From: Methanolacinia petrolearia DSM 11571
GTDB taxonomy: Archaea; Halobacteriota; Methanomicrobia; Methanomicrobiales; Methanomicrobiaceae
DNA length: 64,000 nt
Assembly (NCBI RefSeq): GCF_000147875.1
Contig: NC_014507.1
Location: 1 to 64,000 of the forward strand
Direction: 5' to 3'
The position numbers and the translations under genes were made by a program. The notes beneath the pieces were generated by a model. The model saw only the letters and a program-made list of their open reading frames with translations. It ran no database searches and was not told where the DNA came from. Below, in pieces: positions 1 to 64,000 of this stretch; position 1 is the stretch's first letter, and each line of letters opens with the position of its first letter.

Positions 1-461
1 AAAATATATAACATTAAATAAAAATTAAAAAAAGAACAGCTTCTATAATTTCCATAAACCTAATGAGAATGTAGAATTTAAGGTTTTTATTAATTTGAGG
101 GAAGAATTTTTCAAAAGGAAAAATCGCTGAAAACCGGTATTTCCCAAATGTTACCCGCCATGTACAAAAACTTTCCAATGGAAATAAAGGGGTCCGGGTA
201 TCTGGTAAATAATATTTCAGTTGTTTACAATAAAACTTCAAAATCGTTCAGTTTACATCTCATAAGCAAAGGGATTATTAAACAGTAGAAGTCAATTGTA
301 TATTCGTCACAGTGATCGAGTGGAAGAGCAGCTGTTTACACTGCACCAACTGATAACTGAATAAATTCAAAACAGGTTTCATTTTGTTTTGGGCACAGGG
401 CGGAGCCTGCATAAATAACTGTAATAATCATGTTACTCTTGAGGGGAGGGTTTGTCAATAG
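1..461. other. AT-rich intergenic region, left arm of candidate replication origin
   Basis: There is no convincing gene here. The first 100 bases are strongly AT-rich. A single archaeal origin recognition box sits at 172-194, pointing toward cdc6. A TATA-like element (ataaataac, near 410) and a purine-rich Shine-Dalgarno run at 441-450 precede cdc6. A 75-codon minus-strand frame across the region has no ribosome binding site and crosses the origin box, so I do not call it. Confidence 0.6.
172..194 (+). other. origin recognition box 1 (ORB)
   Basis: The core TTTCCAATGGAAATAAAGG is followed by GGTC. It has the dyad and the downstream G-string of archaeal ORB/mini-ORB elements bound by Orc1/Cdc6. 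It differs from ORB3 (3773-3795) at one base and from ORB2 (3582-3604) at two. Its G-string points right, into cdc6. Confidence 0.8.
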
Positions 462-1775
462 ATGGAAAATGAATCGGCTCAGGTTTCTTCAGATAAACCG
501 GTCCGGCGTCTTGCCGGCGGTCTTTTTGATAAATATCTAAATAATAAAGGAATTTTTAAGAACAGGGAAGTATTGAGGCACTCACACAGGCCTCATACAT
601 TGCCGCACAGAAAAGATCAGATCGACTCAATCGCATCCATACTTGCACCGGCAATAAGAAACGAAACCCCCTCCAACATCCTTATTTACGGCAAAACGGG
701 AACCGGGAAGACTGCTTCCGTGAAATATGTCGGCTCGGAGCTCGAAAGCGCATGCAGGGAGATGGGCAAGGCATGCAACGTCATTCACCTTAACTGCGAA
801 CTCATCGACACACAGTACAGGGTTCTAGCTCAGATCGCCAATGAACTTGAAAATATCGACAACAAACCCAGCGACAAGCCGAGGACAAGTATCCCGATGA
901 CCGGGTGGCCCACCGACCAGGTGTACGCCGAACTCAGGAATCTTGTTGAAGCAATGGGTGGAGTCAATGTCATAGTCCTTGACGAGATAGACAAGCTTGT
1001 AAAAAAGAGCGGGGATGAGACCCTCTACAATCTCACGAGGTTCAATTCAGAACTGAAAAATGCAAAGATCAGCATGATCGGTATATCCAACGATCTGAGG
1101 TTCACTAACTTCCTCGACCCCCGCGTTCTGTCCTCCCTTTCCGAAGAAGAACTTGTGTTCCCGCCCTACAACGCACCGCAGCTGTGCGATATCCTCCAGC
1201 AGAGGGCAGATGTGGCCTTCATGGAGAAAGTCCTTGATGACGGAGTCATTCCGCTTTGCGCCGCTCTTGCGGCACAAGAGCACGGGGATGCGAGACGAGC
1301 TCTCGATCTACTCAGAATCTCGGGCGAACTTGCCGAACGCGAGAACTCGCAGAAGGTCTCGGAGATGAATGTAAAGATGGCCCAGCAGAAGATCGAGACC
1401 GACAGCATGATCGTATGCATCTCGTCCCTTCCGACCCAGAGCAAGGCCGTGCTTTACTCGATGCTCCTTCTTGTGGACCTCAACAAACAGCTTTTTACGA
1501 CCGGTGAAGTCGCCCAGGTATACCGGGACGTCGCTCACGTGATCGATCTCGACGTTCTCACCCACAGGAGAATAGCGGACCTGATCTCGGAGCTTACAAT
1601 GCTCGGCGTCATTAACTCCCGCGTAGTCTCAAGGGGCCGTTACGGAAGGACCAAGGAGATGTGGTTTTCCACCGGAACAGCCGGCATAAAGGAGACGATC
1701 TTCAAGGACGATCGTTTTATCGAAGAAGATCTTGCTAAGATGGATCTCAGCCGGTACAGGGCACTCTTAAGATAA
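462..1775 (+). CDS. cdc6: Orc1/Cdc6 family replication initiator
   Basis: This is an AAA+ ATPase that recognises the origin and loads MCM helicase. It has 437 residues, usual for archaeal Orc1/Cdc6. Walker A is GKTGTGKT at residues 77-84 and Walker B is IVLDEID at 171-177; a sensor-1-like GISND follows. The last ~110 residues fit the winged-helix DNA-binding domain. The ATG follows a gaggggaggg Shine-Dalgarno run by 11 bases. It lies within 300 bases of one ORB, and two more ORBs lie downstream of the next two genes in the opposite orientation, as expected for an initiator encoded beside its own origin. Identification is secure; whether this is the main or only origin cannot be told from the window. 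Confidence 0.97.
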   Translation: MENESAQVSSDKPVRRLAGGLFDKYLNNKGIFKNREVLRHSHRPHTLPHRKDQIDSIASILAPAIRNETPSNILIYGKTGTGKTASVKYVGSELESACREMGKACNVIHLNCELIDTQYRVLAQIANELENIDNKPSDKPRTSIPMTGWPTDQVYAELRNLVEAMGGVNVIVLDEIDKLVKKSGDETLYNLTRFNSELKNAKISMIGISNDLRFTNFLDPRVLSSLSEEELVFPPYNAPQLCDILQQRADVAFMEKVLDDGVIPLCAALAAQEHGDARRALDLLRISGELAERENSQKVSEMNVKMAQQKIETDSMIVCISSLPTQSKAVLYSMLLLVDLNKQLFTTGEVAQVYRDVAHVIDLDVLTHRRIADLISELTMLGVINSRVVSRGRYGRTKEMWFSTGTAGIKETIFKDDRFIEEDLAKMDLSRYRALLR

Positions 1776-1851
1776 ATGAAACCAAGACATTCCTATATCA
1801 GTTAACCGGCGGCATTAATTGTGCCCGATGCCCCGGGTACCGGTGAATCCA

Positions 1852-2343
1852 ATGGATGAAAAAGATCGAATGCTTTTAAAGCTCCTTGAAGAGGACTGCC
1901 GTACAGCTGGCTCCGTCCTCGCCGACATGCTCGATCTTGACGAGGAAGGAGTCAGGAAACGCGTTCAGAGAATGGAAGAGGAAGGAATAATCAGGAGTTA
2001 TTCCGCAAATATCGACTGGGAGAAGGCAGGGGACGGCTATGTTGCCGCAATCCTTGAACTGAAGGTGACCCCGGAGAGAGACTTCGGGTACGACAAGATA
2101 GCGGAGAGGATCGCACACCACCCTCAGGTGAGGTCCCTAAGGCTGATTAGCGGGGCATATGACTTCTCGATGCTCGTCGTCGGAAAGGACATCCACGAGG
2201 TGACGAGGTTCGTATCCGAACAGATCGCCCCGATGGAGCATATAAAGGAGACCGCAACGATCCTCATCATGAAGACGTACAAGGAGAATGGTTTCGAGAT
2301 ATTCGAAAAAAAAGGCCGTGAGAGGCTTCCTTATACATTTTAG
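1852..2343 (+). CDS. Lrp/AsnC family transcriptional regulator
   Basis: This 163-residue DNA-binding regulator has an N-terminal winged helix-turn-helix (about residues 1-60, beginning MDEKDRMLLKLLEED) and a C-terminal RAM/AsnC ligand-binding, oligomerisation domain (about 70-150). I choose the ATG at 1852 because ggtga lies six bases upstream and family members start just before this helix; a TTG at 1819 or ATG at 1828 would add 11 or 8 residues. It ends 12 bases before the aminotransferase, so the two are probably cotranscribed. Lrp/AsnC genes beside amino-acid aminotransferases usually sense an amino acid that the enzyme handles. That role here is inference, and the ligand is not evident. 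Confidence 0.93.
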   Translation: MDEKDRMLLKLLEEDCRTAGSVLADMLDLDEEGVRKRVQRMEEEGIIRSYSANIDWEKAGDGYVAAILELKVTPERDFGYDKIAERIAHHPQVRSLRLISGAYDFSMLVVGKDIHEVTRFVSEQIAPMEHIKETATILIMKTYKENGFEIFEKKGRERLPYTF

Positions 2344-2355
2344 GAGTACATGCGG

Positions 2356-3513
2356 ATGAGAGATTTTCGTTCGGACAGAGTCAAGGCGATCCCGCCTTCG
2401 GGTATCAGGAAATTTTTCGATATAGCCCAGGAGATGGAGGATATAATCTCCCTCGGCGTCGGGGAGCCTGACTATGACACTCCGTGGAATGTACGGGAGG
2501 CTGCGATTCGCTCGATCGAGCAGGGACAGACCGCATATACGTCGAACAGCGGCCTGCCCGAACTCCGGAGCCTGATATCGCGGTATCTTTTCGACCGCTT
2601 CGGTACGGACTACTCCCCGAAGAACGAGATAATGATAACTACCGGGGCCTCCGAGGCTCTCGACATAGCGATAAGATCTGTGGTAAATCCAGGTGACGAA
2701 GTCCTCGTGGCGGAGCCGGCATATATAGCATACACCTCCGGCGTAATGCTCTCCGGGGGAATTCCCGTCCATGTTCCCTGCCTCGAGAAGGACGGTTTCA
2801 GGCTGACACCGGATTCCTTAATGGAGAAGATAACCCCGAAGTCGAAGGTTCTTCTCTGCAACTTCCCGAACAACCCCTCCGGGGGTGTGATGAGCAGGGC
2901 CGACTATAAGGCGATATCTGATATCATCGTCGACCATGACCTTCTCCTGATATCGGACGAGATATATAACGAGCTGACCTATGAAGGAGAGCCCGCCTCC
3001 GCCGCTTCGGTGGAAGGCCTCCGTGAGAGGACCATTACCATCAACGGGTTCTCGAAGGCCTTCTCGATGACCGGCTGGAGGGTCGGTTACCTGTGTGCAC
3101 CGGAGGAGATCTGCAGTGCAGCACTGAAGATTCATCAGTACGTCATGCTCTCCGCACCTACAGGTGCCCAGTACGCCGCGATAGAGGCCCTGAAAAACAG
3201 CTGGGATTCATGTAAGGCGATGGTAAACGAGTATCACGTGAGAAGGAACCTCTTTGTAAACTCCGTCAACCGTGCCGGCCTGCCCTGCCATATGCCTAAA
3301 GGTGCGTTCTATGCATTCCCGTCGGTGAAGGATACGGGGCTGTCAGACGAGGTTTTTGCCGAGAGGCTCTTGAAGGAGCATCATGTGGCTGTTGTCCCGG
3401 GAAGTGTCTTCGGCCCGTCGGGTGAGGGGCACCTGAGATGCAGCTATGCTGTCTCTAGGGACGATTTGCTGACTGCTGTTGCAAGGATCGAAGAGTTCAT
3501 TGGAAAACTTTAA
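2356..3513 (+). CDS. class I/II pyridoxal-phosphate aminotransferase
   Basis: This fold-type I aminotransferase of the AspC/aromatic aminotransferase group has about 385 residues. The lysine that binds PLP is in the SKAFSMTGWRVG motif, the NFPNNPSGG and SDEIYNEL motifs of the cofactor site are present, and a C-terminal arginine (HLRCSYAV) fits the substrate carboxylate site. Substrate (aspartate, aromatic or other) cannot be read from sequence. Of two near ATGs (2350, 2356), 2356 is nine bases after taggag and is preferred; 2350 adds two residues. It is the last gene of the cdc6-side cluster, paired with the Lrp/AsnC regulator. A T-rich stretch after the stop may end transcription. Confidence 0.95.
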   Translation: MRDFRSDRVKAIPPSGIRKFFDIAQEMEDIISLGVGEPDYDTPWNVREAAIRSIEQGQTAYTSNSGLPELRSLISRYLFDRFGTDYSPKNEIMITTGASEALDIAIRSVVNPGDEVLVAEPAYIAYTSGVMLSGGIPVHVPCLEKDGFRLTPDSLMEKITPKSKVLLCNFPNNPSGGVMSRADYKAISDIIVDHDLLLISDEIYNELTYEGEPASAASVEGLRERTITINGFSKAFSMTGWRVGYLCAPEEICSAALKIHQYVMLSAPTGAQYAAIEALKNSWDSCKAMVNEYHVRRNLFVNSVNRAGLPCHMPKGAFYAFPSVKDTGLSDEVFAERLLKEHHVAVVPGSVFGPSGEGHLRCSYAVSRDDLLTAVARIEEFIGKL

Positions 3514-3581
3514 GTCCTCTTTTTTTCGGGTGTATCCCTGAAGGTGGATTCATACGATCCTTGGGATTTGTAAGACCACAA

Positions 3582-3604
3582 GACCCCTTTGTTTCCACTG
3601 GAAA
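3582..3604 (-). other. origin recognition box 2 (ORB)
   Basis: On the minus strand it reads TTTCCAGTGGAAACAAAGG then GGTC, which is the classical archaeal ORB core with dyad and G-string. The G-string points left, toward the aminotransferase and cdc6. Confidence 0.85.
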
Positions 3605-3772
3605 AAAAACAATTCCACTATAATAAACCCAGTGTCAGACAATTGTTTGATAATATATATCCTGTTAATTATTTCTCAAATCCGCGCATCCGGGGCATCT
3701 TTGTACATACAAAAAAGCAATAATTTATTCCCTCTTTAGTGGCGCGGGTATTGTTACCCCTTTATCGGCAAG

Positions 3773-3795
3773 GACCCCTTTGTTTCCATTGGAAA
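3773..3795 (-). other. origin recognition box 3 (ORB)
   Basis: On the minus strand it reads TTTCCAATGGAAACAAAGG then GGTC. It differs by one base each from ORB1 and ORB2 and has the same orientation as ORB2, 191 bases to its right. Confidence 0.85.
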
Positions 3796-3933
3796 AACGC
3801 ATCTAATCCGTTCGATCTCAAAACAAATCCGAATGAATTGGTTTTTCCTTCTCATAAATGGACAGGAGATGAAGGTATTGTTATCATTTCTTTAGTACTT
3901 TCAAGTATAGAGATTGTGTAGAGGATACTGGTT

Positions 3934-6636
3934 TTATGCAGTACCCGTCACAATCTTTCCAATCTCCTCAATATAATACTGGTACTCTCCGAGATCTCCA
4001 TTGGCAAGAGCATCCTGTGCCTTGTAATATAGAGCTGCAATCTTCTGCAGCAGTTCGGAGTCCGCCGTTACTACAGTGCCTGCACCTCCGCTTTCAGCAG
4101 CATCGGCTGCTTCCTGTGCTACCGCTCCGCCGAATATGACGCCCAGGGCCTCTTCGAGTGTGTTCTGCATCGTCAGGCGGTCGTCGTATGCGACTATCAC
4201 ACGCTTCAGCTGCGGGAGCGTGCCTCTTTCGGTGGCCTGCAGGTAGAGCGGCTCTACATACAGGATCGAGTTCTCGATCGGGATTACCAGCGTGTTTCCT
4301 CTCAGGACCGACGACCCTGACTGCGACCATAGCGTGATGGCCTGCGAGATCTCCGTATCCTGGTCGATCCTCGCCTCAATCTGCATCGGGCCGTAGGTCA
4401 GCTCCTGTTTTGAGAACTGGTATACTATAAGGTCGCCGTAATCCGGAGTATCGGAGCGGCCCGCCATCCAGCCGATCATGTTCTCCTTTCCAATCGGTGT
4501 GAACGGGAGCATGAGTATGAACTCCTCGGAGTCCTCCTTCGGGAGCTTCATAATAACGTAATACGGTTGCATCTGCTCCCTGTCCTCCCTGTAGACCTCG
4601 TCAGGGATCACCCATTCGTCCTCCCTGTTATAGAAGACCACAGGGTCCTTCATATGGTATGTTGCGTACCTGTCCGCCTGTATCTCGAAAAGGCCCTGTG
4701 CATACCTGATGTGATCCTTAAGCTCTTCGGGCATATCTGAAAAGTCCCTGAAGAGTTCGGGGAAGATCTTCCTGTAGGTGCCTATTACAGGATCGTCCGG
4801 GTCTATCACGTAGTAGGTCACTTCGCCGGTATACGCATCGACAACCGTCTTTACACTGTTTCTTAGATAGCTTGTTTTATACCCGTTTATGAACGAGGCC
4901 CCGACTGGCTCCGAGTAGGGGTACATATCCGAAGAAGTGTAGGCATCGATTATCCAGTACAATTTACCGTCGGCGACCACGACATAGGGGTCGTTGTCGT
5001 ACGACAGGAACGGTGCGATCGCAGAGGCACGGTCCACTATGTTCCTGTGCATCAGTATCCTGCTCTCGTCATTGATCGATCCCGAGACGACCAGCTCTAA
5101 CGACCCGAATTTTATGCCGTAGATCAGCCTGTTGATGATTCCGGAGAGTTTTACGCCTGTGTCTCCAGAATATGACGTATAGACGTTAGCCTCACCTGAC
5201 GGGTAGTCAAGCTCTTCGGTGTCGGTATCGGTGATGATGTACTGGTTTGTCATCTCTCCGAAGTAGATTCGAGGCTGGTCAATTTCGATATATTCGGATG
5301 AAGGGGGTATGTCCTTTATGTAGAACTCAGGGAGCCCCTCAGATGTTACCTCGTCCACGGGCGTCATCACGACGCCGTAGCCGTGGGTATAGACCAGGTG
5401 GGTGTTGACCCATGTCTGGGCGGTGGAGGAGAGGCTTCCGGTGTCCATCTCCCTTGCTGATATCAGGACTTCCTTGTAACTGCCGTTGATTTCATATCTG
5501 TCGACATCAACGTCGTTGAATGCGTAGTATGTCCTGAATAACTGGAGCTGTTCGTAGGTGCTCTTAAGAGGCCGCCAGTCCCACAGCCTGATATTTTCGG
5601 CGGTCAGCCTGTTGTCCTCGATATCCTGTGCCGTCAGGTCGTAACTGACATTGAAGGGAGTCTCTTCCGCGTCGGAGAGGCCGTAGGCTTTAAGGGTATA
5701 TTCGATATTGTTTTCGAGGTACTGTTTTTCAAGATTGAGCTCGTTCGGCTGGACGATCAGGCCCTGGACTGCAAAGGATGCGAGGAGCCCGACCACAGCT
5801 ATTGCGATGAAGGCCGCAATTCCGTACTTGATGACCGAGAGGCTCTTCAGTCTCTCGTTCACGAGGAACCCGATGCCTATTACAAGGGCGACTGCCGTAA
5901 GCAGGGTCAGGACAGGCAGTGTGACATGGACATCGGTGTACCCTGCACCGAATACCGCTCCGGAACGGTTAAAGAGAAGATCGTATCTTGCAAGCCAGAG
6001 CTTTGCGGCTATTGCGGCAAACAGAAGAAAGAGGAGCAGGTTTAACTGGGGGAGAAACCTTTTCAGGAGGCCGGACCAGTCAGGCCCCGCTTCCCCCGCC
6101 TTGATAAAGATCTGTCCGCTCTCGCTGAAGCTGATCCAGTCTTCCTTCAGCAGATACGATAGTGCCGAAAGGAGTATCGAGAACACGAGAAGGCCGATTG
6201 CAAAGGACGTTGCAAGCGAATAGAAAGGAAGGGAAAATATATAGAATCCTATGTCCAGCCCGAACACCGGGTCTTCAAGTGAAAAAGGAACCTGGCTGAT
6301 ATATTTCAGAATTGTTTCCCATGAGGACGACACCCACAGGGCGGCCAGAAGTCCGGCTAGCCCAGCAAGTGCACCGGCGATCCAGAGATTTCCGCGGTTT
6401 TTGACTGCACCCCCCGATGCGGTCTTTGCGGCAAACCATGCGTTTATGAAGGAAAAGGCGAAGAAAATCAGAAAAGCAGCTGCAAAAAGGGAGATCCTTG
6501 CCAGGATTATTGTTAAAAAGACCTCCTGGTAACCGGTGCTCCCGAACCAGAACCATTCTCCAAGGAATCCTGCCGTTACCAGGAACAGAAATCCTATGAT
6601 GAGCAGCACCGCTGCTGCTATATGGGGTAATTTCAT
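3934..6636 (-). CDS. UPF0182 (COG1615) family membrane protein
   Basis: This protein of about 900 residues matches the UPF0182 family, found in archaea, actinobacteria and cyanobacteria and of unknown function. The first ~310 residues hold about seven transmembrane helices. The large remainder is hydrophilic and probably lies outside the membrane, including the GYGVVMTPVDEV and YGPMQIEARIDQD regions typical of the family. The ATG at 6636 (MKLPHIAAAV) puts a hydrophobic helix right at the N terminus; a GTG three codons upstream is possible. It stands alone between the origin region and the PHP gene. No enzymatic motif is evident. Confidence 0.92.
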   Translation of the reverse strand: MKLPHIAAAVLLIIGFLFLVTAGFLGEWFWFGSTGYQEVFLTIILARISLFAAAFLIFFAFSFINAWFAAKTASGGAVKNRGNLWIAGALAGLAGLLAALWVSSSWETILKYISQVPFSLEDPVFGLDIGFYIFSLPFYSLATSFAIGLLVFSILLSALSYLLKEDWISFSESGQIFIKAGEAGPDWSGLLKRFLPQLNLLLFLLFAAIAAKLWLARYDLLFNRSGAVFGAGYTDVHVTLPVLTLLTAVALVIGIGFLVNERLKSLSVIKYGIAAFIAIAVVGLLASFAVQGLIVQPNELNLEKQYLENNIEYTLKAYGLSDAEETPFNVSYDLTAQDIEDNRLTAENIRLWDWRPLKSTYEQLQLFRTYYAFNDVDVDRYEINGSYKEVLISAREMDTGSLSSTAQTWVNTHLVYTHGYGVVMTPVDEVTSEGLPEFYIKDIPPSSEYIEIDQPRIYFGEMTNQYIITDTDTEELDYPSGEANVYTSYSGDTGVKLSGIINRLIYGIKFGSLELVVSGSINDESRILMHRNIVDRASAIAPFLSYDNDPYVVVADGKLYWIIDAYTSSDMYPYSEPVGASFINGYKTSYLRNSVKTVVDAYTGEVTYYVIDPDDPVIGTYRKIFPELFRDFSDMPEELKDHIRYAQGLFEIQADRYATYHMKDPVVFYNREDEWVIPDEVYREDREQMQPYYVIMKLPKEDSEEFILMLPFTPIGKENMIGWMAGRSDTPDYGDLIVYQFSKQELTYGPMQIEARIDQDTEISQAITLWSQSGSSVLRGNTLVIPIENSILYVEPLYLQATERGTLPQLKRVIVAYDDRLTMQNTLEEALGVIFGGAVAQEAADAAESGGAGTVVTADSELLQKIAALYYKAQDALANGDLGEYQYYIEEIGKIVTGTA

Positions 6637-6725
6637 GGCATTCACTAATTAATGAGGTGTTTGATCTGCAAAAAAGGGTTTGGAAGATCTGCCCGTTATA
6701 TTATACCGGGTGGTAAAAAGCATAT

Positions 6726-7442
6726 TCAGGGGTATAAGATTCCCGCATTTTGAAGAAGGGTTTCGATATTGCCCTGGAGGCCGGCAATGCCGCATTCACG
6801 CCTGAGTTTTTTGAACATTATCGTAAACTCGTGGACCTCCTGCGGAGCGGGGCTGAAATGAACCGTGCCCCCGGGCAGACTCCTGAAGAGCTCCGCAGGG
6901 GTCGAGAACGGGTTTATCCTGATATAATTTGTTGCAAGCTCTACAGGTGTATGGGCATCCGAACCGACGGATACGGGTTTGCCGAATCTTCCGGCAAAGA
7001 CCTGCCCCATCCGGTTCTCGCCTGCATCAGGTGTTCTCGCATTGTAGCCCTCAATTATATCGATTCTTTCCGCAATTCTGTTTAAGGCCCCGTTGTCTAT
7101 GGCCGTGGAACGGAAAGTGCAGAACGGATGCGGGACGATCGAGATCGCACCCTGTTCCTCTATCAGGTCGAGCGTCTCTTCGGCGGAGAGGCCGGGGGCT
7201 ATCTCCTCGTTCAGGAAGGCCCCGATGATCTCGCCGTCTGCCGTAAGTATCTCCTCCGCCAGGATGAGAGGGATGTCCGGGTCTGTTCTCCTGATCTCGG
7301 AGTAGACCTTCTCCGATCCGGTGATGCTGTCATGGTCGCATACCAGCGGGAGGATCCCTGTCTTCTTCCAGGAGCCGACGATTGTCCTGATATCGATTAT
7401 CGAATCGTTCGAATACGTGGAATGGACATGCATATCGAACAT
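6726..7442 (-). CDS. PHP-domain metal-dependent phosphoesterase
   Basis: This is a polymerase-and-histidinol-phosphatase (PHP) fold protein of about 238 residues. The signature HVHSTYSND lies at the N terminus. Further metal ligands are seen in VCDHDSITG, the glutamate of ILAEEIL, the histidine of SIVPHPF and the GSDAHT motif. Such stand-alone PHP proteins hydrolyse phosphate esters or nucleotides; the substrate here is unknown. I place the start at MFDMHVH (7442), where the family begins. An in-frame ATG at 7526 would add 28 poorly conserved residues rich in His and Arg, and no clear ribosome binding site decides it. The gene is followed by the UPF0182 gene 90 bases away on the same strand. 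Confidence 0.9.
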   Translation of the reverse strand: MFDMHVHSTYSNDSIIDIRTIVGSWKKTGILPLVCDHDSITGSEKVYSEIRRTDPDIPLILAEEILTADGEIIGAFLNEEIAPGLSAEETLDLIEEQGAISIVPHPFCTFRSTAIDNGALNRIAERIDIIEGYNARTPDAGENRMGQVFAGRFGKPVSVGSDAHTPVELATNYIRINPFSTPAELFRSLPGGTVHFSPAPQEVHEFTIMFKKLRRECGIAGLQGNIETLLQNAGILYP

Positions 7443-7636
7443 TATCGTTCCGGGATCGTCTTCCCGTTCTCTATGGAAATTATCTATATGGGGAGTGGTG
7501 TGTATGTAAGAGGCAGGCATAAACATGTATTCGTTTATACATAATATATATTTTTGTTTTTGGACATATAAAATTAACAGGTGAAGGTGTCATGCTGTAA
7601 CATAAAACCGGGGTGCCGGCTCAACAATATCCGGAA

Positions 7637-8605
7637 CTATTGCTCTTCATTAAAAAAGCCGTAATGTTTTCTCAGGTAATCTATAATTTTGGTCGATTCG
7701 ATTGAATCGCGGTCGAGCTGGGAGATGATGTCGTTGATCTGGATAACCTGCTCACAGATTATCTGCCTTGAGGTGCTTTGGTTGATCTCGATCTGGCCGA
7801 GGATGATGGCAAGCGGGTTCCTGATCTGGTCGTTCAGGATGTACATCTTTGAGACGTTGTTTTCGATCTGGTTCAGGGCGGCCCTGTTCTCGGCTTCGAG
7901 CCGCCTGTTTTCGGTTATGTCTACGGCAATACCGAGGATCTTCGAAATGTCCTCCTGTTTTGAATTCATTGCCTGAAGCGAGACGACAACATAACGTATT
8001 TCTCCGTCTTTCCTGACCAGCGGGAGGGGAATTCCGTCAATATTGCCCAAGTTTGATTTTATTTTCCTGATGCGGGATTTTAACTCTTCAATGTCTTCAT
8101 TGTCGGAGAGGATTTGTCTCCAGATATCAGATCTGCCGAGAACCTCACTCTTCGGGTAGCCCGTTATGTTCTCGGCACCTTTATTCCATATGATTATCTG
8201 GTTTTCACTGTCCGATACCGTGACCATGACCCGGGGGTTTTCGATGATTCTATTCTGGAATTCCATGAGATGCTCGTTTTCTTCCTGGTTCCCGAGGCTT
8301 CTCTCTACAAGATATGATACAAGTGCTGCTATGACAATGAACATCAGCATCCTGATGAGGGCTGAAAAGATGACGATTATATCTCCGGAAAAGAAGAATA
8401 TAACCGGAATTACATAAAAAAGAGAGATCCCTGCTGCAGCATATATTCCTTTTTTTGGATAGTAGTATGCAGAGATGAGTATCGGGATATAGAAAAGATG
8501 AGGAAAAACAAATGTTATACCCATCGAAAGCATCTGTAATGAGATTACGAATATAAGAAGGGTGGAAAAGAGGATTGTATTATTGATTAGAAGGGATTTT
8601 TTCAT
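7637..8605 (-). CDS. membrane PAS-domain sensor lacking a kinase ATPase domain
   Basis: This is a signalling protein of 322 residues. The first ~105 residues hold about four membrane helices, followed by a PAS domain (about 120-235, with NKGAENITGYPKSEV and a PAC-like GIAVDITENRR end) and a helical segment resembling a dimerisation and phosphoacceptor region (MYILNDQIRNPLAIILG). In that segment the usual His-Asp is Asn-Asp, and the protein ends without a HATPase domain. It therefore probably cannot phosphorylate itself and may pair with another kinase or act as a decoy sensor. No partner lies beside it. Similar truncated PAS proteins are common in Methanomicrobiales. The signal is not evident. 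Confidence 0.85.
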   Translation of the reverse strand: MKKSLLINNTILFSTLLIFVISLQMLSMGITFVFPHLFYIPILISAYYYPKKGIYAAAGISLFYVIPVIFFFSGDIIVIFSALIRMLMFIVIAALVSYLVERSLGNQEENEHLMEFQNRIIENPRVMVTVSDSENQIIIWNKGAENITGYPKSEVLGRSDIWRQILSDNEDIEELKSRIRKIKSNLGNIDGIPLPLVRKDGEIRYVVVSLQAMNSKQEDISKILGIAVDITENRRLEAENRAALNQIENNVSKMYILNDQIRNPLAIILGQIEINQSTSRQIICEQVIQINDIISQLDRDSIESTKIIDYLRKHYGFFNEEQ

Positions 8606-8866
8606 GGATACGGCTCCCCTTCTAAAAAAAACCGGAAAATAGCTTTATTAAACAAATTCCTCACAAAGCATTCCCCATAATCCCGAGACTATATTCTTTA
8701 AATCTTCTTAGAAAATGTTTTTATTTATTCTTTCTTAAAGGGTTGGTCTGTATTTTTTTGTTAATTTAACTTCATAAAGTATCACGGGCACATCTCCTGA
8801 ACACGGGGTCGGTTTAATCATGATACCTTTATGTCGAATGCTGACCTCATCATTAATGAAACATAA

Positions 8867-9868
8867 ATGAGCTGTATAATAATAGTCGGTGGCTTTTTTG
8901 GAGATGAAGGCAAGGGCAAAATCGTTGCCCACGTTGCACATGAAGATAAACCCTCAATAATTTCCAGAGGCGGGGTAGGCCCCAATGCGGGACATACCGT
9001 TCAGGTCGGGGATAAGGAGTACGGAATCAGGATGATACCTTCCGGGTTCGTATACCCCAAAGCAAGACTTATGATCGGCAGCGGCGTTCTTGTCGATCCG
9101 AATGTCCTCAAAAAGGAGATTGAAATGCTCGATGTCGACGACAGGGTCTTTATCGACAAAAGGTGCAGCATAATCGAGGAAGAGCACATAAAACAGGACA
9201 AGGGCAACGAGCACCTTTCAAAGACAATCGGGTCCACCGGAACAGGCTGCGGCCCTGCAAATGTCGCGAGGGTGAACAGGGTCGCAAAGCAGGCGAAGGA
9301 TATCCCTGAGCTTCAGAAGTACCTGATAGACGCATCCTACGAGATCAACTCCGCACTTGACAGGGGCGAAAACGTTCTCCTCGAAGGAACCCAGGGATTC
9401 GGAATATCGCTCTATTTCGGAACATACCCGTTTGTCACGAGCAAGGACACATCTGCGTCGCAGATTGCCGCGGACAACGGTGTAGGCCCCACGAGGATCG
9501 ACGACGTAATAGTGGTCTTCAAGGCATACCCCACAAGGGTCGGGGCAGGGCCTTTCGGAACGGAGATGTCGAAAGAAGAATCGATGAAGCTTGGAATCCA
9601 GGAGTTCGGAACCGTAACCCACAGAGAGAGGCGTATCGGGTGCTGGGACGGGGCGATGGCAAGATACTCGGCCATGGTCAACGGGTGCACAATTGCGGCG
9701 ATAACGGGTATCGATCACATCGATCCCGAGTGCTACGGTGCGACGGAGTACAGCCAGCTTACCGAAAAGGCTCTTGAGTTCATAAAACAGGCTGAAAAGG
9801 ATATTGGCGCACCTGTAAAGCTGATCTCGACAGGGCCGGAGATGAACCAGATTATCGATATAAGATAA
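8867..9868 (+). CDS. purA: adenylosuccinate synthetase
   Basis: This enzyme makes adenylosuccinate from IMP and aspartate with GTP, the first committed step to AMP. The P-loop GDEGKGK lies at residues 12-18. The family histidine region (GPNAGHTVQ), the STGTG loop and LEGTQGFG are present. At 333 residues it is the short archaeal form rather than the ~430-residue bacterial one. The gene is followed after 11 bases by the Trm112-like gene, likely one transcript. The start is the first ATG of the frame and the GTP loop follows at once, so there is little room for alternatives. Confidence 0.97.
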
Positions 9869-9879
9869 GGAGCAGCGTT

Positions 9880-10071
9880 ATGAAGATGTCAACCTACGAG
9901 ATCCTTTGCTGTCCCGTATGCAAAGGCGATCTCGAACTGAAGGTCGTTGAGAAGACCGTTCTTGAGAGCGGTGAAGAGGATGTCATAGAGGGGACTCTCC
10001 GCTGTCAAAAATGCGGCGTTGACTATCCGATCTCGGGCGGAATCCCGAACCTTCTTCCGCAAAATAAATAA
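9880..10071 (+). CDS. Trm112/UPF0434-like small zinc-binding protein
   Basis: This 63-residue protein has two cysteine knuckles: CCPVCK near the N terminus and CQKCG at about 46-50. It ends in DYPISGGIPNLLP, the usual end of Trm112-family domains. Eukaryotic and archaeal Trm112 proteins bind and activate several methyltransferases acting on tRNA, rRNA or release factor; which partner applies here is unknown. The ATG at 9880 follows aaggag by seven bases. It lies between purA and the next conserved gene in an apparent operon. Confidence 0.88.
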   Translation: MKMSTYEILCCPVCKGDLELKVVEKTVLESGEEDVIEGTLRCQKCGVDYPISGGIPNLLPQNK

Positions 10072-10094
10072 AGACACAAAATAAGGGAATTAAT

Positions 10095-10619
10095 ATGTCG
10101 GTACATATCCGCCTGAACAGGAAGGGAATAAACTCAATAGAGATGCCCGAATCGGCTGATGCCGAGGTGGGGGAATCTCTTGTGCTGAAGATGATAAATC
10201 ACGGCGCCCCCCTGCATCTGACGGTTTCGACAATAAACGGAAAGAGATTTACCCATTTCATTCATGAAAACCTGTATGTTGACGACAATCTCGTTCTCAG
10301 GATACCTATTCTCTCCGTGGCGCCCCCCGGAAGTTTCCGTATCGAGATAATTACAGGATATGGAACAGTTAAAGAGGAGCTGACGGTGAACGTCCACGAT
10401 CAGGAGATCGAGCTTCCCGAGGGAATGGAGGAGATCCCGGATATCGAGGAGAAAAAGAGTATAATATCCGGTAAAGACACCCTGGTAATTCTCTGTGCCG
10501 TCCTCGCGTGGATCTCTTATGCGTCCGGATTTTTCTATCCGGGATTAATTCCCGTAATTGTTCCGATGGTTCTTCTTACAGCCGGTGTTGTTATCGGATG
10601 GTTCTTCCGGTCCTCATAA
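10095..10619 (+). CDS. conserved membrane-anchored protein (possibly DUF7524)
   Basis: This protein has 174 residues. The first ~120 are a predicted beta-rich soluble domain (PPGSFRIEIITGYGTVKEELTV), followed by an acidic linker (ELPEGMEEIPDIEEKK) and two membrane helices at about 135-172 ending in WFFRSS. It overlaps cbiB by 22 bases, so translation is probably coupled. A similar protein of unknown function sits beside cobalamin genes in other archaea; my assignment to DUF7524 is from memory and moderate. No catalytic motif is visible. The start ATG has a ggaatt purine run nearby and is the only good choice. Confidence 0.8.
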   Translation: MSVHIRLNRKGINSIEMPESADAEVGESLVLKMINHGAPLHLTVSTINGKRFTHFIHENLYVDDNLVLRIPILSVAPPGSFRIEIITGYGTVKEELTVNVHDQEIELPEGMEEIPDIEEKKSIISGKDTLVILCAVLAWISYASGFFYPGLIPVIVPMVLLTAGVVIGWFFRSS

Positions 10620-11527
10620 TCTGGCTCTCTCTCCTTGCAGACAGGGTCGCGGGGGATCCGCCGAACAGGTACCATCCGGTCGCCTGGCTTGGCAGATTTA
10701 TCGGTTGGTGGGGTAGGCCTGCAGTCTATCCTGAAAAAATCAGGAGATTTGCGGGATTTTTCATGGGCATCCTTACCGCGGTTTTATTTTCACTGCCGTT
10801 TTTTATCCTCGATTTTTACCTGCCGGTTTGGGCTGCAATTGTCGCCGCACCGTTTCTTCTCAAGATCTGTCTTGCATGGAGATGCCTCGAGGAGCATGTC
10901 GCAAACGTGGAGAAGGCCCTCTCGCTGGACGGAGACGGCAGGAGCGAGGTCGGAATGCTCGTTTCGAGGGACCCGGATTCGCTCTCCGAAGAGGAGGTTC
11001 TCTCCGCCGCATACGAGTCCATGTCCGAGAACCTTACCGATTCGATAGTATCCCCGCTCTTCTACTACTCCCTCTTAGGTCTCGGCGGTGCGGCCTTCTT
11101 CAGGGCCTCGAATACTATGGATGCCATGCTCGGCTACAGGGACGAGAGGATAAAGATCGGGTGGTTCCCGGCGAGGCTCGACGATCTCCTGAACTTCATT
11201 CCTGCAAGGCTCGCCGGGCTTTCCCTTGTCATATGGTTTGCAGTAAAAGGGAGCCTGGGCGATGCACGGGCCGTCCTGAAACGCGACAGGAAAAAAAGGG
11301 CCGGCCCTAACGGGGGCGTGACGATGTCGCTCATCGCCGGCGGGTGCGGTATTGCGTTCATAAAACCCGGGGTCTACGTTATCGGGGATAAAAAGAGAAG
11401 CCTCAAAGAGGCCGGAGCGGATATAAGAGACGCGGTCCGGGCTGCGACAATAATATCAGCCGTAATTTTAAGCCTGGTTCTTCTTGCTGCAGGAGGGATC
11501 GTCTTCAGGTTCCTTCTTTGCCTGTAG
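10598..11527 (+). CDS. cbiB: adenosylcobinamide-phosphate synthase CbiB/CobD
   Basis: This integral membrane enzyme attaches the aminopropanol (phosphate) arm to adenosylcobyric acid in cobalamin synthesis. It has 309 residues. The family N terminus LADRVAGDPPNRYHPVAWLGR, the AAYESMSENLTDSIVSPLFYY motif and RASNTMDAMLGY are clear, with several hydrophobic helices. The ATG at 10598 lies inside the end of the previous gene (22-base overlap); an upstream in-frame start at 10508 is unlikely because it would encode a shadow of that gene. Methanogens need corrinoids for methyltransfer, and a possible corrinoid or iron-complex importer lies at 15.5-20 kb. It converges with artA. Confidence 0.95.
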   Translation: MVLPVLIIWLSLLADRVAGDPPNRYHPVAWLGRFIGWWGRPAVYPEKIRRFAGFFMGILTAVLFSLPFFILDFYLPVWAAIVAAPFLLKICLAWRCLEEHVANVEKALSLDGDGRSEVGMLVSRDPDSLSEEEVLSAAYESMSENLTDSIVSPLFYYSLLGLGGAAFFRASNTMDAMLGYRDERIKIGWFPARLDDLLNFIPARLAGLSLVIWFAVKGSLGDARAVLKRDRKKRAGPNGGVTMSLIAGGCGIAFIKPGVYVIGDKKRSLKEAGADIRDAVRAATIISAVILSLVLLAAGGIVFRFLLCL

Positions 11528-11561
11528 ATCCTGTCTCTTTTTTTTAGTTCTGAAGGACCGG

Positions 11562-12380
11562 TTATTTTGTCGGTTTACCGAGCATCTTCCTGAACTCTGC
11601 ATTATACAACCTGAGAAGGTCTATGAAAAACGCCTTGAGGTCCGGGATAATCGTGATCATCGCGAGGCCGACAATTATTACGGTCAGGAGCGAGAGGCCG
11701 AACTCGGATATTATATTATGCGACCAGAAATAGCTCTCGTAGCCCAATTCACCGTTTGATGCGATCCATGGCAGGAACGGAAACCACTGCTCCGAATACG
11801 CGATGATCACGAAGAGGTTCCTGATCAGGTTCATTATGAAGATGACGGGGACGATGACTGCAAATGTGAGAGCCTTCTGCCGGATTGTAGACGGGACAGA
11901 CCAGGCTATCCCGAGCATGAGAGCCATCGCCTGTATCCCAGTGCACCCGAGTATAATCCGTACGCTGTAGATGTCATGCATAAAGAGGTTCCATTCGGCA
12001 AGGGTGTAGCTGAAGCCGATGAAGCCGAAGATGGATTCGAGTATAGATATATTCACCCCGATAAGCCAGTCCCCGAGCGGCTCTATATAGGCGAACGGGG
12101 CGAAGACCAGGAATCCGATTGCCGCCGCCCTCGTCATGCAGAAGACGACGCCGTTCTCCTCGTTAAGTTTTTTTACCGTAACCCAGAGTGCCGGAAGCGC
12201 AAGAAATGCGATCAGGGGATAAATTATGTTGTTCTCTGCAAAGTATTGCGGAAAGTTCGCGAAGAGAATCCCTACGAGTGCGGTCCAGCCGACCGCCGCA
12301 AACCATTTTTTATATGGCAGAGGGAGCAGGAATCCCAGAAAACCTGCAAAAGATAATCCTGCTACGATGGCTTCCAACAT
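11562..12380 (-). CDS. artA: archaeosortase A
   Basis: This polytopic membrane transpeptidase-like protein of 272 residues, with about eight helices, processes surface proteins carrying a C-terminal PGF-CTERM signal and is linked with lipid attachment. The exosortase/archaeosortase catalytic residues are visible: Cys146 in GCTGIQ, Arg187 in MNLIRN and His221 in WSHNIISE. A matching substrate is in this window: the PEGA protein at 50019-51737 ends with TPGFGF, a hydrophobic helix and SRRRGRS. The gene is convergent with cbiB and divergent from the histidine kinase. The start ATG is followed directly by the first helix. Confidence 0.94.
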   Translation of the reverse strand: MLEAIVAGLSFAGFLGFLLPLPYKKWFAAVGWTALVGILFANFPQYFAENNIIYPLIAFLALPALWVTVKKLNEENGVVFCMTRAAAIGFLVFAPFAYIEPLGDWLIGVNISILESIFGFIGFSYTLAEWNLFMHDIYSVRIILGCTGIQAMALMLGIAWSVPSTIRQKALTFAVIVPVIFIMNLIRNLFVIIAYSEQWFPFLPWIASNGELGYESYFWSHNIISEFGLSLLTVIIVGLAMITIIPDLKAFFIDLLRLYNAEFRKMLGKPTK

Positions 12381-12541
12381 TATTCTATATCGTTTCTGTT
12401 TCCGGGCAAAAATGTTTACTGCAACTCTGTATGTTTAAAGTGGGTCCCAGCCGATCCGGGTTGATGCATGTAATTATCCGTTTATGTATTCGTTATGGGA
12501 ATTGTTATGTCCTAATAAATAAAAAGATCAAACGATTATTC

Positions 12542-13711
12542 ATGGATGTGCAGATTGAGGAGAGTAAGAGGGAACTGTCCAGGGTTCTTGAACTTCTGAA
12601 GGACGAACCGAGGGGACTCAGTATTACGGATATTTCCCGTGCCCTGAAGCTCAACCGCAACTCAGTCTCGAAATACCTGAACATGCTTCTGATCTCCGGC
12701 CATGTCGAACTTCGGAGCATCGGTGTCGCAAAGGTCTATTTTCTCTCCAAGCGTGTTCCGATATCTGCCATGCTCGACTACTCCTCCGATGCCATAGTTG
12801 TTCTGAACCGCAATATGGAGATAGTGGTGGCAAACGAATCGTTTCTCAGCCTTACAGGAAGCGAGTTCAGGGACATAATCAAGATGAAGATTGCCGGATC
12901 AGGTATACCGGTAGTCACGGACCCGGGTGTTTATAAAGAGATTGTAAACAGTTTTAAATCTGACAGCAGCTCCTCGGAGATGGAGTGGGGGGACGGTTCA
13001 GGCGAATACTTCTACAGGATAAAGTTTATCCCGACCGTTTTCGACGAGGGAAGCCCTGGTCTTACGGTTATAATCGAGGATATCAGCCAGATAAAAAAGA
13101 CTCTCCTGGTAAAGGAGAGGATGCTCGAGGAGGTCCATATGAGGGTCAGGAGCAATCTTGCCGTAGTGAACAGCCTCCTGAACATACAGTCGGGAAAGCT
13201 CCGCAATCCCGAGGCGGTAGGTGTTCTTGCCTCGACGCAGAGACGTATACAGGCGCTTGCCCTCGTTCATGAGAACCTCGGCTTGTCTGAGTCCGGTTAC
13301 ATACTTAAGGTGGAGGATTATATCAGGGAGCTTTCGGCGGATCTTGTTGAGGGGCTTGGTATAGGCAAGGGAAATATCGTTGTTAAAACCGATGCGATAG
13401 ACGTTGACCTCTATCTTGACGAGGCGGTGTACTGCGGGTTCATAATAAATGAACTTTTGATGAACTCCTATATGCATGCATTTCCTGAAGGTGCGGCCGG
13501 GGAGATCTCGGTCTCTCTCGGGGAAGACGACGGCATCTACAGGTTCAGTTATGCGGACAACGGCAGGGGTTTTCCTCCGGGTATGAACCTTGAATCGCCG
13601 GAATCGACCGGCATCATGATTATAAGGAGGCTTGTTGAGGATCAGCTCGGTGGAATTATTGAGATTCACCCCGGTCATGGTGTTGTATTTGAGATTGCGT
13701 TTGGAAAGTAG
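12542..13711 (+). CDS. HTH-PAS-histidine kinase (HisKA_2 type)
   Basis: This soluble sensor kinase has 389 residues. Residues 1-70 form a winged helix-turn-helix (SITDISRALKLNRNSVSKYLN), 75-190 a PAS domain, about 190-270 a HisKA_2 dimerisation region with His199 in EEVHMRVRSNLAVV, and 275-389 a HATPase_c domain (INELLMNSYMHAF as N-box, YADNGRGFP as G1). No membrane helix precedes the start at 12542, so it should be cytoplasmic. A longer upstream frame back to 12188 is antisense to artA and is not used. Nine bases separate it from the receiver gene, a likely partner. The DNA-binding domain fused to a kinase is unusual and suggests that it might sit on DNA itself. Confidence 0.92.
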   Translation: MDVQIEESKRELSRVLELLKDEPRGLSITDISRALKLNRNSVSKYLNMLLISGHVELRSIGVAKVYFLSKRVPISAMLDYSSDAIVVLNRNMEIVVANESFLSLTGSEFRDIIKMKIAGSGIPVVTDPGVYKEIVNSFKSDSSSSEMEWGDGSGEYFYRIKFIPTVFDEGSPGLTVIIEDISQIKKTLLVKERMLEEVHMRVRSNLAVVNSLLNIQSGKLRNPEAVGVLASTQRRIQALALVHENLGLSESGYILKVEDYIRELSADLVEGLGIGKGNIVVKTDAIDVDLYLDEAVYCGFIINELLMNSYMHAFPEGAAGEISVSLGEDDGIYRFSYADNGRGFPPGMNLESPESTGIMIIRRLVEDQLGGIIEIHPGHGVVFEIAFGK

Positions 13712-13719
13712 GGTTTTGT

Positions 13720-14121
13720 ATGAGCGGGGATGTTGAAAGAAGTGCGGATGATCCCGTAAAGATACTGATTGTTGAAGATGACGCCATAATTGCGATGGAC
13801 ATGGAGCAGGTCCTGAACGGGAAAGGCTACAAAGTGGTTGGAAGAGTCGACAGGGGGGAGAAGGCTCTTGATGCGGTTGAAGAGAAGAAGCCGGATATCG
13901 TGCTTATGGATATCAACATAAAAGGAAGCTTAAACGGCATTGATGTTGCAAAGATGCTCCTTAACGATATTCACATTAAGGTGATCTACGTTACGGCATA
14001 TTCCGATGTCAACATGAAGGAGAAGGCGTTTGAGACCGAACCGGTAGGCTATCTTATAAAGCCCGTTCGCGAGACCGAGCTTATAGACATGATAAGGCAG
14101 GCGACCGGCGGGGATTCGTGA
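13720..14121 (+). CDS. single-domain response regulator (CheY-like receiver)
   Basis: This 133-residue receiver domain has no output domain. The acidic pocket is in IVEDD (residues 17-21). The phosphoacceptor is Asp64 in VLMDINIKG, with switch Thr92 (YVTAYSD) and Lys114 (LIKPV). It starts nine bases after the kinase stop, so the two probably form a phosphorelay pair. With no DNA-binding domain, the output is either protein-protein contact or return of the signal to a DNA-binding kinase. The LNGIDVAKML stretch is typical of archaeal receivers. Confidence 0.94.
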   Translation: MSGDVERSADDPVKILIVEDDAIIAMDMEQVLNGKGYKVVGRVDRGEKALDAVEEKKPDIVLMDINIKGSLNGIDVAKMLLNDIHIKVIYVTAYSDVNMKEKAFETEPVGYLIKPVRETELIDMIRQATGGDS

Positions 14122-14176
14122 TCCGGCGTTTAAAGAACTGAAAACCAGAAAGATTGCTTTTTTGGGCGAAGTATTC

Positions 14177-14450
14177 GTAAAATCTGAACTAAAAGAGGCG
14201 TTTACCCTTTTCGGGTCTGCCGTCTTTCGGAGGAATTATTGGGGGGTTTGTATGATTTTGAGGTTTTTAGGTGGAATTTCACTTTTCTTCGGAGGTTTGA
14301 AGTTTATGAGTTGTTTTCTTTATCGGTAGTGTCATCGAAGGAAGTCTGGGCGCTCCTTTAACACTCTGATCAATAGATTGTCTGCAGGGTATATAAATGA
14401 AGGAAATACAGTGGATTATTTCATTTAACCCCCGGGTTATACGATTGAAT
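14177..14450. repeat. direct repeat copy A (about 274 bp)
   Basis: This is an imperfect copy of 14508-14780, with a period of 330 bases. Similarity runs from a TAAAATCTGAACTAAAAG-like end through to ACGATTGAAT, with scattered substitutions and a few one-base gaps. Conserved islands are ACACTCTGATCAATAGATTG, GGGTATATAAATGAA, GTTTTCTTTATCGGTAGTG and TTCGGGTCTGCCG. No reading frame is conserved. The copy holds the putative small RNA gene listed separately. Confidence 0.9.
14193..14369 (-). ncRNA. putative small RNA, copy A
   Basis: On the minus strand a near-perfect archaeal TATA box (TTTATATA, 14390-14397) stands about 25 bases before the proposed start near 14368. The RNA would open with a closed element: outer stem GUGUUA/UGACAC around an inner AAGGAG/CUUCCUU hairpin with loop GCCCAGA. 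It ends with GGCAG-ACCC-GAAAA-GGGU-AAACGCC followed by CUCUUUU, like an intrinsic terminator. The middle is unstructured and carries two CCUCC motifs complementary to Shine-Dalgarno sequences. No known family is recognised; function and exact ends are inferred. Confidence 0.55.
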
Positions 14451-14507
14451 GAAGCCCTTCGTGAACCGGCAGGCTCTAAAATTGAAATTTATTACTTTTG
14501 ATCTTTG

Positions 14508-14780
14508 TTGAAAATTGAATTAAAAGGGGCATTTACCCTCTTCGGGTCTGCCGCCTCTCGAAGGAATTGTTGGAGGTTGTATGAGTTTAGAGGTTTCAGG
14601 TGGAATTCCTCTTCTTTTGGGGGGTTGGAGTAGTATGAGTTGTTTTCTTTATCGGTAGTGCCATGGGACGGGAGTCTGGGCAACTCCCTAACACTCTGAT
14701 CAATAGATTGCCTGCGGGGTATATAAATGAAGAAAATACTGTGGATTATCTCATTTAACCCCAGGGTTATACGATTGAAT
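14508..14780. repeat. direct repeat copy B (about 273 bp)
   Basis: This is the second copy of the repeat at 14177-14450, lying between copy A and the LysE gene. About 57 unrelated bases separate the copies. Conservation extends about 50 bases beyond the TATA box on its upstream (minus-strand) side, as if promoter and regulatory sequence were duplicated together with the RNA. Confidence 0.9.
14517..14699 (-). ncRNA. putative small RNA, copy B
   Basis: It has the same layout as copy A. The minus-strand TATA box TTTATATA is at 14720-14727, with a proposed start near 14698. The outer stem is GUGUUA/UGGCAC, the inner stem a six-pair GGGAGU/ACUCCC with loop UGCCCAG, and the terminal hairpin ACCC-GAAGA-GGGU lies inside GGCA/UGCC followed by CCUUUU. 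Stems are kept although bases on both arms differ from copy A. CCUCC recurs in the single-stranded middle (ACAACCUCCAAC). A 63-codon frame in this strand is not conserved in copy A. Confidence 0.55.
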
Positions 14781-14792
14781 AGAGTTCGTTCT

Positions 14793-15410
14793 TTATCCGA
14801 GAGTTCCGGAGATGAACCACAGCCCGAATCCTATAAGGAATATCCCGCATGCGAATATTATGCCCCTGTACATTCTCTCTGGCATAACGTTCTTTCCTTT
14901 GGAGACTCCTGCAGATACGAAGGTGAACCACCCGAGGTCCGAGAACCAGTGCCCGATCATAAATGCAGCGGCGAATATGATTCCCCCCTTCAGCCCTTCG
15001 AGAAGAAAGCCGGCCCCTGTAGTGAGCCACCAGATCCAGAAGTAGGGGTTCGTAGCCGATGTTATGATTCCCGCAAGAAAAGGTGCTGTTCCGGGCTGAA
15101 CGCTTCCGCTTCTCCCTATCTTTATATTTCGCGACGAGAGTATGTTCATCAGCCCGAATATTACGAGTACGGCACCCCCGGCAACCGCTATTTCGCTTGT
15201 ATATTCGGAAAGAACGGCGGAAATTCCGAATATAACGGCTATTGCTATTGCAAGCTCTATTGCAATGTGTCCCGACGTGACCCTCGGCCCTGCGGTCCAC
15301 CCGGACTTCAGGGATTCGTTGATCGTCGCGACAAGGGTCGGGCCGGGAACGAGGGCGCCGGTCAGGCCGATCAGGAATGAAAGCACAAAGAATTCGGGGA
15401 GTGTGAACAT
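14793..15410 (-). CDS. LysE/RhtB family exporter
   Basis: This membrane protein of 205 residues has about six helices and belongs to the LysE superfamily, whose members export amino acids or related small molecules. The N-terminal signature (LIGLTGALVPGPTLVATINESLKSGW) and the TNPYFWIWWLTTGAGFL motif in the fourth helix region are typical. The substrate cannot be inferred. The ATG at 15410 has an aggacc purine run upstream. It stands alone; the duplicated small RNA promoters lie just downstream on the same strand, so read-through from this gene could also cover them. Confidence 0.9.
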   Translation of the reverse strand: MFTLPEFFVLSFLIGLTGALVPGPTLVATINESLKSGWTAGPRVTSGHIAIELAIAIAVIFGISAVLSEYTSEIAVAGGAVLVIFGLMNILSSRNIKIGRSGSVQPGTAPFLAGIITSATNPYFWIWWLTTGAGFLLEGLKGGIIFAAAFMIGHWFSDLGWFTFVSAGVSKGKNVMPERMYRGIIFACGIFLIGFGLWFISGTLG

Positions 15411-15475
15411 GAACCTGGTCCTTTAAGTGGAGAAATGTATTCTGAAAAGAGTTGATAAAGGTTAGGCCGATCTGT

Positions 15476-16228
15476 TCAGACAGGGATTACTATCGGGCTG
15501 TTTTTAAAGTTCTCAACATGGACGTCGACATCGTAGACCTCCCGTATCGATTCCGGGGTTATAATCTCGGGCCCGCCTGCGGCGTAGATCTGTCCGTCCT
15601 TGAGAAGGACGAACTTGTCCGAGAACCGAAGCGCCGTATTGATGTCGTGCATTGTCATCACGGCGGAGACCGAGTGGCCTCTTACGACCGCCTTTATTAT
15701 TCTCAGTATCTCCTGCTGGTTCTTAAGATCGAGGCTGCTCGTAGGCTCGTCGAGAAGCATGAGTTTGGGCTCCTGGACGAGGGCTCTTGCGACACTTACC
15801 TTCTGTAGCTCTCCGCCGCTCATCTCGTCGATATATCTCATGGCAAGGTCCTCCATACGAAGGCGTTTGATAGCCGCATCGACGATCTTCAGATCGTTGT
15901 CACTTGTATTCCAGGTGATATGCGGCCTCCTGCCGAGGAGTATTGCGTCATAGGCCGTAAGACGCCCCTTTTCGCAGTGCTGGGGGACATAGCCGACTCT
16001 CCTCGCTACATTGAGAAGGTCCATCTTCATGATATCCTCGTCCTCTATCAGAATGGAACCGGCCTTCGGGTGGTGGATCTTGTTTATGCATTTCAGCAGA
16101 GTCGTCTTTCCGACACCGTTCGGCCCGAGGATTGTCATTATTTCATTTGGCTGGACATCGAAGGAGACGTCTCTTAAAACGTCCCTGCTTCTGTAGCTGA
16201 ATTCAATTCCGTTTATACTCAATATCAT
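15476..16228 (-). CDS. ABC transporter ATP-binding protein (iron complex/cobalamin type)
   Basis: This 250-residue ATPase of the FecE/BtuD/HmuV group powers import across the membrane. Walker A is GPNGVGKTT at residues 35-43, the signature is MSGGE at 136-140, Walker B is LMLLDEPTS at about 156-164, and the switch histidine follows in MTMHDIN. Its start overlaps the stop of the permease gene by four bases (ATGA), so translation is coupled. It is the last gene of the importer operon with binding protein and permease upstream. Iron-siderophore, haem and B12 importers share this ATPase type. Confidence 0.94.
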   Translation of the reverse strand: MILSINGIEFSYRSRDVLRDVSFDVQPNEIMTILGPNGVGKTTLLKCINKIHHPKAGSILIEDEDIMKMDLLNVARRVGYVPQHCEKGRLTAYDAILLGRRPHITWNTSDNDLKIVDAAIKRLRMEDLAMRYIDEMSGGELQKVSVARALVQEPKLMLLDEPTSSLDLKNQQEILRIIKAVVRGHSVSAVMTMHDINTALRFSDKFVLLKDGQIYAAGGPEIITPESIREVYDVDVHVENFKNSPIVIPV

Positions 16229-17304
16229 CTCTTATACCCCTTCAACAGCAGGTATATGAAAACCGGCGCACCGAGGAACGCGGTAAGAATCGCAACGGGG
16301 AGGACATGCGGTGCGAGGATGAGCCTGGCCGCGGTGTCGGATGCAAGGAGAAGCACCCCGCCGAATACGATCGTTGCCGGTATCAGGAACCTGTGATCGT
16401 CACCGACAATTCTTCTTGCCATATGTGGGCATACAAGGCCGACGAATCCGATTACTCCGAGGAAGGAGATGACGATTGCCGAGAGGAACGATGCAACAAT
16501 CATCCCGACGAGACGGACTCTCTCAACATTGACGCCGAGGCCTTTCGCCGTTTCGTCGCCTGCGTCAATTGCATTGTAATTCCACATGTTCATGACAAAG
16601 TAGATCGAACAGATGACCGTTGCAACGCCCATGAGAATCAGTTCGGTTCCGTGAGCTCTTGCAACATCACCGAAGCTCCAGAATACCACAGCTGCAAGCT
16701 GGGTGTCATCGGCAAAGTACTGCAGGAACATGGTTCCGGCTGTAAAAAGCGATCCTATCGCAACTCCGGCGAGGACCATGATCTCGGGAGAAGCACCCCG
16801 GATTTTTGACAGAAGAAGTATTACTCCTGTGGCGATCATCGCAAAGATGAAGGCGATTATTGTCGTAATGTATGGATTGTCGATTACGACCGCATCGGCA
16901 CCCGTGCTGTGCATGGTACCGGTTCCGAGAACAATAACAGAGAATGCCGCACCGAATGCTGCAGCATTCGATATACCCAGGGTGTACGGAGATCCGAGGG
17001 GATTCCTGAGGATCGACTGCATCGCTACGCCGGCGACTGCAAGCGCGGCACCTGCGATTATAGCGGAGATCGCCTGGGGGAATCTTATGTTCCAGATGAT
17101 CGTGTCCCACTGGGTACTGAGATTCGCTCCGAAGAGGGTCTGCGCAACTTCAAGAGGCGGTATTCCTACGGCACCGACTGATATCGAGATTATCAGGAGG
17201 ATGAACAGGAGGACTATTCCCGCTATGATGAAAGTGATCTTCTTTCCAATGTATCTGCTGTAATTTTCCGGGATTTCCCCGCCGTTAAGATGTATCTCCA
17301 CCAC
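16225..17304 (-). CDS. FecCD/BtuC-type ABC transporter permease
   Basis: This integral membrane permease has 359 residues and about ten helices. Family motifs include NIRFPQAISAIIAGAALAVAG, the long ILRNPLGSPYTLGISNAAAFG stretch and GVIGFVGLVCPHMARRIVG near the C terminus, the region that contacts the ATPase. The proposed GTG start at 17304 abuts an AGGAGG motif; a slightly later start is possible. It lies 14 bases after the nearest binding-protein gene and overlaps the ATPase. The substrate class is iron chelate or corrinoid; sequence alone does not distinguish them. Confidence 0.94.
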   Translation of the reverse strand: MVEIHLNGGEIPENYSRYIGKKITFIIAGIVLLFILLIISISVGAVGIPPLEVAQTLFGANLSTQWDTIIWNIRFPQAISAIIAGAALAVAGVAMQSILRNPLGSPYTLGISNAAAFGAAFSVIVLGTGTMHSTGADAVVIDNPYITTIIAFIFAMIATGVILLLSKIRGASPEIMVLAGVAIGSLFTAGTMFLQYFADDTQLAAVVFWSFGDVARAHGTELILMGVATVICSIYFVMNMWNYNAIDAGDETAKGLGVNVERVRLVGMIVASFLSAIVISFLGVIGFVGLVCPHMARRIVGDDHRFLIPATIVFGGVLLLASDTAARLILAPHVLPVAILTAFLGAPVFIYLLLKGYKR

Positions 17305-17318
17305 CCTCCTGAAAAAAA

Positions 17319-18452
17319 TTAGAGTTTTATCTGTGTAAAGCCAAGATTATCGTAATATGCGTTAAGTTCGTCGAATACAGGTTCTCCTACGAGGAACGTG
17401 TAGATCTCATCCGCCTTTTCGGCAGGATCAATATCGGCGAACTGGTCGGGATAAAGAACTGATCCTACATAGTATGCATCCGCAAGGACCGATCCGTAGT
17501 TGGAGGCGTAGTAATTGTAAGGGAGCACCCCGTAGACTTTGTCGGATTTTACGGCGTCAAGAGTCTGGTATGACTCGTCTGTCTTCAGTTCATCGATTGC
17601 GGAGGGTGTTGTCTGTAAGGTTCCGAGATCGACAAACAGGACTTCGGGGTTCCACTCTATTATCTTCTCCTTTGCAACGTCTGCATGCTCCGTTCCCATC
17701 TCCCCGGCGACATTATAGGCGTTTACGAATATGAAGGGCGGGTACGATGGTTCTGTCGACTGGAAACCATGCGGTCCCCTGTATGAGATTCCGCCGACAT
17801 AGGTGCTGATCTTGTCATCTTCTGCAACGGATTCGGTGCGGCCGTTGAGGTCCGCGATGCTGCTGTTGAAGAACTCGATCACATCTTTTGCACGATCCTC
17901 TTTGCCCATGACCTCTCCCATTATGGTAAGGGACTGGTACAGGTCTGATCTTTCTACACTAAGACTTCCGTATGTAAGCGCAACTACCGGTATTCCTGTC
18001 TTATCCTGGAGTTCGTCGATTTCACTTGCGGACGTAGGATTGGATTTGAATATGACTTCTGGGTTGCACGCGATAATCTTCTCGGGATCATCGGCTCCGC
18101 GGTACTCACCTATCAGCGGATAATTCTTGAACTGGGTATTCGCTATCGCATAAGGTCTTCCTTCAAGTTGCTGTTCTTCGATCTCGATATCGTCGACACC
18201 GACTATCTTGTCCTGTGCCTCCAGGTATGTCAGGAGTCTGAGAGTTCCTGAACCGGAGCATACAACCGATTCAGGGTTTTTAGGAACTGTAACCTCTCTT
18301 CCGAGCGCATCGGTAATAGTGACGGTCTCTGAGACAGCGGAGCCGCCTGATGTTTCACCTGCGGTGCTGTCGGTACCTGTGCACCCTGCAAAAAAGGCTG
18401 TTACTGCCATTAATACCAGTAATACTGATAATAAGACGATTTTTTTAGACAT
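17319..18452 (-). CDS. ABC importer substrate-binding lipoprotein, copy 1
   Basis: This 377-residue extracytoplasmic binding protein of the FecB/BtuF type starts with a lipoprotein signal (hydrophobic helix then FAGCTG; Cys24 as lipid site). It carries TITDALGREVTVPKNPESVVC, the usual start of the first lobe, and a KIIEWNPEVLFVDL motif in the second lobe. ATG at 18452 follows GGTGATT. It is closely similar over its whole length to the protein at 18837-19970, with identical signal peptide; the upstream ~200 bases are also duplicated. It directly precedes the permease gene. Differences between the copies cluster in the second and ligand-facing parts, which may mean different ligands. Confidence 0.94.
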   Translation of the reverse strand: MSKKIVLLSVLLVLMAVTAFFAGCTGTDSTAGETSGGSAVSETVTITDALGREVTVPKNPESVVCSGSGTLRLLTYLEAQDKIVGVDDIEIEEQQLEGRPYAIANTQFKNYPLIGEYRGADDPEKIIACNPEVIFKSNPTSASEIDELQDKTGIPVVALTYGSLSVERSDLYQSLTIMGEVMGKEDRAKDVIEFFNSSIADLNGRTESVAEDDKISTYVGGISYRGPHGFQSTEPSYPPFIFVNAYNVAGEMGTEHADVAKEKIIEWNPEVLFVDLGTLQTTPSAIDELKTDESYQTLDAVKSDKVYGVLPYNYYASNYGSVLADAYYVGSVLYPDQFADIDPAEKADEIYTFLVGEPVFDELNAYYDNLGFTQIKL

Positions 18453-18652
18453 TTTTCAATCACCATGAGACACTTTGTTGAATTAAAGACTTGTGCTTAC
18501 CTGTAATAAAAATATTTTTTTGTGTCTGAAAAAGTTTTCATACTTTATATTATTCTTTTAAATTTTGGATAACATCTTTGAATTATGGTTAATAGATATT
18601 CATAATTTTATATTTGTTATCTCTTGTTAACGATAAAGAATTTTGTCGATTT
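18453..18652 (-). promoter_or_regulatory. duplicated leader/promoter of binding-protein copy 1
   Basis: This is near-identical to 19971-20168 in front of copy 2. Reading toward the gene it holds an inverted repeat (AATTATG/CATAATT, 18581-18607), a TATA-like AATATAAAG near 18545-18553, an AT-rich 5' leader and the GGTGATT ribosome binding site. Conservation of the whole block in both copies suggests both genes respond to the same signal, plausibly metal or corrinoid supply (inference). Confidence 0.65.
18581..18607. promoter_or_regulatory. inverted repeat AATTATG-N13-CATAATT, copy 1
   Basis: It has perfect seven-base arms, about 30 bases upstream of the TATA-like element on the minus strand. 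The arms are kept unchanged in the second leader (20099-20125), although one base in the spacer differs. The position fits an activator or an upstream regulator site. Confidence 0.5.
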
Positions 18653-18818
18653 TCATCATATTGGAGTATGAAAAGTGACTGGTATTCGGGAGTCTTCCCC
18701 ACTCCCGGATACTGATATGCAAAATAATCTGCATCCGGATGAAATGTGAGTGGAATACAAGGTAATAACTGTTCCCCGGTTCGTAATCGTCTATCCCGGG
18801 CCGGTTTTTGTTTACTAC
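18653..18818 (-). pseudogene. decayed remnant of the methyltransferase gene
   Basis: Two blocks match the intact methyltransferase at 20237-21079: 18653-18740 matches about 20396-20490, and 18746-18818 matches about 20643-20718. Shared words include GAGTATGAAAAGTG, CAGTCTTCCCCA-like, TTCGTAATCGTC and GTTTTTGTTTA. The ~150 bases between the blocks and both ends of the gene are missing, and the frame is broken. Order and spacing show that a unit of methyltransferase plus binding protein was duplicated, after which this methyltransferase copy decayed. Confidence 0.8.
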
Positions 18819-18836
18819 TATAAAAAAAGATTTGAT

Positions 18837-19970
18837 TTAGACTGCGATTCTTGTAAATGCAGTGTTGTTGAAGGCGATGTTCATCTCATCGAAGACTGGC
18901 TCGCCTACAAGGAAAGTGTAGATCTCGTCTGCCTTTGCTGCAGGATCGATATCGGAGAACTGTTCAGGATAGAGTATCGTTCCGATATAATAGGCATCGG
19001 CAATAACGGAGCCGTGGTTTGATGTGTACCAGTTGTATGGCAGAACTCCGTAGACTTCATCCGATTTCACTGCATCGAGAGTCTGGTATGACTCGTCTGT
19101 CTGCAATTCATCTATTGCCGAGGGTGTGGTCTGGAGCGTCGAGAGATCAACGAAGAGTACGTCGGGGTTCCACTCTATTATCTTCTCCTTTGCAACGTCT
19201 GCATGCTCCGTTCCCATCTCTCCGGCTACGTTATAGGCATCTACGAACATGAAAGGCGGGTACGATGGTTCAGTTGACTGGAAGCCATGTGGTCCCCTGT
19301 ATGCGATTCCACCTATATAGGTGCTGATCTTGGCATCTTCGGCTACGGATTCGGTACGAGCGTTGAGGTCTGCGATGCTGCTGTTGAAGAAACCGATTAT
19401 ATCTTTTGCACGATCCTCTTTGCCCATGACCTCTCCCATCAGGGTGAGAGCCTGGTACATGTCAGCCCTGTTAACTCCGAGATCACCGTAGTTGAGGGCG
19501 ACTACAGGAATTCCTGTCTTATCCTGTAGTTCATCGGCATCCGATGCGGATGTAACATATGTTTTGAATATTACATCGGGGTTGCATGCAATGATCTTCT
19601 CGGGGTCGTCAGCTCCCCGGAATTCACCGATCAGCGGGTATTCCCTGAACTGCGGGTTTGCAAGTGCGTAGGGTCTCGCATCGAACTTTGTTTCTTCAGT
19701 CTCAATGTCGTCGACACCGACGATCTTGTCTTCAGCCTGTAAATACGTCAGGTACCTGAGACATCCCGAACCAGAACAAACTACGGATTCCGGATTTTTC
19801 GGGACCGTAACCTCTCTTCCGAGCGCATCGGTAATAGTGACGGTCTCTGAGACCGTTGAACCGCCCGGTGTTTCACCTGCTGTGCTGCCGTCACTAGTAC
19901 ACCCTGCAAAAATGGCTGTTAATGCCATTAATACCAGTAATACTGATAATAAGACGATTTTTTTAGACAT
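18837..19970 (-). CDS. ABC importer substrate-binding lipoprotein, copy 2
   Basis: This protein has 377 residues, the same length as copy 1 and with the same signal peptide and lipobox (FAGCTS, Cys24). Long stretches such as VTITDALGREVTVPKNPES and GPHGFQSTEPSYPPF are identical between copies. It lies upstream of copy 1, separated from it by the methyltransferase remnant and the duplicated leader, so it has its own promoter. Whether both proteins deliver to the single permease/ATPase pair is inference, but no second permease is present. Start ATG at 19970 follows GGTGATT. Confidence 0.94.
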   Translation of the reverse strand: MSKKIVLLSVLLVLMALTAIFAGCTSDGSTAGETPGGSTVSETVTITDALGREVTVPKNPESVVCSGSGCLRYLTYLQAEDKIVGVDDIETEETKFDARPYALANPQFREYPLIGEFRGADDPEKIIACNPDVIFKTYVTSASDADELQDKTGIPVVALNYGDLGVNRADMYQALTLMGEVMGKEDRAKDIIGFFNSSIADLNARTESVAEDAKISTYIGGIAYRGPHGFQSTEPSYPPFMFVDAYNVAGEMGTEHADVAKEKIIEWNPDVLFVDLSTLQTTPSAIDELQTDESYQTLDAVKSDEVYGVLPYNWYTSNHGSVIADAYYIGTILYPEQFSDIDPAAKADEIYTFLVGEPVFDEMNIAFNNTAFTRIAV

Positions 19971-20168
19971 TTTTCAATCACCATGAAACACTTTGTTGAA
20001 TTAAGGACTTGTGCTTACCAGTAATAAAATTTTTTTATTATATCTGAAAAAGTTTTCAGATTTTATATCACTCTTTTAAATTTTGGATAATATTTTTGAA
20101 TTATGGTTAATAGACATTCATAATTTTATATTTTTTATCTCTTGCTAACGATGAAAAATTTTGTCGCC
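19971..20168 (-). promoter_or_regulatory. duplicated leader/promoter of binding-protein copy 2
   Basis: This is a near-identical counterpart of 18453-18652, with the inverted repeat at 20099-20125, a TATA-like GATATAAAA near 20063-20071 and GGTGATT before the start. Beyond it (20169-20236) lie a small CCGG-rich hairpin and the end of the methyltransferase gene. Confidence 0.65.
20099..20125. promoter_or_regulatory. inverted repeat AATTATG-N13-CATAATT, copy 2
   Basis: The arms and spacer length are the same as at 18581-18607, at the same distance from the TATA-like element of its gene. Confidence 0.5.
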
Positions 20169-20236
20169 CGGTTATTCGCAATAAATCGGGTAAAAACCGG
20201 GATACCGGCCTAAAAAAAGTGATTTGTTTTGGATTC

Positions 20237-21079
20237 TTAGATCTCCCACCACATTACGACGGCATTCATCGTCTCCCTGAATATGCCGTCTTCTGCATGC
20301 GGGGCGACCAATTCCCGAATCTTTTCCACCCTTTCTTTGTCGACCTCAACAAAACGACCGATAAAGGATGCGATGGACCTGACTTTTTCGTCTATTGTCA
20401 TCGTGTTCGAGTATGAAAAGTGGCTGACATTCGGCAGTCTTCCCCATTGCCTGATGATGACATATGCGAAATAATCGGCATCGGGTTCGAATTCACCGCC
20501 GTACTCCTGTCCGGTGATCACGGTGAATACATCTTTTACAAGTTTGTCCCTTCCCGCGGGCTGGACTATGGCGCAGTATCTCCTGGAGGCGTTTTCCATC
20601 TTGTTTATATGCTCTTCAAGGTCGGGGATCATCCAGAGGAAGTGCGAGCAGAATACGAGATCGTAGCTGTTCTCCAGTTCGTAATCGTCCATTCTGAGCC
20701 AGTTTTTGTTTATCACTTCGACATTCGTGCATCCTTTCTCCGTCAGGTTTTTCCTGAGAAATTCGATGTTCCTGAGTGAAAGGTCGATTGAAGTTATGCT
20801 TTTTACAAGTTTGGACAACGGGACCGTCACCGTTCCCGGACCGGGGCCGATCTCCAGGACTTCATATGACGGCTCAAGGAATCCGGCGAAGATCTCCGCG
20901 GTTTTTCTTCCGTATTCGAAGTCGCCTTCTGAGATCTTTTTGGAAAAATCGGCGGCCGATTTCTCTTTTATTTTAGGATCGAAAGAGAGCTTCGGCCCTT
21001 TGAATCTCTCGTCAAGTATGGATTTTCTTGCGTCCTGCCAGTTTATTTTGTATTTAAGGTCTCTTTTCTCTGGTTTCAT
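20237..21079 (-). CDS. class I SAM-dependent methyltransferase linked to the ABC importer
   Basis: The protein has about 280 residues. Motif I is VLEIGPGPGTVTVPLSK, followed by an acidic ribose-binding residue in TSIDLS; a DLVFCSHFLW motif follows. The substrate is unknown. I prefer the ATG at 21079, preceded by GAGGAG at a rather long distance; an ATG at 21139 would add 20 residues but lies on or before the likely TATA element (TTTTATAAATA, about 21111-21121). The gene heads the minus-strand importer cluster, and a remnant of a second copy lies between the two binding-protein genes, so its link with the transporter is old. Modification of the imported ligand is one possible role, as inference. 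Confidence 0.88.
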   Translation of the reverse strand: MKPEKRDLKYKINWQDARKSILDERFKGPKLSFDPKIKEKSAADFSKKISEGDFEYGRKTAEIFAGFLEPSYEVLEIGPGPGTVTVPLSKLVKSITSIDLSLRNIEFLRKNLTEKGCTNVEVINKNWLRMDDYELENSYDLVFCSHFLWMIPDLEEHINKMENASRRYCAIVQPAGRDKLVKDVFTVITGQEYGGEFEPDADYFAYVIIRQWGRLPNVSHFSYSNTMTIDEKVRSIASFIGRFVEVDKERVEKIRELVAPHAEDGIFRETMNAVVMWWEI

Positions 21080-21307
21080 AGAGTATTTTATCTCCTCTGT
21101 TAAGTTATAGGTATTTATAAAATCCGGGAATAAATCCAATAATGTTTACAGGGATCTGCCGGATTTAACGGACGATTGCCGGGAACAGAGATCCCGCACC
21201 GGATTTTTGCACCTCGCCTTCGGTAAGCACTGCTAACTTGCGGAACGTTTACGCACGTTAAAAACGATATTCGAAGAATCTTTGTTTTTTTGGGAATCCG
21301 GCGGATA

Positions 21308-21370
21308 TACTAATTTTTATGATAAAAACTCAAAAAGGTATCACCGGGTAATATTAATTACAAATTAGTA
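21308..21370. promoter_or_regulatory. inverted repeat TACTAATTT/AAATTAGTA before the surface operon
   Basis: Perfect nine-base arms at 21308-21316 and 21362-21370 flank a 45-base AT-rich segment just upstream of the first surface gene (21384). Related words (ATACTAATTG, ACTAATATTA, TAGTATTAAG) occur at 30800-30930 upstream of another surface gene. A shared regulator is possible, but AT-richness makes chance matches likely. Confidence 0.35.
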
Positions 21371-21383
21371 TTAACATACAACT

Positions 21384-23192
21384 ATGGGGCGATTCAAGTT
21401 ACGAGTCCGTATGGCTCTTTGTTTGGCGTTAATATGCTTATTTTTTGTTACTCCAGGTCTTGCTTTGTATGACTTTGAGGGAATACCCCTGGATATTGCC
21501 AGCCAGGGGGAAGTTGCAGGATCGATATATTCAGCCGGTACTTACGGGCTCACGGAGCCGCCGGTTGCGTGCTCGTTCACTCTCCCCGGCGAACCTGTCT
21601 GGGCGGAGGTGTATACGGGGGTATGGGGTGGGACGGAAAAATACTCCGGAACCGCTGAAATTTCGATAAATTCTCTTAAAATATTCAAATATTCGCTTTA
21701 CGGCGAGCAGGATATGAATGAGAATGTCTACTGCACGGGCCACGGGGTCTACTGGATCTCGCAGGATGCAACGGATCTCCTTCACAGCGGAGAAAACCGG
21801 GTGGTCGTGAACACTAGCCGCGGAGAATCGGGCAGCAGGATGGACGGCAGGGTCTATGCGGTCTTCGTCGTTGCGGCTGTCGGGGACAACAGCGGGTATA
21901 TCACGCAGTACTGGATTGCCGAAGGAAACGAGAACCTCCACGGGGAAGGCTGGTCGGGGAGCAACCCGACGGTTCATGATACTTCCTCGTATACTTTCTC
22001 GGGTGCAGACCTCACCGGGATGCAGTCTGCCGAACTCACGACCGTTTTGCTTGCCGGGACAAGGTACCAGCCGGATTATATGACCTTCAACTCGAATGAC
22101 CTCGGGCAGCCCGAGACGGACACCAGCCATTACCCGGAGGGTGCTACCGATATAGGCGATGAGATCTGCTTCGATGCCGAAGGAGGCTCCGGGACGGAGA
22201 GCAGGTATGTAGATGTGGAGTCGTTCGATGTCACGGATTACGTAAAGGATGTGAATACCGTAGTATTCGAGCGGGGGAGGGACAGCAACGGCGACGGGGT
22301 TATCGATCCGTCATCCGCGATCTCCGAGGGGGAGGATTATATTCATCCATGCCTGGCTGTCCTTTCCGTGAAGAAGAAGAAGGCCTCGCTTCTGCAGGAT
22401 ATGGGTATTGCAGGAATAACAACCGCCAATATGTACGCGGGTGCAACCGGGACCCTGACTGCCGAGGTCAGGAATTACGGGGAAAATACGGGTTCTCAGG
22501 CAGTAGTCGCGTTCTATGTCGACGGCGAAAAGATCGGGACTGCGACCGCAGATACCGGAAGCTCCGGGGTGGGCTATGCCGTCATCGAATGGGCTGCAAC
22601 AGGCGGAGAGCACGAGATATCCGCGAAGCTGGAGTCCCCGGCCGATTCCGTCTCGTCCAACGACGAATATTCGCTTGCCTGCAATATAGAAGACCTGCCT
22701 GATCTCTCGCTTAAGGTGTCCAGCCCGGTAAGTGCAGAGAGCGGAGAGGCTGCCGTAAAGCAGAGCCCTTCGTTTTTCATGATCCCTGTGCTGGGTGCTG
22801 CCGGAGCGGCGGCAGTGTGGGGGAGGAGGAAAAAACCCGGAAAGATAATGGCTGCGACTCTTGTGTGCATGCTGGTCTTATGCCCGGTTCTGGTACAGCC
22901 GTCCTTTGCCGCCGGCCTCGAATACCGTGAGTACGTCCTGCCGGTTGAGGTTTTGAACGAAGGCGGAGCAGTCGATCCCGGAGTCTCGCTGACTGTCTAT
23001 CTCGACGGCGAGAAGGCCGCTTATACGACTCTTGAAGACGGTATTGACGGCGGAGATTCGGAGAGCGTGGAGATTTCGATATTTACGACACCCGGCAGCC
23101 ATAAGGTGCGGATTGTAGTCGATGAAGAGGGCTCGGTGGACGAACTCGATGAAGGCAACAACAGTTTCGAGGCAGTATATGAGTTCCCGTAA
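21384..23192 (+). CDS. DUF3344/CARDB surface protein with internal anchor-signal junction
   Basis: This exported protein has 602 residues. A signal peptide (about 1-28, ending GLA) is followed by a DUF3344-like domain (about 30-335: WAEVYTGVWGG, YWIAEGNENL, DVTDYVKDVNTVVF, EDYIHPCLAVLSV) and a CARDB-like domain (about 345-450). Residues 461-484 look like a degenerate PGF-CTERM end (SPSFF, hydrophobic helix, RRKK). At once another helix follows, ending PSFAA like a second signal peptide (488-510), and then a second CARDB domain to the end. This looks like two exported proteins fused head to tail. It is the first gene of a tight five-gene operon; the next gene overlaps its end by 14 bases. Confidence 0.88.
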   Translation: MGRFKLRVRMALCLALICLFFVTPGLALYDFEGIPLDIASQGEVAGSIYSAGTYGLTEPPVACSFTLPGEPVWAEVYTGVWGGTEKYSGTAEISINSLKIFKYSLYGEQDMNENVYCTGHGVYWISQDATDLLHSGENRVVVNTSRGESGSRMDGRVYAVFVVAAVGDNSGYITQYWIAEGNENLHGEGWSGSNPTVHDTSSYTFSGADLTGMQSAELTTVLLAGTRYQPDYMTFNSNDLGQPETDTSHYPEGATDIGDEICFDAEGGSGTESRYVDVESFDVTDYVKDVNTVVFERGRDSNGDGVIDPSSAISEGEDYIHPCLAVLSVKKKKASLLQDMGIAGITTANMYAGATGTLTAEVRNYGENTGSQAVVAFYVDGEKIGTATADTGSSGVGYAVIEWAATGGEHEISAKLESPADSVSSNDEYSLACNIEDLPDLSLKVSSPVSAESGEAAVKQSPSFFMIPVLGAAGAAAVWGRRKKPGKIMAATLVCMLVLCPVLVQPSFAAGLEYREYVLPVEVLNEGGAVDPGVSLTVYLDGEKAAYTTLEDGIDGGDSESVEISIFTTPGSHKVRIVVDEEGSVDELDEGNNSFEAVYEFP

Positions 23193-24162
23193 CCTCCTGC
23201 CTTCAGCCGCGATTATCTTTTTTTTGATATTCACCGGCACTGTCTCGGCTTCATATTCCGGTGACGAGCCCCTGTCCCCGGTTTTTTATGACGAGCTGAA
23301 CGGAGGGTACGTATTTTCAACGGGGGACAGCATCTACAGCGGGCAGATGAACCCGGGGAATTATTACAACGCTTCGTTTGATATTGCGATACCTTCAGAT
23401 GCAGAGCCGGTGTTTTCAAGGCTGTACGTATACTGGGCATGGAGCAATCTCGAAAAGGCTGCGATATACCCGTCGATCTCCATTTCCGCGACTCCGGCCG
23501 GCACACATGAATTTACGCTGGCGGAGAGATATGTCGACAGCAAGGGCTTCGTAAGCTCGTATGACTTCTTTTCAGGCACGGACTCGTATGAGGTGACAGG
23601 CATCGGAGCGGGAGAGAATTCTTTTTCCGTCACTGCCGGAAATTCGGCGGCCGACAACAGCACATTTGTCATAGAGGGCATGGGGCTTCTCGTTGTCTAC
23701 GAGAGCCCGTCTTCTCCCCTGGTGCAGATCTGGGCGGACGAGGGGTGCGACATGCTCTACAGCGATTACGGGATTACCCCCGAGATGGCGACCGCGACTG
23801 CGGTCTTCAACGGCACTGTCGATACGGGGAGCGTGAAGAGCGCCAGGATCGAGCTTGTTGCCCCTTCTGGCGGTTATACGAGGTCGGATATCCCGGAAAA
23901 GAATGTCGTCCTGTTCAACAGGGATACGGACGGGAGCCTCCCCGGGTTCCTGGAGAGCCTGATCTCTGCGATCTTTCCCGGGTATAACGGGAAGGAGTGG
24001 ATCGACTGTTTCGATTCCGACGAGCTCAGGCAGGTCGGGATCGAGTCCAGGGATGTCGGCCCGTACCTGAAGGGGAGCAACAATATCGTCCGTGTCCGGG
24101 ACAGGGGCGATTACATGCTGTTTACAAATGCCATCCTCAGCATTGAAAAGGAGGAGAAATGA
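23179..24162 (+). CDS. DUF3344 family exported protein
   Basis: This protein has 327 residues. It has an N-terminal signal peptide (SSRNLLPSAAIIFFLIFTGT, ending VSA at about 25) and then a single DUF3344-like domain: GGYVFSTGDSIYSG, FSRLYVYWAWSN, LLVVYESPSSPLVQIWADEGCDML, GDYMLFTNAILSIE. The start at 23179 overlaps the previous stop codon region, indicating coupled translation; an earlier in-frame ATG would run inside the previous gene. There is no C-terminal anchor, so it is either secreted or held by partners. Eight bases separate it from the ABC ATPase. DUF3344 proteins are common in methanogen envelopes and have no known function. Confidence 0.9.
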   Translation: MSSRNLLPSAAIIFFLIFTGTVSASYSGDEPLSPVFYDELNGGYVFSTGDSIYSGQMNPGNYYNASFDIAIPSDAEPVFSRLYVYWAWSNLEKAAIYPSISISATPAGTHEFTLAERYVDSKGFVSSYDFFSGTDSYEVTGIGAGENSFSVTAGNSAADNSTFVIEGMGLLVVYESPSSPLVQIWADEGCDMLYSDYGITPEMATATAVFNGTVDTGSVKSARIELVAPSGGYTRSDIPEKNVVLFNRDTDGSLPGFLESLISAIFPGYNGKEWIDCFDSDELRQVGIESRDVGPYLKGSNNIVRVRDRGDYMLFTNAILSIEKEEK

Positions 24163-24169
24163 GGGAGCT

Positions 24170-24832
24170 ATGAATCCTATTGTCGAAACAAGCGGCCTCT
24201 GCAAGAGGTACAACGAGAGTGTTTCAGCCCTTTCGAACGTCGATTTCTGTATAGAGAGGGGAGAGTTCGCTGCAATCGTCGGGAGGAGCGGGAGCGGGAA
24301 GAGCACGCTAATGAATATCATCGGCTGCCTCGACAGCCCGACTTCGGGGACTGTCAGGATCAACTCCTGTGACATAGATTACGCCAACCCGGCCTCGCTG
24401 GTAAAGATCAGGAGAACTGTGATCGGCTTCGTATTCCAGCAGTTCAACCTGATTCCGAACCTTACGGCGAGGGAGAACATTGAGTACCCGCTCCTCTTCA
24501 ATTACCACCCTCCTGCAGAGCGCTTGGAGAGGGTGGACTATCTTCTCGCACAGGTGGGGCTCATGAACAGGGGGGATCACTACCCGCAGGAGCTCTCGGG
24601 AGGAGAGCAGCAGAGGATCGCCATTGCACGAGCCCTCGTAAACAAACCCCTCCTCGTCCTTGCGGACGAACCGACGGGAAATCTCGATTCCGGGACAGGA
24701 GAGTCGATACTCGGGCTCATAAAGGACCTGAACAGGACGCAGGGAACGACCTTCGTCATAGTCACCCATGATTCGGATCTTGCGTCGCATGCGGACAGGA
24801 CGATCAGTATTTCGGACGGGATGGTGGTCTGA
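24170..24832 (+). CDS. MacB/LolD-type ABC transporter ATP-binding protein
   Basis: This 220-residue ATPase has Walker A GRSGSGKST at 38-46, signature LSGGEQQ at 142-148, and Walker B with LADEPTGNLDS at about 164-174, the form typical of MacB, LolD and FtsE. These ATPases drive mechanical movement of lipoproteins, peptides or regulators at the outer face rather than classical import. ATG at 24170 follows gagggag. It is two bases from the permease gene, and both are embedded between genes for DUF3344 surface proteins. A role in releasing or organising those proteins is the natural guess from context. Confidence 0.95.
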   Translation: MNPIVETSGLCKRYNESVSALSNVDFCIERGEFAAIVGRSGSGKSTLMNIIGCLDSPTSGTVRINSCDIDYANPASLVKIRRTVIGFVFQQFNLIPNLTARENIEYPLLFNYHPPAERLERVDYLLAQVGLMNRGDHYPQELSGGEQQRIAIARALVNKPLLVLADEPTGNLDSGTGESILGLIKDLNRTQGTTFVIVTHDSDLASHADRTISISDGMVV

Positions 24833-24834
24833 TC

Positions 24835-26046
24835 ATGGGAAGATACGCGGATTATGCCCGCATCGCGTTTAAGCAGCTGATGAGAAAGAAGGGCCGCATA
24901 ATCCTGACCGCACTGGGCATTGCGATAGGTGTTGCGGCCCTTGTCGGGATTGTCTCGCTTGGGGAGGGGATAAGGTCCCAGTCGATCGACATGATAAAAG
25001 AGCAGTCCGACCTGACTTTCATCGAGGTGACCCCGGATATCAGGGACGGGACGGTAATACCGCTTACTGACAGCAAGGTGAAGGCCTTGTCCGGGATTTC
25101 CGGGATAGTTACGGCTGTTCCTGCTGTGAAGGCTTCTTTTGCGACTACGCGGCAGACTTACCTGGGAATCGTCGGTATGGAGAGCGGGGGTTTTGAGGAG
25201 CTGCTCGAACCAGAATATTCGAGCGGGGGGCCGTATGACGGTAAGGGGATCGTCCTGGGCCATGATATCGAGGAGAAGCTGAGGAGAAACGAGGGCCTGA
25301 GGGAAGGCGACGACCTGACGGTCCTTATACGGGACTACGGCGAATCGGGTGCACCCGAGGACCGGACCGAGGTCTTCGCGGTGAACGGCGTGCTCGGTGA
25401 GAGGGATGACGAGTTCGACAACCTCGTGCTTATGGATATCGATACCCTGATGGAGATTAAGGGCTACGGCGACAGCTACGACCTGGTCTATGTCCGTGTG
25501 GATTCGCCGGACAATGTCCTGGAGGTTGCAGAGAGCATCAAGAAGATGGGCCTCGGGGTTTCAGGTGCGTTCGAGGAGATAGAGTCGGTCAATAAGCTGA
25601 TGGACACTGTTATTCTTGTTCTGTCGTTCTTTACCGGTGTTTCGCTCATCATCGGCGCCCTTATGATAGTCAATACGATGGTTATTTCCGTATTCGAGAG
25701 AACGAGAGAGATCGGGATTACGATGGCCGTCGGTGCTTCGAGGAAGGATGTTATCTGCCTCATTCTTCTTGAATGCCTGTACCTGGGAATAATCGGCGGA
25801 ATAATCGGCGATATTCTCGGGATCGGCCTCTCTGCCGGGATAAATATCGTGGGAAAGCCGTTCATAATATCCCAGCTTGGCGAAGGCTTTTCTTCTTTTT
25901 ACGATTCGGACATAACTTTGATTACCGGATGGCTGCTCCTTGAGGGGCTGGTGATAGCCGTAATATTGTCGGTTCTTTCAGGAATATATCCTGCACTGAA
26001 GGCGGCAAACCTGAACCCTGTCGACGCGATTCGGGCGGGGAGATGA
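24835..26046 (+). CDS. MacB/FtsX-type ABC transporter permease
   Basis: This permease has 403 residues and the MacB/LolC architecture. One membrane helix lies at about 20-42 (ILTALGIAIGVAALVGIVSL), a large extracytoplasmic domain spans about 45-255, and three helices lie at about 265-290, 310-335 and 365-388. The motif RTREIGITMAVGASRKDV before the third helix is the family hallmark. It starts two bases after the ATPase stop and overlaps the possible GTG/ATG start of the following giant surface gene. The substrate is unknown. Confidence 0.95.
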   Translation: MGRYADYARIAFKQLMRKKGRIILTALGIAIGVAALVGIVSLGEGIRSQSIDMIKEQSDLTFIEVTPDIRDGTVIPLTDSKVKALSGISGIVTAVPAVKASFATTRQTYLGIVGMESGGFEELLEPEYSSGGPYDGKGIVLGHDIEEKLRRNEGLREGDDLTVLIRDYGESGAPEDRTEVFAVNGVLGERDDEFDNLVLMDIDTLMEIKGYGDSYDLVYVRVDSPDNVLEVAESIKKMGLGVSGAFEEIESVNKLMDTVILVLSFFTGVSLIIGALMIVNTMVISVFERTREIGITMAVGASRKDVICLILLECLYLGIIGGIIGDILGIGLSAGINIVGKPFIISQLGEGFSSFYDSDITLITGWLLLEGLVIAVILSVLSGIYPALKAANLNPVDAIRAGR

Positions 26047-26069
26047 CGATCCTTGATCGTGGTGGAAAA

Positions 26070-29000
26070 ATGAAAGATAATACTATGAAACTGAAAAAAA
26101 CCTATCTGACTGCCTGTATTTTAGGGTTTATCCTTTGTCTGCTGGTGGCGTCCCCGGCATCTGCCGACCAGTACGTCGGCGGGGAGAAACCGGTGACCGT
26201 ACAGAGCGGAATTGTTTCGGGGGACCTGTGGTTCGACTCGCTTTACGGTATAGCCGGCGGGTCTTCGAATCAGCCGAATTCTGCTGAAAAAACTTTTAAA
26301 ATCCCGGATTACACCGATATTAAGTGGGCACGCCTTTATGTTGTCGTCTACTGCGGCAATATGAAGAATAATTACCAGGGACAGGCGATAGTCTCATTTG
26401 ACGGTGGCCGGGGGAAAAAGGGTCTTGGTACCGAGACGTTAAATAAGGAATATGTCTATGAGATCGACGGAGGGGTAACACCGGTCTCGATTAACGGCCA
26501 CTGCAACAGGGTCACAAGCGACTACCTGATGTGGTATGATGTTACGGACAAGATCAATTCGAGAGATGTTACGGCATATGTCAGCACGGACAAGGCCCCG
26601 GGTTATACGGGTACTTTTGACGGCAGGATCAAACTGATCACTCTGGTGGTGGCCTATGACGACGGGGACATGGACGAAGTCTACTACTGGGTTAACCAGG
26701 GCCATGACGTTCACTCCTACTATGTGGAGGAGAGCGGTATGACTTATACAGGCAAAACCGAGTTCGATACGAAGGAGCTTCCCGACGACTTCCAGATAGA
26801 TTCCGCGACACTCAGCGTGGTCCACCTTGCAAGCGAAAACGGTATCTACACCTTCAACGATGAGCTGCTGGACACCGAACCCTCTACCGGTACATACAGC
26901 GGCTACCAGCAGTGGGATGTTACGGATTCGGTCTCCAGCATCGGAGGTAAAAGTGAAATGACTTATGCCCGTCTGGGCACATCGGTCAGTGACTGGACAG
27001 ATAAAGGGGCATTTTATAAAATTCCACTGGCATTTCTGTCTGTAAAGCAGGGGGAGATGGGCATCAGCGTAGAGTCCAACCCCCGGGGAGCCGAGATTTA
27101 TATAGACGGCGAAGACCAGGAAATGGTTACCAACTCTCTCATCAATCTTCCGGAGGGCAGTTATTCGGTTTCCGTCCACAAGGACTTCTATTACGATCCA
27201 GACCCGGTCTACGTCGATGTGGACGAAGGTGAAATAGCGACTGTCAGTTTTAACCTCGAACCGAACAGCTATGAAGGCAAAGAATTCGAGGTGTATAAGA
27301 AAGGAACCGTCAAAGGCGGTGTTGCGATTGCAAATGCCAGCAAATATTCCGGGCTCCTGAAGAGGGGAAAATCGACGAAATATTCGCTTGATGTCTCTCT
27401 TCCTGAAGGTTCGACTGTTGAATATGCAAGATTGTACCTTTATTCGGCTGAGAGCTGCAATACCTCCGTCAAGGAGGACGTGGTGCCGGAGATGGAGGTC
27501 AGGTTCGGCGGCAGGGAGCTGGACGGCGAGAAATCCTACAGGGACCTGAAGGTCGACGGGGGATCTAAATACACTATCGAGACCACTTGCTACGATGTCT
27601 CTCGGGATGTCGGCGGTTCCGGGGAGTATGATGTTTCGATAAAGAACAGTGGAGAGGACTCCAATGATGTATTCGCCCTTTACGGGGCTTCTCTTGTGGT
27701 TGTATACTCCAACCCGGACTCGCCTTCGGCTTCTTACTGGATCGCCGAGGGCTGCGACGCCGTCATGGCATCCGACGAGTACGAGATTGATACCGAAGAC
27801 AGTACGACAACTGTTACTTTTACCGGTGATGCCGATTCGGTTACAAACGGCACCCTTTATGTTGTCTCCACCGGCGCAGACGGTATTGATAGCGAGGAGA
27901 ACAGGATTATTTTCAACGACTTCGAGGCGTTCGATCTCCTTAACGCCGGCTCTTCGGATGTGAGCACCGCATCTGTTGATGTGAAGCCGTACCTGAAGAG
28001 CTCGAAGAACGAACTGTCGATCCAGAGCTACCAATCCGGTGACAGCGGGGATTACATGGAGAACAGGATTGCGGTTCTTGTCCTGGAGCATCCTGACACG
28101 AGTGCAGCCGAAGAAGAGAGTTACGGCTATACGGGAAAGGAGCTTGAGGTCTATGATAAGGGCAGCCTTAATGGCGGTGTCGAAGTCGTAAATGCCAGCA
28201 GTTATACCGGGCTTCTTAATAAGGGAGATTCCAGGGAATATTCGCTCGATGTCTCCCTGCCGGAGGGTTCCGGGGTGGTGGGTGCAAGACTGTACCTGTA
28301 CTCTACCTGGAGCCACGATACGGTTGAAAAAGAGGGTGTAAGCCCGAATATTGGAACCGAATTCAACGGAAAAGAGATATCCATAGAAAAATCCTACAGG
28401 GACAGGAAGGGAGAGGGGATATACAACTATATTCTCGAGACGACCTGCTACAATGTCTCGGACGAGGTCGAAGGCTCGGGAAAATACAGCGTATCCGTGA
28501 AGAATACAGGGGGAAAGGATGATGCCTTCGCCCTTTACGGCGCCTCTCTCGTGATCGTTTATTCAGATCCCGATTCGCCTCTGACCTCTTACTGGATCGC
28601 CGAGGGCTGCGACACACTTCTCGCGTCCGATGAGTTCGGTACGGATACCGAAAACTGCACTACATCGGTTAAGTTCAGCGGTGGTGTAAGTTCGGTTGCG
28701 TCCGGCACCCTGTATATGATCTCGACTGCAGCGAGCGGGCTGGAGGGCGACGAGAACCGGCTGGTCTTCAACGATTACGAAGGCTTCAATCTCCTTGAGG
28801 GCGGCTCTTCTGATATCAGTACGGCCGTCCTGGATGTCGGGCCTTATGTCAGGAATTCCGGGAACAGGCTTTATGTCCAGAGCTATGTCTCGGGGGATAA
28901 AGGAGATTATATGGAGAACCGCGTCGCAGTTCTGGTTCTAAAACATTCGGGCGGCACCGGTATGACTGAAGAGACTGGGGATGAAGAGGAGTCCGGTGTC

Positions 29001-30743
29001 CTGTCTCCGGGCCAGACATCGGCCACGTATCCGCTGTCTCTTTCCGGAGGAAGGACCGGTGCCGAGCATATCGTCTTCGGCAACGGAACTATTGTATTGC
29101 TGGTGTACGAGGGCTCTTCACTGGCCTATTCGTCGGGAATGCCGGTGGACAGCATTACGATAAAAAAATCGGATGCAGGGAATTTTTCATGGGCGTACAC
29201 GATCGGCCCCTCTGGTGCAAAGAGCGATATTCCGGTTCTTATAGAGGCGGCCGTTCCTGAGTCCGTGGGCAGCGGAGACCCGGAACTGGTGTACTATGAC
29301 GAGGAATCCGGGGAGACCAGGGAGACTGTGTCGAAGTACGACAGGGAAAGCGGCACCCTGTCCGCAAGGATCTCCGAACTGGGTACATATGCAATTGTAT
29401 ATTCGCAGGGAAATTCCGGTTCATCGGACCTGATCTTTCCCCTGAATATAATTGCGGATGCGATCTCCTCTTTCCTCGGGGGCGGGGAGTCCGGTGGGGA
29501 GATTCAGGCTGAGCCTGGTGCGATTTTGAATTCTACCACCGCAGCTCCGACAGAATCCGTCGCGGATGTTTCCGCTAAACCCGAGGTAATCGAGATCGAT
29601 CCGACCCTGAACGATTTTGAAGTCCGGATATCTTCGAGCCCTTCTTCTGCTAAGATATTCCTAGACGGCAACTATACAGGGAAGACAACTCCTGCCGTTT
29701 TCACCCTCCGCGGCGGGGATCACCTGCTTGAGCTCGAGCTTGAGGACTTCGATCCCTACAGCGAGGAGTTCCTGCTGTCTGAAAATACGACTGTAAACGC
29801 CGATCTCCAGACCGGAATTAAACTGGTAAAGGAAAGGAAATATGACGGCTTTATCGGGATCTCCGATCTCGGGGGCATAGGAGGCGTATATGTAACGTCG
29901 TATCCTGACGGTGCTACCGTCTACGTTAACGGGTATAATACGGAAATGGTGACCCCCTGTGTGTTCTACGGGCTAAAAGAGGGACTCAATACGATAAAGG
30001 TCAAGAAGACGAATATCGAATATTCCGAGAGTTCGAAGAAGGTCTGGGTAGACTCCGGCTCCGTAATGCCGGTGAGTTTCGATGTTCTGCCGTCTTCGGG
30101 TAATAGTGCCGATATCGATTCGATAGAATACGACGGGTATTATTTCACTATCAACGGGCACCTTCCCGAGTACGAGCTTCCGAAGGTGGTAGCCGTCGGT
30201 TCGGCGAACAGCTTCATTACGTTTTATGAAGACGGGAAGTATCTCTCTCATAACATTCATGCGTATTCCGATAAAGAACTGAACGATATCAGGCCACGGG
30301 AGTACAGGTTCGGGAAGATTCTCGTAGAGTCGGACCCGGACGGGGCTGAGATCTATGTCGACGGATATGATACGGGGTACAGCACACCGTATGCAATAGA
30401 CGGGCTCTCCGACGGCGCTCATTATGTCGAGGTTTCAAAGCCCGGCTATATAAGAGGCGGGGAGGAGATACTCCTGACTCCCGACGAGGCGGAGTACGAT
30501 GCAAAGCTTAAGATCGATCTCGAATCCTATATCTACGGCTCGCTGGAAGTGACGAGCAATCCTTCGGGAGCGAAGATCTACCTGTATAACAGGGACACGG
30601 GAAAGACTACGCCTTATACGTTCAGGTATATGGATATCGGCGGAATCACCGTGAAAGTTGTCGGGGAGGAGAGCACCGAAACCGTCGAGGACGTAATTAT
30701 AAATCCGCTGGAGACGACTTTATGCCATGTGGACCTGGATTAA
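26070..30743 (+). CDS. giant DUF3344/PEGA surface protein
   Basis: This exported protein has about 1557 residues: a signal peptide (ends PASA, about residue 33), then a DUF3344 domain (to ~330), one PEGA domain (~340-405), and two more DUF3344-like modules that are clear duplicates of each other, each with GKELEVYDKG- or GKEFEVYKKG-type openings and SYWIAEGCD motifs. A linker region (SGVLSPGQTSATYPL) follows, then four further PEGA domains to the end. There is no C-terminal helix or sorting signal, so attachment must be by PEGA-wall or protein contacts. ATG at 26070 has GGTGG five bases upstream; an ATG at 26043 overlapping the permease stop is the alternative. It is the last gene of the ABC/DUF3344 operon. 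Confidence 0.9.
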   Translation: MKDNTMKLKKTYLTACILGFILCLLVASPASADQYVGGEKPVTVQSGIVSGDLWFDSLYGIAGGSSNQPNSAEKTFKIPDYTDIKWARLYVVVYCGNMKNNYQGQAIVSFDGGRGKKGLGTETLNKEYVYEIDGGVTPVSINGHCNRVTSDYLMWYDVTDKINSRDVTAYVSTDKAPGYTGTFDGRIKLITLVVAYDDGDMDEVYYWVNQGHDVHSYYVEESGMTYTGKTEFDTKELPDDFQIDSATLSVVHLASENGIYTFNDELLDTEPSTGTYSGYQQWDVTDSVSSIGGKSEMTYARLGTSVSDWTDKGAFYKIPLAFLSVKQGEMGISVESNPRGAEIYIDGEDQEMVTNSLINLPEGSYSVSVHKDFYYDPDPVYVDVDEGEIATVSFNLEPNSYEGKEFEVYKKGTVKGGVAIANASKYSGLLKRGKSTKYSLDVSLPEGSTVEYARLYLYSAESCNTSVKEDVVPEMEVRFGGRELDGEKSYRDLKVDGGSKYTIETTCYDVSRDVGGSGEYDVSIKNSGEDSNDVFALYGASLVVVYSNPDSPSASYWIAEGCDAVMASDEYEIDTEDSTTTVTFTGDADSVTNGTLYVVSTGADGIDSEENRIIFNDFEAFDLLNAGSSDVSTASVDVKPYLKSSKNELSIQSYQSGDSGDYMENRIAVLVLEHPDTSAAEEESYGYTGKELEVYDKGSLNGGVEVVNASSYTGLLNKGDSREYSLDVSLPEGSGVVGARLYLYSTWSHDTVEKEGVSPNIGTEFNGKEISIEKSYRDRKGEGIYNYILETTCYNVSDEVEGSGKYSVSVKNTGGKDDAFALYGASLVIVYSDPDSPLTSYWIAEGCDTLLASDEFGTDTENCTTSVKFSGGVSSVASGTLYMISTAASGLEGDENRLVFNDYEGFNLLEGGSSDISTAVLDVGPYVRNSGNRLYVQSYVSGDKGDYMENRVAVLVLKHSGGTGMTEETGDEEESGVLSPGQTSATYPLSLSGGRTGAEHIVFGNGTIVLLVYEGSSLAYSSGMPVDSITIKKSDAGNFSWAYTIGPSGAKSDIPVLIEAAVPESVGSGDPELVYYDEESGETRETVSKYDRESGTLSARISELGTYAIVYSQGNSGSSDLIFPLNIIADAISSFLGGGESGGEIQAEPGAILNSTTAAPTESVADVSAKPEVIEIDPTLNDFEVRISSSPSSAKIFLDGNYTGKTTPAVFTLRGGDHLLELELEDFDPYSEEFLLSENTTVNADLQTGIKLVKERKYDGFIGISDLGGIGGVYVTSYPDGATVYVNGYNTEMVTPCVFYGLKEGLNTIKVKKTNIEYSESSKKVWVDSGSVMPVSFDVLPSSGNSADIDSIEYDGYYFTINGHLPEYELPKVVAVGSANSFITFYEDGKYLSHNIHAYSDKELNDIRPREYRFGKILVESDPDGAEIYVDGYDTGYSTPYAIDGLSDGAHYVEVSKPGYIRGGEEILLTPDEAEYDAKLKIDLESYIYGSLEVTSNPSGAKIYLYNRDTGKTTPYTFRYMDIGGITVKVVGEESTETVEDVIINPLETTLCHVDLD

Positions 30744-30944
30744 TTTTATTTTTCTCCCCGGTTCTTTTGTTTCCCGGGCCGGGGTAATAAAAAAGTTATA
30801 ATTTTTAATACTAATTGCAACTAATATTATTATTGTAACACTTTTTAACATTGGAATTATTTTTGTATTATCTAATTATACTATAGAAATATTTTTGAAA
30901 ATTTTTTATTAAAAAAATAGTATTAAGTAATATGAAAATCATGC
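30744..30944. other. AT-rich intergenic region with promoter-like words
   Basis: A short T-rich stretch after the giant gene may terminate the operon. The region is about three-quarters A+T and contains a TAATA-CTAATTGCAACTAA-TATTA near-palindrome around 30807-30830. It probably holds the promoter for the leader that follows; I cannot choose one TATA box among many AT words. Confidence 0.45.
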
Positions 30945-30947
30945 TTT

Positions 30948-31195
30948 TACATGCTCAGGAGGTGTTCAGCCTGGGCGATCCTACCCTTGCAAAAGGTGGG
31001 GGCATAACCGTGAGAAAATGTGAATTGCAAATCCTCAGAGCCATGAGTATCTCGTTTTTCACTTTATTTCATGGTTGCGCCGGTTGCAGCTGGCAACTAC
31101 CAGTAAGAGTTTCACCGGAAACGGCCGCAGGAGGGGCTTTGAGCAAAGTCGATTGCCCGGAGACCCTTAAGCCGGCCGCGTTTCGATAAAAAATT
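30948..31195 (+). ncRNA. structured 5' leader RNA candidate of the CARDB/DUF3344 gene
   Basis: About 250 bases with far higher GC than the flanks hold many strong helices: GCUCAGG/CCUGGGC, CUACC..GGUGG around GCAA, AGCCAUGA/UCAUGGUU (eight pairs), GUUGC/GCAAC, CCG-GAAA-CGG (GNRA loop), CUUUG/CAAAG, and a closing AAACG-GCCG with CGGC-CGCGUUU. An 85-codon frame through it has no matching homology and no codon signature. The position directly before a surface gene start fits an untranslated leader or riboswitch-like element. One phrase, GCCCGGAGACC, resembles the cobalamin riboswitch B12 box, but the other conserved parts are absent. Confidence 0.5.
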
Positions 31196-31225
31196 TGAGA
31201 AAATGAATTAATGAGAGATGAAAAT

Positions 31226-32536
31226 ATGAATGGAAAAGCAATAAATGGATCGATAAAAAAGATCGCACTGATTTCGATCTTTTTGATCTTCCTTGTTGGA
31301 ACGGCTTCGGCTCTACCTGATCTTTACGTCAGCAGTGCGAGTACAAACTATAAGTACGCTGGTGAAATTTATGCCAATGAGAACAATTCTATGGTTGTCA
31401 CTGTTTGTAACGCTGGCGATCAAACTGCTTCAGATGCCGTGGTCAGTCTCTCTGTAACAGATGCAGCATCTAATCCTGTTGTAGTAAATTATCCGATCGG
31501 AGATATTGCTGCCAGTGCTTGTGCGACTGTAACACTCATTGACCCCACAATTCGCACTTCACAGGGCAGTACGGTGACCTACACTGTTCAGGTCAACTGT
31601 ACGAATGCAGAATCCAATTATGACAATAATACACTGACCACTTCAGGTTATGAAGTATTGTTTAATGGATATAAGGGCAAACGCTACTGGACCGGTGCTT
31701 CTGACATTACGACGAAGCACACATATGAGGGAAATATCAACATGACTTATTACAACCAGACTGAAGCAAAGTACGCATCAACGTCTTGGGGTACAAGAAG
31801 CGAAGTTTGGACTCCGGCAAATCTGGTTGTACCTGACGGTTCAACGGTTCTGGGTGCCTGGCTGTATGTTTCATATAACTGGGATAATACCTCCACTGGT
31901 ATGGCTGGTTTCGGAATGAAATTCAATGATAATGCATCTGTAATACCCTTAAACAACTATACCGACCAGAGCAATATAGGATCATACGGTGACAAGAAGT
32001 ACGGGCTGATTTCATTAAATGTGACTGATTATTACGACGCAAATGGGTATAACTACCTGAACATGACACAGAGCACAAGCGGATACGTTCAGGCTCTCTA
32101 CCCAAGTAGTCTTGTGGTCGTCTATGCGAATGCGAACGAATCGCAAAGGCAGATCTTCATAAACGAAGAATGTGACGAACTCGCTATTACTGAATTCCCG
32201 AATTATAATTACAACGTCACATCGGAGGAGGCGACAGAGTATGTACCATTCGAGGAATATATTGACAAATATTCTGCTGTGAGTGCTACCCTTTACAGCT
32301 TTGTTGCCAGCGCAGGACATCCTACAGGAGGACCGGATGGAGAAGGTAACATGTTCTTCAACGATTATACAGTAGGAACTTATTTATGGGAAGGGACCTC
32401 CTATTCAGCATTCCCGTATATTGCGGATGTGAAAGGTTATCTGAGTGACGCGGGTGATGATAATGTGGCCTCTATACAGGCTACTTCACGTACAGGAATG
32501 CTTAATATTGAGCAGGTACTTGTTGTTGAGTACTAA
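31226..32536 (+). CDS. CARDB/DUF3344 surface protein, possibly abundant
   Basis: This exported protein has 436 residues. A signal peptide ends ASA near residue 30, a CARDB domain follows (about 32-150, PDLYVSSASTNYKYAGE), then a DUF3344-like domain (about 155-436: GYKGKRYWTGASDITTKHTYEG, LGAWLYVSYNWD, SQRQIFINEECDEL). Asn-X-Ser/Thr sites are frequent, so N-glycosylation is likely. The same CARDB-DUF3344 block recurs inside the 2645-residue protein downstream (FNGYKGK/YNGYKGK and RKQIFINEGFD motifs). Codons are more AT-rich and more uniform than in neighbours. With a long structured leader and a strong terminator, this suggests a highly expressed envelope protein. ATG at 31226 follows gagatga; 31211 is an alternative. 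Confidence 0.9.
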   Translation: MNGKAINGSIKKIALISIFLIFLVGTASALPDLYVSSASTNYKYAGEIYANENNSMVVTVCNAGDQTASDAVVSLSVTDAASNPVVVNYPIGDIAASACATVTLIDPTIRTSQGSTVTYTVQVNCTNAESNYDNNTLTTSGYEVLFNGYKGKRYWTGASDITTKHTYEGNINMTYYNQTEAKYASTSWGTRSEVWTPANLVVPDGSTVLGAWLYVSYNWDNTSTGMAGFGMKFNDNASVIPLNNYTDQSNIGSYGDKKYGLISLNVTDYYDANGYNYLNMTQSTSGYVQALYPSSLVVVYANANESQRQIFINEECDELAITEFPNYNYNVTSEEATEYVPFEEYIDKYSAVSATLYSFVASAGHPTGGPDGEGNMFFNDYTVGTYLWEGTSYSAFPYIADVKGYLSDAGDDNVASIQATSRTGMLNIEQVLVVEY

Positions 32537-32555
32537 GAATAACATTCAGTAAAAA

Positions 32556-32613
32556 AAAGGAACCGGCAGCCGCGGTTTTAGTCTCGCATAGACCGATTCC
32601 TTTTTTTTGAAAG
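32556..32613 (+). terminator. strong intrinsic-type terminator
   Basis: A long hairpin with AAAGGAACCGG on one arm and GACCGATTCCTTT on the other is followed by a run of eight T. It lies 20 bases after the stop of the 436-residue surface gene and is the clearest terminator in the window. Confidence 0.75.
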
Positions 32614-32624
32614 ATCAGGTGCAG

Positions 32625-32656
32625 GGCGGGTCGAACCGCCGTGCACCAGTGCGTGT
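32625..32656. other. long GC-rich perfect-arm hairpin
   Basis: GGTGCA-GGGCGG-GTCGAA-CCGCC-GTGCACC folds into an almost continuous 11-12 pair stem. An outer pairing CCAG..CTGG with sequence 20 bases on extends it. On the minus strand the loop reads GGTTCGAC, like a tRNA T-loop, but the loop is six bases and no matching acceptor, D or anticodon arms exist. Confidence 0.6.
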
Positions 32657-32990
32657 GTGAAATTCTCTGGTAAGACCGTTATATAGGAAAATATGCCTGT
32701 TTTGCAAATTTTCATGCAAAATTCCACTACAGTTTTATGAAAAAATACTTCCTCTGATATACTCTTTTTGCTAAGTCAGGTATAACTTAGTAACACAAAT
32801 ATTTGGAAAGTTATATTTCGTATGAAGAAATACAGATTTTGTTAGACCAAGATGACTTTTCCGGCTTTGCTTCAGACTGGTGATCATGGTGTGCATAAGG
32901 GGGCTGAAATATTGCACATCCTGTGTTTGATCAGGAGAGAATTCCGGAACGGGCAAGTAGGTCTGCCAGGATGAATCCGGCTGTACATTT

Positions 32991-33017
32991 CCGGTAGCTC
33001 TTATATGTAAATACCGG
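32991..33017. promoter_or_regulatory. CCGGTA-N15-TACCGG palindrome around a TATA-like box
   Basis: Six-base arms (32991-32996, 33012-33017) flank CTTATATGT (33000-33008). The location about 75 bases before the giant surface gene and over its likely TATA box fits a repressor operator. Confidence 0.4.
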
Positions 33018-33081
33018 GATTGGGGCTGTGCACCGGATAACCTGCTGGTGGTTGCAGAAATTATTTACTAGGGTTATAACT

Positions 33082-36000
33082 ATGAGGGGAGTGATTGGGA
33101 CTCAAAAAAATAACGCAGTTCATCGCGTTTTTCTGTTTTATATGGTTGTATTATTATGCATAGTTCTGATGATTATTCCGGCAATGGCGGGTGGCCCGGA
33201 GTGGACTTTGAACACTTCCTGGAGCGCCCCAGATGTAGGTTCTTCTTCATCAGCGGCTTTTGCCGACCTTGACGGTGATGGCGACTATGACCTTATGATC
33301 GGTGCAGTTTCAGGAGTAACATACGGATATGAGAATACTGGGTCTTCGAGCGGCCCGGAGTGGACTGCGAAATCTTCCTGGAATACCCCTGATATAGGTA
33401 GTGTTGCATCACCAGCTTTTGCCGATCTTGACGGTGATGGCGACTATGACCTTATGATCGGTGCAAGTGATGGAATCACATATGGTTATGAGAATACCGG
33501 GTCTCCGGGTAGCCCGGAGTGGACTGCGAAATCTTCTTGGAATACCCTTGATATAGGTTCTGCTTCAAAACCAGCTTTTGCCGATCTTGACGGTGACGGT
33601 GATTATGACCTTATGATTGGAATATCTACAGGATTCACATATGGTTATGAGAATACCGGGTCTCCGGGTAGCCCGGAGTGGACTGCAAAATCAGAATGGG
33701 ATAGCCCTGATGATATAGGTTCTACTTCAAACCCAACCTTGACCGATCTTGACGGTGATGGCGACTATGACCTTATGATCGGTGAATCTCAAGGCGTTGC
33801 ATATGGTTATGAGAATACCGGGTCTTCGGGTAGCCCAGAGTGGACTGCGAAATCCGAATGGGATAGCCCTGATGTAGGCAATTCTGCAGCACCGGCATTG
33901 GCCGATCTTGATGGTGATGGTGACTATGACCTTATGATCGGTGCAAGTGATGGAATCACATATGGTTATGAGAATACTGGGACTATGGGTGTGATGGCAC
34001 CTGTGGCCGGATTTTCGGTATCACCTACCTCCGGTGATGCTCCCCTGACTGTTCATTTTACCGATGAGTCTACCAACGATCCAACCGAATGGTCATGGGA
34101 TTTTGGTGATGGTGACACCACTAATTCAACCGAACAGAATCCAATTCATACTTATGCGACATCCGGCACCTACAGCGTGACTCTTATTGCGACAAACAGT
34201 GCGGGCGATGGTACCAAGTTGGAGACTGATTACATCACAGTTACAAACGCTGTAACTCCCGTAGCGGCCTTTAGCGCCGAATCGACCTCAGGTAATGTTC
34301 CCCTTACCGTGAAATTCAACGATCTCTCCGAAAATTCACCAACTTCGTGGCTTTGGGACTTTGGTGACGGCGACAGCACCAATGCGACAAAAAAGAACCC
34401 CGTTCACACCTATGCGACGGCCGGCACCTACGATGTGAGCCTCACAGCGACAAATCTTGCGGGTAGCGGCATTAATGTTGCAACCAGTTACATCACAGTT
34501 ACAGACGTTATCCCCGTAGCAAACTTCAGTGCTGAACCTACCTCCGGTTATTCTCCTCTGACAGTTATTTTCACCGATGAGTCGACAGGTTACCCCACCT
34601 TATGGTCATGGGATTTCGGTGACGGAGACACTACTAATTCAACCGAACCTAACCCGGTCCATACCTACGCTGAAGCTGGCACCTACAGCGTGACTCTTAC
34701 CACGACAAATAGTGCTGGCGACGGCATTGAATCGAAGACTGATTATATAACGGTTACAGATCTTGTTGCCCCAGTAGCGGACTTCAGTGCTGAAACGATC
34801 TCCGGTAATGTTCCCCTGACCGTGCAATTCAACGATCTTTCGGAGAATCTGCCGACCTCATGGTCGTGGGATTTCGGTGATGGTGACACAACCAATTCAA
34901 CACAACATAACCCGATCCATACCTACATTGCATCCGGCACCTACAGCGTGACTCTCACAGCGACAAACATTGCGGGCAATGGCGTTGAATCGAAGACCGA
35001 TTATATCACCGTTGAGAGCCTTGTTCCGGGAGAAAGCGCACCTGTCGCTTCTTTCACCACGAACTCCTCTTTGGGCAGAGTGCCTTTCACCGTCCAGTTA
35101 ACTGACACAACGACAGGCAACGTGACATCTTGGTACTGGGACTTCGGCGATGGAGGAAACTCAACCGAGCAGAGCCCTGTTCATACTTACGTTACCGAAG
35201 GAACCCAAACTGCCACCCTTTCTGCCACCGGACCGGGCGGTACCACAAAAGCAACAGTCACAATGACGGTGGACGCCCCACTCAACACGGGCAGCTATAA
35301 CGGAGGGGTACCTTTGACCACCGTGCAGGAAGGTATCGTATCCGGCGGGCTGTGGTATGATTCGTGGCCTGGATTTGGTACTTATGCAGAAAAGACATTC
35401 ACACTGCCTGACTATAAGGAGATCAAATGGGCGAGGCTTTACGCTTGCGTCTACAGTTCATCTATGGATGGCACGACGTCTTTTTCGATGACAATGGACA
35501 TCGACGCCGATGGCGAAGAGGGCTATGAAATACAGGAAAACGAGGCCTACAGTGTCGATTACTCTGGCGTTCCTGCCTGGTTGAACGACCATGTGAACAG
35601 GGTTACGAGCGACTATTTCATGTGGTATGACCTCACCGACGCGATTAATGGGTCTGAAGTGAATGTCAAGGCAACAGGAGGAGGTTCTGACGGCAGGATC
35701 AAGCACATCACCCTTGTCGTCGCATACGATGACGGAGATGAAGATAAGATCTATTACTGGGTGAACCAGGGGCATGATTCTGCAAACTATAATTATGATA
35801 ATTATATCGGTTCAACAAAATTCAGTACGTCCTCACTCTCCGGTTTTGATACCGCAAACCTGACTTCAATATATGCTGCGAGCGTCGATGGAGTATATAC
35901 ATTCAATGAAGAGTCGCTCTCATCTGGATCACCAGTTTTAAGTGGTGGATACTTCGGATACGACGACTGGAATGTAACTGGTTATTTAAATTCCGGACAG

Positions 36001-39000
36001 GACAGCACATTTGAATATACTAAATCGGATTCAGGCACCTTTTACAAGATCCAGCTGGCACTCCTGACAGTGTCCGGTGCAGAATCGTCCGGTGGAACAG
36101 CACCGGGGACAGATTTCAGCGCGAACGTGACCTCCGGCGCCCCTCCCCTGACAGTAAAATTCACCGATGAATCGACGGGCTCACCGAACTCCTGGTCCTG
36201 GGACTTCGGCGACGGAGAAACTTCGGATGAGCAGAACCCCGTGCATACCTTCGGTGCGTCGGGCTATTACACCGTGACTCTTACGGCCGGAAACAGCTAT
36301 GGCACCAATACCGAAGAAAAGAGCAGCTACATATCGGTGCTCAGGGCCGGCACGGATATCAGCATAACGGAAAGTGTTGTTCCGCTGGTCAGCAGTGCGG
36401 TATTTGCTCGCGAACCGAATACCGTCCGCATATTATCCCTTAAGAACGGCGGGAATGAGACCGTGACCGATATCGAGATCGATCTCTATGCAAGCGATGT
36501 CTTCGGCCCCGTAAACAGGACAACAGTTGCCTCTCTGGAGAGCGGCGAAGCACTCCAGGTACAGATTATCGACCCGACAATTCGTGAATCCGAAGGAAGC
36601 ACCATAGTCTACACGGCTGTCGTCGATCCCGACAACAAAATCCCTGAGGTCGACGAGACGAACAACAATAAGAGCGGGCCCGCGAAACCCGTGAAGTACA
36701 ACGGTTATAAAGGCAAGGCGCTCTACTGGGAAGACGGCAGCAATATCACGACTAAGTACACGTACGAACTCAACGGGGACATCATCCATTCGTTTGGAAA
36801 CTCTTCGTACGTGTCAGGCAGTGCAGGAGGCAGCTCGTGGCTGAGCCATACGGTGGACTGGACCGCCGAAGACCTCCCGGTTCCTGATGATTCGAAAGTT
36901 GTAGCTGCAAGGCTTTATATTCCTTATACCTGGGATAACAGCTACCAGGTTCCCTACAATATCTCCGTTACATTCAACGGAAACGACACATCTTACGATT
37001 ACCTGGACACGGATGTATCGAATTTCGGTGCATACAGCGACTTCTACTACGGTCTCCTGTCATACGATGTAACAGACCTGTACGAAAAGAATTCTAAAAA
37101 CAGTGCAACGTTCACCCGCAGTGAAGGCGATGCAAAGCTTTCGCTGTACGGCTTCACGCTTGCCGTGATATATGAGAATTCGACTTCGACCCGAAAACAG
37201 ATCTTCATAAACGAAGGCTTTGATCTGCTTGGCGCCTCGTTAACTTCCTATGGCACCACTCCTGAAGAGTCGACCGCCTGGGTGGAGTTCTCGGGGATGG
37301 ATATCAACGTCTCCAACGTAGATTCGACAAAACTTATCACCTTCGTTCCGGCAGGAGCCGGATGGGACAATAACCCCGGCGAAGGAAATCTTATCGTTAA
37401 CGGAGAGACCGTTGCGGAATATGTCTGGGATTATTCAGGCGGAAGCGGCGCCGTTGTCGGCGAAGGCGGCGGCGGCCAGGTTGCGGTCGATACCCGCGAT
37501 ATAAGATCGAACCTTCTCTCCAGCGGAAATGTAATAGGCATCCAGAGTTACCCCGATTCCAATTCGCCGTGTATGGCAGCCTCACAGCAGTTCCTCGTAA
37601 TCGATTACGGAATCGTCCCGGAGGCGAACTTCACGGCATCTCCCGTGGATGGAAACGTCCCTTTTGATGTGAAATTTACCGACAACTCGACAGCAGGTGC
37701 CACAAGCTATGAATGGGATTTCGGCGACGGAGGCAACTCCACCGAGCAGAACCCGACCCATAAATACACCTACCCGGGAACATATTCGGTCCGGCTTAAC
37801 GTATCCAATGAAAACGGCACGACAACCTGTCTTGCCGAAAGGCTGATCAACGCCGCATGGCCAAGCATCCCCTCGGCAGGCTTCAGCTCGAACGTCAGCG
37901 TAGGAAAATCGCCGCTCGCGGTTAACTTCACCGACAGGTCGACAAACTCGCCGACTTCATGGCTGTGGGAGTTCGGCGACGGCAGCACTTCCACCGAGCA
38001 GAACCCGTCTCACACCTATACCGCCGCCCGACTCTATACCGTCAACTTAACGGCCTACAATTCAGACGGCAATAGCACCGTAACAAAGCCCGGGTATGTG
38101 GAAGTCGTCGATATTCCCGAACTTCCCGGTTACAACGACATCTACGTAAAGACGGCAAACGCCCCCGCTTATGATAAACAGGCGAACGGGACATATTATA
38201 TCGGAACATGTGAAAATGGCGGCGGCCTCTCGGACCTCCACATATCGACCAGCCCCGATTCTCCGGACGGCAGCACATACCTGACAGCCAACCGGACGGG
38301 AGAATTCTATGTAACATATACGGGCGATCGCGGATTCCAGGACGACATCATACTGCTGCTGGCTGTCAACGGAACCGTACCGGATGATTTCTCCCTGGAT
38401 ATGTCTGCATCCGGCAATAAGTGGACGCCGTCAGATACTGGAGAAAAGCCCGAAAATATCGCGTCATCATCCATCAACAGGGCCTTTGCAAAGGCCGACT
38501 TCACTTACGGCCTCCAGGACTGGAAACCTGCAGCCGGTAACCAGGACTATCCTCTCTTTTCAGGAGAGGATATGAACGAAACCTGCAACACGTTCAGGGT
38601 AATGTTCATAGATCTCAAATCAGGCGTACTATCGGGAGCACTCGGGTTAGATTATGCAGACACCAAAAACAACGGCTCTATAAGAGTTGATTATTCGTTC
38701 ACGAACCTGACGTCATTCGCCACCTTCAATGTCTACGGCTGGAACCAGAATAACTCAGGGCAGCAGGCGATCATCGACACCAACAGCGTTTCGAGCGGCT
38801 ATTCGGTCTATATTGCTCCGGTTTCGGAAGACAACGGGATTGTTCCGGACTTTAACGTCAGCACGACCTCGGGAGAGATTCCGCTCAGTGTCGCGTTCAC
38901 GGACCTGACCTCAGTAACCCCGACCTCGCGGCTGTGGGAGTTCGGCGACGGCGCCAACTCTACGGAAGAAAACCCGTCCCACACCTACACCATGCCGGGC

Positions 39001-41019
39001 GTTTACTCGGTCAACCTGACGATATCGAATTCGAAGGGCACTAACAACACGCTGAAGGTGAATTACATAAGCGTGAATAACACAGCTCCTCCGGCTGCCG
39101 ACTTCACATCGGATAAGACCTCCGGCATGGAGCCGCTGACGGTAAAATTTACCGATAATTCTACAGGAAATATCACAAGCTGGAAATGGGAGTTCGGCGA
39201 CGGCGGAACTTCCATCGAACAGAGCCCTTCCCACACGTATAATGATGCAGGAAATTATTCGGTCAGGCTTACCGTCAAGAACAGCCGTGGAACCGACAAT
39301 ATCCTCAAGCGGAACTATATCGCGGTCGCGAAGCTCAGTGGAGAATCCCCGGCGGCCGACTTCGGTCTCGTCCCGGCGACGGGCTCTGCTCCGCTCGTTG
39401 TCGTATTCACCGACAAGTCGGCAAACACCCCGACAAGCTGGAAATGGGACTTCGAAAACGACGGAATAATAGACAGCACTGCACAGAACCCGTCATATAC
39501 CTACAGGAATACGGGAACCTACTCGGTTGCTCTTACGGTATCGAACAAATTCGGCAGCGACATGGTTGTAAAAGAGAATGCAATAACCATCAGCGGGGTA
39601 AAAAACTCCAGCAAGACGGCAACCATCAGCAATTCAGGTACGCTGACCGAAAACAGCGACGGCAGCAGGGAGTATTCCATAAATACATCCGATGCGGGGA
39701 TCAGCGGGAACGATATCGTAATCAACAGCGGCAACTGCGTCATAACAATAAAATCGGACAAAACCCCTGTAGAAAACGGGGGCAGCTACGTTTCGTCCAA
39801 TGTAACAGGCATCGAGCTCAAGACAGACCCTGTCGAAACCACGATGGACAGCGTCGGGAGCGTCAGCGGATCGGTGAATGTTTCGCTTAACGGCATCCCG
39901 GGTTCTGCTTCCCTTGAAGTCATCCTGGACGAGGGCGATTCGGGAGTCGGCACGGCATTCCAGCTTGCAGCAGGCTCGAGCGGCCTCGACGTAAGCAAAG
40001 TCGCATATACGATGAACATCCTGAAGACCAACCTGAAAAACGGCCAGGACGTCAAAGAAGCCAGAATTACAATGTCGGTTCCGGTCTCCTGGGTGGACGC
40101 GAACGGAGGGATCTCCTCAATAAAGATCATCCGTATAGCCGAGGACGGCATGAAAGAGGTTCTTAACACGACTTATATCGGAATGAGCGGCGGCCTGATG
40201 GTCTTCGAGGGATATTCGCCGAACGGCCTGTCATTGTTCGGTCTTGCGGCTACAGAGGAAAATTCATCGGGAACGGTCTCATCATCCGACTCTTCGGGAT
40301 CTGACAGGATAGTTACCTCGCGTGGAAGACTGGACTATAAGAACTCCGAAAACCCCTCTGAGGTGCAGTCTTCGGAGGAGGGCAAGGTACTTGCGGATAC
40401 AACGGTTCCCTCGGACGACGGTCTCGTGGCGGTATTCCTTTCCAAGGGCACGCTGGCACTGGATAAAAGCGGCAACTCCATAGACGAGATCGTCATTGAG
40501 AAGAGCGATGAAGACTCCGTGCCTGAAAACGAAGATTCGCCGGTGTACGAATTCATGGGCAGAGCCTATGATTTCAAGCCTTCCGGGGCTACATTCTCGC
40601 CAGGAATCGATATAATATTCTACCTGAGTTCACTTGGCGAATACCAGGCATTTGACGGGAGGGAGCCGGTGATAAGGTACTACAACAAGGCCGGGAAGAA
40701 ATGGGAGGATCTCAAGACTACGTTCGACGAGGATACGATGACGGTCAGTGCCACGGCAAGCCATTTCTCCATATACGGACTATTTGCCGCGAGCGAAACC
40801 GGGTTATCCGGGGAACAGGATGCATCAGCAGAGCAGACTTCAAACGCTGCAACACAGGAAGGCACGGCTGCACCAATAAACAGCCAAACCGGTGCGTCTT
40901 CGGCAAGCAGTGCAATTCTCGTCCTCTTTACAGTAGGATTTGTCAGTGTTGTCAGTCTGGGAACCTACAGGTTCAGGAAGAGCCGTATGGAAGAGGTGGT
41001 CTTCGGGGAGGAAGAATGA
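33082..41019 (+). CDS. giant VCBS/PKD/DUF3344/CARDB mosaic surface protein
   Basis: This surface protein has 2645 residues. A signal peptide (ends PAMA, about residue 37) is followed by five tandem VCBS/FG-GAP-like repeats (each with DLDGDGDYDLMIG, to ~residue 315), five PKD domains (WDFGDGDTTNSTE type, to ~735), a DUF3344 domain (~740-1005), a sixth PKD, a CARDB plus DUF3344 block (~1090-1500, like the 436-residue protein upstream), two PKDs, a ~240-residue module with NEDYPLFSGEDMN-like end, three more PKDs (eleven in all), and a C-terminal region ending in one helix and the basic stretch RFRKSRMEE. It is therefore membrane-anchored at the C terminus without a PGF signal. PKD and VCBS modules mediate adhesion; the exact partner is unknown. 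An earlier in-frame start at 33028 is unlikely. Confidence 0.92.
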   Translation: MRGVIGTQKNNAVHRVFLFYMVVLLCIVLMIIPAMAGGPEWTLNTSWSAPDVGSSSSAAFADLDGDGDYDLMIGAVSGVTYGYENTGSSSGPEWTAKSSWNTPDIGSVASPAFADLDGDGDYDLMIGASDGITYGYENTGSPGSPEWTAKSSWNTLDIGSASKPAFADLDGDGDYDLMIGISTGFTYGYENTGSPGSPEWTAKSEWDSPDDIGSTSNPTLTDLDGDGDYDLMIGESQGVAYGYENTGSSGSPEWTAKSEWDSPDVGNSAAPALADLDGDGDYDLMIGASDGITYGYENTGTMGVMAPVAGFSVSPTSGDAPLTVHFTDESTNDPTEWSWDFGDGDTTNSTEQNPIHTYATSGTYSVTLIATNSAGDGTKLETDYITVTNAVTPVAAFSAESTSGNVPLTVKFNDLSENSPTSWLWDFGDGDSTNATKKNPVHTYATAGTYDVSLTATNLAGSGINVATSYITVTDVIPVANFSAEPTSGYSPLTVIFTDESTGYPTLWSWDFGDGDTTNSTEPNPVHTYAEAGTYSVTLTTTNSAGDGIESKTDYITVTDLVAPVADFSAETISGNVPLTVQFNDLSENLPTSWSWDFGDGDTTNSTQHNPIHTYIASGTYSVTLTATNIAGNGVESKTDYITVESLVPGESAPVASFTTNSSLGRVPFTVQLTDTTTGNVTSWYWDFGDGGNSTEQSPVHTYVTEGTQTATLSATGPGGTTKATVTMTVDAPLNTGSYNGGVPLTTVQEGIVSGGLWYDSWPGFGTYAEKTFTLPDYKEIKWARLYACVYSSSMDGTTSFSMTMDIDADGEEGYEIQENEAYSVDYSGVPAWLNDHVNRVTSDYFMWYDLTDAINGSEVNVKATGGGSDGRIKHITLVVAYDDGDEDKIYYWVNQGHDSANYNYDNYIGSTKFSTSSLSGFDTANLTSIYAASVDGVYTFNEESLSSGSPVLSGGYFGYDDWNVTGYLNSGQDSTFEYTKSDSGTFYKIQLALLTVSGAESSGGTAPGTDFSANVTSGAPPLTVKFTDESTGSPNSWSWDFGDGETSDEQNPVHTFGASGYYTVTLTAGNSYGTNTEEKSSYISVLRAGTDISITESVVPLVSSAVFAREPNTVRILSLKNGGNETVTDIEIDLYASDVFGPVNRTTVASLESGEALQVQIIDPTIRESEGSTIVYTAVVDPDNKIPEVDETNNNKSGPAKPVKYNGYKGKALYWEDGSNITTKYTYELNGDIIHSFGNSSYVSGSAGGSSWLSHTVDWTAEDLPVPDDSKVVAARLYIPYTWDNSYQVPYNISVTFNGNDTSYDYLDTDVSNFGAYSDFYYGLLSYDVTDLYEKNSKNSATFTRSEGDAKLSLYGFTLAVIYENSTSTRKQIFINEGFDLLGASLTSYGTTPEESTAWVEFSGMDINVSNVDSTKLITFVPAGAGWDNNPGEGNLIVNGETVAEYVWDYSGGSGAVVGEGGGGQVAVDTRDIRSNLLSSGNVIGIQSYPDSNSPCMAASQQFLVIDYGIVPEANFTASPVDGNVPFDVKFTDNSTAGATSYEWDFGDGGNSTEQNPTHKYTYPGTYSVRLNVSNENGTTTCLAERLINAAWPSIPSAGFSSNVSVGKSPLAVNFTDRSTNSPTSWLWEFGDGSTSTEQNPSHTYTAARLYTVNLTAYNSDGNSTVTKPGYVEVVDIPELPGYNDIYVKTANAPAYDKQANGTYYIGTCENGGGLSDLHISTSPDSPDGSTYLTANRTGEFYVTYTGDRGFQDDIILLLAVNGTVPDDFSLDMSASGNKWTPSDTGEKPENIASSSINRAFAKADFTYGLQDWKPAAGNQDYPLFSGEDMNETCNTFRVMFIDLKSGVLSGALGLDYADTKNNGSIRVDYSFTNLTSFATFNVYGWNQNNSGQQAIIDTNSVSSGYSVYIAPVSEDNGIVPDFNVSTTSGEIPLSVAFTDLTSVTPTSRLWEFGDGANSTEENPSHTYTMPGVYSVNLTISNSKGTNNTLKVNYISVNNTAPPAADFTSDKTSGMEPLTVKFTDNSTGNITSWKWEFGDGGTSIEQSPSHTYNDAGNYSVRLTVKNSRGTDNILKRNYIAVAKLSGESPAADFGLVPATGSAPLVVVFTDKSANTPTSWKWDFENDGIIDSTAQNPSYTYRNTGTYSVALTVSNKFGSDMVVKENAITISGVKNSSKTATISNSGTLTENSDGSREYSINTSDAGISGNDIVINSGNCVITIKSDKTPVENGGSYVSSNVTGIELKTDPVETTMDSVGSVSGSVNVSLNGIPGSASLEVILDEGDSGVGTAFQLAAGSSGLDVSKVAYTMNILKTNLKNGQDVKEARITMSVPVSWVDANGGISSIKIIRIAEDGMKEVLNTTYIGMSGGLMVFEGYSPNGLSLFGLAATEENSSGTVSSSDSSGSDRIVTSRGRLDYKNSENPSEVQSSEEGKVLADTTVPSDDGLVAVFLSKGTLALDKSGNSIDEIVIEKSDEDSVPENEDSPVYEFMGRAYDFKPSGATFSPGIDIIFYLSSLGEYQAFDGREPVIRYYNKAGKKWEDLKTTFDEDTMTVSATASHFSIYGLFAASETGLSGEQDASAEQTSNAATQEGTAAPINSQTGASSASSAILVLFTVGFVSVVSLGTYRFRKSRMEEVVFGEEE
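33200..33985 (+). repeat. five tandem ~156-bp VCBS-type coding repeats
   Basis: Near-identical units encode GSPEWTAKSSWNTPDIGS..FADLDGDGDYDLMIGASDGITYGYENTG. Neighbouring units share long exact DNA stretches, pointing to recent duplication or conversion. Copy number could vary between strains. Confidence 0.85.
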
Positions 41020-41115
41020 GCGGCTTTCCGGGAAACTCCCGGAGTCACGAAATGACAAAAACAATCTCCCCCTTACGATTAAAATCGACTGGAAGTCCGG
41101 AGCGGAGTGGAAAAG

Positions 41116-42852
41116 ATGGCTGATGTAGTCGGTATATACTGGCTGCCGCTCCTCATTCTGGCACTGGTGGCCGGGTCCGCGGGTGCAGGCTGCTGGATCC
41201 TGGGACAGGAAAATGTAAGCGTCATCAGCGACACCGCCGGTTCGATCAATGACAGCGCAAATGCAACCCGTTTCGACTGGACGGCATTCCGGAACACCAA
41301 CCGGACGATAGTAGACGATATGAAGGTCGGCCTGGATATGAACGATCCTGCGGAAGAAAAGGACATCGGTTATTTCAGCGGCAGGGTAATGGAAGAGATC
41401 AACAGATCCGTCTCATATGAAACATCTGACGCAGCAGATTCGATCAAATACGAACTCTTTTTCATCATACGCGATCCTGCGTACGAGTATAAAGGCCCCG
41501 CGGCCATGGCCGAAAATTTCCATGTCAGCGTATTTAAGACGACAACAGATCCGCTGATATCGAATCCTTCGTACCTCTCGCACGAATATGTCGTAAAATA
41601 CAACATCACGTTCGAGCCCGACTCTTCGCAGGAAAAAATGAAGGATACGATCTGGTGGTACGAAAGCGACGCCTCGAGGATCGTCAGGTACCTTACGAAC
41701 TCCAGCATAGGTGACGATATCGCTGTAATCGTAATCACTTTTAACGACACTGAAGGCGACGGGGCGTTGACTTTCGTCCTTGAAGCCGAAGATCTTGAAG
41801 AGCTGGAGAAATACTGGGATAATGATGATGATTATATCAGTTATTTCGACTGGTCGAACATAGTTTCGGGTAAAGAGGACCTCGTCTATTACGAAGACCC
41901 GTCCAGGGCGATAGATCTGCCTGCCGGTGTCCTTTCTTCCGGGATTACAGACAGCCTGTATGCATCCGGCATTGATGAGAACCTGAAATACGATCTCAGG
42001 TCGCAGTCATACGAACTGATGGAGAGCGTGGACGGTATAAGAAGAAGTGTTTCTGCCGGAAATATCGAAGAAACACAAAAAAATTCGGAGGAGCTTATGG
42101 AGCTGTCGCGTGAATTCAGTTCGGGAATCATCAATTATTCTGTGGATGATGAATCGAGGGCATTGATCGATGAATATCTCTCGGGTGTCAGGTCACTGTC
42201 CAGGGTAGGGTCACATTACTGGGACAAAGCCCTTCTTCCGGACGAGATATATAACGAGGAGAGCATCGAAGATCTCCGGGAAGGTATAGAGCAGATCAAC
42301 AATGCTCTTGAAAGCATCGGTGAAATCGGGTATAACCCTGAAGAGCTGCAGATTGTCTCGTCATCCTCCCCAGGCATTTATTCGGACTGCCTCCCGGCGG
42401 GAACTGCCTTCCATTACAAGGATGCAGCGAAAAATAATGACATCTCCATAAAAATTACGAATTACTACCTGAAGAGCAGGCTGCTTCTCAAGGAGGGCAC
42501 CTCCATGGAGTACCGGGAAGCAGGGTTCGGGAAGCGCTACATTGGCGTTGTGGTAGACATAATGCATCTCGGGTACCGCGGGAAGGGGAGTCCGCAGATC
42601 ACGACACCGGATCTCAGCTCCTTTGTCTTTTATTATGACGGGAACCCGTATACTCCGGTAAATATCGGCAGCTATATCGGGGACATGGGGGAGGTATACA
42701 CCAAAACAACTCTCAACCGGCTGGAAAGGTATGAAAGCCTGATAATCTTTGAGATCGACAAGGGGGACGATTTTGATCCCGAAAAGGCCTATGTCGGGGT
42801 CGATCTGGGAGAGTACGGCAAACAGGTGTGGCAGCTCTCGTCTGAAATCTGA
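41116..42852 (+). CDS. hypothetical exported or membrane-anchored protein
   Basis: This protein of 578 residues has no recognised domain. The N terminus (ADVVGIYWLPLLILALVAGSAGAGCWILG) is a signal anchor or signal peptide with a possible lipid-site cysteine. The rest is hydrophilic, acidic, with Asn-X-Ser/Thr sites and a helical segment at about 290-400. The last ~130 residues (AGTAFHYKDAAKNNDISIKI, FGKRYIGVVVDIMHLGYRG, YESLIIFEIDKG) resemble the DUF4352-type beta-sandwich seen on many exported proteins, as a weak match. ATG at 41116 follows GGAG by eight bases; GTG at 41107 is the alternative. It lies 96 bases after the giant surface gene and may be cotranscribed. Confidence 0.8.
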   Translation: MADVVGIYWLPLLILALVAGSAGAGCWILGQENVSVISDTAGSINDSANATRFDWTAFRNTNRTIVDDMKVGLDMNDPAEEKDIGYFSGRVMEEINRSVSYETSDAADSIKYELFFIIRDPAYEYKGPAAMAENFHVSVFKTTTDPLISNPSYLSHEYVVKYNITFEPDSSQEKMKDTIWWYESDASRIVRYLTNSSIGDDIAVIVITFNDTEGDGALTFVLEAEDLEELEKYWDNDDDYISYFDWSNIVSGKEDLVYYEDPSRAIDLPAGVLSSGITDSLYASGIDENLKYDLRSQSYELMESVDGIRRSVSAGNIEETQKNSEELMELSREFSSGIINYSVDDESRALIDEYLSGVRSLSRVGSHYWDKALLPDEIYNEESIEDLREGIEQINNALESIGEIGYNPEELQIVSSSSPGIYSDCLPAGTAFHYKDAAKNNDISIKITNYYLKSRLLLKEGTSMEYREAGFGKRYIGVVVDIMHLGYRGKGSPQITTPDLSSFVFYYDGNPYTPVNIGSYIGDMGEVYTKTTLNRLERYESLIIFEIDKGDDFDPEKAYVGVDLGEYGKQVWQLSSEI

Positions 42853-42867
42853 AAAAAGAAAATCAGT

Positions 42868-43314
42868 TTATTTTTTTTCCTTAAAATGATCCTTTGCCCC
42901 GGTGATGCAGTCGATCGAAGGGGTATAAGGTTTTATATCGATTACAGGCGTTCCTTCGAGTGCGTCCATTCCTGCAACTCTTATGATTCCGCCTTCGACG
43001 GAGAGAACCTCTGCTATATCGAGGCCTATGGGGTTGGGGCGTGCCGGGGATCTGGTACAGAAGACCGGCCTTTCTTCTCCGCCGAGATGGGGCGGTCTTC
43101 CGATAAGCGTGTCCCGTTCAGCCCTGTCGAACCAGAGGAGGACATATAAGTGGCTGATACCCGGGAGACCACCGAGTCCGGCCCTGTATTCCTCGAAGAT
43201 CTCGATCTCCGCTTCCTTATCCGGTTCAAGCCTTCCCTGCCTCGGTGCGTCGCCACGCTCCTTGTATGGGGATTTGATCACCCTGCCGATGGGTTTTACT
43301 TCGAACGTATCCAT
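42868..43314 (-). CDS. trmO: tRNA m6t6A37 methyltransferase TrmO (UPF0066/TsaA)
   Basis: This 148-residue protein of the YaeB/TsaA/TrmO family uses SAM to methylate N6-threonylcarbamoyladenosine at tRNA position 37. The family signature is complete: IGRVIKSPYKERGDAPRQ near the N terminus, SHLYVLLWFDRA in the middle and FCTRSPARPNPIGLDIAEVL, with the closing GTPVIDIKPYTPSID. It starts 13 bases after the FmdE-like gene with GGTG before the ATG, so the two are likely cotranscribed. It is of normal length for archaeal members. Confidence 0.93.
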   Translation of the reverse strand: MDTFEVKPIGRVIKSPYKERGDAPRQGRLEPDKEAEIEIFEEYRAGLGGLPGISHLYVLLWFDRAERDTLIGRPPHLGGEERPVFCTRSPARPNPIGLDIAEVLSVEGGIIRVAGMDALEGTPVIDIKPYTPSIDCITGAKDHFKEKK

Positions 43315-43327
43315 AAGTGCACCTTAT

Positions 43328-43942
43328 TCAGCGGTTGATGCCCGCATATTCGTTGCTGCACGGTATGCAGACGATCTTTCCGTTCTTCACTCTTGCACGC
43401 GACTCTGAGACAACCTCACCGCATTCGGCGCATTTTACCGAGTTGAAAAGCCTTGCTTTTTCAGGGATCTCGGCTTTTACATGTTCGATCACGAAGATCT
43501 CATCCGCCGGCCGGGTCAGGTACTGCTCCACCATATCGCTTCTCATCTTATGGTACCTTGCAGTCTCCTCCTCCGATGTTTCTCCGGAAAAGAACTTTTT
43601 CATAAGCTGGGGGGCCTCCGGTGCGGAATTCATTGCAAACTCAGGTTTCTGTGAGATCCTTACGGCATCTGATTTGTCGCGGAGGATGAAAGTGTAGACC
43701 TGTTTTCCGTGGTCCCTGAAGATCAGGTTTCCTTTGCCGAATGTGCACCCTGTGACGAACTGGATTCCGTCGATGCTGCAGGAGTCGTTTTCGGCTATGC
43801 ATACGAGCTCTTCGTCTTCGGACCTGCCTGAAAGAAGTTCGTCGAGCCCTACTTCAGCCGCCCTGTATCCTATTGCGAGCCCGGGGCAGACATGCCCGTG
43901 GAATTCGGCGGCTTCTTCGAATGATTTGATCTCTTTCTTCAT
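43328..43942 (-). CDS. FmdE/FwdE family protein with zinc-ribbon end
   Basis: This 204-residue protein has the FmdE domain (about 1-150). The HGHVCPGLAIGYRAA motif and the Cys of ENDSCSIDGIQFVTGCTFGKGN are typical. A C-terminal zinc ribbon (KCAECGEVVSESRAR..CIPC, about 168-195) follows. The family is named for a subunit associated with formylmethanofuran dehydrogenase of methanogens; many members are stand-alone with unknown roles, and no other fmd/fwd gene lies here. Start ATG follows AGGTGA. A TATA-like AATTATATT (43967-43975) gives it its own promoter after the TetR gene. Confidence 0.93.
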   Translation of the reverse strand: MKKEIKSFEEAAEFHGHVCPGLAIGYRAAEVGLDELLSGRSEDEELVCIAENDSCSIDGIQFVTGCTFGKGNLIFRDHGKQVYTFILRDKSDAVRISQKPEFAMNSAPEAPQLMKKFFSGETSEEETARYHKMRSDMVEQYLTRPADEIFVIEHVKAEIPEKARLFNSVKCAECGEVVSESRARVKNGKIVCIPCSNEYAGINR

Positions 43943-43996
43943 ATTTCACCTGTTGTTGCTACTTTTGCAATATAATTTATTAAATTTGAATGGTAT

Positions 43997-44620
43997 TTAA
44001 CCGGTTTTGTCGGGGAAGGCGATCGCCCGGTTCCTTAGTCCGTCTTCAAGAACAGGGTATGCAAGCCCGAACAACTCGTCTGCGTCGCAGCCCTGTCCCG
44101 GTGCGGCGGCATATTCGATTAATGCGTTGAGAAATTTTGTCGCCATCCTGATCGTGAGTTCCACAGGGAGAGGTTTTATTTGACCTGATTTTATCCCTGA
44201 TTCGATGATCTCCGAAAGGAAGAGAAAGTTTGAAATGCCCTCCTCCCGGGTGTCTGCAGGAACATATGGAGAAAGGCAGAACTGCTCCATGAACTTTATC
44301 TTTGCGGGATTTTTTATGCCCCAAAAAAAGTAGTTGGAGGAGATTTTCATCAGATCCGAATCCAAATCTCCCCTAATCTCCGTTCCTCTCCCCACCTCGT
44401 TCCCCGCCTCCCTTTTTATGTCGAGGTACAGCTCTTCGATAAGCTCCTCTTTGGTGGCAAAGTAGTGAAAGAGCGTTCCTGTCGCAACGCCCGCTTCGCT
44501 GGCAATGAGGGATGTCGGCGTCCCGTGAAAGCCTCTCTCTGTAAAGAGTGCCAGTGCCGAATCAAGAATCGCCTTTCTCTTATCGGCGATCGGCCTTTTT
44601 TTGTGGTTTCCATCTTCCAT
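43997..44620 (-). CDS. TetR/AcrR family transcriptional repressor
   Basis: This 207-residue protein has an N-terminal TetR helix-turn-helix (about 10-60: ILDSALALFTERGFHGTPTSLIASEAGVATGTLFHYFATKEELIEELY) and a helical ligand-binding C-terminal domain. It lies one base after the aldo/keto reductase stop, so both come from one transcript. The imperfect palindrome at 45858-45875, between TATA box and start of that operon, is a natural autoregulatory operator. The inducer is unknown, probably a small organic molecule linked with the reductase. Confidence 0.94.
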   Translation of the reverse strand: MEDGNHKKRPIADKRKAILDSALALFTERGFHGTPTSLIASEAGVATGTLFHYFATKEELIEELYLDIKREAGNEVGRGTEIRGDLDSDLMKISSNYFFWGIKNPAKIKFMEQFCLSPYVPADTREEGISNFLFLSEIIESGIKSGQIKPLPVELTIRMATKFLNALIEYAAAPGQGCDADELFGLAYPVLEDGLRNRAIAFPDKTG

Positions 44621-44621
44621 T

Positions 44622-45842
44622 TTATCTTTTCCTAAGGAGATCGAGCTTCTTTCTGAGCGGGACGTAGATCCTTGATACGGGGACGATTATCTTCATGACA
44701 GGACCTTCCATATCGTTTTTGACTTTTTTGAGTTCGTTCGGGATATCGATATGCTGCGGGCAGGCCTTCACGCATCTTCCGCAGTTCCTGCACAGGGATG
44801 CGGCAGATTTTTTGTTCAGGAGCCCGCCGAGCCTCGACATGTACATGAACTTTTCATGCCGCTTGTCGTCGAACATATGATAGCTGTTGTAGATCTCAAA
44901 GCAGGCAGGAATATTGACACCGAACGGGCAGGGCATGCAGTAGCTGCAGCCTGTGCAGCCGACCTTCATTATCTCCCTGTATTTCTCGCCCGCTCTTTTT
45001 GCAAGCTCCAGTTCTTCTTCAGTGAGCGAGCCCGGGAGCCCCTCTTCTGCAATCCTGAGATTCTCGTCAAGCTGATCCGTTTCAGTCATCCCCGAAAGAA
45101 CGACCGTAACCTCAGGCCTGTTCCACAGCCACCTGAGCGCCCATTCGGCAGGCGTCCTTCTGGTCTTCGCCTCCTCCCAGATTTTACCGACTTCGGCAGG
45201 CTGGATCCTGGCGAGATTTCCGCCTCTCAGCGGCTCCATTATCATAACGGCGAGGTTCTTCGAGGCGGCATATTCAAGCCCTTCCGTTCCCGCCTGGTTG
45301 GTCGTATCGATGAGGTTGTATTGTATCTGGCAGAAGTCCCAGTCATAGCCGTCGACTATCTCTTTGAAGGTTTCTATATCGTCATGGAAGGAGAATCCGG
45401 CATAAGTTATCCGGCCGTCTTTCTTTGCCTTGTCGAGAAAATCCGCAAAGCCCATGGTCTTTATCTTCTCCCACCCCCCCTTTGTGAGGTCGTGGATGAG
45501 GTAATAGTCTATATGGCCGGTTCTCAGCCTTTTAAGCTGTTTATCGAGGTATCCGTCCATGTCCTCCCGCGAAGACGCAAGCCAGTGCGGGAGTTTCGTC
45601 GCTATCCTGACCCTGTCTCTCGAACCTGTCTCTTCAAGAATCTTTCCGACGACCTCCTCGCTCTGCCCGTTATGATATCCCCATGCCGTATCGAGGTAGT
45701 TGATTCCCGATTCCATCGCATGCACGAGGAGCTCCTTCGTGTATTCGTAATCTATCCTCCCGTTCTTCTGCGGGAACCTCATGCACCCGTAGCCGAGGAT
45801 CGAGAGCTCGTCTCCTGTTTTCGGCACTTTTCTATATAGCAT
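44622..45842 (-). CDS. aldo/keto reductase with C-terminal Fe-S domain
   Basis: This 406-residue fusion has a TIM-barrel aldo/keto reductase with catalytic Asp51 and Tyr56 (YLDTAWGYHNGQ). The lysine of the tetrad would be in RIATKLP and the histidine in YYLIHDL. A C-terminal region has CTGCSYCMPCP at about 295-305 and CRNCGRCVKACP at about 358-369, ligands for two [4Fe-4S] clusters. Such COG1453 proteins are common in anaerobes, and ferredoxin is probably the electron partner rather than NADPH alone (inference). The substrate is unknown. It is the first gene of a two-gene operon with TetR. The ATG at 45842 begins MLYRKVPKTGDELS, typical of the family. Confidence 0.95.
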   Translation of the reverse strand: MLYRKVPKTGDELSILGYGCMRFPQKNGRIDYEYTKELLVHAMESGINYLDTAWGYHNGQSEEVVGKILEETGSRDRVRIATKLPHWLASSREDMDGYLDKQLKRLRTGHIDYYLIHDLTKGGWEKIKTMGFADFLDKAKKDGRITYAGFSFHDDIETFKEIVDGYDWDFCQIQYNLIDTTNQAGTEGLEYAASKNLAVMIMEPLRGGNLARIQPAEVGKIWEEAKTRRTPAEWALRWLWNRPEVTVVLSGMTETDQLDENLRIAEEGLPGSLTEEELELAKRAGEKYREIMKVGCTGCSYCMPCPFGVNIPACFEIYNSYHMFDDKRHEKFMYMSRLGGLLNKKSAASLCRNCGRCVKACPQHIDIPNELKKVKNDMEGPVMKIIVPVSRIYVPLRKKLDLLRKR

Positions 45843-45857
45843 CCTGGCTTTACCCCT

Positions 45858-45875
45858 ATCGACTGATTAGTCAAT
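45858..45875. promoter_or_regulatory. palindrome, probable TetR operator
   Basis: ATCGACTGATTAGTCAAT is an 18-base palindrome (14 of 18 positions symmetric, core GACT-N4-AGTC). It sits between a minus-strand TATA-like AATAAATTTA (about 45878-45887) and the reductase start, over the likely transcription start. Confidence 0.5.
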
Positions 45876-46106
45876 CTAAATTTATTCTCATACGGTATAA
45901 TACTGATCCAATTACTGCAGGGATCTGCCGGTTCGGGCAGAAAAAGGATGACACTCATAATCCCGTTCTCATATTTTGAGTTTGACAATAAAACCGGAGA
46001 TATAATCATATGAAAAGTTTCATTAATTATTTTGATAGACTTAGTTCAAAATACCTAATTTGGATCTCCGGCCGGGGAGTGTGTTTTAGCTTCAGAGGTG
46101 TAATTG

Positions 46107-48302
46107 TTGCCTGAAAAAAATACGTTGAAAATAAACAAAAGAGACGGCATATTCTTCTTGTCCCTCCTTCTTTTCACAATTTTTGTCTCGCTCTCGAATT
46201 TTTACAGTTTTTTGCTCTTTCATACTGTTGCTGAACTTTTCAGTGTTGTAATCGCCTCTGCCATATTCATAATCGCGTGGAACAGCCGGAATTATATAGA
46301 CAATAAATATCTCCTAATAATCGGGATCGCCTTTCTCTTCATAGGTATAATCGATTTTGTCCATACCATGTCCTACAGCGGGCTGAATCTGATTTCGGGT
46401 CTGAACCAGAATATCCAGGTGCAGTTGTGGATTGCGGCAAGATACCTGGAAGCGGTGACTTTTATTCTCGCACCTCTGCTGATGTTTAAAAAAACCGGTG
46501 TCTACAGGCAGTTCATATTATACGCCATCGTTACGGCGGCAATCCTCTATTCTGTTTTTATCTCCGGAACCTTTCCCGTCTGCTATATCTCCGGAAGCGG
46601 GGTTACTCAGTTTGAGATCTATAGTGAATTCCTCATATCAGCCATGCTTGTTCTCGCCCTGTGGCTTTTATACGTGAGAAGGGAGAGCTTCGACAGGAAG
46701 GTCTTTTTATTCATCGGGGCATCGCTGTTTTTTTCATTGTTCAGCGAATTTTCGTTTACCTTTTATATAAGCACATACTGGTTTTCAAATATCTTCGGGC
46801 TTATATGCAAGATAATCTCATTCGGCCTGATCTATTATGCAATCGTAGAAACGGGAATCCGCAGGCCATACAGCGTCATATTCAGGAATCTTAAAAAAAG
46901 GGAGAACGAGCTGAAGATCGAGAGGGACAGGTTCGACCAGTATCTTGACATTGCCGAAGCTATCTTTCTGGTCCTTGACAGGGAAGGGAAGGTCATGCTC
47001 ATAAACAGAAAGGGCTGTGAGGTCCTCGGGTATGAAAAAGAAGAGATCAGGGGTTTCGACTGGTTTGAGAAGTTCATGCCCGAAGGAGACGGCGATGCAA
47101 TGAGATCGCTCTTCACGCAGGATATCGAGGGGGGCATGAGTCATGTAAAGATAGAGGGCCATATACTCACGAAATCCGGCGAACTGAAGACAATCCTATG
47201 GCAAAATTCGCTTATTAGAGACGAAAAAGATGAGGTCACCGCTTCAGTAAGCTCCGGAGAGGACATAACTGAGAAGAAATCGATAGAGAGGGACCTGAGG
47301 CTCAAGAACGTCGCGATAGAGACATTGATAAACGGGATAGTAATCCTCGACATGAATGCGAACATAACCTATGCAAACTTTTCTTTTGCACATATGTACG
47401 GGTATAGCTCTCCGGCTGAGATAACAGGGATGAGCTCGTCGGTCTTTTTCAGAAACTCCATTGATCTCAAGTCGGTCATCGATACGATCATTAAAGAGGG
47501 CGGTTATGTCGGCGAGATAAAGTCGAAGAAGAAGTCGGGCGAAGACATCATTGTTCAAATATCCGCCTATTTCCTCAAGCCAGAGGACAGCACAGAGTCC
47601 TGCATATATGTGTCGCTGGTCGATGTAACCGAGAGGGAGAGGATCAAGGAGGCGCTTGCAAGCGCGAACATGAAGCTCAACATACTGAGCGGCATAACGA
47701 GGCATGACATATTAAACGAGGTTACCGTTGCGATAGGATACCTCGACATGATGAATGACGCCTCCCCGGAGGAGAAGGACGATTTCATAAAGAAGACATA
47801 TATCGCTGTCGAAGGGATCAGGAGACAGGCGGAGTTCACCCGGGACTACCAGGATATGGGCCTCTCCTCACCGCTCTGGCAGAATCCCGGAAAAGTGGTC
47901 AAAGAGTATCTTGCCTCAAACGGGGAATACGGGGGAATTGACGTGAAGATAGATGCAGAAAACGTCGAGATTTTTGCCGATCCGATGCTCCCGAAGGTTT
48001 TCGGAAACATCATGAGCAACTCCCTGGTTCACGGGGAGAAAGTTTCGAAAATTACGATCTCTTCGTCAAAAGACGACTCCGAAAACCTGATTGTCACGAT
48101 AGAGGACAACGGCGTGGGGATATCCGCGGAAAAGAAGAAGTCGCTGTTTAAACCAGGTATCGGAAGAAACCACGGCTTCGGCCTTTATCTCGTAAAGGAG
48201 ATACTCTCCATTACCGGCATAGGGATATCAGAGGCCGGAAAAGAAGGGGAAGGGGCAAAATTCGTTATTACTGTTCCGCCGGATGACTGGCGCGGGACCT
48301 GA
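46107..48302 (+). CDS. MASE3-PAS-PAS sensor histidine kinase
   Basis: This kinase has 731 residues. The MASE3 membrane sensor region has about eight helices (to ~265, with IGIAFLFIGIIDFVHTMSYSG). Two PAS domains follow (about 280-405, 410-525). The phosphoacceptor region has TRHDILNEVTVAIGYLDMM at about 545-563 and a HATPase_c domain ends the protein (MSNSLVHGEKVSKI, EDNGVGIS, GFGLYLVKEIL). The HxxxN phosphoacceptor form is common in Methanomicrobiales. The start is a TTG; the one at 46107 is six bases from GAGGTG, and a TTG just before it is also possible. No response regulator is adjacent, so its partner lies elsewhere. The signal is unknown. Confidence 0.92.
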   Translation: MPEKNTLKINKRDGIFFLSLLLFTIFVSLSNFYSFLLFHTVAELFSVVIASAIFIIAWNSRNYIDNKYLLIIGIAFLFIGIIDFVHTMSYSGLNLISGLNQNIQVQLWIAARYLEAVTFILAPLLMFKKTGVYRQFILYAIVTAAILYSVFISGTFPVCYISGSGVTQFEIYSEFLISAMLVLALWLLYVRRESFDRKVFLFIGASLFFSLFSEFSFTFYISTYWFSNIFGLICKIISFGLIYYAIVETGIRRPYSVIFRNLKKRENELKIERDRFDQYLDIAEAIFLVLDREGKVMLINRKGCEVLGYEKEEIRGFDWFEKFMPEGDGDAMRSLFTQDIEGGMSHVKIEGHILTKSGELKTILWQNSLIRDEKDEVTASVSSGEDITEKKSIERDLRLKNVAIETLINGIVILDMNANITYANFSFAHMYGYSSPAEITGMSSSVFFRNSIDLKSVIDTIIKEGGYVGEIKSKKKSGEDIIVQISAYFLKPEDSTESCIYVSLVDVTERERIKEALASANMKLNILSGITRHDILNEVTVAIGYLDMMNDASPEEKDDFIKKTYIAVEGIRRQAEFTRDYQDMGLSSPLWQNPGKVVKEYLASNGEYGGIDVKIDAENVEIFADPMLPKVFGNIMSNSLVHGEKVSKITISSSKDDSENLIVTIEDNGVGISAEKKKSLFKPGIGRNHGFGLYLVKEILSITGIGISEAGKEGEGAKFVITVPPDDWRGT

Positions 48303-48342
48303 AAACTATATCTTTGTTATATGTGTACATTGATGTATATAT

Positions 48343-48909
48343 ATGTCTGAAAGAGGTTATGTCCACGGCTACTCAGAGACCGAATCGGAGAGGCTCTCGG
48401 TACAGGCGGCGACACTTAACGAACTCCTGTACGGCGACACCCCGTACCCGGCCGGATCGCTTGTTCTCGAGGCGGGGTGCGGTACAGGAGCACAGACTCC
48501 GGTCATAACTAAAAACAGCCCCGGTGCCGTTATAATATCCGTAGATATCTCTCAAAAATCTCTTGAAGTTGCAAAAAACAGGACTACGGCGGAAGGAAGA
48601 GCCGGAGAATATCTTAACTGCGATATATTCGGGCTGCCTTTCCCTGGGGATTCATTCGATCACATATTCGTCTGCTTCGTCCTCGAGCATCTCCGTGATC
48701 CGGTGGATGCTCTTACTGCCCTTATGAGGGTGCTGAAGCCCGGCGGCACGATCACCGTTATCGAGGGCGTAGGTGAGGATGCGGTCTCCTCCGGGATGAT
48801 GACGAAAGAGGAATGGGACGAGGGGATCTCGGCCCTGTACCGGACCGCCGAAGAAGACGGGACATTCTGCTATACCTTCTTTAAGGCTACGGGGACCAGG
48901 CCCGTTTAA
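48343..48909 (+). CDS. class I SAM-dependent methyltransferase, probably internally truncated
   Basis: This protein has 188 residues. It starts like a common methanogen family (MSERGYVHGYSETESERLS), with SAM motif I VLEAGCGTGAQT, DISQKSLE and the FVCFVLEHLRDPVDAL and VLKPGGTITVIEG motifs. Right after IEG the sequence jumps to VGEDAVSSGMMTKEEWDEG and ends GTFCYTFFKATG, which in full-length members is the far C terminus, some 75-80 residues later (from memory of the family). This looks like an in-frame internal deletion removing part of the substrate-binding region. It is probably inactive or altered. It lies 40 bases after the MASE3 kinase. Confidence 0.85.
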   Translation: MSERGYVHGYSETESERLSVQAATLNELLYGDTPYPAGSLVLEAGCGTGAQTPVITKNSPGAVIISVDISQKSLEVAKNRTTAEGRAGEYLNCDIFGLPFPGDSFDHIFVCFVLEHLRDPVDALTALMRVLKPGGTITVIEGVGEDAVSSGMMTKEEWDEGISALYRTAEEDGTFCYTFFKATGTRPV

Positions 48910-49053
48910 TCTCGTTTATTTCTCGGGGCTAAAAGAGGGAGAGAAGGCCGCGGACACCTGCCCCGCGTTTTATCCACTGATACATGAAAAAGACGCGATA
49001 GGGATAGAATTATACGAAGGTTAATGCGGGTACTGGAAAGTAAGACCCGGGAT

Positions 49054-49293
49054 CTATCCGCCGAGGAGACGGAGAATCAGGGCCGCAATACTCCCTGCAC
49101 CTGCTCCTATTCCGGCCGACACCTGCCTCTCCGAGACGATACCCGTTCTTGCGGGAAGATGCAGCGCCTCTATCGCTGAAACTCTTCTCTCAAGCTCCTT
49201 GTCGTTCTCTTTTATTCCGGCAATCTCCGCCCTGATCCATTTCACGTCCCTGTTGGTCTCGATGATCTTTTCGACTATCTCGTCTTCTCGCAT
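49054..49293 (-). CDS. small coiled-coil protein with C-terminal helix (holin-like?)
   Basis: This protein has 79 residues and no recognised family. The first ~45 residues are charged and helical with coiled-coil spacing (IVEKIIETNRDVKWIRAEIAGIKENDKELERRVSAIEAL), followed by ARTGIVSERQVSAGIGAGAGSIAALILRLLGG, a Gly/Ala-rich membrane helix. Small proteins of this plan occur in proviruses as holin-like or tape-associated proteins, which is only a resemblance. It follows the 167-residue gene on the same strand by 57 bases and has no other phage genes near. Confidence 0.6.
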   Translation of the reverse strand: MREDEIVEKIIETNRDVKWIRAEIAGIKENDKELERRVSAIEALHLPARTGIVSERQVSAGIGAGAGSIAALILRLLGG

Positions 49294-49349
49294 CCCGGAA
49301 CCCCCCGGAAAGGGATTTGAGGGATCTCTCCCTCAAACCAGCCGGCCGT

Positions 49350-49853
49350 TCAGGCCAGTGCGGCAACCGAATCCGCCCATGTCTCAACCGTGCTGAGAAC
49401 AGAGTCGTCTTCGTAGCCGGAGATTCTCACCTTTGTCCGCGTGAAGGTCACATAATATATGTCGCTGTTTGCATCGTGGCATTTCAGCTGGCACGACCAT
49501 GTGTCGTTTGCTTCGTCACGCACCGGATCGCCTCCGACTGCAACGGCAAGATCGGCGTCTGCAACTATTGCACCGGCTGCACTCTCCATCGCGGAAATTG
49601 ACGGGCATTTTACCGAAAGCGTCCCGATCTTCTCTCCGGCGGTATCCTCGAAGACCACTTTTGCGATATAGTGTTCGCGGTTCCTGGCCACCCCGGGTAC
49701 GGTGGCACCGTTCCCGGAGTATTCGGTGCACCCGAACGGGTTTTCATCGATTACCGACTGGATAATCGCAGAAAATGTCGTTATGTCTGCAATCGGCTGT
49801 GCAAGTTCACGAACTGCACTCCTTGAATTGCTGGTTTCAATAAAATCTGTCAT
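49350..49853 (-). CDS. hypothetical protein
   Basis: This protein of 167 residues has no recognised domain, signal peptide or membrane helix. It reads as a compact alpha/beta protein with REHYIAKVVFEDTAGEKIGTLSVKC, DSDIYYVTFTRTKVRISGYEDD-like strands and an Ala-rich end (WADSVAALA). The ATG at 49853 lies in a normal context. It seems to form a small operon with the 79-residue protein after it. The pair may be a leftover from a mobile element, but codon use looks like its surroundings. Confidence 0.65.
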   Translation of the reverse strand: MTDFIETSNSRSAVRELAQPIADITTFSAIIQSVIDENPFGCTEYSGNGATVPGVARNREHYIAKVVFEDTAGEKIGTLSVKCPSISAMESAAGAIVADADLAVAVGGDPVRDEANDTWSCQLKCHDANSDIYYVTFTRTKVRISGYEDDSVLSTVETWADSVAALA

Positions 49854-50018
49854 TTTTTCTACTTCCTACTATGTCTTCACAAGTGCCGTCCGCGGGCATT
49901 CCTGCCCGGGGCGACGTAACATAGTTGGCCGTTGCGGTTTATACGCCGGTTCCGAACAGGGTGCGAAAGTGAAAAGTATCTCAAAAAGACCTAAAAAAGG
50001 TATATTTTAAAATCAGGT

Positions 50019-51737
50019 TTAGGATCTGCCTCTTCTGCGCGATACAACAAGTCCTGCGGCTCCCAGTGCGGAGATCGCGGCAAGGAACCCGAATCCGGGT
50101 GTAGCCTTTGCACTTCCCGCCGGTGTAAGTGCCACGTCGATAGTCGACGTTCCGCCGGGCTGGACGTTCACGGTGTCCTTCGCATCCTCGTATCCGGAGA
50201 GCCTCAGCAGGACGTCGCGGCTCCCGGGGTTGACTCCCGGAATCGTCAGCGGGGTGATTCCCTCGTACTGGTTGTCAACGTATACGTTTGCTCCGGAAGG
50301 AGTTGTTGAGACAGAGATCTCTCCGGTTACAGGCTGCGATATCTGAATGAGGTTTGCATCGACCGTCACCGTCTGTCCTGCACTTACCGTTACGGTCTGA
50401 TCATAATCACGGTAGCCTGTAAGTTCGACAGAGATCTTGTGTGTTCCGGGGCTGACCGTCAGTGTATATGCACCCGGGACCCCCTCGTCATTCGTCTTTC
50501 CCATATATGCGCCGTCGAGATAGACCTCAGCCTCTCCGGGGTACGATATGACCCGGACATACCCGTTGTTTGACGACGAGGGCGTCAGGGTGCCGTGAAC
50601 CGTCATAACTTCGCCTGCCTTCACATACTGAGTCGCCGTCCATTCGTTATAGCCGGGGGCCGTGAGCCTTACATTGTGGTTCCCTGCAAGAAGATTGTTC
50701 ACAGTTATTGCAGTCATTCCTGCATAAGTCCCGTCGACATAGGCGTATGCATTATCGGGTTCGGAGGTTATCAGAAGTGATCCGTAGCTTGTTTTCTGCT
50801 GGAGAGTGTAGCTTCTCGTGATAGTCTGTCCGGCGGATATGATCACAGTCTCTGATGTCGTCATATATCCGCTCTTGTCTACCTGGACGCCGTATGTGCC
50901 GGGGGAGAGGGAGATCGAGAAGGGCGTCGTTCCCTTGTAAACCTTGTCGATATAGACCGATCCGCCCGATGGAGAGGAATATATGTTAAGGGTGCCTGAA
51001 GACGAGGACACCGCCTGGAGCGTTATGTATACGTCGACAGTTCCTGAGGGGCCGGGAGGCGACGGCAGGCTCTGTGTTACTGTAGTGTAGCCGGACTTGG
51101 ATACCCTGACCGTGCTGTAAGGGGTCTGGTCTGTTTTGTACTCGACAGTGAGGCTTCCACCCGATATCAGGCCCATGTAATTTCCGTCAAAATAGACACT
51201 GGCACCGTCCACATTGCATCTTACGACATACCACCCGATTCCCGGGGTCGGCTTCGGGGTTGCAGTCAGAGTCGGTGCAGCGGTCGTCGAGGTGGGTGTT
51301 GCTGTTGTTGGAGTTGGAGTTGGAGTTGGAGTGGCTGTAGTAGGTGTGGGTGTTGCCGTTGTTGGAGTTGGAGTTGCAGTAGTAGGTGTCGGTGTCGCTG
51401 TCGTGGGTGTTGGAGTTGCAGTGGTTGGCGTCGGTGTCGCTGTCGTGGGTGTTGGAGTTGCAGTGGTTGGCGTCGGTGTCGCTGTCGTGGGAGTTGGAGT
51501 TGCAGTGGTTGGTGTCGGTGTCGCTGTCGTGGGAGTTGGAGTTGCAGTGGTTGGTGTCGGTGTCGCTGTCGTGGGAGTTGGAGTTGCAGTGGTTGGTGTG
51601 GGCGTCGCTGTCGTGGGAGTTGGGGTTGCAGTAGTAGGTGTGGGTGTCGCTGTAGCATTATCCGCCAGTGCGGGTACAGCAGATATTATCAGAACCAGAA
51701 AAATAATCCATAAAACCAGAGAGAATCGTTTCACCAT
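50019..51737 (-). CDS. PEGA-domain surface protein with PGF-CTERM signal
   Basis: This protein has 572 residues. The signal peptide ends ALA at about 25, followed by a Thr/Pro-rich linker of about 130 residues built from TPTPTTA units, a likely heavily O-glycosylated stalk. Five PEGA domains follow (about 165-530, with VYVDGTYAGM-like cores). The C terminus reads TPGFGFLAAISALGAAG then SRRRGRS. That is a textbook PGF-CTERM: motif, helix, basic tail. Archaeosortase A (11562-12380) should process it and replace the tail with a lipid (inference from known archaea). The start ATG at 51737 has no strong ribosome site. It is the only intact PGF-CTERM protein in the window. Confidence 0.94.
   Translation of the reverse strand: MVKRFSLVLWIIFLVLIISAVPALADNATATPTPTTATPTPTTATPTPTTATPTPTTATPTPTTATPTPTTATPTPTTATPTPTTATPTPTTATPTPTTATPTPTTATPTPTTATPTPTTATPTPTTATPTPTTATPTPTPTPTTATPTSTTAAPTLTATPKPTPGIGWYVVRCNVDGASVYFDGNYMGLISGGSLTVEYKTDQTPYSTVRVSKSGYTTVTQSLPSPPGPSGTVDVYITLQAVSSSSGTLNIYSSPSGGSVYIDKVYKGTTPFSISLSPGTYGVQVDKSGYMTTSETVIISAGQTITRSYTLQQKTSYGSLLITSEPDNAYAYVDGTYAGMTAITVNNLLAGNHNVRLTAPGYNEWTATQYVKAGEVMTVHGTLTPSSSNNGYVRVISYPGEAEVYLDGAYMGKTNDEGVPGAYTLTVSPGTHKISVELTGYRDYDQTVTVSAGQTVTVDANLIQISQPVTGEISVSTTPSGANVYVDNQYEGITPLTIPGVNPGSRDVLLRLSGYEDAKDTVNVQPGGTSTIDVALTPAGSAKATPGFGFLAAISALGAAGLVVSRRRGRS
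51290..51655. repeat. 21/42-bp tandem repeats encoding TPTPTTA stalk
   Basis: 21-base units encode (TPTPTTA)n. In the middle they are grouped into near-identical 42-base pairs with recurring GTGTCGCTGTCGTGGG on the plus strand. The number of units is likely to vary by slippage, changing stalk length in whole heptads and thus keeping frame. Confidence 0.9.
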
Positions 51738-52256
51738 AATATCTCAAAATAGAAAATTATTGTATTTAAACGATTTGAAATATGAATATCCCTTTCCCGG
51801 TATACCGGCAGCCGGTGATTGTTGAAATGTAAATATTAATGGGCCGGATTTTCCGAATGGAAGGGGTATTCTTACCTGACGAAAAGGCACGAAATCTCTC
51901 CTGAAATCCAAAACAACATATTTTATAAATACAACTAAATTATATAATAAAAGGAGATTACGGTCTCTTTAATACCCGGATAGACCTACAAATATGGTTT
52001 ATACCCTGTGGATTCATTTCTTTCAGGAGTATATTGTAGATATGGATTTATCCGGGACAGTCCGGGTAAAAGAATATCAGGCATTTCTTAAAACGAAAAG
52101 GTGGGAATTAGCAGGATATTATGTCCGTGCAATGTGCCGCATCATCATCAATAAAGGTGGTTTTGCTGCTGCGGCAGGTAAAAGATACGGACCGGGAACC
52201 GGACGGCCAGTTTAAAGAAATTACAGGGATAACAGACAAATATTATATTGATAAAT
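51738..52256. other. intergenic region with TATA-rich segment and a doubtful small frame
   Basis: It contains a small hairpin (CCGGTATACCGG, about 51800), a promoter-like TTTTATAAATA and TTATATAATA followed by aaaaggagatt (about 51918-51960), and a 73-codon plus-strand frame at 51994-52215 (ending KRYGPGTGRPV). The frame has no homolog I recognise and no clear ribosome site of its own. The upstream sequences look like a promoter either for it or for the GT2 gene. Confidence 0.4.
51994..52215 (+). CDS. doubtful small protein
   Basis: A 73-codon frame starts MVYTLWIHFFQEYIVD and ends GTGRPV. Codon choice (AGG for Arg, mixed third positions) does not exclude coding, and a TATA-like promoter lies 60-70 bases upstream. 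There is no recognisable domain. It could be a gene fragment or chance. It precedes the GT2 gene by about 40 bases. Confidence 0.2.
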   Translation: MVYTLWIHFFQEYIVDMDLSGTVRVKEYQAFLKTKRWELAGYYVRAMCRIIINKGGFAAAAGKRYGPGTGRPV

Positions 52257-53042
52257 ATGATGCCGGACGATTCCTGCAGTTCAGAGTATGATCTGACTGT
52301 TATAATACCCACATATAATGAGGAAGGCAATATAAGAGAGATTGTAAGCCAGGTCGATTCTGTTTGCAGGAGCAGCAATATCAATGAAGAGATCCTTGTC
52401 GTTGATGACGATTCCCCTGACAGAACACAGATTATAGTAAGCGAAATGCAGGAATCGATGAACAATCTTCATATTCTGGTCAGGTACGAGGATCACGGGC
52501 TTTCCCAATCACTGCATGCAGGTATATACAAAGCCGAATCCTGCCTTGTCCAGTGTATTGACGCCGATCTTTCGCATCCTCCCGAAAAGATACCCGTATT
52601 TTATAATCTGTTGAAAAACGAGAATTACGACATGGTTATTGGCAGCAGGTATATTCCGGGCGGTGAAACGTTTGACTGGCCGTTATACAGGAAGATAATA
52701 TCTTCGGGGGCTGCATTAATCGGAAGGTCGTTTATTCCCATAGTTAAGGACTCGGGAAGCGGTTTTTTCGCCATCAATAGGAGAATACTCGAAGACGTTA
52801 ATTTGAAGCCCCGCGGGTTCAGGATGGGTTTTGAAATTCTCGGTAAAGCCAGATGGGAGAACGTCACAGAAATCCCGATCGTTTTCAGGGACAGGGTTGC
52901 CGGGGTCAGTAAAATAAAACCGTCTGTTTTCTCGGATTTTCTCCTTCAATGCATGCATATAGCATATTACAATTTTATACTGCATAAATCCGGAAATATA
53001 ATTAAATCCTGGAAGAGATTTCTTTTCGGCCGAAAAAACTGA
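52257..53042 (+). CDS. glycosyltransferase family 2 (DPM1-like)
   Basis: This GT-A fold enzyme of 261 residues resembles dolichyl-phosphate mannosyltransferase/polyprenol-phosphate sugar synthases. It transfers a sugar from a nucleotide donor to a lipid phosphate. The N-terminal VIIPTYNEEGNIREIV, the VVDDDSPDRT motif, the metal-binding DADLSHPPEKIP and the VIGSRYIPGGE motif are all clear. Lacking C-terminal helices, it is the soluble DPM1 form. Starts at 52257 and 52260 (tandem ATG) are equivalent; a TTG at 52248 adds three residues. With the GT39 enzyme it would feed lipid-linked sugar to the outside face. A ~200-base gap separates the two genes. Confidence 0.93.
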   Translation: MMPDDSCSSEYDLTVIIPTYNEEGNIREIVSQVDSVCRSSNINEEILVVDDDSPDRTQIIVSEMQESMNNLHILVRYEDHGLSQSLHAGIYKAESCLVQCIDADLSHPPEKIPVFYNLLKNENYDMVIGSRYIPGGETFDWPLYRKIISSGAALIGRSFIPIVKDSGSGFFAINRRILEDVNLKPRGFRMGFEILGKARWENVTEIPIVFRDRVAGVSKIKPSVFSDFLLQCMHIAYYNFILHKSGNIIKSWKRFLFGRKN

Positions 53043-53199
53043 AATCCTGTCTTTTCAGAATTTTGTTCACGGATCTAATGCACCCGTCTTCAATACCGAT
53101 GCCTTACATTTCCCTCACGGAGTTTCCCCGCCGCCTCCTGCGGTTCAATATATTCGAAAAAACCGGATATTCCATAATAAAAAAGAAAAAAGCGGATCT

Positions 53200-53210
53200 G
53201 TTTTATATTG
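53200..53210 (+). promoter_or_regulatory. TATA box of the GT39 gene
   Basis: GTTTTATATTG lies 30 bases before the ATG at 53240, placing the start of transcription within about ten bases of it. The transcript is probably almost leaderless, in agreement with the lack of a ribosome binding site. Confidence 0.45.
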
Positions 53211-53239
53211 ACTGCAATCAGATAATCTTATGATTCAAT

Positions 53240-54763
53240 ATGGGGAATAAGAGTAAAAAATCAGATCCCAAAAAGGCTGAAATCAGCACCGATACTTTGG
53301 GAGATGATAAGTACAAGGTAAGCTCTTTTAAGGATTTAAACTCTGAAAATCTCAGGCTTGTTATTCTTAATAACAGATATGCCCAGCTACTGATCCTGCT
53401 TGTGGCCATAGGCTTTGCATTAAGGTTCTATAACCTTGGATTCAATTCCATATGGCTCGATGAAGGAACGACGTTCGGTTACGCAAAGATGGGTTTCGTT
53501 GAGATCTGGAATGCAGTTATAGCAGAATTCCACCCGCCGCTGTTCTACTGGCTTGAGCACATGATGAATGTATTCGGCGACAGCGAATTTGTTCTCAGGT
53601 TCATACCCGCATTGTTCGGAGTTCTTGCAATACCTGTCTTTTACCTGATAGGAAGTGAAGTCGTAAACCGTGATGTCGGAATAATCACCGCCCTTCTTGT
53701 GACGTTCTCGCCGTTCCAGATATATTATTCACAGGACGCCAGGGCGTACACTATGATCCTTCTCTTCTTCTCGATCTCCCTTCTGGCTTATATATATGCG
53801 TTGAAGACCAGGGAGATGAAGTGGTGGATAATATTCGGTATAGCCTCCGCCATTGCATTCTGGGCCCATTATTATACCATTATCGGAACGGGTGTAATAG
53901 TTCTGCATGCTATCGTTACCAACTACAGGGAGCTTTTAAAGAATACGCCCTTTAGAAAAGGATTTTTAGTATCTATAATCCTGTTCGTGATACTCTCGAT
54001 TCCCCTGCTCCTCCTCATCTATGAAAGGTATCTTGAATTGTCGGCAAGTGCACCGACATATGGAGTACTCGGACCGCAATTGATAACTTCGTCGATAATA
54101 TCGTTTTCAGGATTCGAGTGGTGGTCCGGTGTATTATTCGCAGTGCTGTTTATTATCGGAGTCTTGTACCTGTATAAAAAGAGTGTCAGTTATATGGCCC
54201 TTGTCGTGGGTCTCCTGCTGATTCCGCTCATATTCAGCGTAATACTCTCGGCAAAGATAACGATGAACCCGAGGTACCTGATCTTCCTTCTGCCCGTCTT
54301 CTATCTTGGAATAGCCTCGGCATATATGCCCGTGAAGGAGCTGATAAAGAACGACAAGTTCATCTATGCGTTCATGGCCGTCCTTGTCCTGGTAAATATT
54401 CCGTTTATGGCTACATATTACACGAGCTACACGAAGAACGACTGGAGAGGCTTTTCAGGACAGCTTGGGAATGTTACGGAGGCAGGAGATGTCATCGTCG
54501 TTCTCCCGGGCTATATGACTCAGCCTCTCGATTATTATTATTCCAATGAGACAGACGGTACGATCGAGCTTCTTGCCTCATCGGGAGAAGAACTGGAAGC
54601 GATCTATTCGGAATATCCTGACAGAACTCTCTTCTTTGTAGTCACAGGCGACATTAATGCAAAGAATCCTGAAGGAGACGCAGTTGAGTGGCTGAATGAC
54701 AATACAGGATATATGGGTCAGAATATGGGTATATACCTGTTCGCGATCGTCCCTCAGGAATAA
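53240..54763 (+). CDS. glycosyltransferase family 39 (ArnT/PMT-like) membrane enzyme
   Basis: This protein has 507 residues. After a 40-residue charged N terminus come about twelve membrane helices. The first extracytoplasmic loop has the catalytic DE motif (NSIWLDEGTTFGYAKMG), followed by EFHPPLFYWLEHMM with a conserved His-Pro-Pro. Members move a sugar from a polyprenol phosphate to protein or glycolipid acceptors on the outer membrane face. The C-terminal ~110 residues form a soluble outer domain. It lies between a GT2 enzyme that could make its donor and a flippase-like fusion. The natural acceptor is unknown; the Thr/Pro-rich surface protein upstream is one candidate. Confidence 0.92.
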   Translation: MGNKSKKSDPKKAEISTDTLGDDKYKVSSFKDLNSENLRLVILNNRYAQLLILLVAIGFALRFYNLGFNSIWLDEGTTFGYAKMGFVEIWNAVIAEFHPPLFYWLEHMMNVFGDSEFVLRFIPALFGVLAIPVFYLIGSEVVNRDVGIITALLVTFSPFQIYYSQDARAYTMILLFFSISLLAYIYALKTREMKWWIIFGIASAIAFWAHYYTIIGTGVIVLHAIVTNYRELLKNTPFRKGFLVSIILFVILSIPLLLLIYERYLELSASAPTYGVLGPQLITSSIISFSGFEWWSGVLFAVLFIIGVLYLYKKSVSYMALVVGLLLIPLIFSVILSAKITMNPRYLIFLLPVFYLGIASAYMPVKELIKNDKFIYAFMAVLVLVNIPFMATYYTSYTKNDWRGFSGQLGNVTEAGDVIVVLPGYMTQPLDYYYSNETDGTIELLASSGEELEAIYSEYPDRTLFFVVTGDINAKNPEGDAVEWLNDNTGYMGQNMGIYLFAIVPQE

Positions 54764-54785
54764 AAAAAAGAACTCTAAGAATCAC

Positions 54786-56438
54786 TTACTTTTTTGCATA
54801 AAGAATAAGCGAGAGGCCAATATTTGCCCTTTCGAAGAGGCCGTCAAATCTTTGAGACAGGTCAAGAAGTTTTTCACTCTTAAGCAGTGCGACAAAAGGG
54901 GATACGAAGAATATTGTCTTCGTCTCTGCACGGGAAAAGTCGCTGAACAGAAGTCTCAGCTCTTTTGGCGAAAAGAACATAAGATGCGTCTCCCCGTAAT
55001 TCCTTCCGCGGCCGAAGAGATCCCACATCATCTCGTAGACCCCCCAGAAAGAGAATTCATTGGGGGTTGTGATAACGATCTCACCCCCTTTATTCAAAAC
55101 CCGCTTAATCTCGGATACCATCTTATCGGGACTGATTAAATGCTCGATGATCTCGGCACAGATTATTTTGTCAACTTTTCCGGACCTCACCGGCAGGTGT
55201 TCTGCATCGGCTAAAATGTAATCCGAATTGGGAATGCCTTTTTCCCGTGCAAATTTCAGTGCGTTCCTGTTCAGATCAATTCCGAGAACCATCTTCGCGT
55301 CTGATGCCCCGGTCTCCCTGATCTGCACTCCGCTTCCGCACCCTATATCGATTATTACATCGTTTTTATCGATGTCAAGGCAGTTTTTGATCTCTTCGGT
55401 TTTTCTCTGCTGCCAGTATTTCTGGACAAGGAGGTCGGAATTGTACGATTTTTCGTCAATATCCCCGTCTATCGTGTTGTAAAATTCTTCAAGCGACTCT
55501 TTCCGGAGATCTTTTGTGAAGAACGACTTTATTCCGAGGAGATCCACAAAGACCTCCACGAATCTCGTCATCAGCGAGAAGCTCACCGCATATACGCTGC
55601 TTATACCCATAAGTGCGAAAAGGCCCACGATTCCGGCCTCCTGGATACCCCACCCTGCGGGAGTGAGCGGTACAAATGAGAACAATGTAAGGAACGGGTT
55701 CAGGATGAGTGCATCCATGAACGATATCTGGACGATATTCAGTGCAAGGGCGATGAAGAACCACTCGAAGCCCTTCATTATCCATCCCATGATAGTTATC
55801 AGGATAATATACCTGTAGTGTTTCTGGACCTTTTTGCTTTCACCCCCAAGGTCGATTAATTTCTGTAGGATTTTTATGTTTTTTGAGAACCTGATGATTC
55901 CTGCGGAGGGGTACATGATTGTAATATAGAGAATGAGAATTCCCGCCATCAGGGCTGCAGCGATTAGTAAAGTTTGGAACACTCCCCCGTCGAAAATATT
56001 TGAGTAAATATATACTATTCCTATACTTGCAACAATGATCTTGAAGAAGAGATCGTAGATATAAGCGCTTGTTATCGTTGCAAGACCGCTTTTCGTAGAT
56101 ATTCCATGCTTTTTCAGTGCATATGCCACGAAAAGGTATCCGCTTCTTGCCGGAGTAAAGTCCGACGCCAGCATGCCCGCCATATGAGAGAAAAAGACAA
56201 ACTTCAGGCGGATCTTTTTGTCTATATCTGTGAGTATCTTCTTAATCCGAAACGACATCAGGATATTGTTCACCAGGTATGCCGCTATTGCGGGAATGAT
56301 GAAGACCGGATTTATCTGGCTGAATATTTCCAGAACGTTCTGTATGCCTGAAAAATACAATATCAGCAATATAATGGATAATGCCAGAATATATTGTGAT
56401 ATTCTGACAGCCTTTCCGAAACCTTTCTTTTCAGGCAT
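54786..56438 (-). CDS. LPG-synthase/flippase-like membrane domain fused to a SAM methyltransferase
   Basis: This protein has 550 residues. Residues 1-305 hold about eight helices of the UPF0104/lysylphosphatidylglycerol synthase transmembrane family (AGMLASDFTPARSGYLFVAYAL, VPLTPAGWGIQEAGIVGLFAL). Residues ~335-550 form a class I methyltransferase with motif I VIIDIGCGSGVQIRE (364-370 core), DLNRNALKFA and HLPVRSGKVDKIICAEIIEHL. Each half is of normal length for its family, so this is a real fusion. The membrane half is thought to move lipid-linked sugars; the methyltransferase half could cap or modify the same lipid (inference). It is convergent with GT39 and 140 bases from the cupin gene. 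Confidence 0.92.
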   Translation of the reverse strand: MPEKKGFGKAVRISQYILALSIILLILYFSGIQNVLEIFSQINPVFIIPAIAAYLVNNILMSFRIKKILTDIDKKIRLKFVFFSHMAGMLASDFTPARSGYLFVAYALKKHGISTKSGLATITSAYIYDLFFKIIVASIGIVYIYSNIFDGGVFQTLLIAAALMAGILILYITIMYPSAGIIRFSKNIKILQKLIDLGGESKKVQKHYRYIILITIMGWIMKGFEWFFIALALNIVQISFMDALILNPFLTLFSFVPLTPAGWGIQEAGIVGLFALMGISSVYAVSFSLMTRFVEVFVDLLGIKSFFTKDLRKESLEEFYNTIDGDIDEKSYNSDLLVQKYWQQRKTEEIKNCLDIDKNDVIIDIGCGSGVQIRETGASDAKMVLGIDLNRNALKFAREKGIPNSDYILADAEHLPVRSGKVDKIICAEIIEHLISPDKMVSEIKRVLNKGGEIVITTPNEFSFWGVYEMMWDLFGRGRNYGETHLMFFSPKELRLLFSDFSRAETKTIFFVSPFVALLKSEKLLDLSQRFDGLFERANIGLSLILYAKK

Positions 56439-56473
56439 TCAATATTATATGATTTTTATTTTGTTAATATATT

Positions 56474-56902
56474 TCAGTCCCGTGTGATCGAGATGCCCTG
56501 CCGGGACCCGCATTTTTCAGGCAGGATCTCTTCGTCATCCTCCCTCCAGAACGGATCGGCGATCGCAAGCAGTTCGAGGTCGCAGGGTCCGCAGGACTCG
56601 ATCCACTGCACAGAGCCGGGCGGAATGTACACGGCCTGCCCCGGGCCGACAGCTTCCGCATCTTCGTCGATGTGCATAATCCCGCTGCCTGCGATAATGT
56701 AATAGATTTCAGCCGATTCCTTCAGTCTGTGGGGAACCGTTCTGTCACCTGCCCTGACGAACGCATGCGCAATGCTTGCATTAATGGAGAGACCTTCTCC
56801 CGGGTTCTTTTCAGCCTCCCTCTCCGGGTGGAGAAGCTCGCAGAGGGTGCAGCCGTCTCCTGAAGTGAAGTATTCCGCTTTTTTTATGTCCCTGATTATC
56901 AA
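56474..56902 (-). CDS. cupin-domain protein
   Basis: This protein of 142 residues has a cupin barrel (about 45-125). Motif 1 is HRLKESAEIYYIIAGSG and motif 2 VYIPPGSVQWIESCG. Parts of the metal site are altered (only some His/Glu present), so activity as an oxygenase or isomerase is uncertain. The start is a TTG at 56902 with GGAGGT six bases upstream. Longer in-frame readings run across the start of the cyclophilin gene on the other strand and are rejected. It is divergent from cyclophilin; the 70 bases between hold both promoters. Confidence 0.85.
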   Translation of the reverse strand: MIIRDIKKAEYFTSGDGCTLCELLHPEREAEKNPGEGLSINASIAHAFVRAGDRTVPHRLKESAEIYYIIAGSGIMHIDEDAEAVGPGQAVYIPPGSVQWIESCGPCDLELLAIADPFWREDDEEILPEKCGSRQGISITRD

Positions 56903-56971
56903 TGCCGGACCTCCGGATGATTTAATTTTTGTACCCCAAGATACATAACAATAGGACAGGAGAATAAGTAA

Positions 56972-57454
56972 ATGGCTGAAAAAAAAGTAAAACTCGAGAC
57001 GAATCTCGGTGATATCGTAATTAAACTCTATGAAGATATGCCGGTTACGGCAGGGAATTTTGAAAAACTCGTGTCTGAAGGATTTTATGACGGGATCATC
57101 TTTCACAGGGTGATAAGGAGTTTCATGGTGCAGGCGGGCTGTCCCAATGGAACCGGCACCGGCGGTCCGGGCTATAATATCAAAGACGAATTTGTAAAGG
57201 GCCATTCTAATTTACGGGGCACGATATCGATGGCGAACACAGGGATGCCCGACACAGGCGGAAGCCAGTTCTTCATCAATCTCGTGGATAATACCTATCT
57301 CGACTGGGACAATTCCCAGACTCCCTCGAAGCACCCCGTTTTCGGTGAGGTCGTCGAAGGGATGGACGTCGTCGACAAGATCGCGATGCAGCCTGTCGAC
57401 AGGATGGACAGGCCGAGGAACGAGACAAAAATAATCAGGGCGACGGTCCTTTAA
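56972..57454 (+). CDS. cyclophilin-type peptidylprolyl isomerase
   Basis: This protein of 160 residues is cytosolic, with no signal peptide. It catalyses cis-trans isomerisation of proline peptide bonds. Typical motifs are present: YDGIIFHRVIRSFMVQAGCPNGTGTGGPGY with the active-site Arg and Gln, SMANTGMPDTGGSQFFINLVDN and HPVFGEVVEGMDVVDKI. Length matches the short prokaryotic form. The ATG follows ggagaataag. Its end overlaps the next gene, convergent, by 20 bases. Confidence 0.96.
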   Translation: MAEKKVKLETNLGDIVIKLYEDMPVTAGNFEKLVSEGFYDGIIFHRVIRSFMVQAGCPNGTGTGGPGYNIKDEFVKGHSNLRGTISMANTGMPDTGGSQFFINLVDNTYLDWDNSQTPSKHPVFGEVVEGMDVVDKIAMQPVDRMDRPRNETKIIRATVL

Positions 57455-57986
57455 TTCCCGAATTATCCTTTTTTAAAGCAATAATAATCCCCTGGCATAA
57501 TAAGCCGGCGAGCAGGGAAACAATGAGAAGCGGGATGAACTCCCCGAGCACCGTTGCCGGACCGTGAAGTTTTTCCCCTGCAAACCCTGCGGCAATTATG
57601 AACATTCCTGCAACCAGGCTTCCGCTGAATACGGAGAACATCGCGGCGAAGTTCTCTTCCTTTTTCGTCATTTCCATAAATACCGCAAGGGCTGCAAGAG
57701 TTCCCACCGGGCAGGCGATGACCCCGGCCGCGGCGACTGCGGCGGAAGATGCAAACGGCATGGACAGAATTCCTGCGGCAAGCCCGGCGAGGCCTGTTTT
57801 TATATAATCCGCCCCTAAAAGGCCATCTTTCGATCTTTTCGACTGCATTACCACCACAGCAATACAGGCGAAAGCCGGAAGGACGGGAGCAGCCGGCAAC
57901 GAGATAAAAAAGAAAAATGCTGCCTGGATAAGAAGTCCTGCACAGAGAATTCCGGCGGCGGCAGTTACTGCACTGTTATCTGGCAT
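57435..57986 (-). CDS. hypothetical membrane protein
   Basis: This protein of 183 residues has about five or six hydrophobic helices (GILCAGLLIQAAFFFFISLPAAPVLPAFACIAVVV first; FIPLLIVSLLAGLLCQGIIIAL last) and no known domain. It is Ala-rich, with a cytoplasmic loop MQSKRSKDGLLGADYIK. It overlaps the end of the cyclophilin gene by 20 bases on the opposite strand and starts 13 bases after the stop of the 314-residue gene, so it is likely cotranscribed with that gene. Its function is unknown. Confidence 0.75.
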   Translation of the reverse strand: MPDNSAVTAAAGILCAGLLIQAAFFFFISLPAAPVLPAFACIAVVVMQSKRSKDGLLGADYIKTGLAGLAAGILSMPFASSAAVAAAGVIACPVGTLAALAVFMEMTKKEENFAAMFSVFSGSLVAGMFIIAAGFAGEKLHGPATVLGEFIPLLIVSLLAGLLCQGIIIALKKDNSGIKGPSP

Positions 57987-57999
57987 GGGTTTTTTGAAG

Positions 58000-58944
58000 T
58001 CAGGCGGACCTGAAGTGATTGCCCTTCGATTTAATGAGATCCATCTTCTTCATCTCGCCGAGCATATCCTTCAGGAACTTTTCATCGAGGTCGAACCTGA
58101 ACTCGTCGTTTGTGTTATCGATCGTAAACTTAAGGTTCTTCATCTCCCTGAAAAGTTCGTCGAAGGGCGTCCTTTCCTTTTCCTTCAGGTATTCTATGAT
58201 CCTCTCGGCAAGTAGCGATTTGATGTATCCGTTCTCCTTCAGCTTCAGGATAGACTCCTCGTCGACGTCGTATTTATCCATTATCTGATCGATCATCTCA
58301 GGCTCTGCCGATATGGAGAATTCTGGCGGAAGGGTGACATGCGTCTCGACACCGGACATTACGTTTATTATCGTGTTTATACTGTATCTGCTTCTCTTCT
58401 CCTGGGAGGATGCTTCAAGCATCATATCGGACGGGACCGCGGTTATTATCTCTCCCGGTTCTGCCGTATTTTTCAGTATCCATTTTCCGCTCCCGCTCTC
58501 CAGCAGACCGTTTTCGTTCAGCAGGTGGAACAGCGTTTTGTTGCCCCTTTCTTCGTCGTTTTCGGGATTGGCTTCGTCATCTCCGGCTTCGGTCCAGCTG
58601 CCGCATCCGTTGAATCCAGGAATATCGGATATGCAGTCTCCGGGGTGGGCAGAACCGAAAAATCCGGAGAGCCTGTTCTTTCTTAGTTCAAGCTCATCGA
58701 TAATCTCGGAATACATATCGGTCATCAGGGCCTGAACATCCGTCTTATCGCTGCCATTATCATGTTTTTTCTTTTCTTCATTGAACAGCGAGATGAAATC
58801 ATCAATTTTTCCGGTGCATATCGTCTCCTTGACCAGGGTGCTGACGCGTTTTGTCTTAGCCCTGAATCCGGATTTTTTTAGTTTTAAAGTGAATTCATCC
58901 GCATGTTCGGGATTATAGAATATTATTGTCTCTTCGAAGGTCAT
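58000..58944 (-). CDS. hypothetical soluble protein
   Basis: This protein of 314 residues has no recognised family. The first ~100 residues (MTFEETIIFYNPEHADEFTLKLKKSGFRAKTKRV) look like a small alpha/beta domain. A variable acidic middle follows (GDDEANPENDEERGNK). The region at about 130-200 resembles a degenerate winged helix (TLFHLLNENGLLESGSGKWILKN), and the end is highly charged helices with LDEKFLKDMLGEMKKMDLIKSKG. Regulation or protein binding is possible but not shown. The start at 58944 has gaagg (caagagaca-like) context. It probably forms an operon with the membrane protein behind it. Confidence 0.75.
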   Translation of the reverse strand: MTFEETIIFYNPEHADEFTLKLKKSGFRAKTKRVSTLVKETICTGKIDDFISLFNEEKKKHDNGSDKTDVQALMTDMYSEIIDELELRKNRLSGFFGSAHPGDCISDIPGFNGCGSWTEAGDDEANPENDEERGNKTLFHLLNENGLLESGSGKWILKNTAEPGEIITAVPSDMMLEASSQEKRSRYSINTIINVMSGVETHVTLPPEFSISAEPEMIDQIMDKYDVDEESILKLKENGYIKSLLAERIIEYLKEKERTPFDELFREMKNLKFTIDNTNDEFRFDLDEKFLKDMLGEMKKMDLIKSKGNHFRSA

Positions 58945-58998
58945 TCTATCTTATAAATAGAAAAGATTACATGTTAAATAAATTCATGCCCGGCGGTT

Positions 58999-59460
58999 TT
59001 ACCCGTCCAGGCTTATGGAGTAGCCCCCGTTTTCATCTCTTTCGAGTATGAGGGACGATTCGGCCAGAGTATCGCCTGTGCCCTGGTCTATTGCGTCTAC
59101 TGTAATACGGACCTCGCCGGGAAGATCAGATACCGAAGGAATGCTGTCTTCCGTTATATATGTCCACCATACAGTATCGGTGCCTGTGCACGGGGAGCCG
59201 CACGGGACTATCTCGGGTGTCCAGAGAAGAAAATCCCCGTAATCCGCGGTCCATTTATATGTCACATTCCCACTTCCGGAATAATCCGCCGAAAGTCCGA
59301 TGCCGATCACCGACGACATTGCCGGCGACCAGTAGCTGTTTTCGGGAACGATTATAACCCTGCTGCTTTCTGCCGACAGACAGCCTGCAGCGACCAGAAC
59401 TGCGGCAAGAAGTGCGACGGCAAGGAAGACGGCGAGCCTTTTACCTGTTGATATCAGCAT
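58999..59460 (-). CDS. hypothetical lipoprotein
   Basis: This protein of about 153 residues starts with a basic N terminus, a hydrophobic segment and a lipobox (VLVAAGCLS), so it is held at the outer membrane face by a lipid on that Cys. The rest has SPAMSSVIGIGLSADYSGSGNVTYKWTADYGDFL, a PKD/Ig-like beta pattern (KWTADYGDF), and GEVRITVDAIDQGTG. I choose ATG 59460, preceded by GGTTGAT; ATGs further up (59490, 59574) would add a charged tail before the signal and enter the DP1 start region. It is divergent from DP1. Confidence 0.8.
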   Translation of the reverse strand: MLISTGKRLAVFLAVALLAAVLVAAGCLSAESSRVIIVPENSYWSPAMSSVIGIGLSADYSGSGNVTYKWTADYGDFLLWTPEIVPCGSPCTGTDTVWWTYITEDSIPSVSDLPGEVRITVDAIDQGTGDTLAESSLILERDENGGYSISLDG

Positions 59461-59572
59461 ATCAACCTGTACCGCATCTTTGTTAATCATTCTTTCGGAG
59501 TTCCGCCGTGGCAACTTCGCGGAACGGTTTCTGTCAACTTTTTTTTGTTTAAGGTTCAACCAGAATACATAC

Positions 59573-61069
59573 ATGACAGGGATGAGGGATGAGATAATCT
59601 CGAAGTTTCTTGCGGCCGACCTTCAGGTTCACCCCGAAGTGGTACTCTACCTCCTTGAATCGGACGATCCGGACCTCATCGACGGTATTATCGCAAACGT
59701 TCCTCCAGAGGCGTTCGTCGCCCTCCCTGCACATATTCCCGGTTTCAAAGTGGAAGGCTTCGAGCCGCCGAGGCCCAGGATTAAGAGTGAAGAGCCGCTG
59801 CCTGAGACTGCGAAGCCTGCAGTGTCCAAAAAGTCAGAGACCGACGGGGAACGGTTTATGCCGGAAGGGGACGTGGACGTGGTCTACGGCCTTCCCGCCC
59901 CGGGAAACGGCGGTGTGGACTTCAACGATTTTGTCTTTTATTTCAGGGACAGGTACGAAAAGCTTGCCAGGTATCTCAGGAAAAGGGGGGAAGCGATCCC
60001 GATATCGGCTCTTACCCAGACCGACCGCTACAGGCAGGACGATGTCTCGGTAATAGGGATGGTCTCAGATCTCAGGAACACTGCGAACGGGCACAGGATG
60101 GCGGTTCTTGAGGATCCTACCGATTCGATAAACGTGCTCTTCAACAATAAAAGGGATGTCTTTGAAGAGGCCGAGAAGCTGATCCCCGACGAGGTCGTCA
60201 TGGTCAGGGGGAAGCTTTCGTCGGACGGAAACCTCTTCTTTGCCGATACGATGATGAGACCCGACATCCCCCTGAACAATGCCCCGTTCAAGAGCAGGAC
60301 GCCCGGAAAGGCGGTCTTTATCTCCGATGTCCATGTTGGCAGCGATACGTTCCTCTATGACGAGTGGGACAGGTTTTCGGAATGGCTGCACGATTTCGAC
60401 GCACAGTATCTCCTCATCGCAGGGGACCTTGTGGACGGGATCGGCATATACCCGGACCAGGACAAGGAGCTTATAATCGCCGATATAGACCGCCAGTACA
60501 AAGAGTTCGGCCGAATGGTCTCAGCCCTTCCAAGGGATATGCAGATCATCATCTCCCCGGGGAACCACGATGCAATCAGGGGTTCGGAGCCGCAGCCGGC
60601 CCTTCCGGAAAGATTTTCGAAGTACTTCCCCGAAAATGTCGTTCTTGTGGAGAACCCCGCCTTTGTCAGGCTGCAGGGCGTAGGCATCCTGATGTACCAT
60701 GGGAGGAGCTACGACGACCTGATCTCCATGATCCCGGGTGCGTCGTATACGAAACCCGAGGATATGATGGTCGAGATGTTAAAGAGGAGGCATCTGGCCT
60801 GCACCTACGGTATGAGGACCCCTATTCTTGCTGCAAAGGAGGACAACCTAATTATCGATCCTGTTCCCGAGATCCTACACACCGGCCACGTCCACATCTG
60901 CGGGGTCGTGAACTACCGCGGCGTTCTCTGCATGAATACCGGAACGTGGCAGTCGCAAACCCTGTTCCAGAAGCAGATGAATATCCAGCCGACACCTGCA
61001 CGTGCGATGGTCGTCGATCTCCAGACTCTAGAGCCTAAGATCTTCGATTTTATGGATAAGGCGGAATAG
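59573..61069 (+). CDS. polB: DNA polymerase D small subunit DP1
   Basis: This is the exonuclease subunit of the archaeal replicative polymerase PolD, of about 498 residues. After an N-terminal helical region and a variable acidic linker come an OB-fold (about 150-245: DVSVIGMVSDLRNTANGHRMAVLEDPTDSINVLFNN) and a calcineurin-like phosphoesterase domain (about 255-480). The latter has metal motifs DVHVGSDTF, AGDLVDGIG, SPGNHDA and HTGHVHICG, all intact, so 3'-5' exonuclease activity is expected. ATG 59573 or 59582 (MRDEIISKFL) fits family starts; the upstream frame to 59480 overlaps the divergent lipoprotein signals. The large subunit DP2 is not in this window. Confidence 0.96.
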   Translation: MTGMRDEIISKFLAADLQVHPEVVLYLLESDDPDLIDGIIANVPPEAFVALPAHIPGFKVEGFEPPRPRIKSEEPLPETAKPAVSKKSETDGERFMPEGDVDVVYGLPAPGNGGVDFNDFVFYFRDRYEKLARYLRKRGEAIPISALTQTDRYRQDDVSVIGMVSDLRNTANGHRMAVLEDPTDSINVLFNNKRDVFEEAEKLIPDEVVMVRGKLSSDGNLFFADTMMRPDIPLNNAPFKSRTPGKAVFISDVHVGSDTFLYDEWDRFSEWLHDFDAQYLLIAGDLVDGIGIYPDQDKELIIADIDRQYKEFGRMVSALPRDMQIIISPGNHDAIRGSEPQPALPERFSKYFPENVVLVENPAFVRLQGVGILMYHGRSYDDLISMIPGASYTKPEDMMVEMLKRRHLACTYGMRTPILAAKEDNLIIDPVPEILHTGHVHICGVVNYRGVLCMNTGTWQSQTLFQKQMNIQPTPARAMVVDLQTLEPKIFDFMDKAE

Positions 61070-61217
61070 GACTAAAACCGGTATACAGTGTTTCTTGGCA
61101 GGATTGTGGTGAAAGAACCTGCAATTATTAAAAATTATATTGGTCTACCTTCTAGTATTATTATACGTCGATAGATCTCTGTTGACAAAAGATTTTTTTG
61201 TGGGAAAAAGATTTTGT

Positions 61218-62255
61218 CTATCCTCGTCCCTTCTTCCCGAGTTTATAGAGATCGACTGCGGCTATTCCGGTTGTAGTAAAGACGGATGCAGCGGCAGTCC
61301 ACAATAATGCCAGAAAGAGAAAGCAGATCGCCGCCATCGGTATGGCATATTCCGCGAAGAAATGGTAGTCGTAATCGACGAACAGTGGGGTCATGCATAT
61401 GAGCGGGGAAAGGAGAGTAATTCCAACGACTACCGTCGCGAATATCAAAAAACAGACGATAATTTCGATCCATGTCCTCCTGAAAAAGCCTGCCAGTCCT
61501 GCAATCGCACCGGAAAGGCTCCTTTTTTCAAGAACAAGAAGCGGAATTACGTACAGTGTAAGTACGAATAGCGGAACGGCGACCAGAATCTTTTCAATAA
61601 CAGCAGTTACCGTTGCAAGCGGGAGGATCGGGACATAATAGACAAACGGGATTTGGAACATCGTTGTTCCTAAAGCAGGGTACAGATGTGCGTGCCAGGG
61701 CTGTTGGAGGACAAAGGCATAGATCGCCGTTGCAACAACCGCCAGGATTACAGACCATCCTGCAATAGTCTTCAGGTAATTTTTTGCACTGTACAGGGAT
61801 TTCCTTACTGCTCCGGGATTTTCAGGATTCTTTGAGATGTCGATGACTATCGCGGCGAATATATAATTCAGGCAGAAGAAAAAGATAAGCTCAACAACAA
61901 ACGTAAGGACAAATCCATAGTGGTAGCCAAGCGACCAGTACCCGTAGCTGCCCGAACATGTCATGATGGCATACGCCTTGAAAGCCATCTCTGTAAGGTA
62001 CATAAGGAAAAGGGCAAAACCTGCAAGAAGCGGGTACCATAACAATTTCCTGTCGTTTATGAGAGTTTTTATACTCCGGGTTGCAATCCCTGCCCCGCGG
62101 CCGATTCTTCTTCCGACGCCGTCTCCTCCTCCGCCGGGCTGTACCGAACGTACCGGTGCGTAACCGGACGAAGGTTCGGTCAGGGTAGTCTGGAGAGTTT
62201 CCGTAAGGGGGCACCATGCAGTTTTTTTCCGGTTGGATCCTGAATATTCAGTCAT
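61218..62255 (-). CDS. hypothetical polytopic membrane protein
   Basis: This protein of 345 residues has a ~60-residue cytoplasmic N terminus with a short KKTAWCPLTETLQT segment like the WCP motif of the DUF1673 protein upstream, a Gly-rich stretch (QPGGGGDGVGRRIGRG) and then about six helices (WYPLLAGFALFLMYL, FVVELIFFFCLNYIF, SVILAVVATAIYAFV, and others). No domain is firmly recognised. It overlaps the DUF1673 gene by four bases, so it is the third gene of the operon. A single GTTGAC half-site lies near 61181, after its stop. Confidence 0.78.
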   Translation of the reverse strand: MTEYSGSNRKKTAWCPLTETLQTTLTEPSSGYAPVRSVQPGGGGDGVGRRIGRGAGIATRSIKTLINDRKLLWYPLLAGFALFLMYLTEMAFKAYAIMTCSGSYGYWSLGYHYGFVLTFVVELIFFFCLNYIFAAIVIDISKNPENPGAVRKSLYSAKNYLKTIAGWSVILAVVATAIYAFVLQQPWHAHLYPALGTTMFQIPFVYYVPILPLATVTAVIEKILVAVPLFVLTLYVIPLLVLEKRSLSGAIAGLAGFFRRTWIEIIVCFLIFATVVVGITLLSPLICMTPLFVDYDYHFFAEYAIPMAAICFLFLALLWTAAASVFTTTGIAAVDLYKLGKKGRG

Positions 62256-62992
62256 AACAGATTCTCCCTGATTTCTACCAGTTCTTCGAAACTTTTTCCG
62301 TAGATCACGAGCTGTTTATTTTTCTTCGTGGTGATGACAAACGATTTGGGATACCTTTTCCGTATACGGGCGTAATTGTAGATTACCAGGAAGAAGATGG
62401 AGATGACAATAAAAAATCCCAGGTATGCGATAAATAACGGGGTAAGTATTTCTCCTGAGATCCATTCGACATATCTGCCGTAGATACTGACAACAGAAAA
62501 GACAGGAATTATGATAAGCCCTAATATTGCCAGAACAAATTGCGGTACCGGCCTGTGGTTGTCGATGATCTCGGCATTGTTAATATCGCTCTTTTGGATA
62601 TGAACTGTCCTGAAACCTGGTCTTTTTACTGTAATCACGTCAGGTCCGGATTCAATAGTCGTGCGCTTTATATCGCTGTATATTATTAGATAACCCGTAA
62701 CAAGCATGATACAGAGGAGCAGAAGGATATCTGTTCCGGGGTAATATTTATTGACGAATTTGAGGAACGCGACGATCGCGGCGATTTCCGTGCCGAATAC
62801 AAGGAATTGCAACAGGGAGGTCCATGTCGGAACGTAATCGACTATCCTGTCGCTGGAAATCCTGTCCGGACTTCCGGGAGTTTCTCCTTTTCTTATCCCG
62901 TATCCCGATATTCCCATCGAGGATTTCATTGCCGTCTTCGCCGGGCACCAGCCCATCCATTTGTGGATTGTCTCGGATATCCGGATTGTCAT
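62252..62992 (-). CDS. DUF1673 family membrane protein
   Basis: This protein of 246 residues opens with the DUF1673 signature TIRISETIHKWMGWCPAKTAM, known from Methanosarcina and related methanogens and without known function. Two pairs of helices follow (about 58-105 and 145-200, LQFLVFGTEIAAIVAFL, FVLAILGLIIIPVFSVVSIYG, IAYLGFFIVISIFFLVI) and the C terminus is cytoplasmic and basic (ARIRKRYPKSFVITTKKNK). It overlaps the regulator gene upstream and the membrane protein downstream by four bases each, so all three are translationally coupled. Confidence 0.88.
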   Translation of the reverse strand: MTIRISETIHKWMGWCPAKTAMKSSMGISGYGIRKGETPGSPDRISSDRIVDYVPTWTSLLQFLVFGTEIAAIVAFLKFVNKYYPGTDILLLLCIMLVTGYLIIYSDIKRTTIESGPDVITVKRPGFRTVHIQKSDINNAEIIDNHRPVPQFVLAILGLIIIPVFSVVSIYGRYVEWISGEILTPLFIAYLGFFIVISIFFLVIYNYARIRKRYPKSFVITTKKNKQLVIYGKSFEELVEIRENLL

Positions 62993-63435
62993 ATCATCGC
63001 CCTCACTTTCCCGAAGAGTTCGTCAGCCATCTTCGTCGGATCGTCGGTCTTTTCGATCTTTACACCGAGCTCCCCGGCGTAGTCCCAGAGGAGTTCTATG
63101 CATTCCGTATATCTCTCGCAGCTTCCGCAGTCGCCTTCGTGCTCGAACCATACCTGAATCCCGTGCTTTTCGGAGACAAATATGATTGCGGCGGTCCTGA
63201 ACGGGATCGAACGGCCGATAAGAACCCCCCGTTCAGCATTGACTTTTTCAACCGCTATGCTGTTCGCTCTCGCCATATCCCGGAGAACTGCCTCTATCTT
63301 TTCGTCCATCTGGATCAATGCTCGCGAGACCGCCTGCCGGGATATCCCGAGCTGCTTTGCAATCGCGATATTGGCCATACCGCTCCGGCGCATCGCCCAG
63401 AACGCGAACTGCTTCTCATCCGTTGGCAGGAACAT
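62989..63435 (-). CDS. helix-turn-helix regulator with Cys-rich C-terminal domain
   Basis: This protein of 148 residues has an N-terminal helix-turn-helix (about 5-45: QFAFWAMRRSGMANIAIAKQLGISRQAVSRALIQM), a central region (ERGVLIGRSIPFRTAAIIFVSEKHGIQVWFEHE) and a Cys cluster CGSCERYTEC that might bind metal or sense redox. This layout occurs in methanogens beside DUF1673 genes. It starts immediately next to a GTCAAC-N8-GTTGAC palindrome and its TATA box (AGTATATATT, 63459-63468) so close upstream that the mRNA would be nearly leaderless, which makes autoregulation likely. Confidence 0.88.
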   Translation of the reverse strand: MFLPTDEKQFAFWAMRRSGMANIAIAKQLGISRQAVSRALIQMDEKIEAVLRDMARANSIAVEKVNAERGVLIGRSIPFRTAAIIFVSEKHGIQVWFEHEGDCGSCERYTECIELLWDYAGELGVKIEKTDDPTKMADELFGKVRAMI

Positions 63436-63437
63436 AT

Positions 63438-63457
63438 GTCAACATGGGTGTGTTGAC
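63438..63457. promoter_or_regulatory. GTCAAC-N8-GTTGAC operator 1
   Basis: This perfect inverted repeat (extended TGTCAAC/GTTGACA) lies between the TATA box and the start codon of the regulator gene, covering the expected transcription start. It is matched by operator 2 with the same arms and spacer length. Confidence 0.7.
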
Positions 63458-63616
63458 AATATATACTTTTTGTTGAACTCCTGAAGGATCGGTTAAGAAG
63501 GTGAGAGTTTTTGTTTATCTTCATCCTATGAGCTGGTGTGATCGAATCCTTTGTACCCCGTTATACCAACATTATGACAGGAGGAATAATATTTTCAAAA
63601 TCCCTGATCCTTTCAG

Positions 63617-63636
63617 GTCAACGTATTAATGTTGAC
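63617..63636. promoter_or_regulatory. GTCAAC-N8-GTTGAC operator 2
   Basis: It has the same arms and spacing as operator 1, with an adjacent TATA-like TCTATAATAC on the minus strand (63637-63646). It lies 180 bases upstream of the regulator gene with no gene of its own between, so it may be a second upstream promoter or a decoy or cooperative site. Confidence 0.6.
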
Positions 63637-63696
63637 GTATTATAGATTTGTGTGTGTTGTATGAATTTTCCCGGGCCGGATAATCTACTCTGCCGT

Positions 63697-63978
63697 TCAC
63701 CCGCGATTCGTCATGAAAAATACGGGTACGAAATATAATAAAATTACAAAAATTATCATCATTATACCCATTGCAAAAAGGAGGCGGGCGTAATGCATAT
63801 TAAGTCTCTCCCTTTTGCTCCTTTCTCCTGTACCGGTTGCTCTTTTGGAGATCATTATGACTGAAATAACGATCAGTAAAAATAAAGCCGGGATCAACAT
63901 CGCTATCCCGAAAAGAAGAACTATAAAAAACGCCGCAATCGCCGGGATCAGGAGATCATATATCGGATTTTTTCCCAT
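63697..63978 (-). CDS. small membrane protein
   Basis: This protein of 93 residues has two long hydrophobic helices near the N terminus (LLIPAIAAFFIVLLFGIAMLIPALFLLIVISVIMI), a basic loop SKRATGTGERSKRERLNMHYAR and a third helix at the end (LLFAMGIMMIIFVILLYFVPVFF). No family is recognised. The ATG at 63978 has GGAAGGG upstream; a TTG at 63990 is an alternative. It is the last gene before the window edge. Confidence 0.65.
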   Translation of the reverse strand: MGKNPIYDLLIPAIAAFFIVLLFGIAMLIPALFLLIVISVIMISKRATGTGERSKRERLNMHYARLLFAMGIMMIIFVILLYFVPVFFMTNRG

Positions 63979-64000
63979 TATCCCTTCCAAATCCGTTTTT

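Follow-up and report, generated by a model that had tools for sequence, protein, structure and literature searches.

Duplicated small RNA genes in Methanolacinia and their possible control by a winged-helix/FHA regulator and Ser/Thr kinase locus

Two tandem elements in the genome of Methanolacinia petrolearia DSM 11571 belong to a family of small RNA genes that have in common a promoter with a palindromic operator, a 5′ stem and a linker motif, and promoters of this type are found together with a locus for a winged-helix/FHA (wHTH-FHA) regulator and a kinase. These features were established by sequence comparison. As an explanation, we propose that a kinase-controlled wHTH-FHA activator would turn on sibling trans-acting sRNAs of ~182 nt, which would then block translation. 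We put the probability of this reading at about 0.6; transcription, binding and targets have not been shown.

Two tandem elements and their promoter

The stretch of DNA analysed (the window) comprises bases 1-64000 of a single-contig genome of 2,843,290 bp. Between positions 14180 and 14780, the minus strand carries two elements of ~270 bp in head-to-tail order, immediately following a gene for a LysE-type translocator (14793..15410, minus strand; PF01810, E 4e-25), which is the immediate upstream neighbour and lies outside the RNA. A response-regulator gene (13720-14121, plus strand) ends next to the RNA elements. The window also carries tandem paralogous genes for ABC substrate-binding lipoproteins, apparently for iron or corrinoid uptake (17319-18452 and 18837-19970), adjoined by a permease gene (16225-17304) and an ATPase gene (15476-16228). 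Alignment of the repeats at 14510-14780 and 14180-14450 gave an identity of 78-88% per block and 85% overall (~270 bp aligned), which bears out a first-pass annotation that had described two diverged duplicate copies.

Read 5′ to 3′ on the minus strand, each copy carries a palindrome resembling TATAACCC(n2)GGGTTAAA, the TATA box CATTTATATA, the start GATCAGAGTGTT and a 5′ nested stem-loop, followed by an A/C-rich linker with CCUCC/CCCCCC, then GGCAGACCCGAAAAGGGUAAAUGCC and a short U-run. The predicted RNA of copy 2 has 182 nt (14520..14701, minus strand), starting at ~14696-14701 and ending past the U-run at ~14520; that of copy 1, predicted on the same basis, has 183 nt (14189..14371, minus strand). 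TATA boxes are located at 14720..14729 in copy 2 and 14390..14399 in copy 1 (both minus strand). The box is kept in all copies of the family, in agreement with the earlier claim of a minus-strand TATA box at the right distance. The ~50 bases upstream of it, also noted earlier as conserved, hold an 18-bp palindrome that the first-pass annotation had not named: TATAACCCTGGGGTTAAA in copy 2 (14754..14771) and TATAACCCGGGGGTTAAA in copy 1 (14424..14441), both given as on the minus strand.

All family members carry this 18-bp palindrome, TTTAACC-n4-GGTTAAA, at a fixed distance upstream of TATA, and all have the RNA start AUYCAGAGUGU. Within the operator, TAAC and GGTTAAATGA are invariant in nine Methanolacinia-type copies. 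The conserved form of the start, GATCAGAGTGTT, lies 29 nt past the beginning of TTTATAT; the GATCAG 5′ end of the RNA follows at this distance in eight of the nine copies and at 30 nt in the ninth. Across both families of organisms in which relatives occur, the spacing from operator to TATA to start is the same within ~1 base.

There are few other operator sites in the own genome (G000), and a control with the reversed pattern gave none. One is a perfect palindrome, TTTAACCCGGAGGTTAAA (G000:296356-296381), between an operon with an XRE-type regulator and an ABC-ATPase/HypB-like operon. At G000:1344566+ an operator and TATA box precede an ABC-2 type transporter operon, and the site is divergent from a gene taken as methanogenesis marker 14. 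Elsewhere, another kind of tandem pair with operator and TATA box was seen in G024 (C37:17383/17699) and G022 (C4:413284/413798). Its RNA start is CTAATCAGACGACCACT and it has no CCTCC; these pairs may represent a third type of RNA in the regulon.

Distribution and structure of the family

A DNA search found four copies in the own genome, the window pair plus elements at 2287751-2288030 and 787885-788214 (both minus strand). A congener (G001) likewise has four, including one pair that is tandem and syntenic, and G002 has one. A weak DNA match in another genus (G019) sits after the same LysE gene. Cassettes at this position, in two other Methanomicrobiaceae genera, number one in G019, two each in G014 and G009, and three in G003, and their RNA body can no longer be aligned with the Methanolacinia copies. 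No cassette was present in the stretch read after the LysE gene in genera g3, g5, g6, g7 and g9.

Two profiles were used, R1 (15 sequences, no structure) and R2 (18 sequences, both families); copy 2 is the best own-genome match to both, and copy 1 is also matched. R1 recovered more members within the home family and weak matches elsewhere in the order, among them full-length single-copy relatives in Methanoregula (genus g18, family f5). The Methanoregula RNA starts with GATCAGAGTGT and has a GAGUGU../..CACUC stem, and the relatives examined lie downstream of an msrA-like gene. At E <= 0.001, R2 had matches in 60 of 232 genomes from the order. It gave no matches outside the order: all 30 matched genomes, among 393 drawn from the phylum, belong to it, and false positives at this threshold are therefore rare. 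A scan with Rfam release 15 gave no match in the window at the gathering score and none at E <= 1 in six loci that hold family members, so that the earlier statement that no known RNA family could be recognised stands under both strict and permissive searching.

The predicted full-length RNAs, taken at their fixed lengths of 182 and 183 nt, fold more stably than dinucleotide shuffles, with z = -2.57 for copy 2 and -3.12 for copy 1. The 5′ nested stem-loop of copy 2 (14651..14700, minus strand) has the form AUC-AGUGUU..GGGAG/CUCCC..GGCACU-GAU, and a corresponding fold is predicted for copy 1 (14322..14370, minus strand). In 25 members, with stem partners taken from each sequence's minimum-energy fold, almost all positions of the 5′ arm have a partner in a downstream arm. 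The outer part, AGUGU, is conserved, and positions 11-16 of the 5′ arm show mostly five to seven standard pair types each. When arms were swapped between members in unselected windows, cognate arms paired at -16.8 kcal/mol versus -12.4 kcal/mol for non-cognate ones (0/50000 permutations), and the inner arm alone gave 81/50,000. RNAalifold detected little covariation in an alignment of nine Methanolacinia-type sequences, with a single pair changed on both sides, because these sequences are too alike; the covariation support comes from the other genera. There the inner sequence changes completely and still pairs. The first-pass annotation had claimed that the pairing survives substitutions on both arms, and the stems of the homologues passed this check.

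A 3′ hairpin followed by a U-run, as described earlier, is present in both window copies (14522..14558 in copy 2, where it is terminator-like, and 14191..14230 in copy 1; minus strand, from fold and alignment). It has the form GGCA-GA-CCC..GGG-UAAA-UGCC plus a short U-run, and the GGCA/UGCC closing pairs are retained in 8/9 Methanolacinia-type copies. In the Methanoregula relatives, a second, long hairpin presents a near-invariant ten-base loop, NNCRCUUUCC, on a covarying stem (including loci L174-L179 and L195-L213), and this loop is a likely contact site.

The elements thus meet the sequence criteria for a trans-acting small RNA gene, namely an own promoter, a conserved structure, a terminator and no conserved ORF. 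The proposal that they are small RNA genes gains support because promoter, start site and 5′ stem are all retained in homologues from further genera and from a second family.

The linker as antisense of translation starts

Each window copy carries two putative anti-initiation modules in its linker (all minus strand). Module A of copy 2, CUCAUACUACUCCAACCCCCC (14619..14639), is kept in Methanolacinia-type copies, and its module B, CUCAUACAACCUCC (14572..14585), is the reverse complement of GGAGG-UUGU-AUGAG. The sequence of copy 1 has module A as CUCAUAAACUUCAAACCUCC (14291..14310) and module B as UCAUACAAACCCCCC (14241..14255). The suggestion that CCUCC motifs in the unstructured middle could act as anti-Shine-Dalgarno elements was strengthened by counts in 16 representative linkers: AACCTCC occurs 12 times, in 10 of them, compared with 0.49 expected from dinucleotide shuffles, and CAT-n4-10-CCYCC occurs 10 times versus 0.91 expected. 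For the complement GGAGG, there is no clear enrichment (2 versus 0.62 expected, both in one sequence). CCYCC is absent from 5/16 representatives, and the exposed loop motif of the Methanoregula relatives differs from it. The linkers of G019, G009, G014 and G003 have their own antisense-start versions, with AACCUCC 3′ of GCAUU. To judge from these motifs, the Methanomicrobiaceae linker imitates the antisense strand of a translation start, with an anti-SD that is often accompanied by an anti-AUG.

No single dominant target emerged. When the own genome was searched with the pattern GGAGGTTGTATGAG, and G009/G014/G019/G003 with AGGAGGTTTTNGNAATG, only scattered, unconvincing starts came up; neither the own genome nor g8/g2 offered any one target of strong complementarity, and plain duplex energies did not discriminate among candidates. 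The translation start of the response-regulator gene adjoining the elements (13711..13724, plus strand; GGGUUUUGUAUGAG, facing the linker stretch CUCAUACAA-CC) gave the strongest pairing with module B of copy 2 among 45 genes in the window, at -17.7 kcal/mol, and its start region is nearly unchanged in G001. We regard this mRNA as a lead only.

The lack of a dominant target, the several C-rich stretches per molecule and the several copies per genome would also suit a decoy, in which the linker would act as a sink for a protein or, globally, for mRNAs with an SD, without pairing to chosen mRNAs; AAACCAG-type repeats in g8/g2 linkers resemble a protein-binding motif. A plain decoy, however, has no need of an anti-AUG at start-codon spacing, which is what the enrichment of CAT-n4-10-CCYCC represents, and we consider this explanation unlikely, if still worth keeping in mind. 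Much less can be said for the element as a small-protein gene. A start codon in the 5′ stem of Methanolacinia-type copies does open a short minus-strand ORF (MTLPIKKTTH...), yet only the first residues are shared before the frame shifts, and the AUG is buried in the conserved stem. On the plus strand, both window copies contain an uninterrupted 25-codon ORF after GGAGG/GGGGG (MSLEVSGG...MSCFLYR). Of its 12 changed codons, however, 10 are non-synonymous; other copies have lost it, it has no conserved promoter and it mirrors the anti-initiation motifs; the plus strand resembles a ribosome site and short ORF because the linkers carry an antisense translation start. The other genera showed neither ORF. 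On the strength of the lost frames and the non-synonymous changes we reject a small protein on either strand, a reading to which we attach very little weight, and we take the short ORFs in the window for by-products of the RNA sequence. The first-pass annotation had stated that no reading frame is kept, which is nearly right: the minus-strand frame shifts, and only the 25-codon plus-strand ORF is uninterrupted in both copies. A small mobile or dispersed repeat without function could account for the multiple, tandem copies; it could not readily account for a stable place after LysE across genera, for covarying stems, or for a promoter conserved more than the body, and no inverted terminal repeats were found. 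Position, covariation and promoter conservation speak strongly against an inactive repeat, and we see practically no room for it. Our preferred reading remains that of sRNAs that would act on translation starts.

The wHTH-FHA locus and a proposed regulon

An operator of the sRNA type is also present at the locus of a putative regulator. In the own genome, a cluster runs in the order PP2C phosphatase, ArsR-type winged-helix protein with FHA, and NosD beta-helix-Ser/Thr kinase (Pfam domains PP2C; HTH_20/HTH_5 + FHA; Pkinase + NosD), with operators before the PP2C gene (G000:2646118) and behind the kinase gene (G000:2641805). The cluster also occurs in G003, G019 and G017, and the wHTH-FHA protein is present in 134/199 genomes order-wide. 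In the home family, the promoter was found in all 21 genomes that have the wHTH-FHA gene (R1, E <= 0.01) and in only one of seven that lack it. The exception, G016, matches the promoter on a contig that ends ~800 bp past the site, and because of this its cluster has possibly been cut off. Outside the family, 42 promoter sites other than sRNA-type ones were considered; 19 lie <=5 kb from a wHTH-FHA gene (0.25 expected) and 11 lie <=300 bp from one (0.03 expected). These statistics treat related genomes as independent and so overstate independence, and several arrangements and two families contribute to them. None of 14 Methanoregula sRNA sites is near a wHTH-FHA gene, so the link of that genus to the regulator rests on operator likeness only.

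In g3/g5 genomes, the operator behind the kinase gene precedes a gene for a CARDB-domain (surface) protein (L105, L118-L123), followed in G017 by MacB-like ABC transporter genes. These operator-driven CARDB genes occupy the place where g1/g2/g6/g8 have the RNA. Behind the kinase gene lies a second, longer, single-copy RNA with the same promoter and a 5′ stem, ~100-400 nt downstream of G000:2641805- and also at G003:46646+, G009:C3:361344+, G019:C8:7280+, G014:71462-, G026:C53:353+ and G007:1986231+. Most copies carry (C)GGAGGTGATG or GGAGGTGG, and genus g8 has a conserved TTGATTCRACAGAC...AATCACCAG; it may be an sRNA, a leader or a small-protein gene. A second wHTH-FHA paralogue is encoded at G000:834739-835485, with a weak operator-like site (837141-837196, E ~0.3) that is followed by a gene for a small secreted protein.

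The sRNA family could be real and act on mRNAs while its operator belongs to another regulator, with the kinase operon merely a member of the regulon. The perfect palindrome TTTAACCCGGAGGTTAAA between the XRE operon and the ABC-ATPase operon raises this possibility, since in the own genome the operator lies beside the XRE gene (G000:296358) and the XRE protein could be the true regulator; a co-regulated operon would also give the observed co-location with wHTH-FHA. Such an arrangement does not sit well, however, with the f3/f5 sites, which adjoin the wHTH-FHA gene or follow closely after it (11 of 42 within 300 bp), or with a promoter whose presence in the home family tracks that gene, although the XRE site was viewed in the own genome only. 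Another regulator is therefore improbable in our view, while remaining the rival we would least readily set aside.

In the mechanism that we favour, control by the wHTH-FHA protein, the ArsR-type winged-helix regulator with its C-terminal FHA domain would bind the palindrome and activate transcription. Archaeal activators bind upstream of TATA, and activation is inferred because the operator sits there. Phosphorylation by a membrane Ser/Thr kinase whose NosD-like beta-helix is extracytoplasmic would control the regulator, as inferred from the position of the regulator gene between the PP2C phosphatase and kinase genes. By pairing with the Shine-Dalgarno region, and often also the AUG, of several mRNAs, exposed CCUCC-type stretches of the RNA would keep ribosomes from loading at these starts. 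The 5′ stem and terminator may protect the RNA ends, and diverged copies may serve different targets. The signal would be surface stress, which we infer from the membrane kinase with its outside beta-helix and from the kinds of gene that share the operator (lipoprotein, CARDB and ABC-export). A still more tentative proposal, which we think somewhat less probable than not, is an order-wide archaeal surface-stress regulon in which a kinase sensor acts through a wHTH-FHA activator on fast-evolving sRNAs that silence many mRNAs, a counterpart of the sigma-E/sRNA system.

In that bacterial envelope-stress system, MicA and RybB are under sigma-E, and an extracytoplasmic signal there also turns on sRNAs that mask translation starts, and the sRNAs form the repressing arm of a regulon of which proteins form the other. 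Here, in contrast, the switch would be a Ser/Thr kinase and a wHTH-FHA regulator, in an archaeon, with several sibling RNAs. The Firmicutes sRNAs of the RsaE/RNAIII type resemble the present RNAs in having unpaired C-rich stretches complementary to Shine-Dalgarno sequences; no kinship with C-rich anti-SD sRNAs of this kind emerged as a match in the Rfam scan. Among archaea, sRNA162 and sRNA171 of Methanosarcina mazei are of similar length (~190 nt), with 5′ stem-loops, a single-stranded linker and a 3′ stem-loop; sRNA162 has a duplicated sibling with a conserved promoter, its linker masks a ribosome binding site, and its targets are one ArsR-regulator mRNA plus a cis target (PMC3510493). The likeness thus extends to length, stem-loops, masking linker and duplicated sibling, and the window RNAs share the design element of a linker complementary to ribosome binding sites, judging from folds and AACCTCC enrichment. 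In the accessible parts of that account, homologues are reported only in Methanosarcina species, and neither a kinase/FHA link nor a palindromic operator is described (PMC3510493). As far as this comparison goes, the similarity is one of design, not descent; no evidence of common descent was found. The Sulfolobales protein ArnA, with the kinases ArnC/ArnD, likewise combines archaeal Ser/Thr phosphorylation with control of expression by an FHA protein, but its partner is the vWA protein ArnB and it controls archaellum and DNA-damage genes (PMC6509490, PMC10470591, PMC5300886), whereas the methanogen FHA domain belongs to a winged-helix fusion protein with a link to small RNAs.

Neither the RNA family nor, in methanogens, a wHTH-FHA regulon turned up in a search of open papers. 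The extra copies, the operator palindrome, the wider regulon, the wHTH-FHA/kinase link and the SD-plus-AUG mirror go beyond the first-pass annotation, and the co-location of the wHTH-FHA/kinase locus with the sRNA-type operator-promoter is new here. To our knowledge, a target has been identified for few archaeal small RNAs and a dedicated regulator for none, and we know of an archaeal link between FHA/Ser-Thr kinase signalling and gene expression mainly from Sulfolobales. The family, whose relatives span Methanomicrobiaceae and Methanoregula, adds an RNA family missing from Rfam and joins a named operator, a candidate regulator with its kinase, and several sibling RNAs per genome. If the proposal is true, stress regulons with an RNA repressor arm would extend to Archaea.
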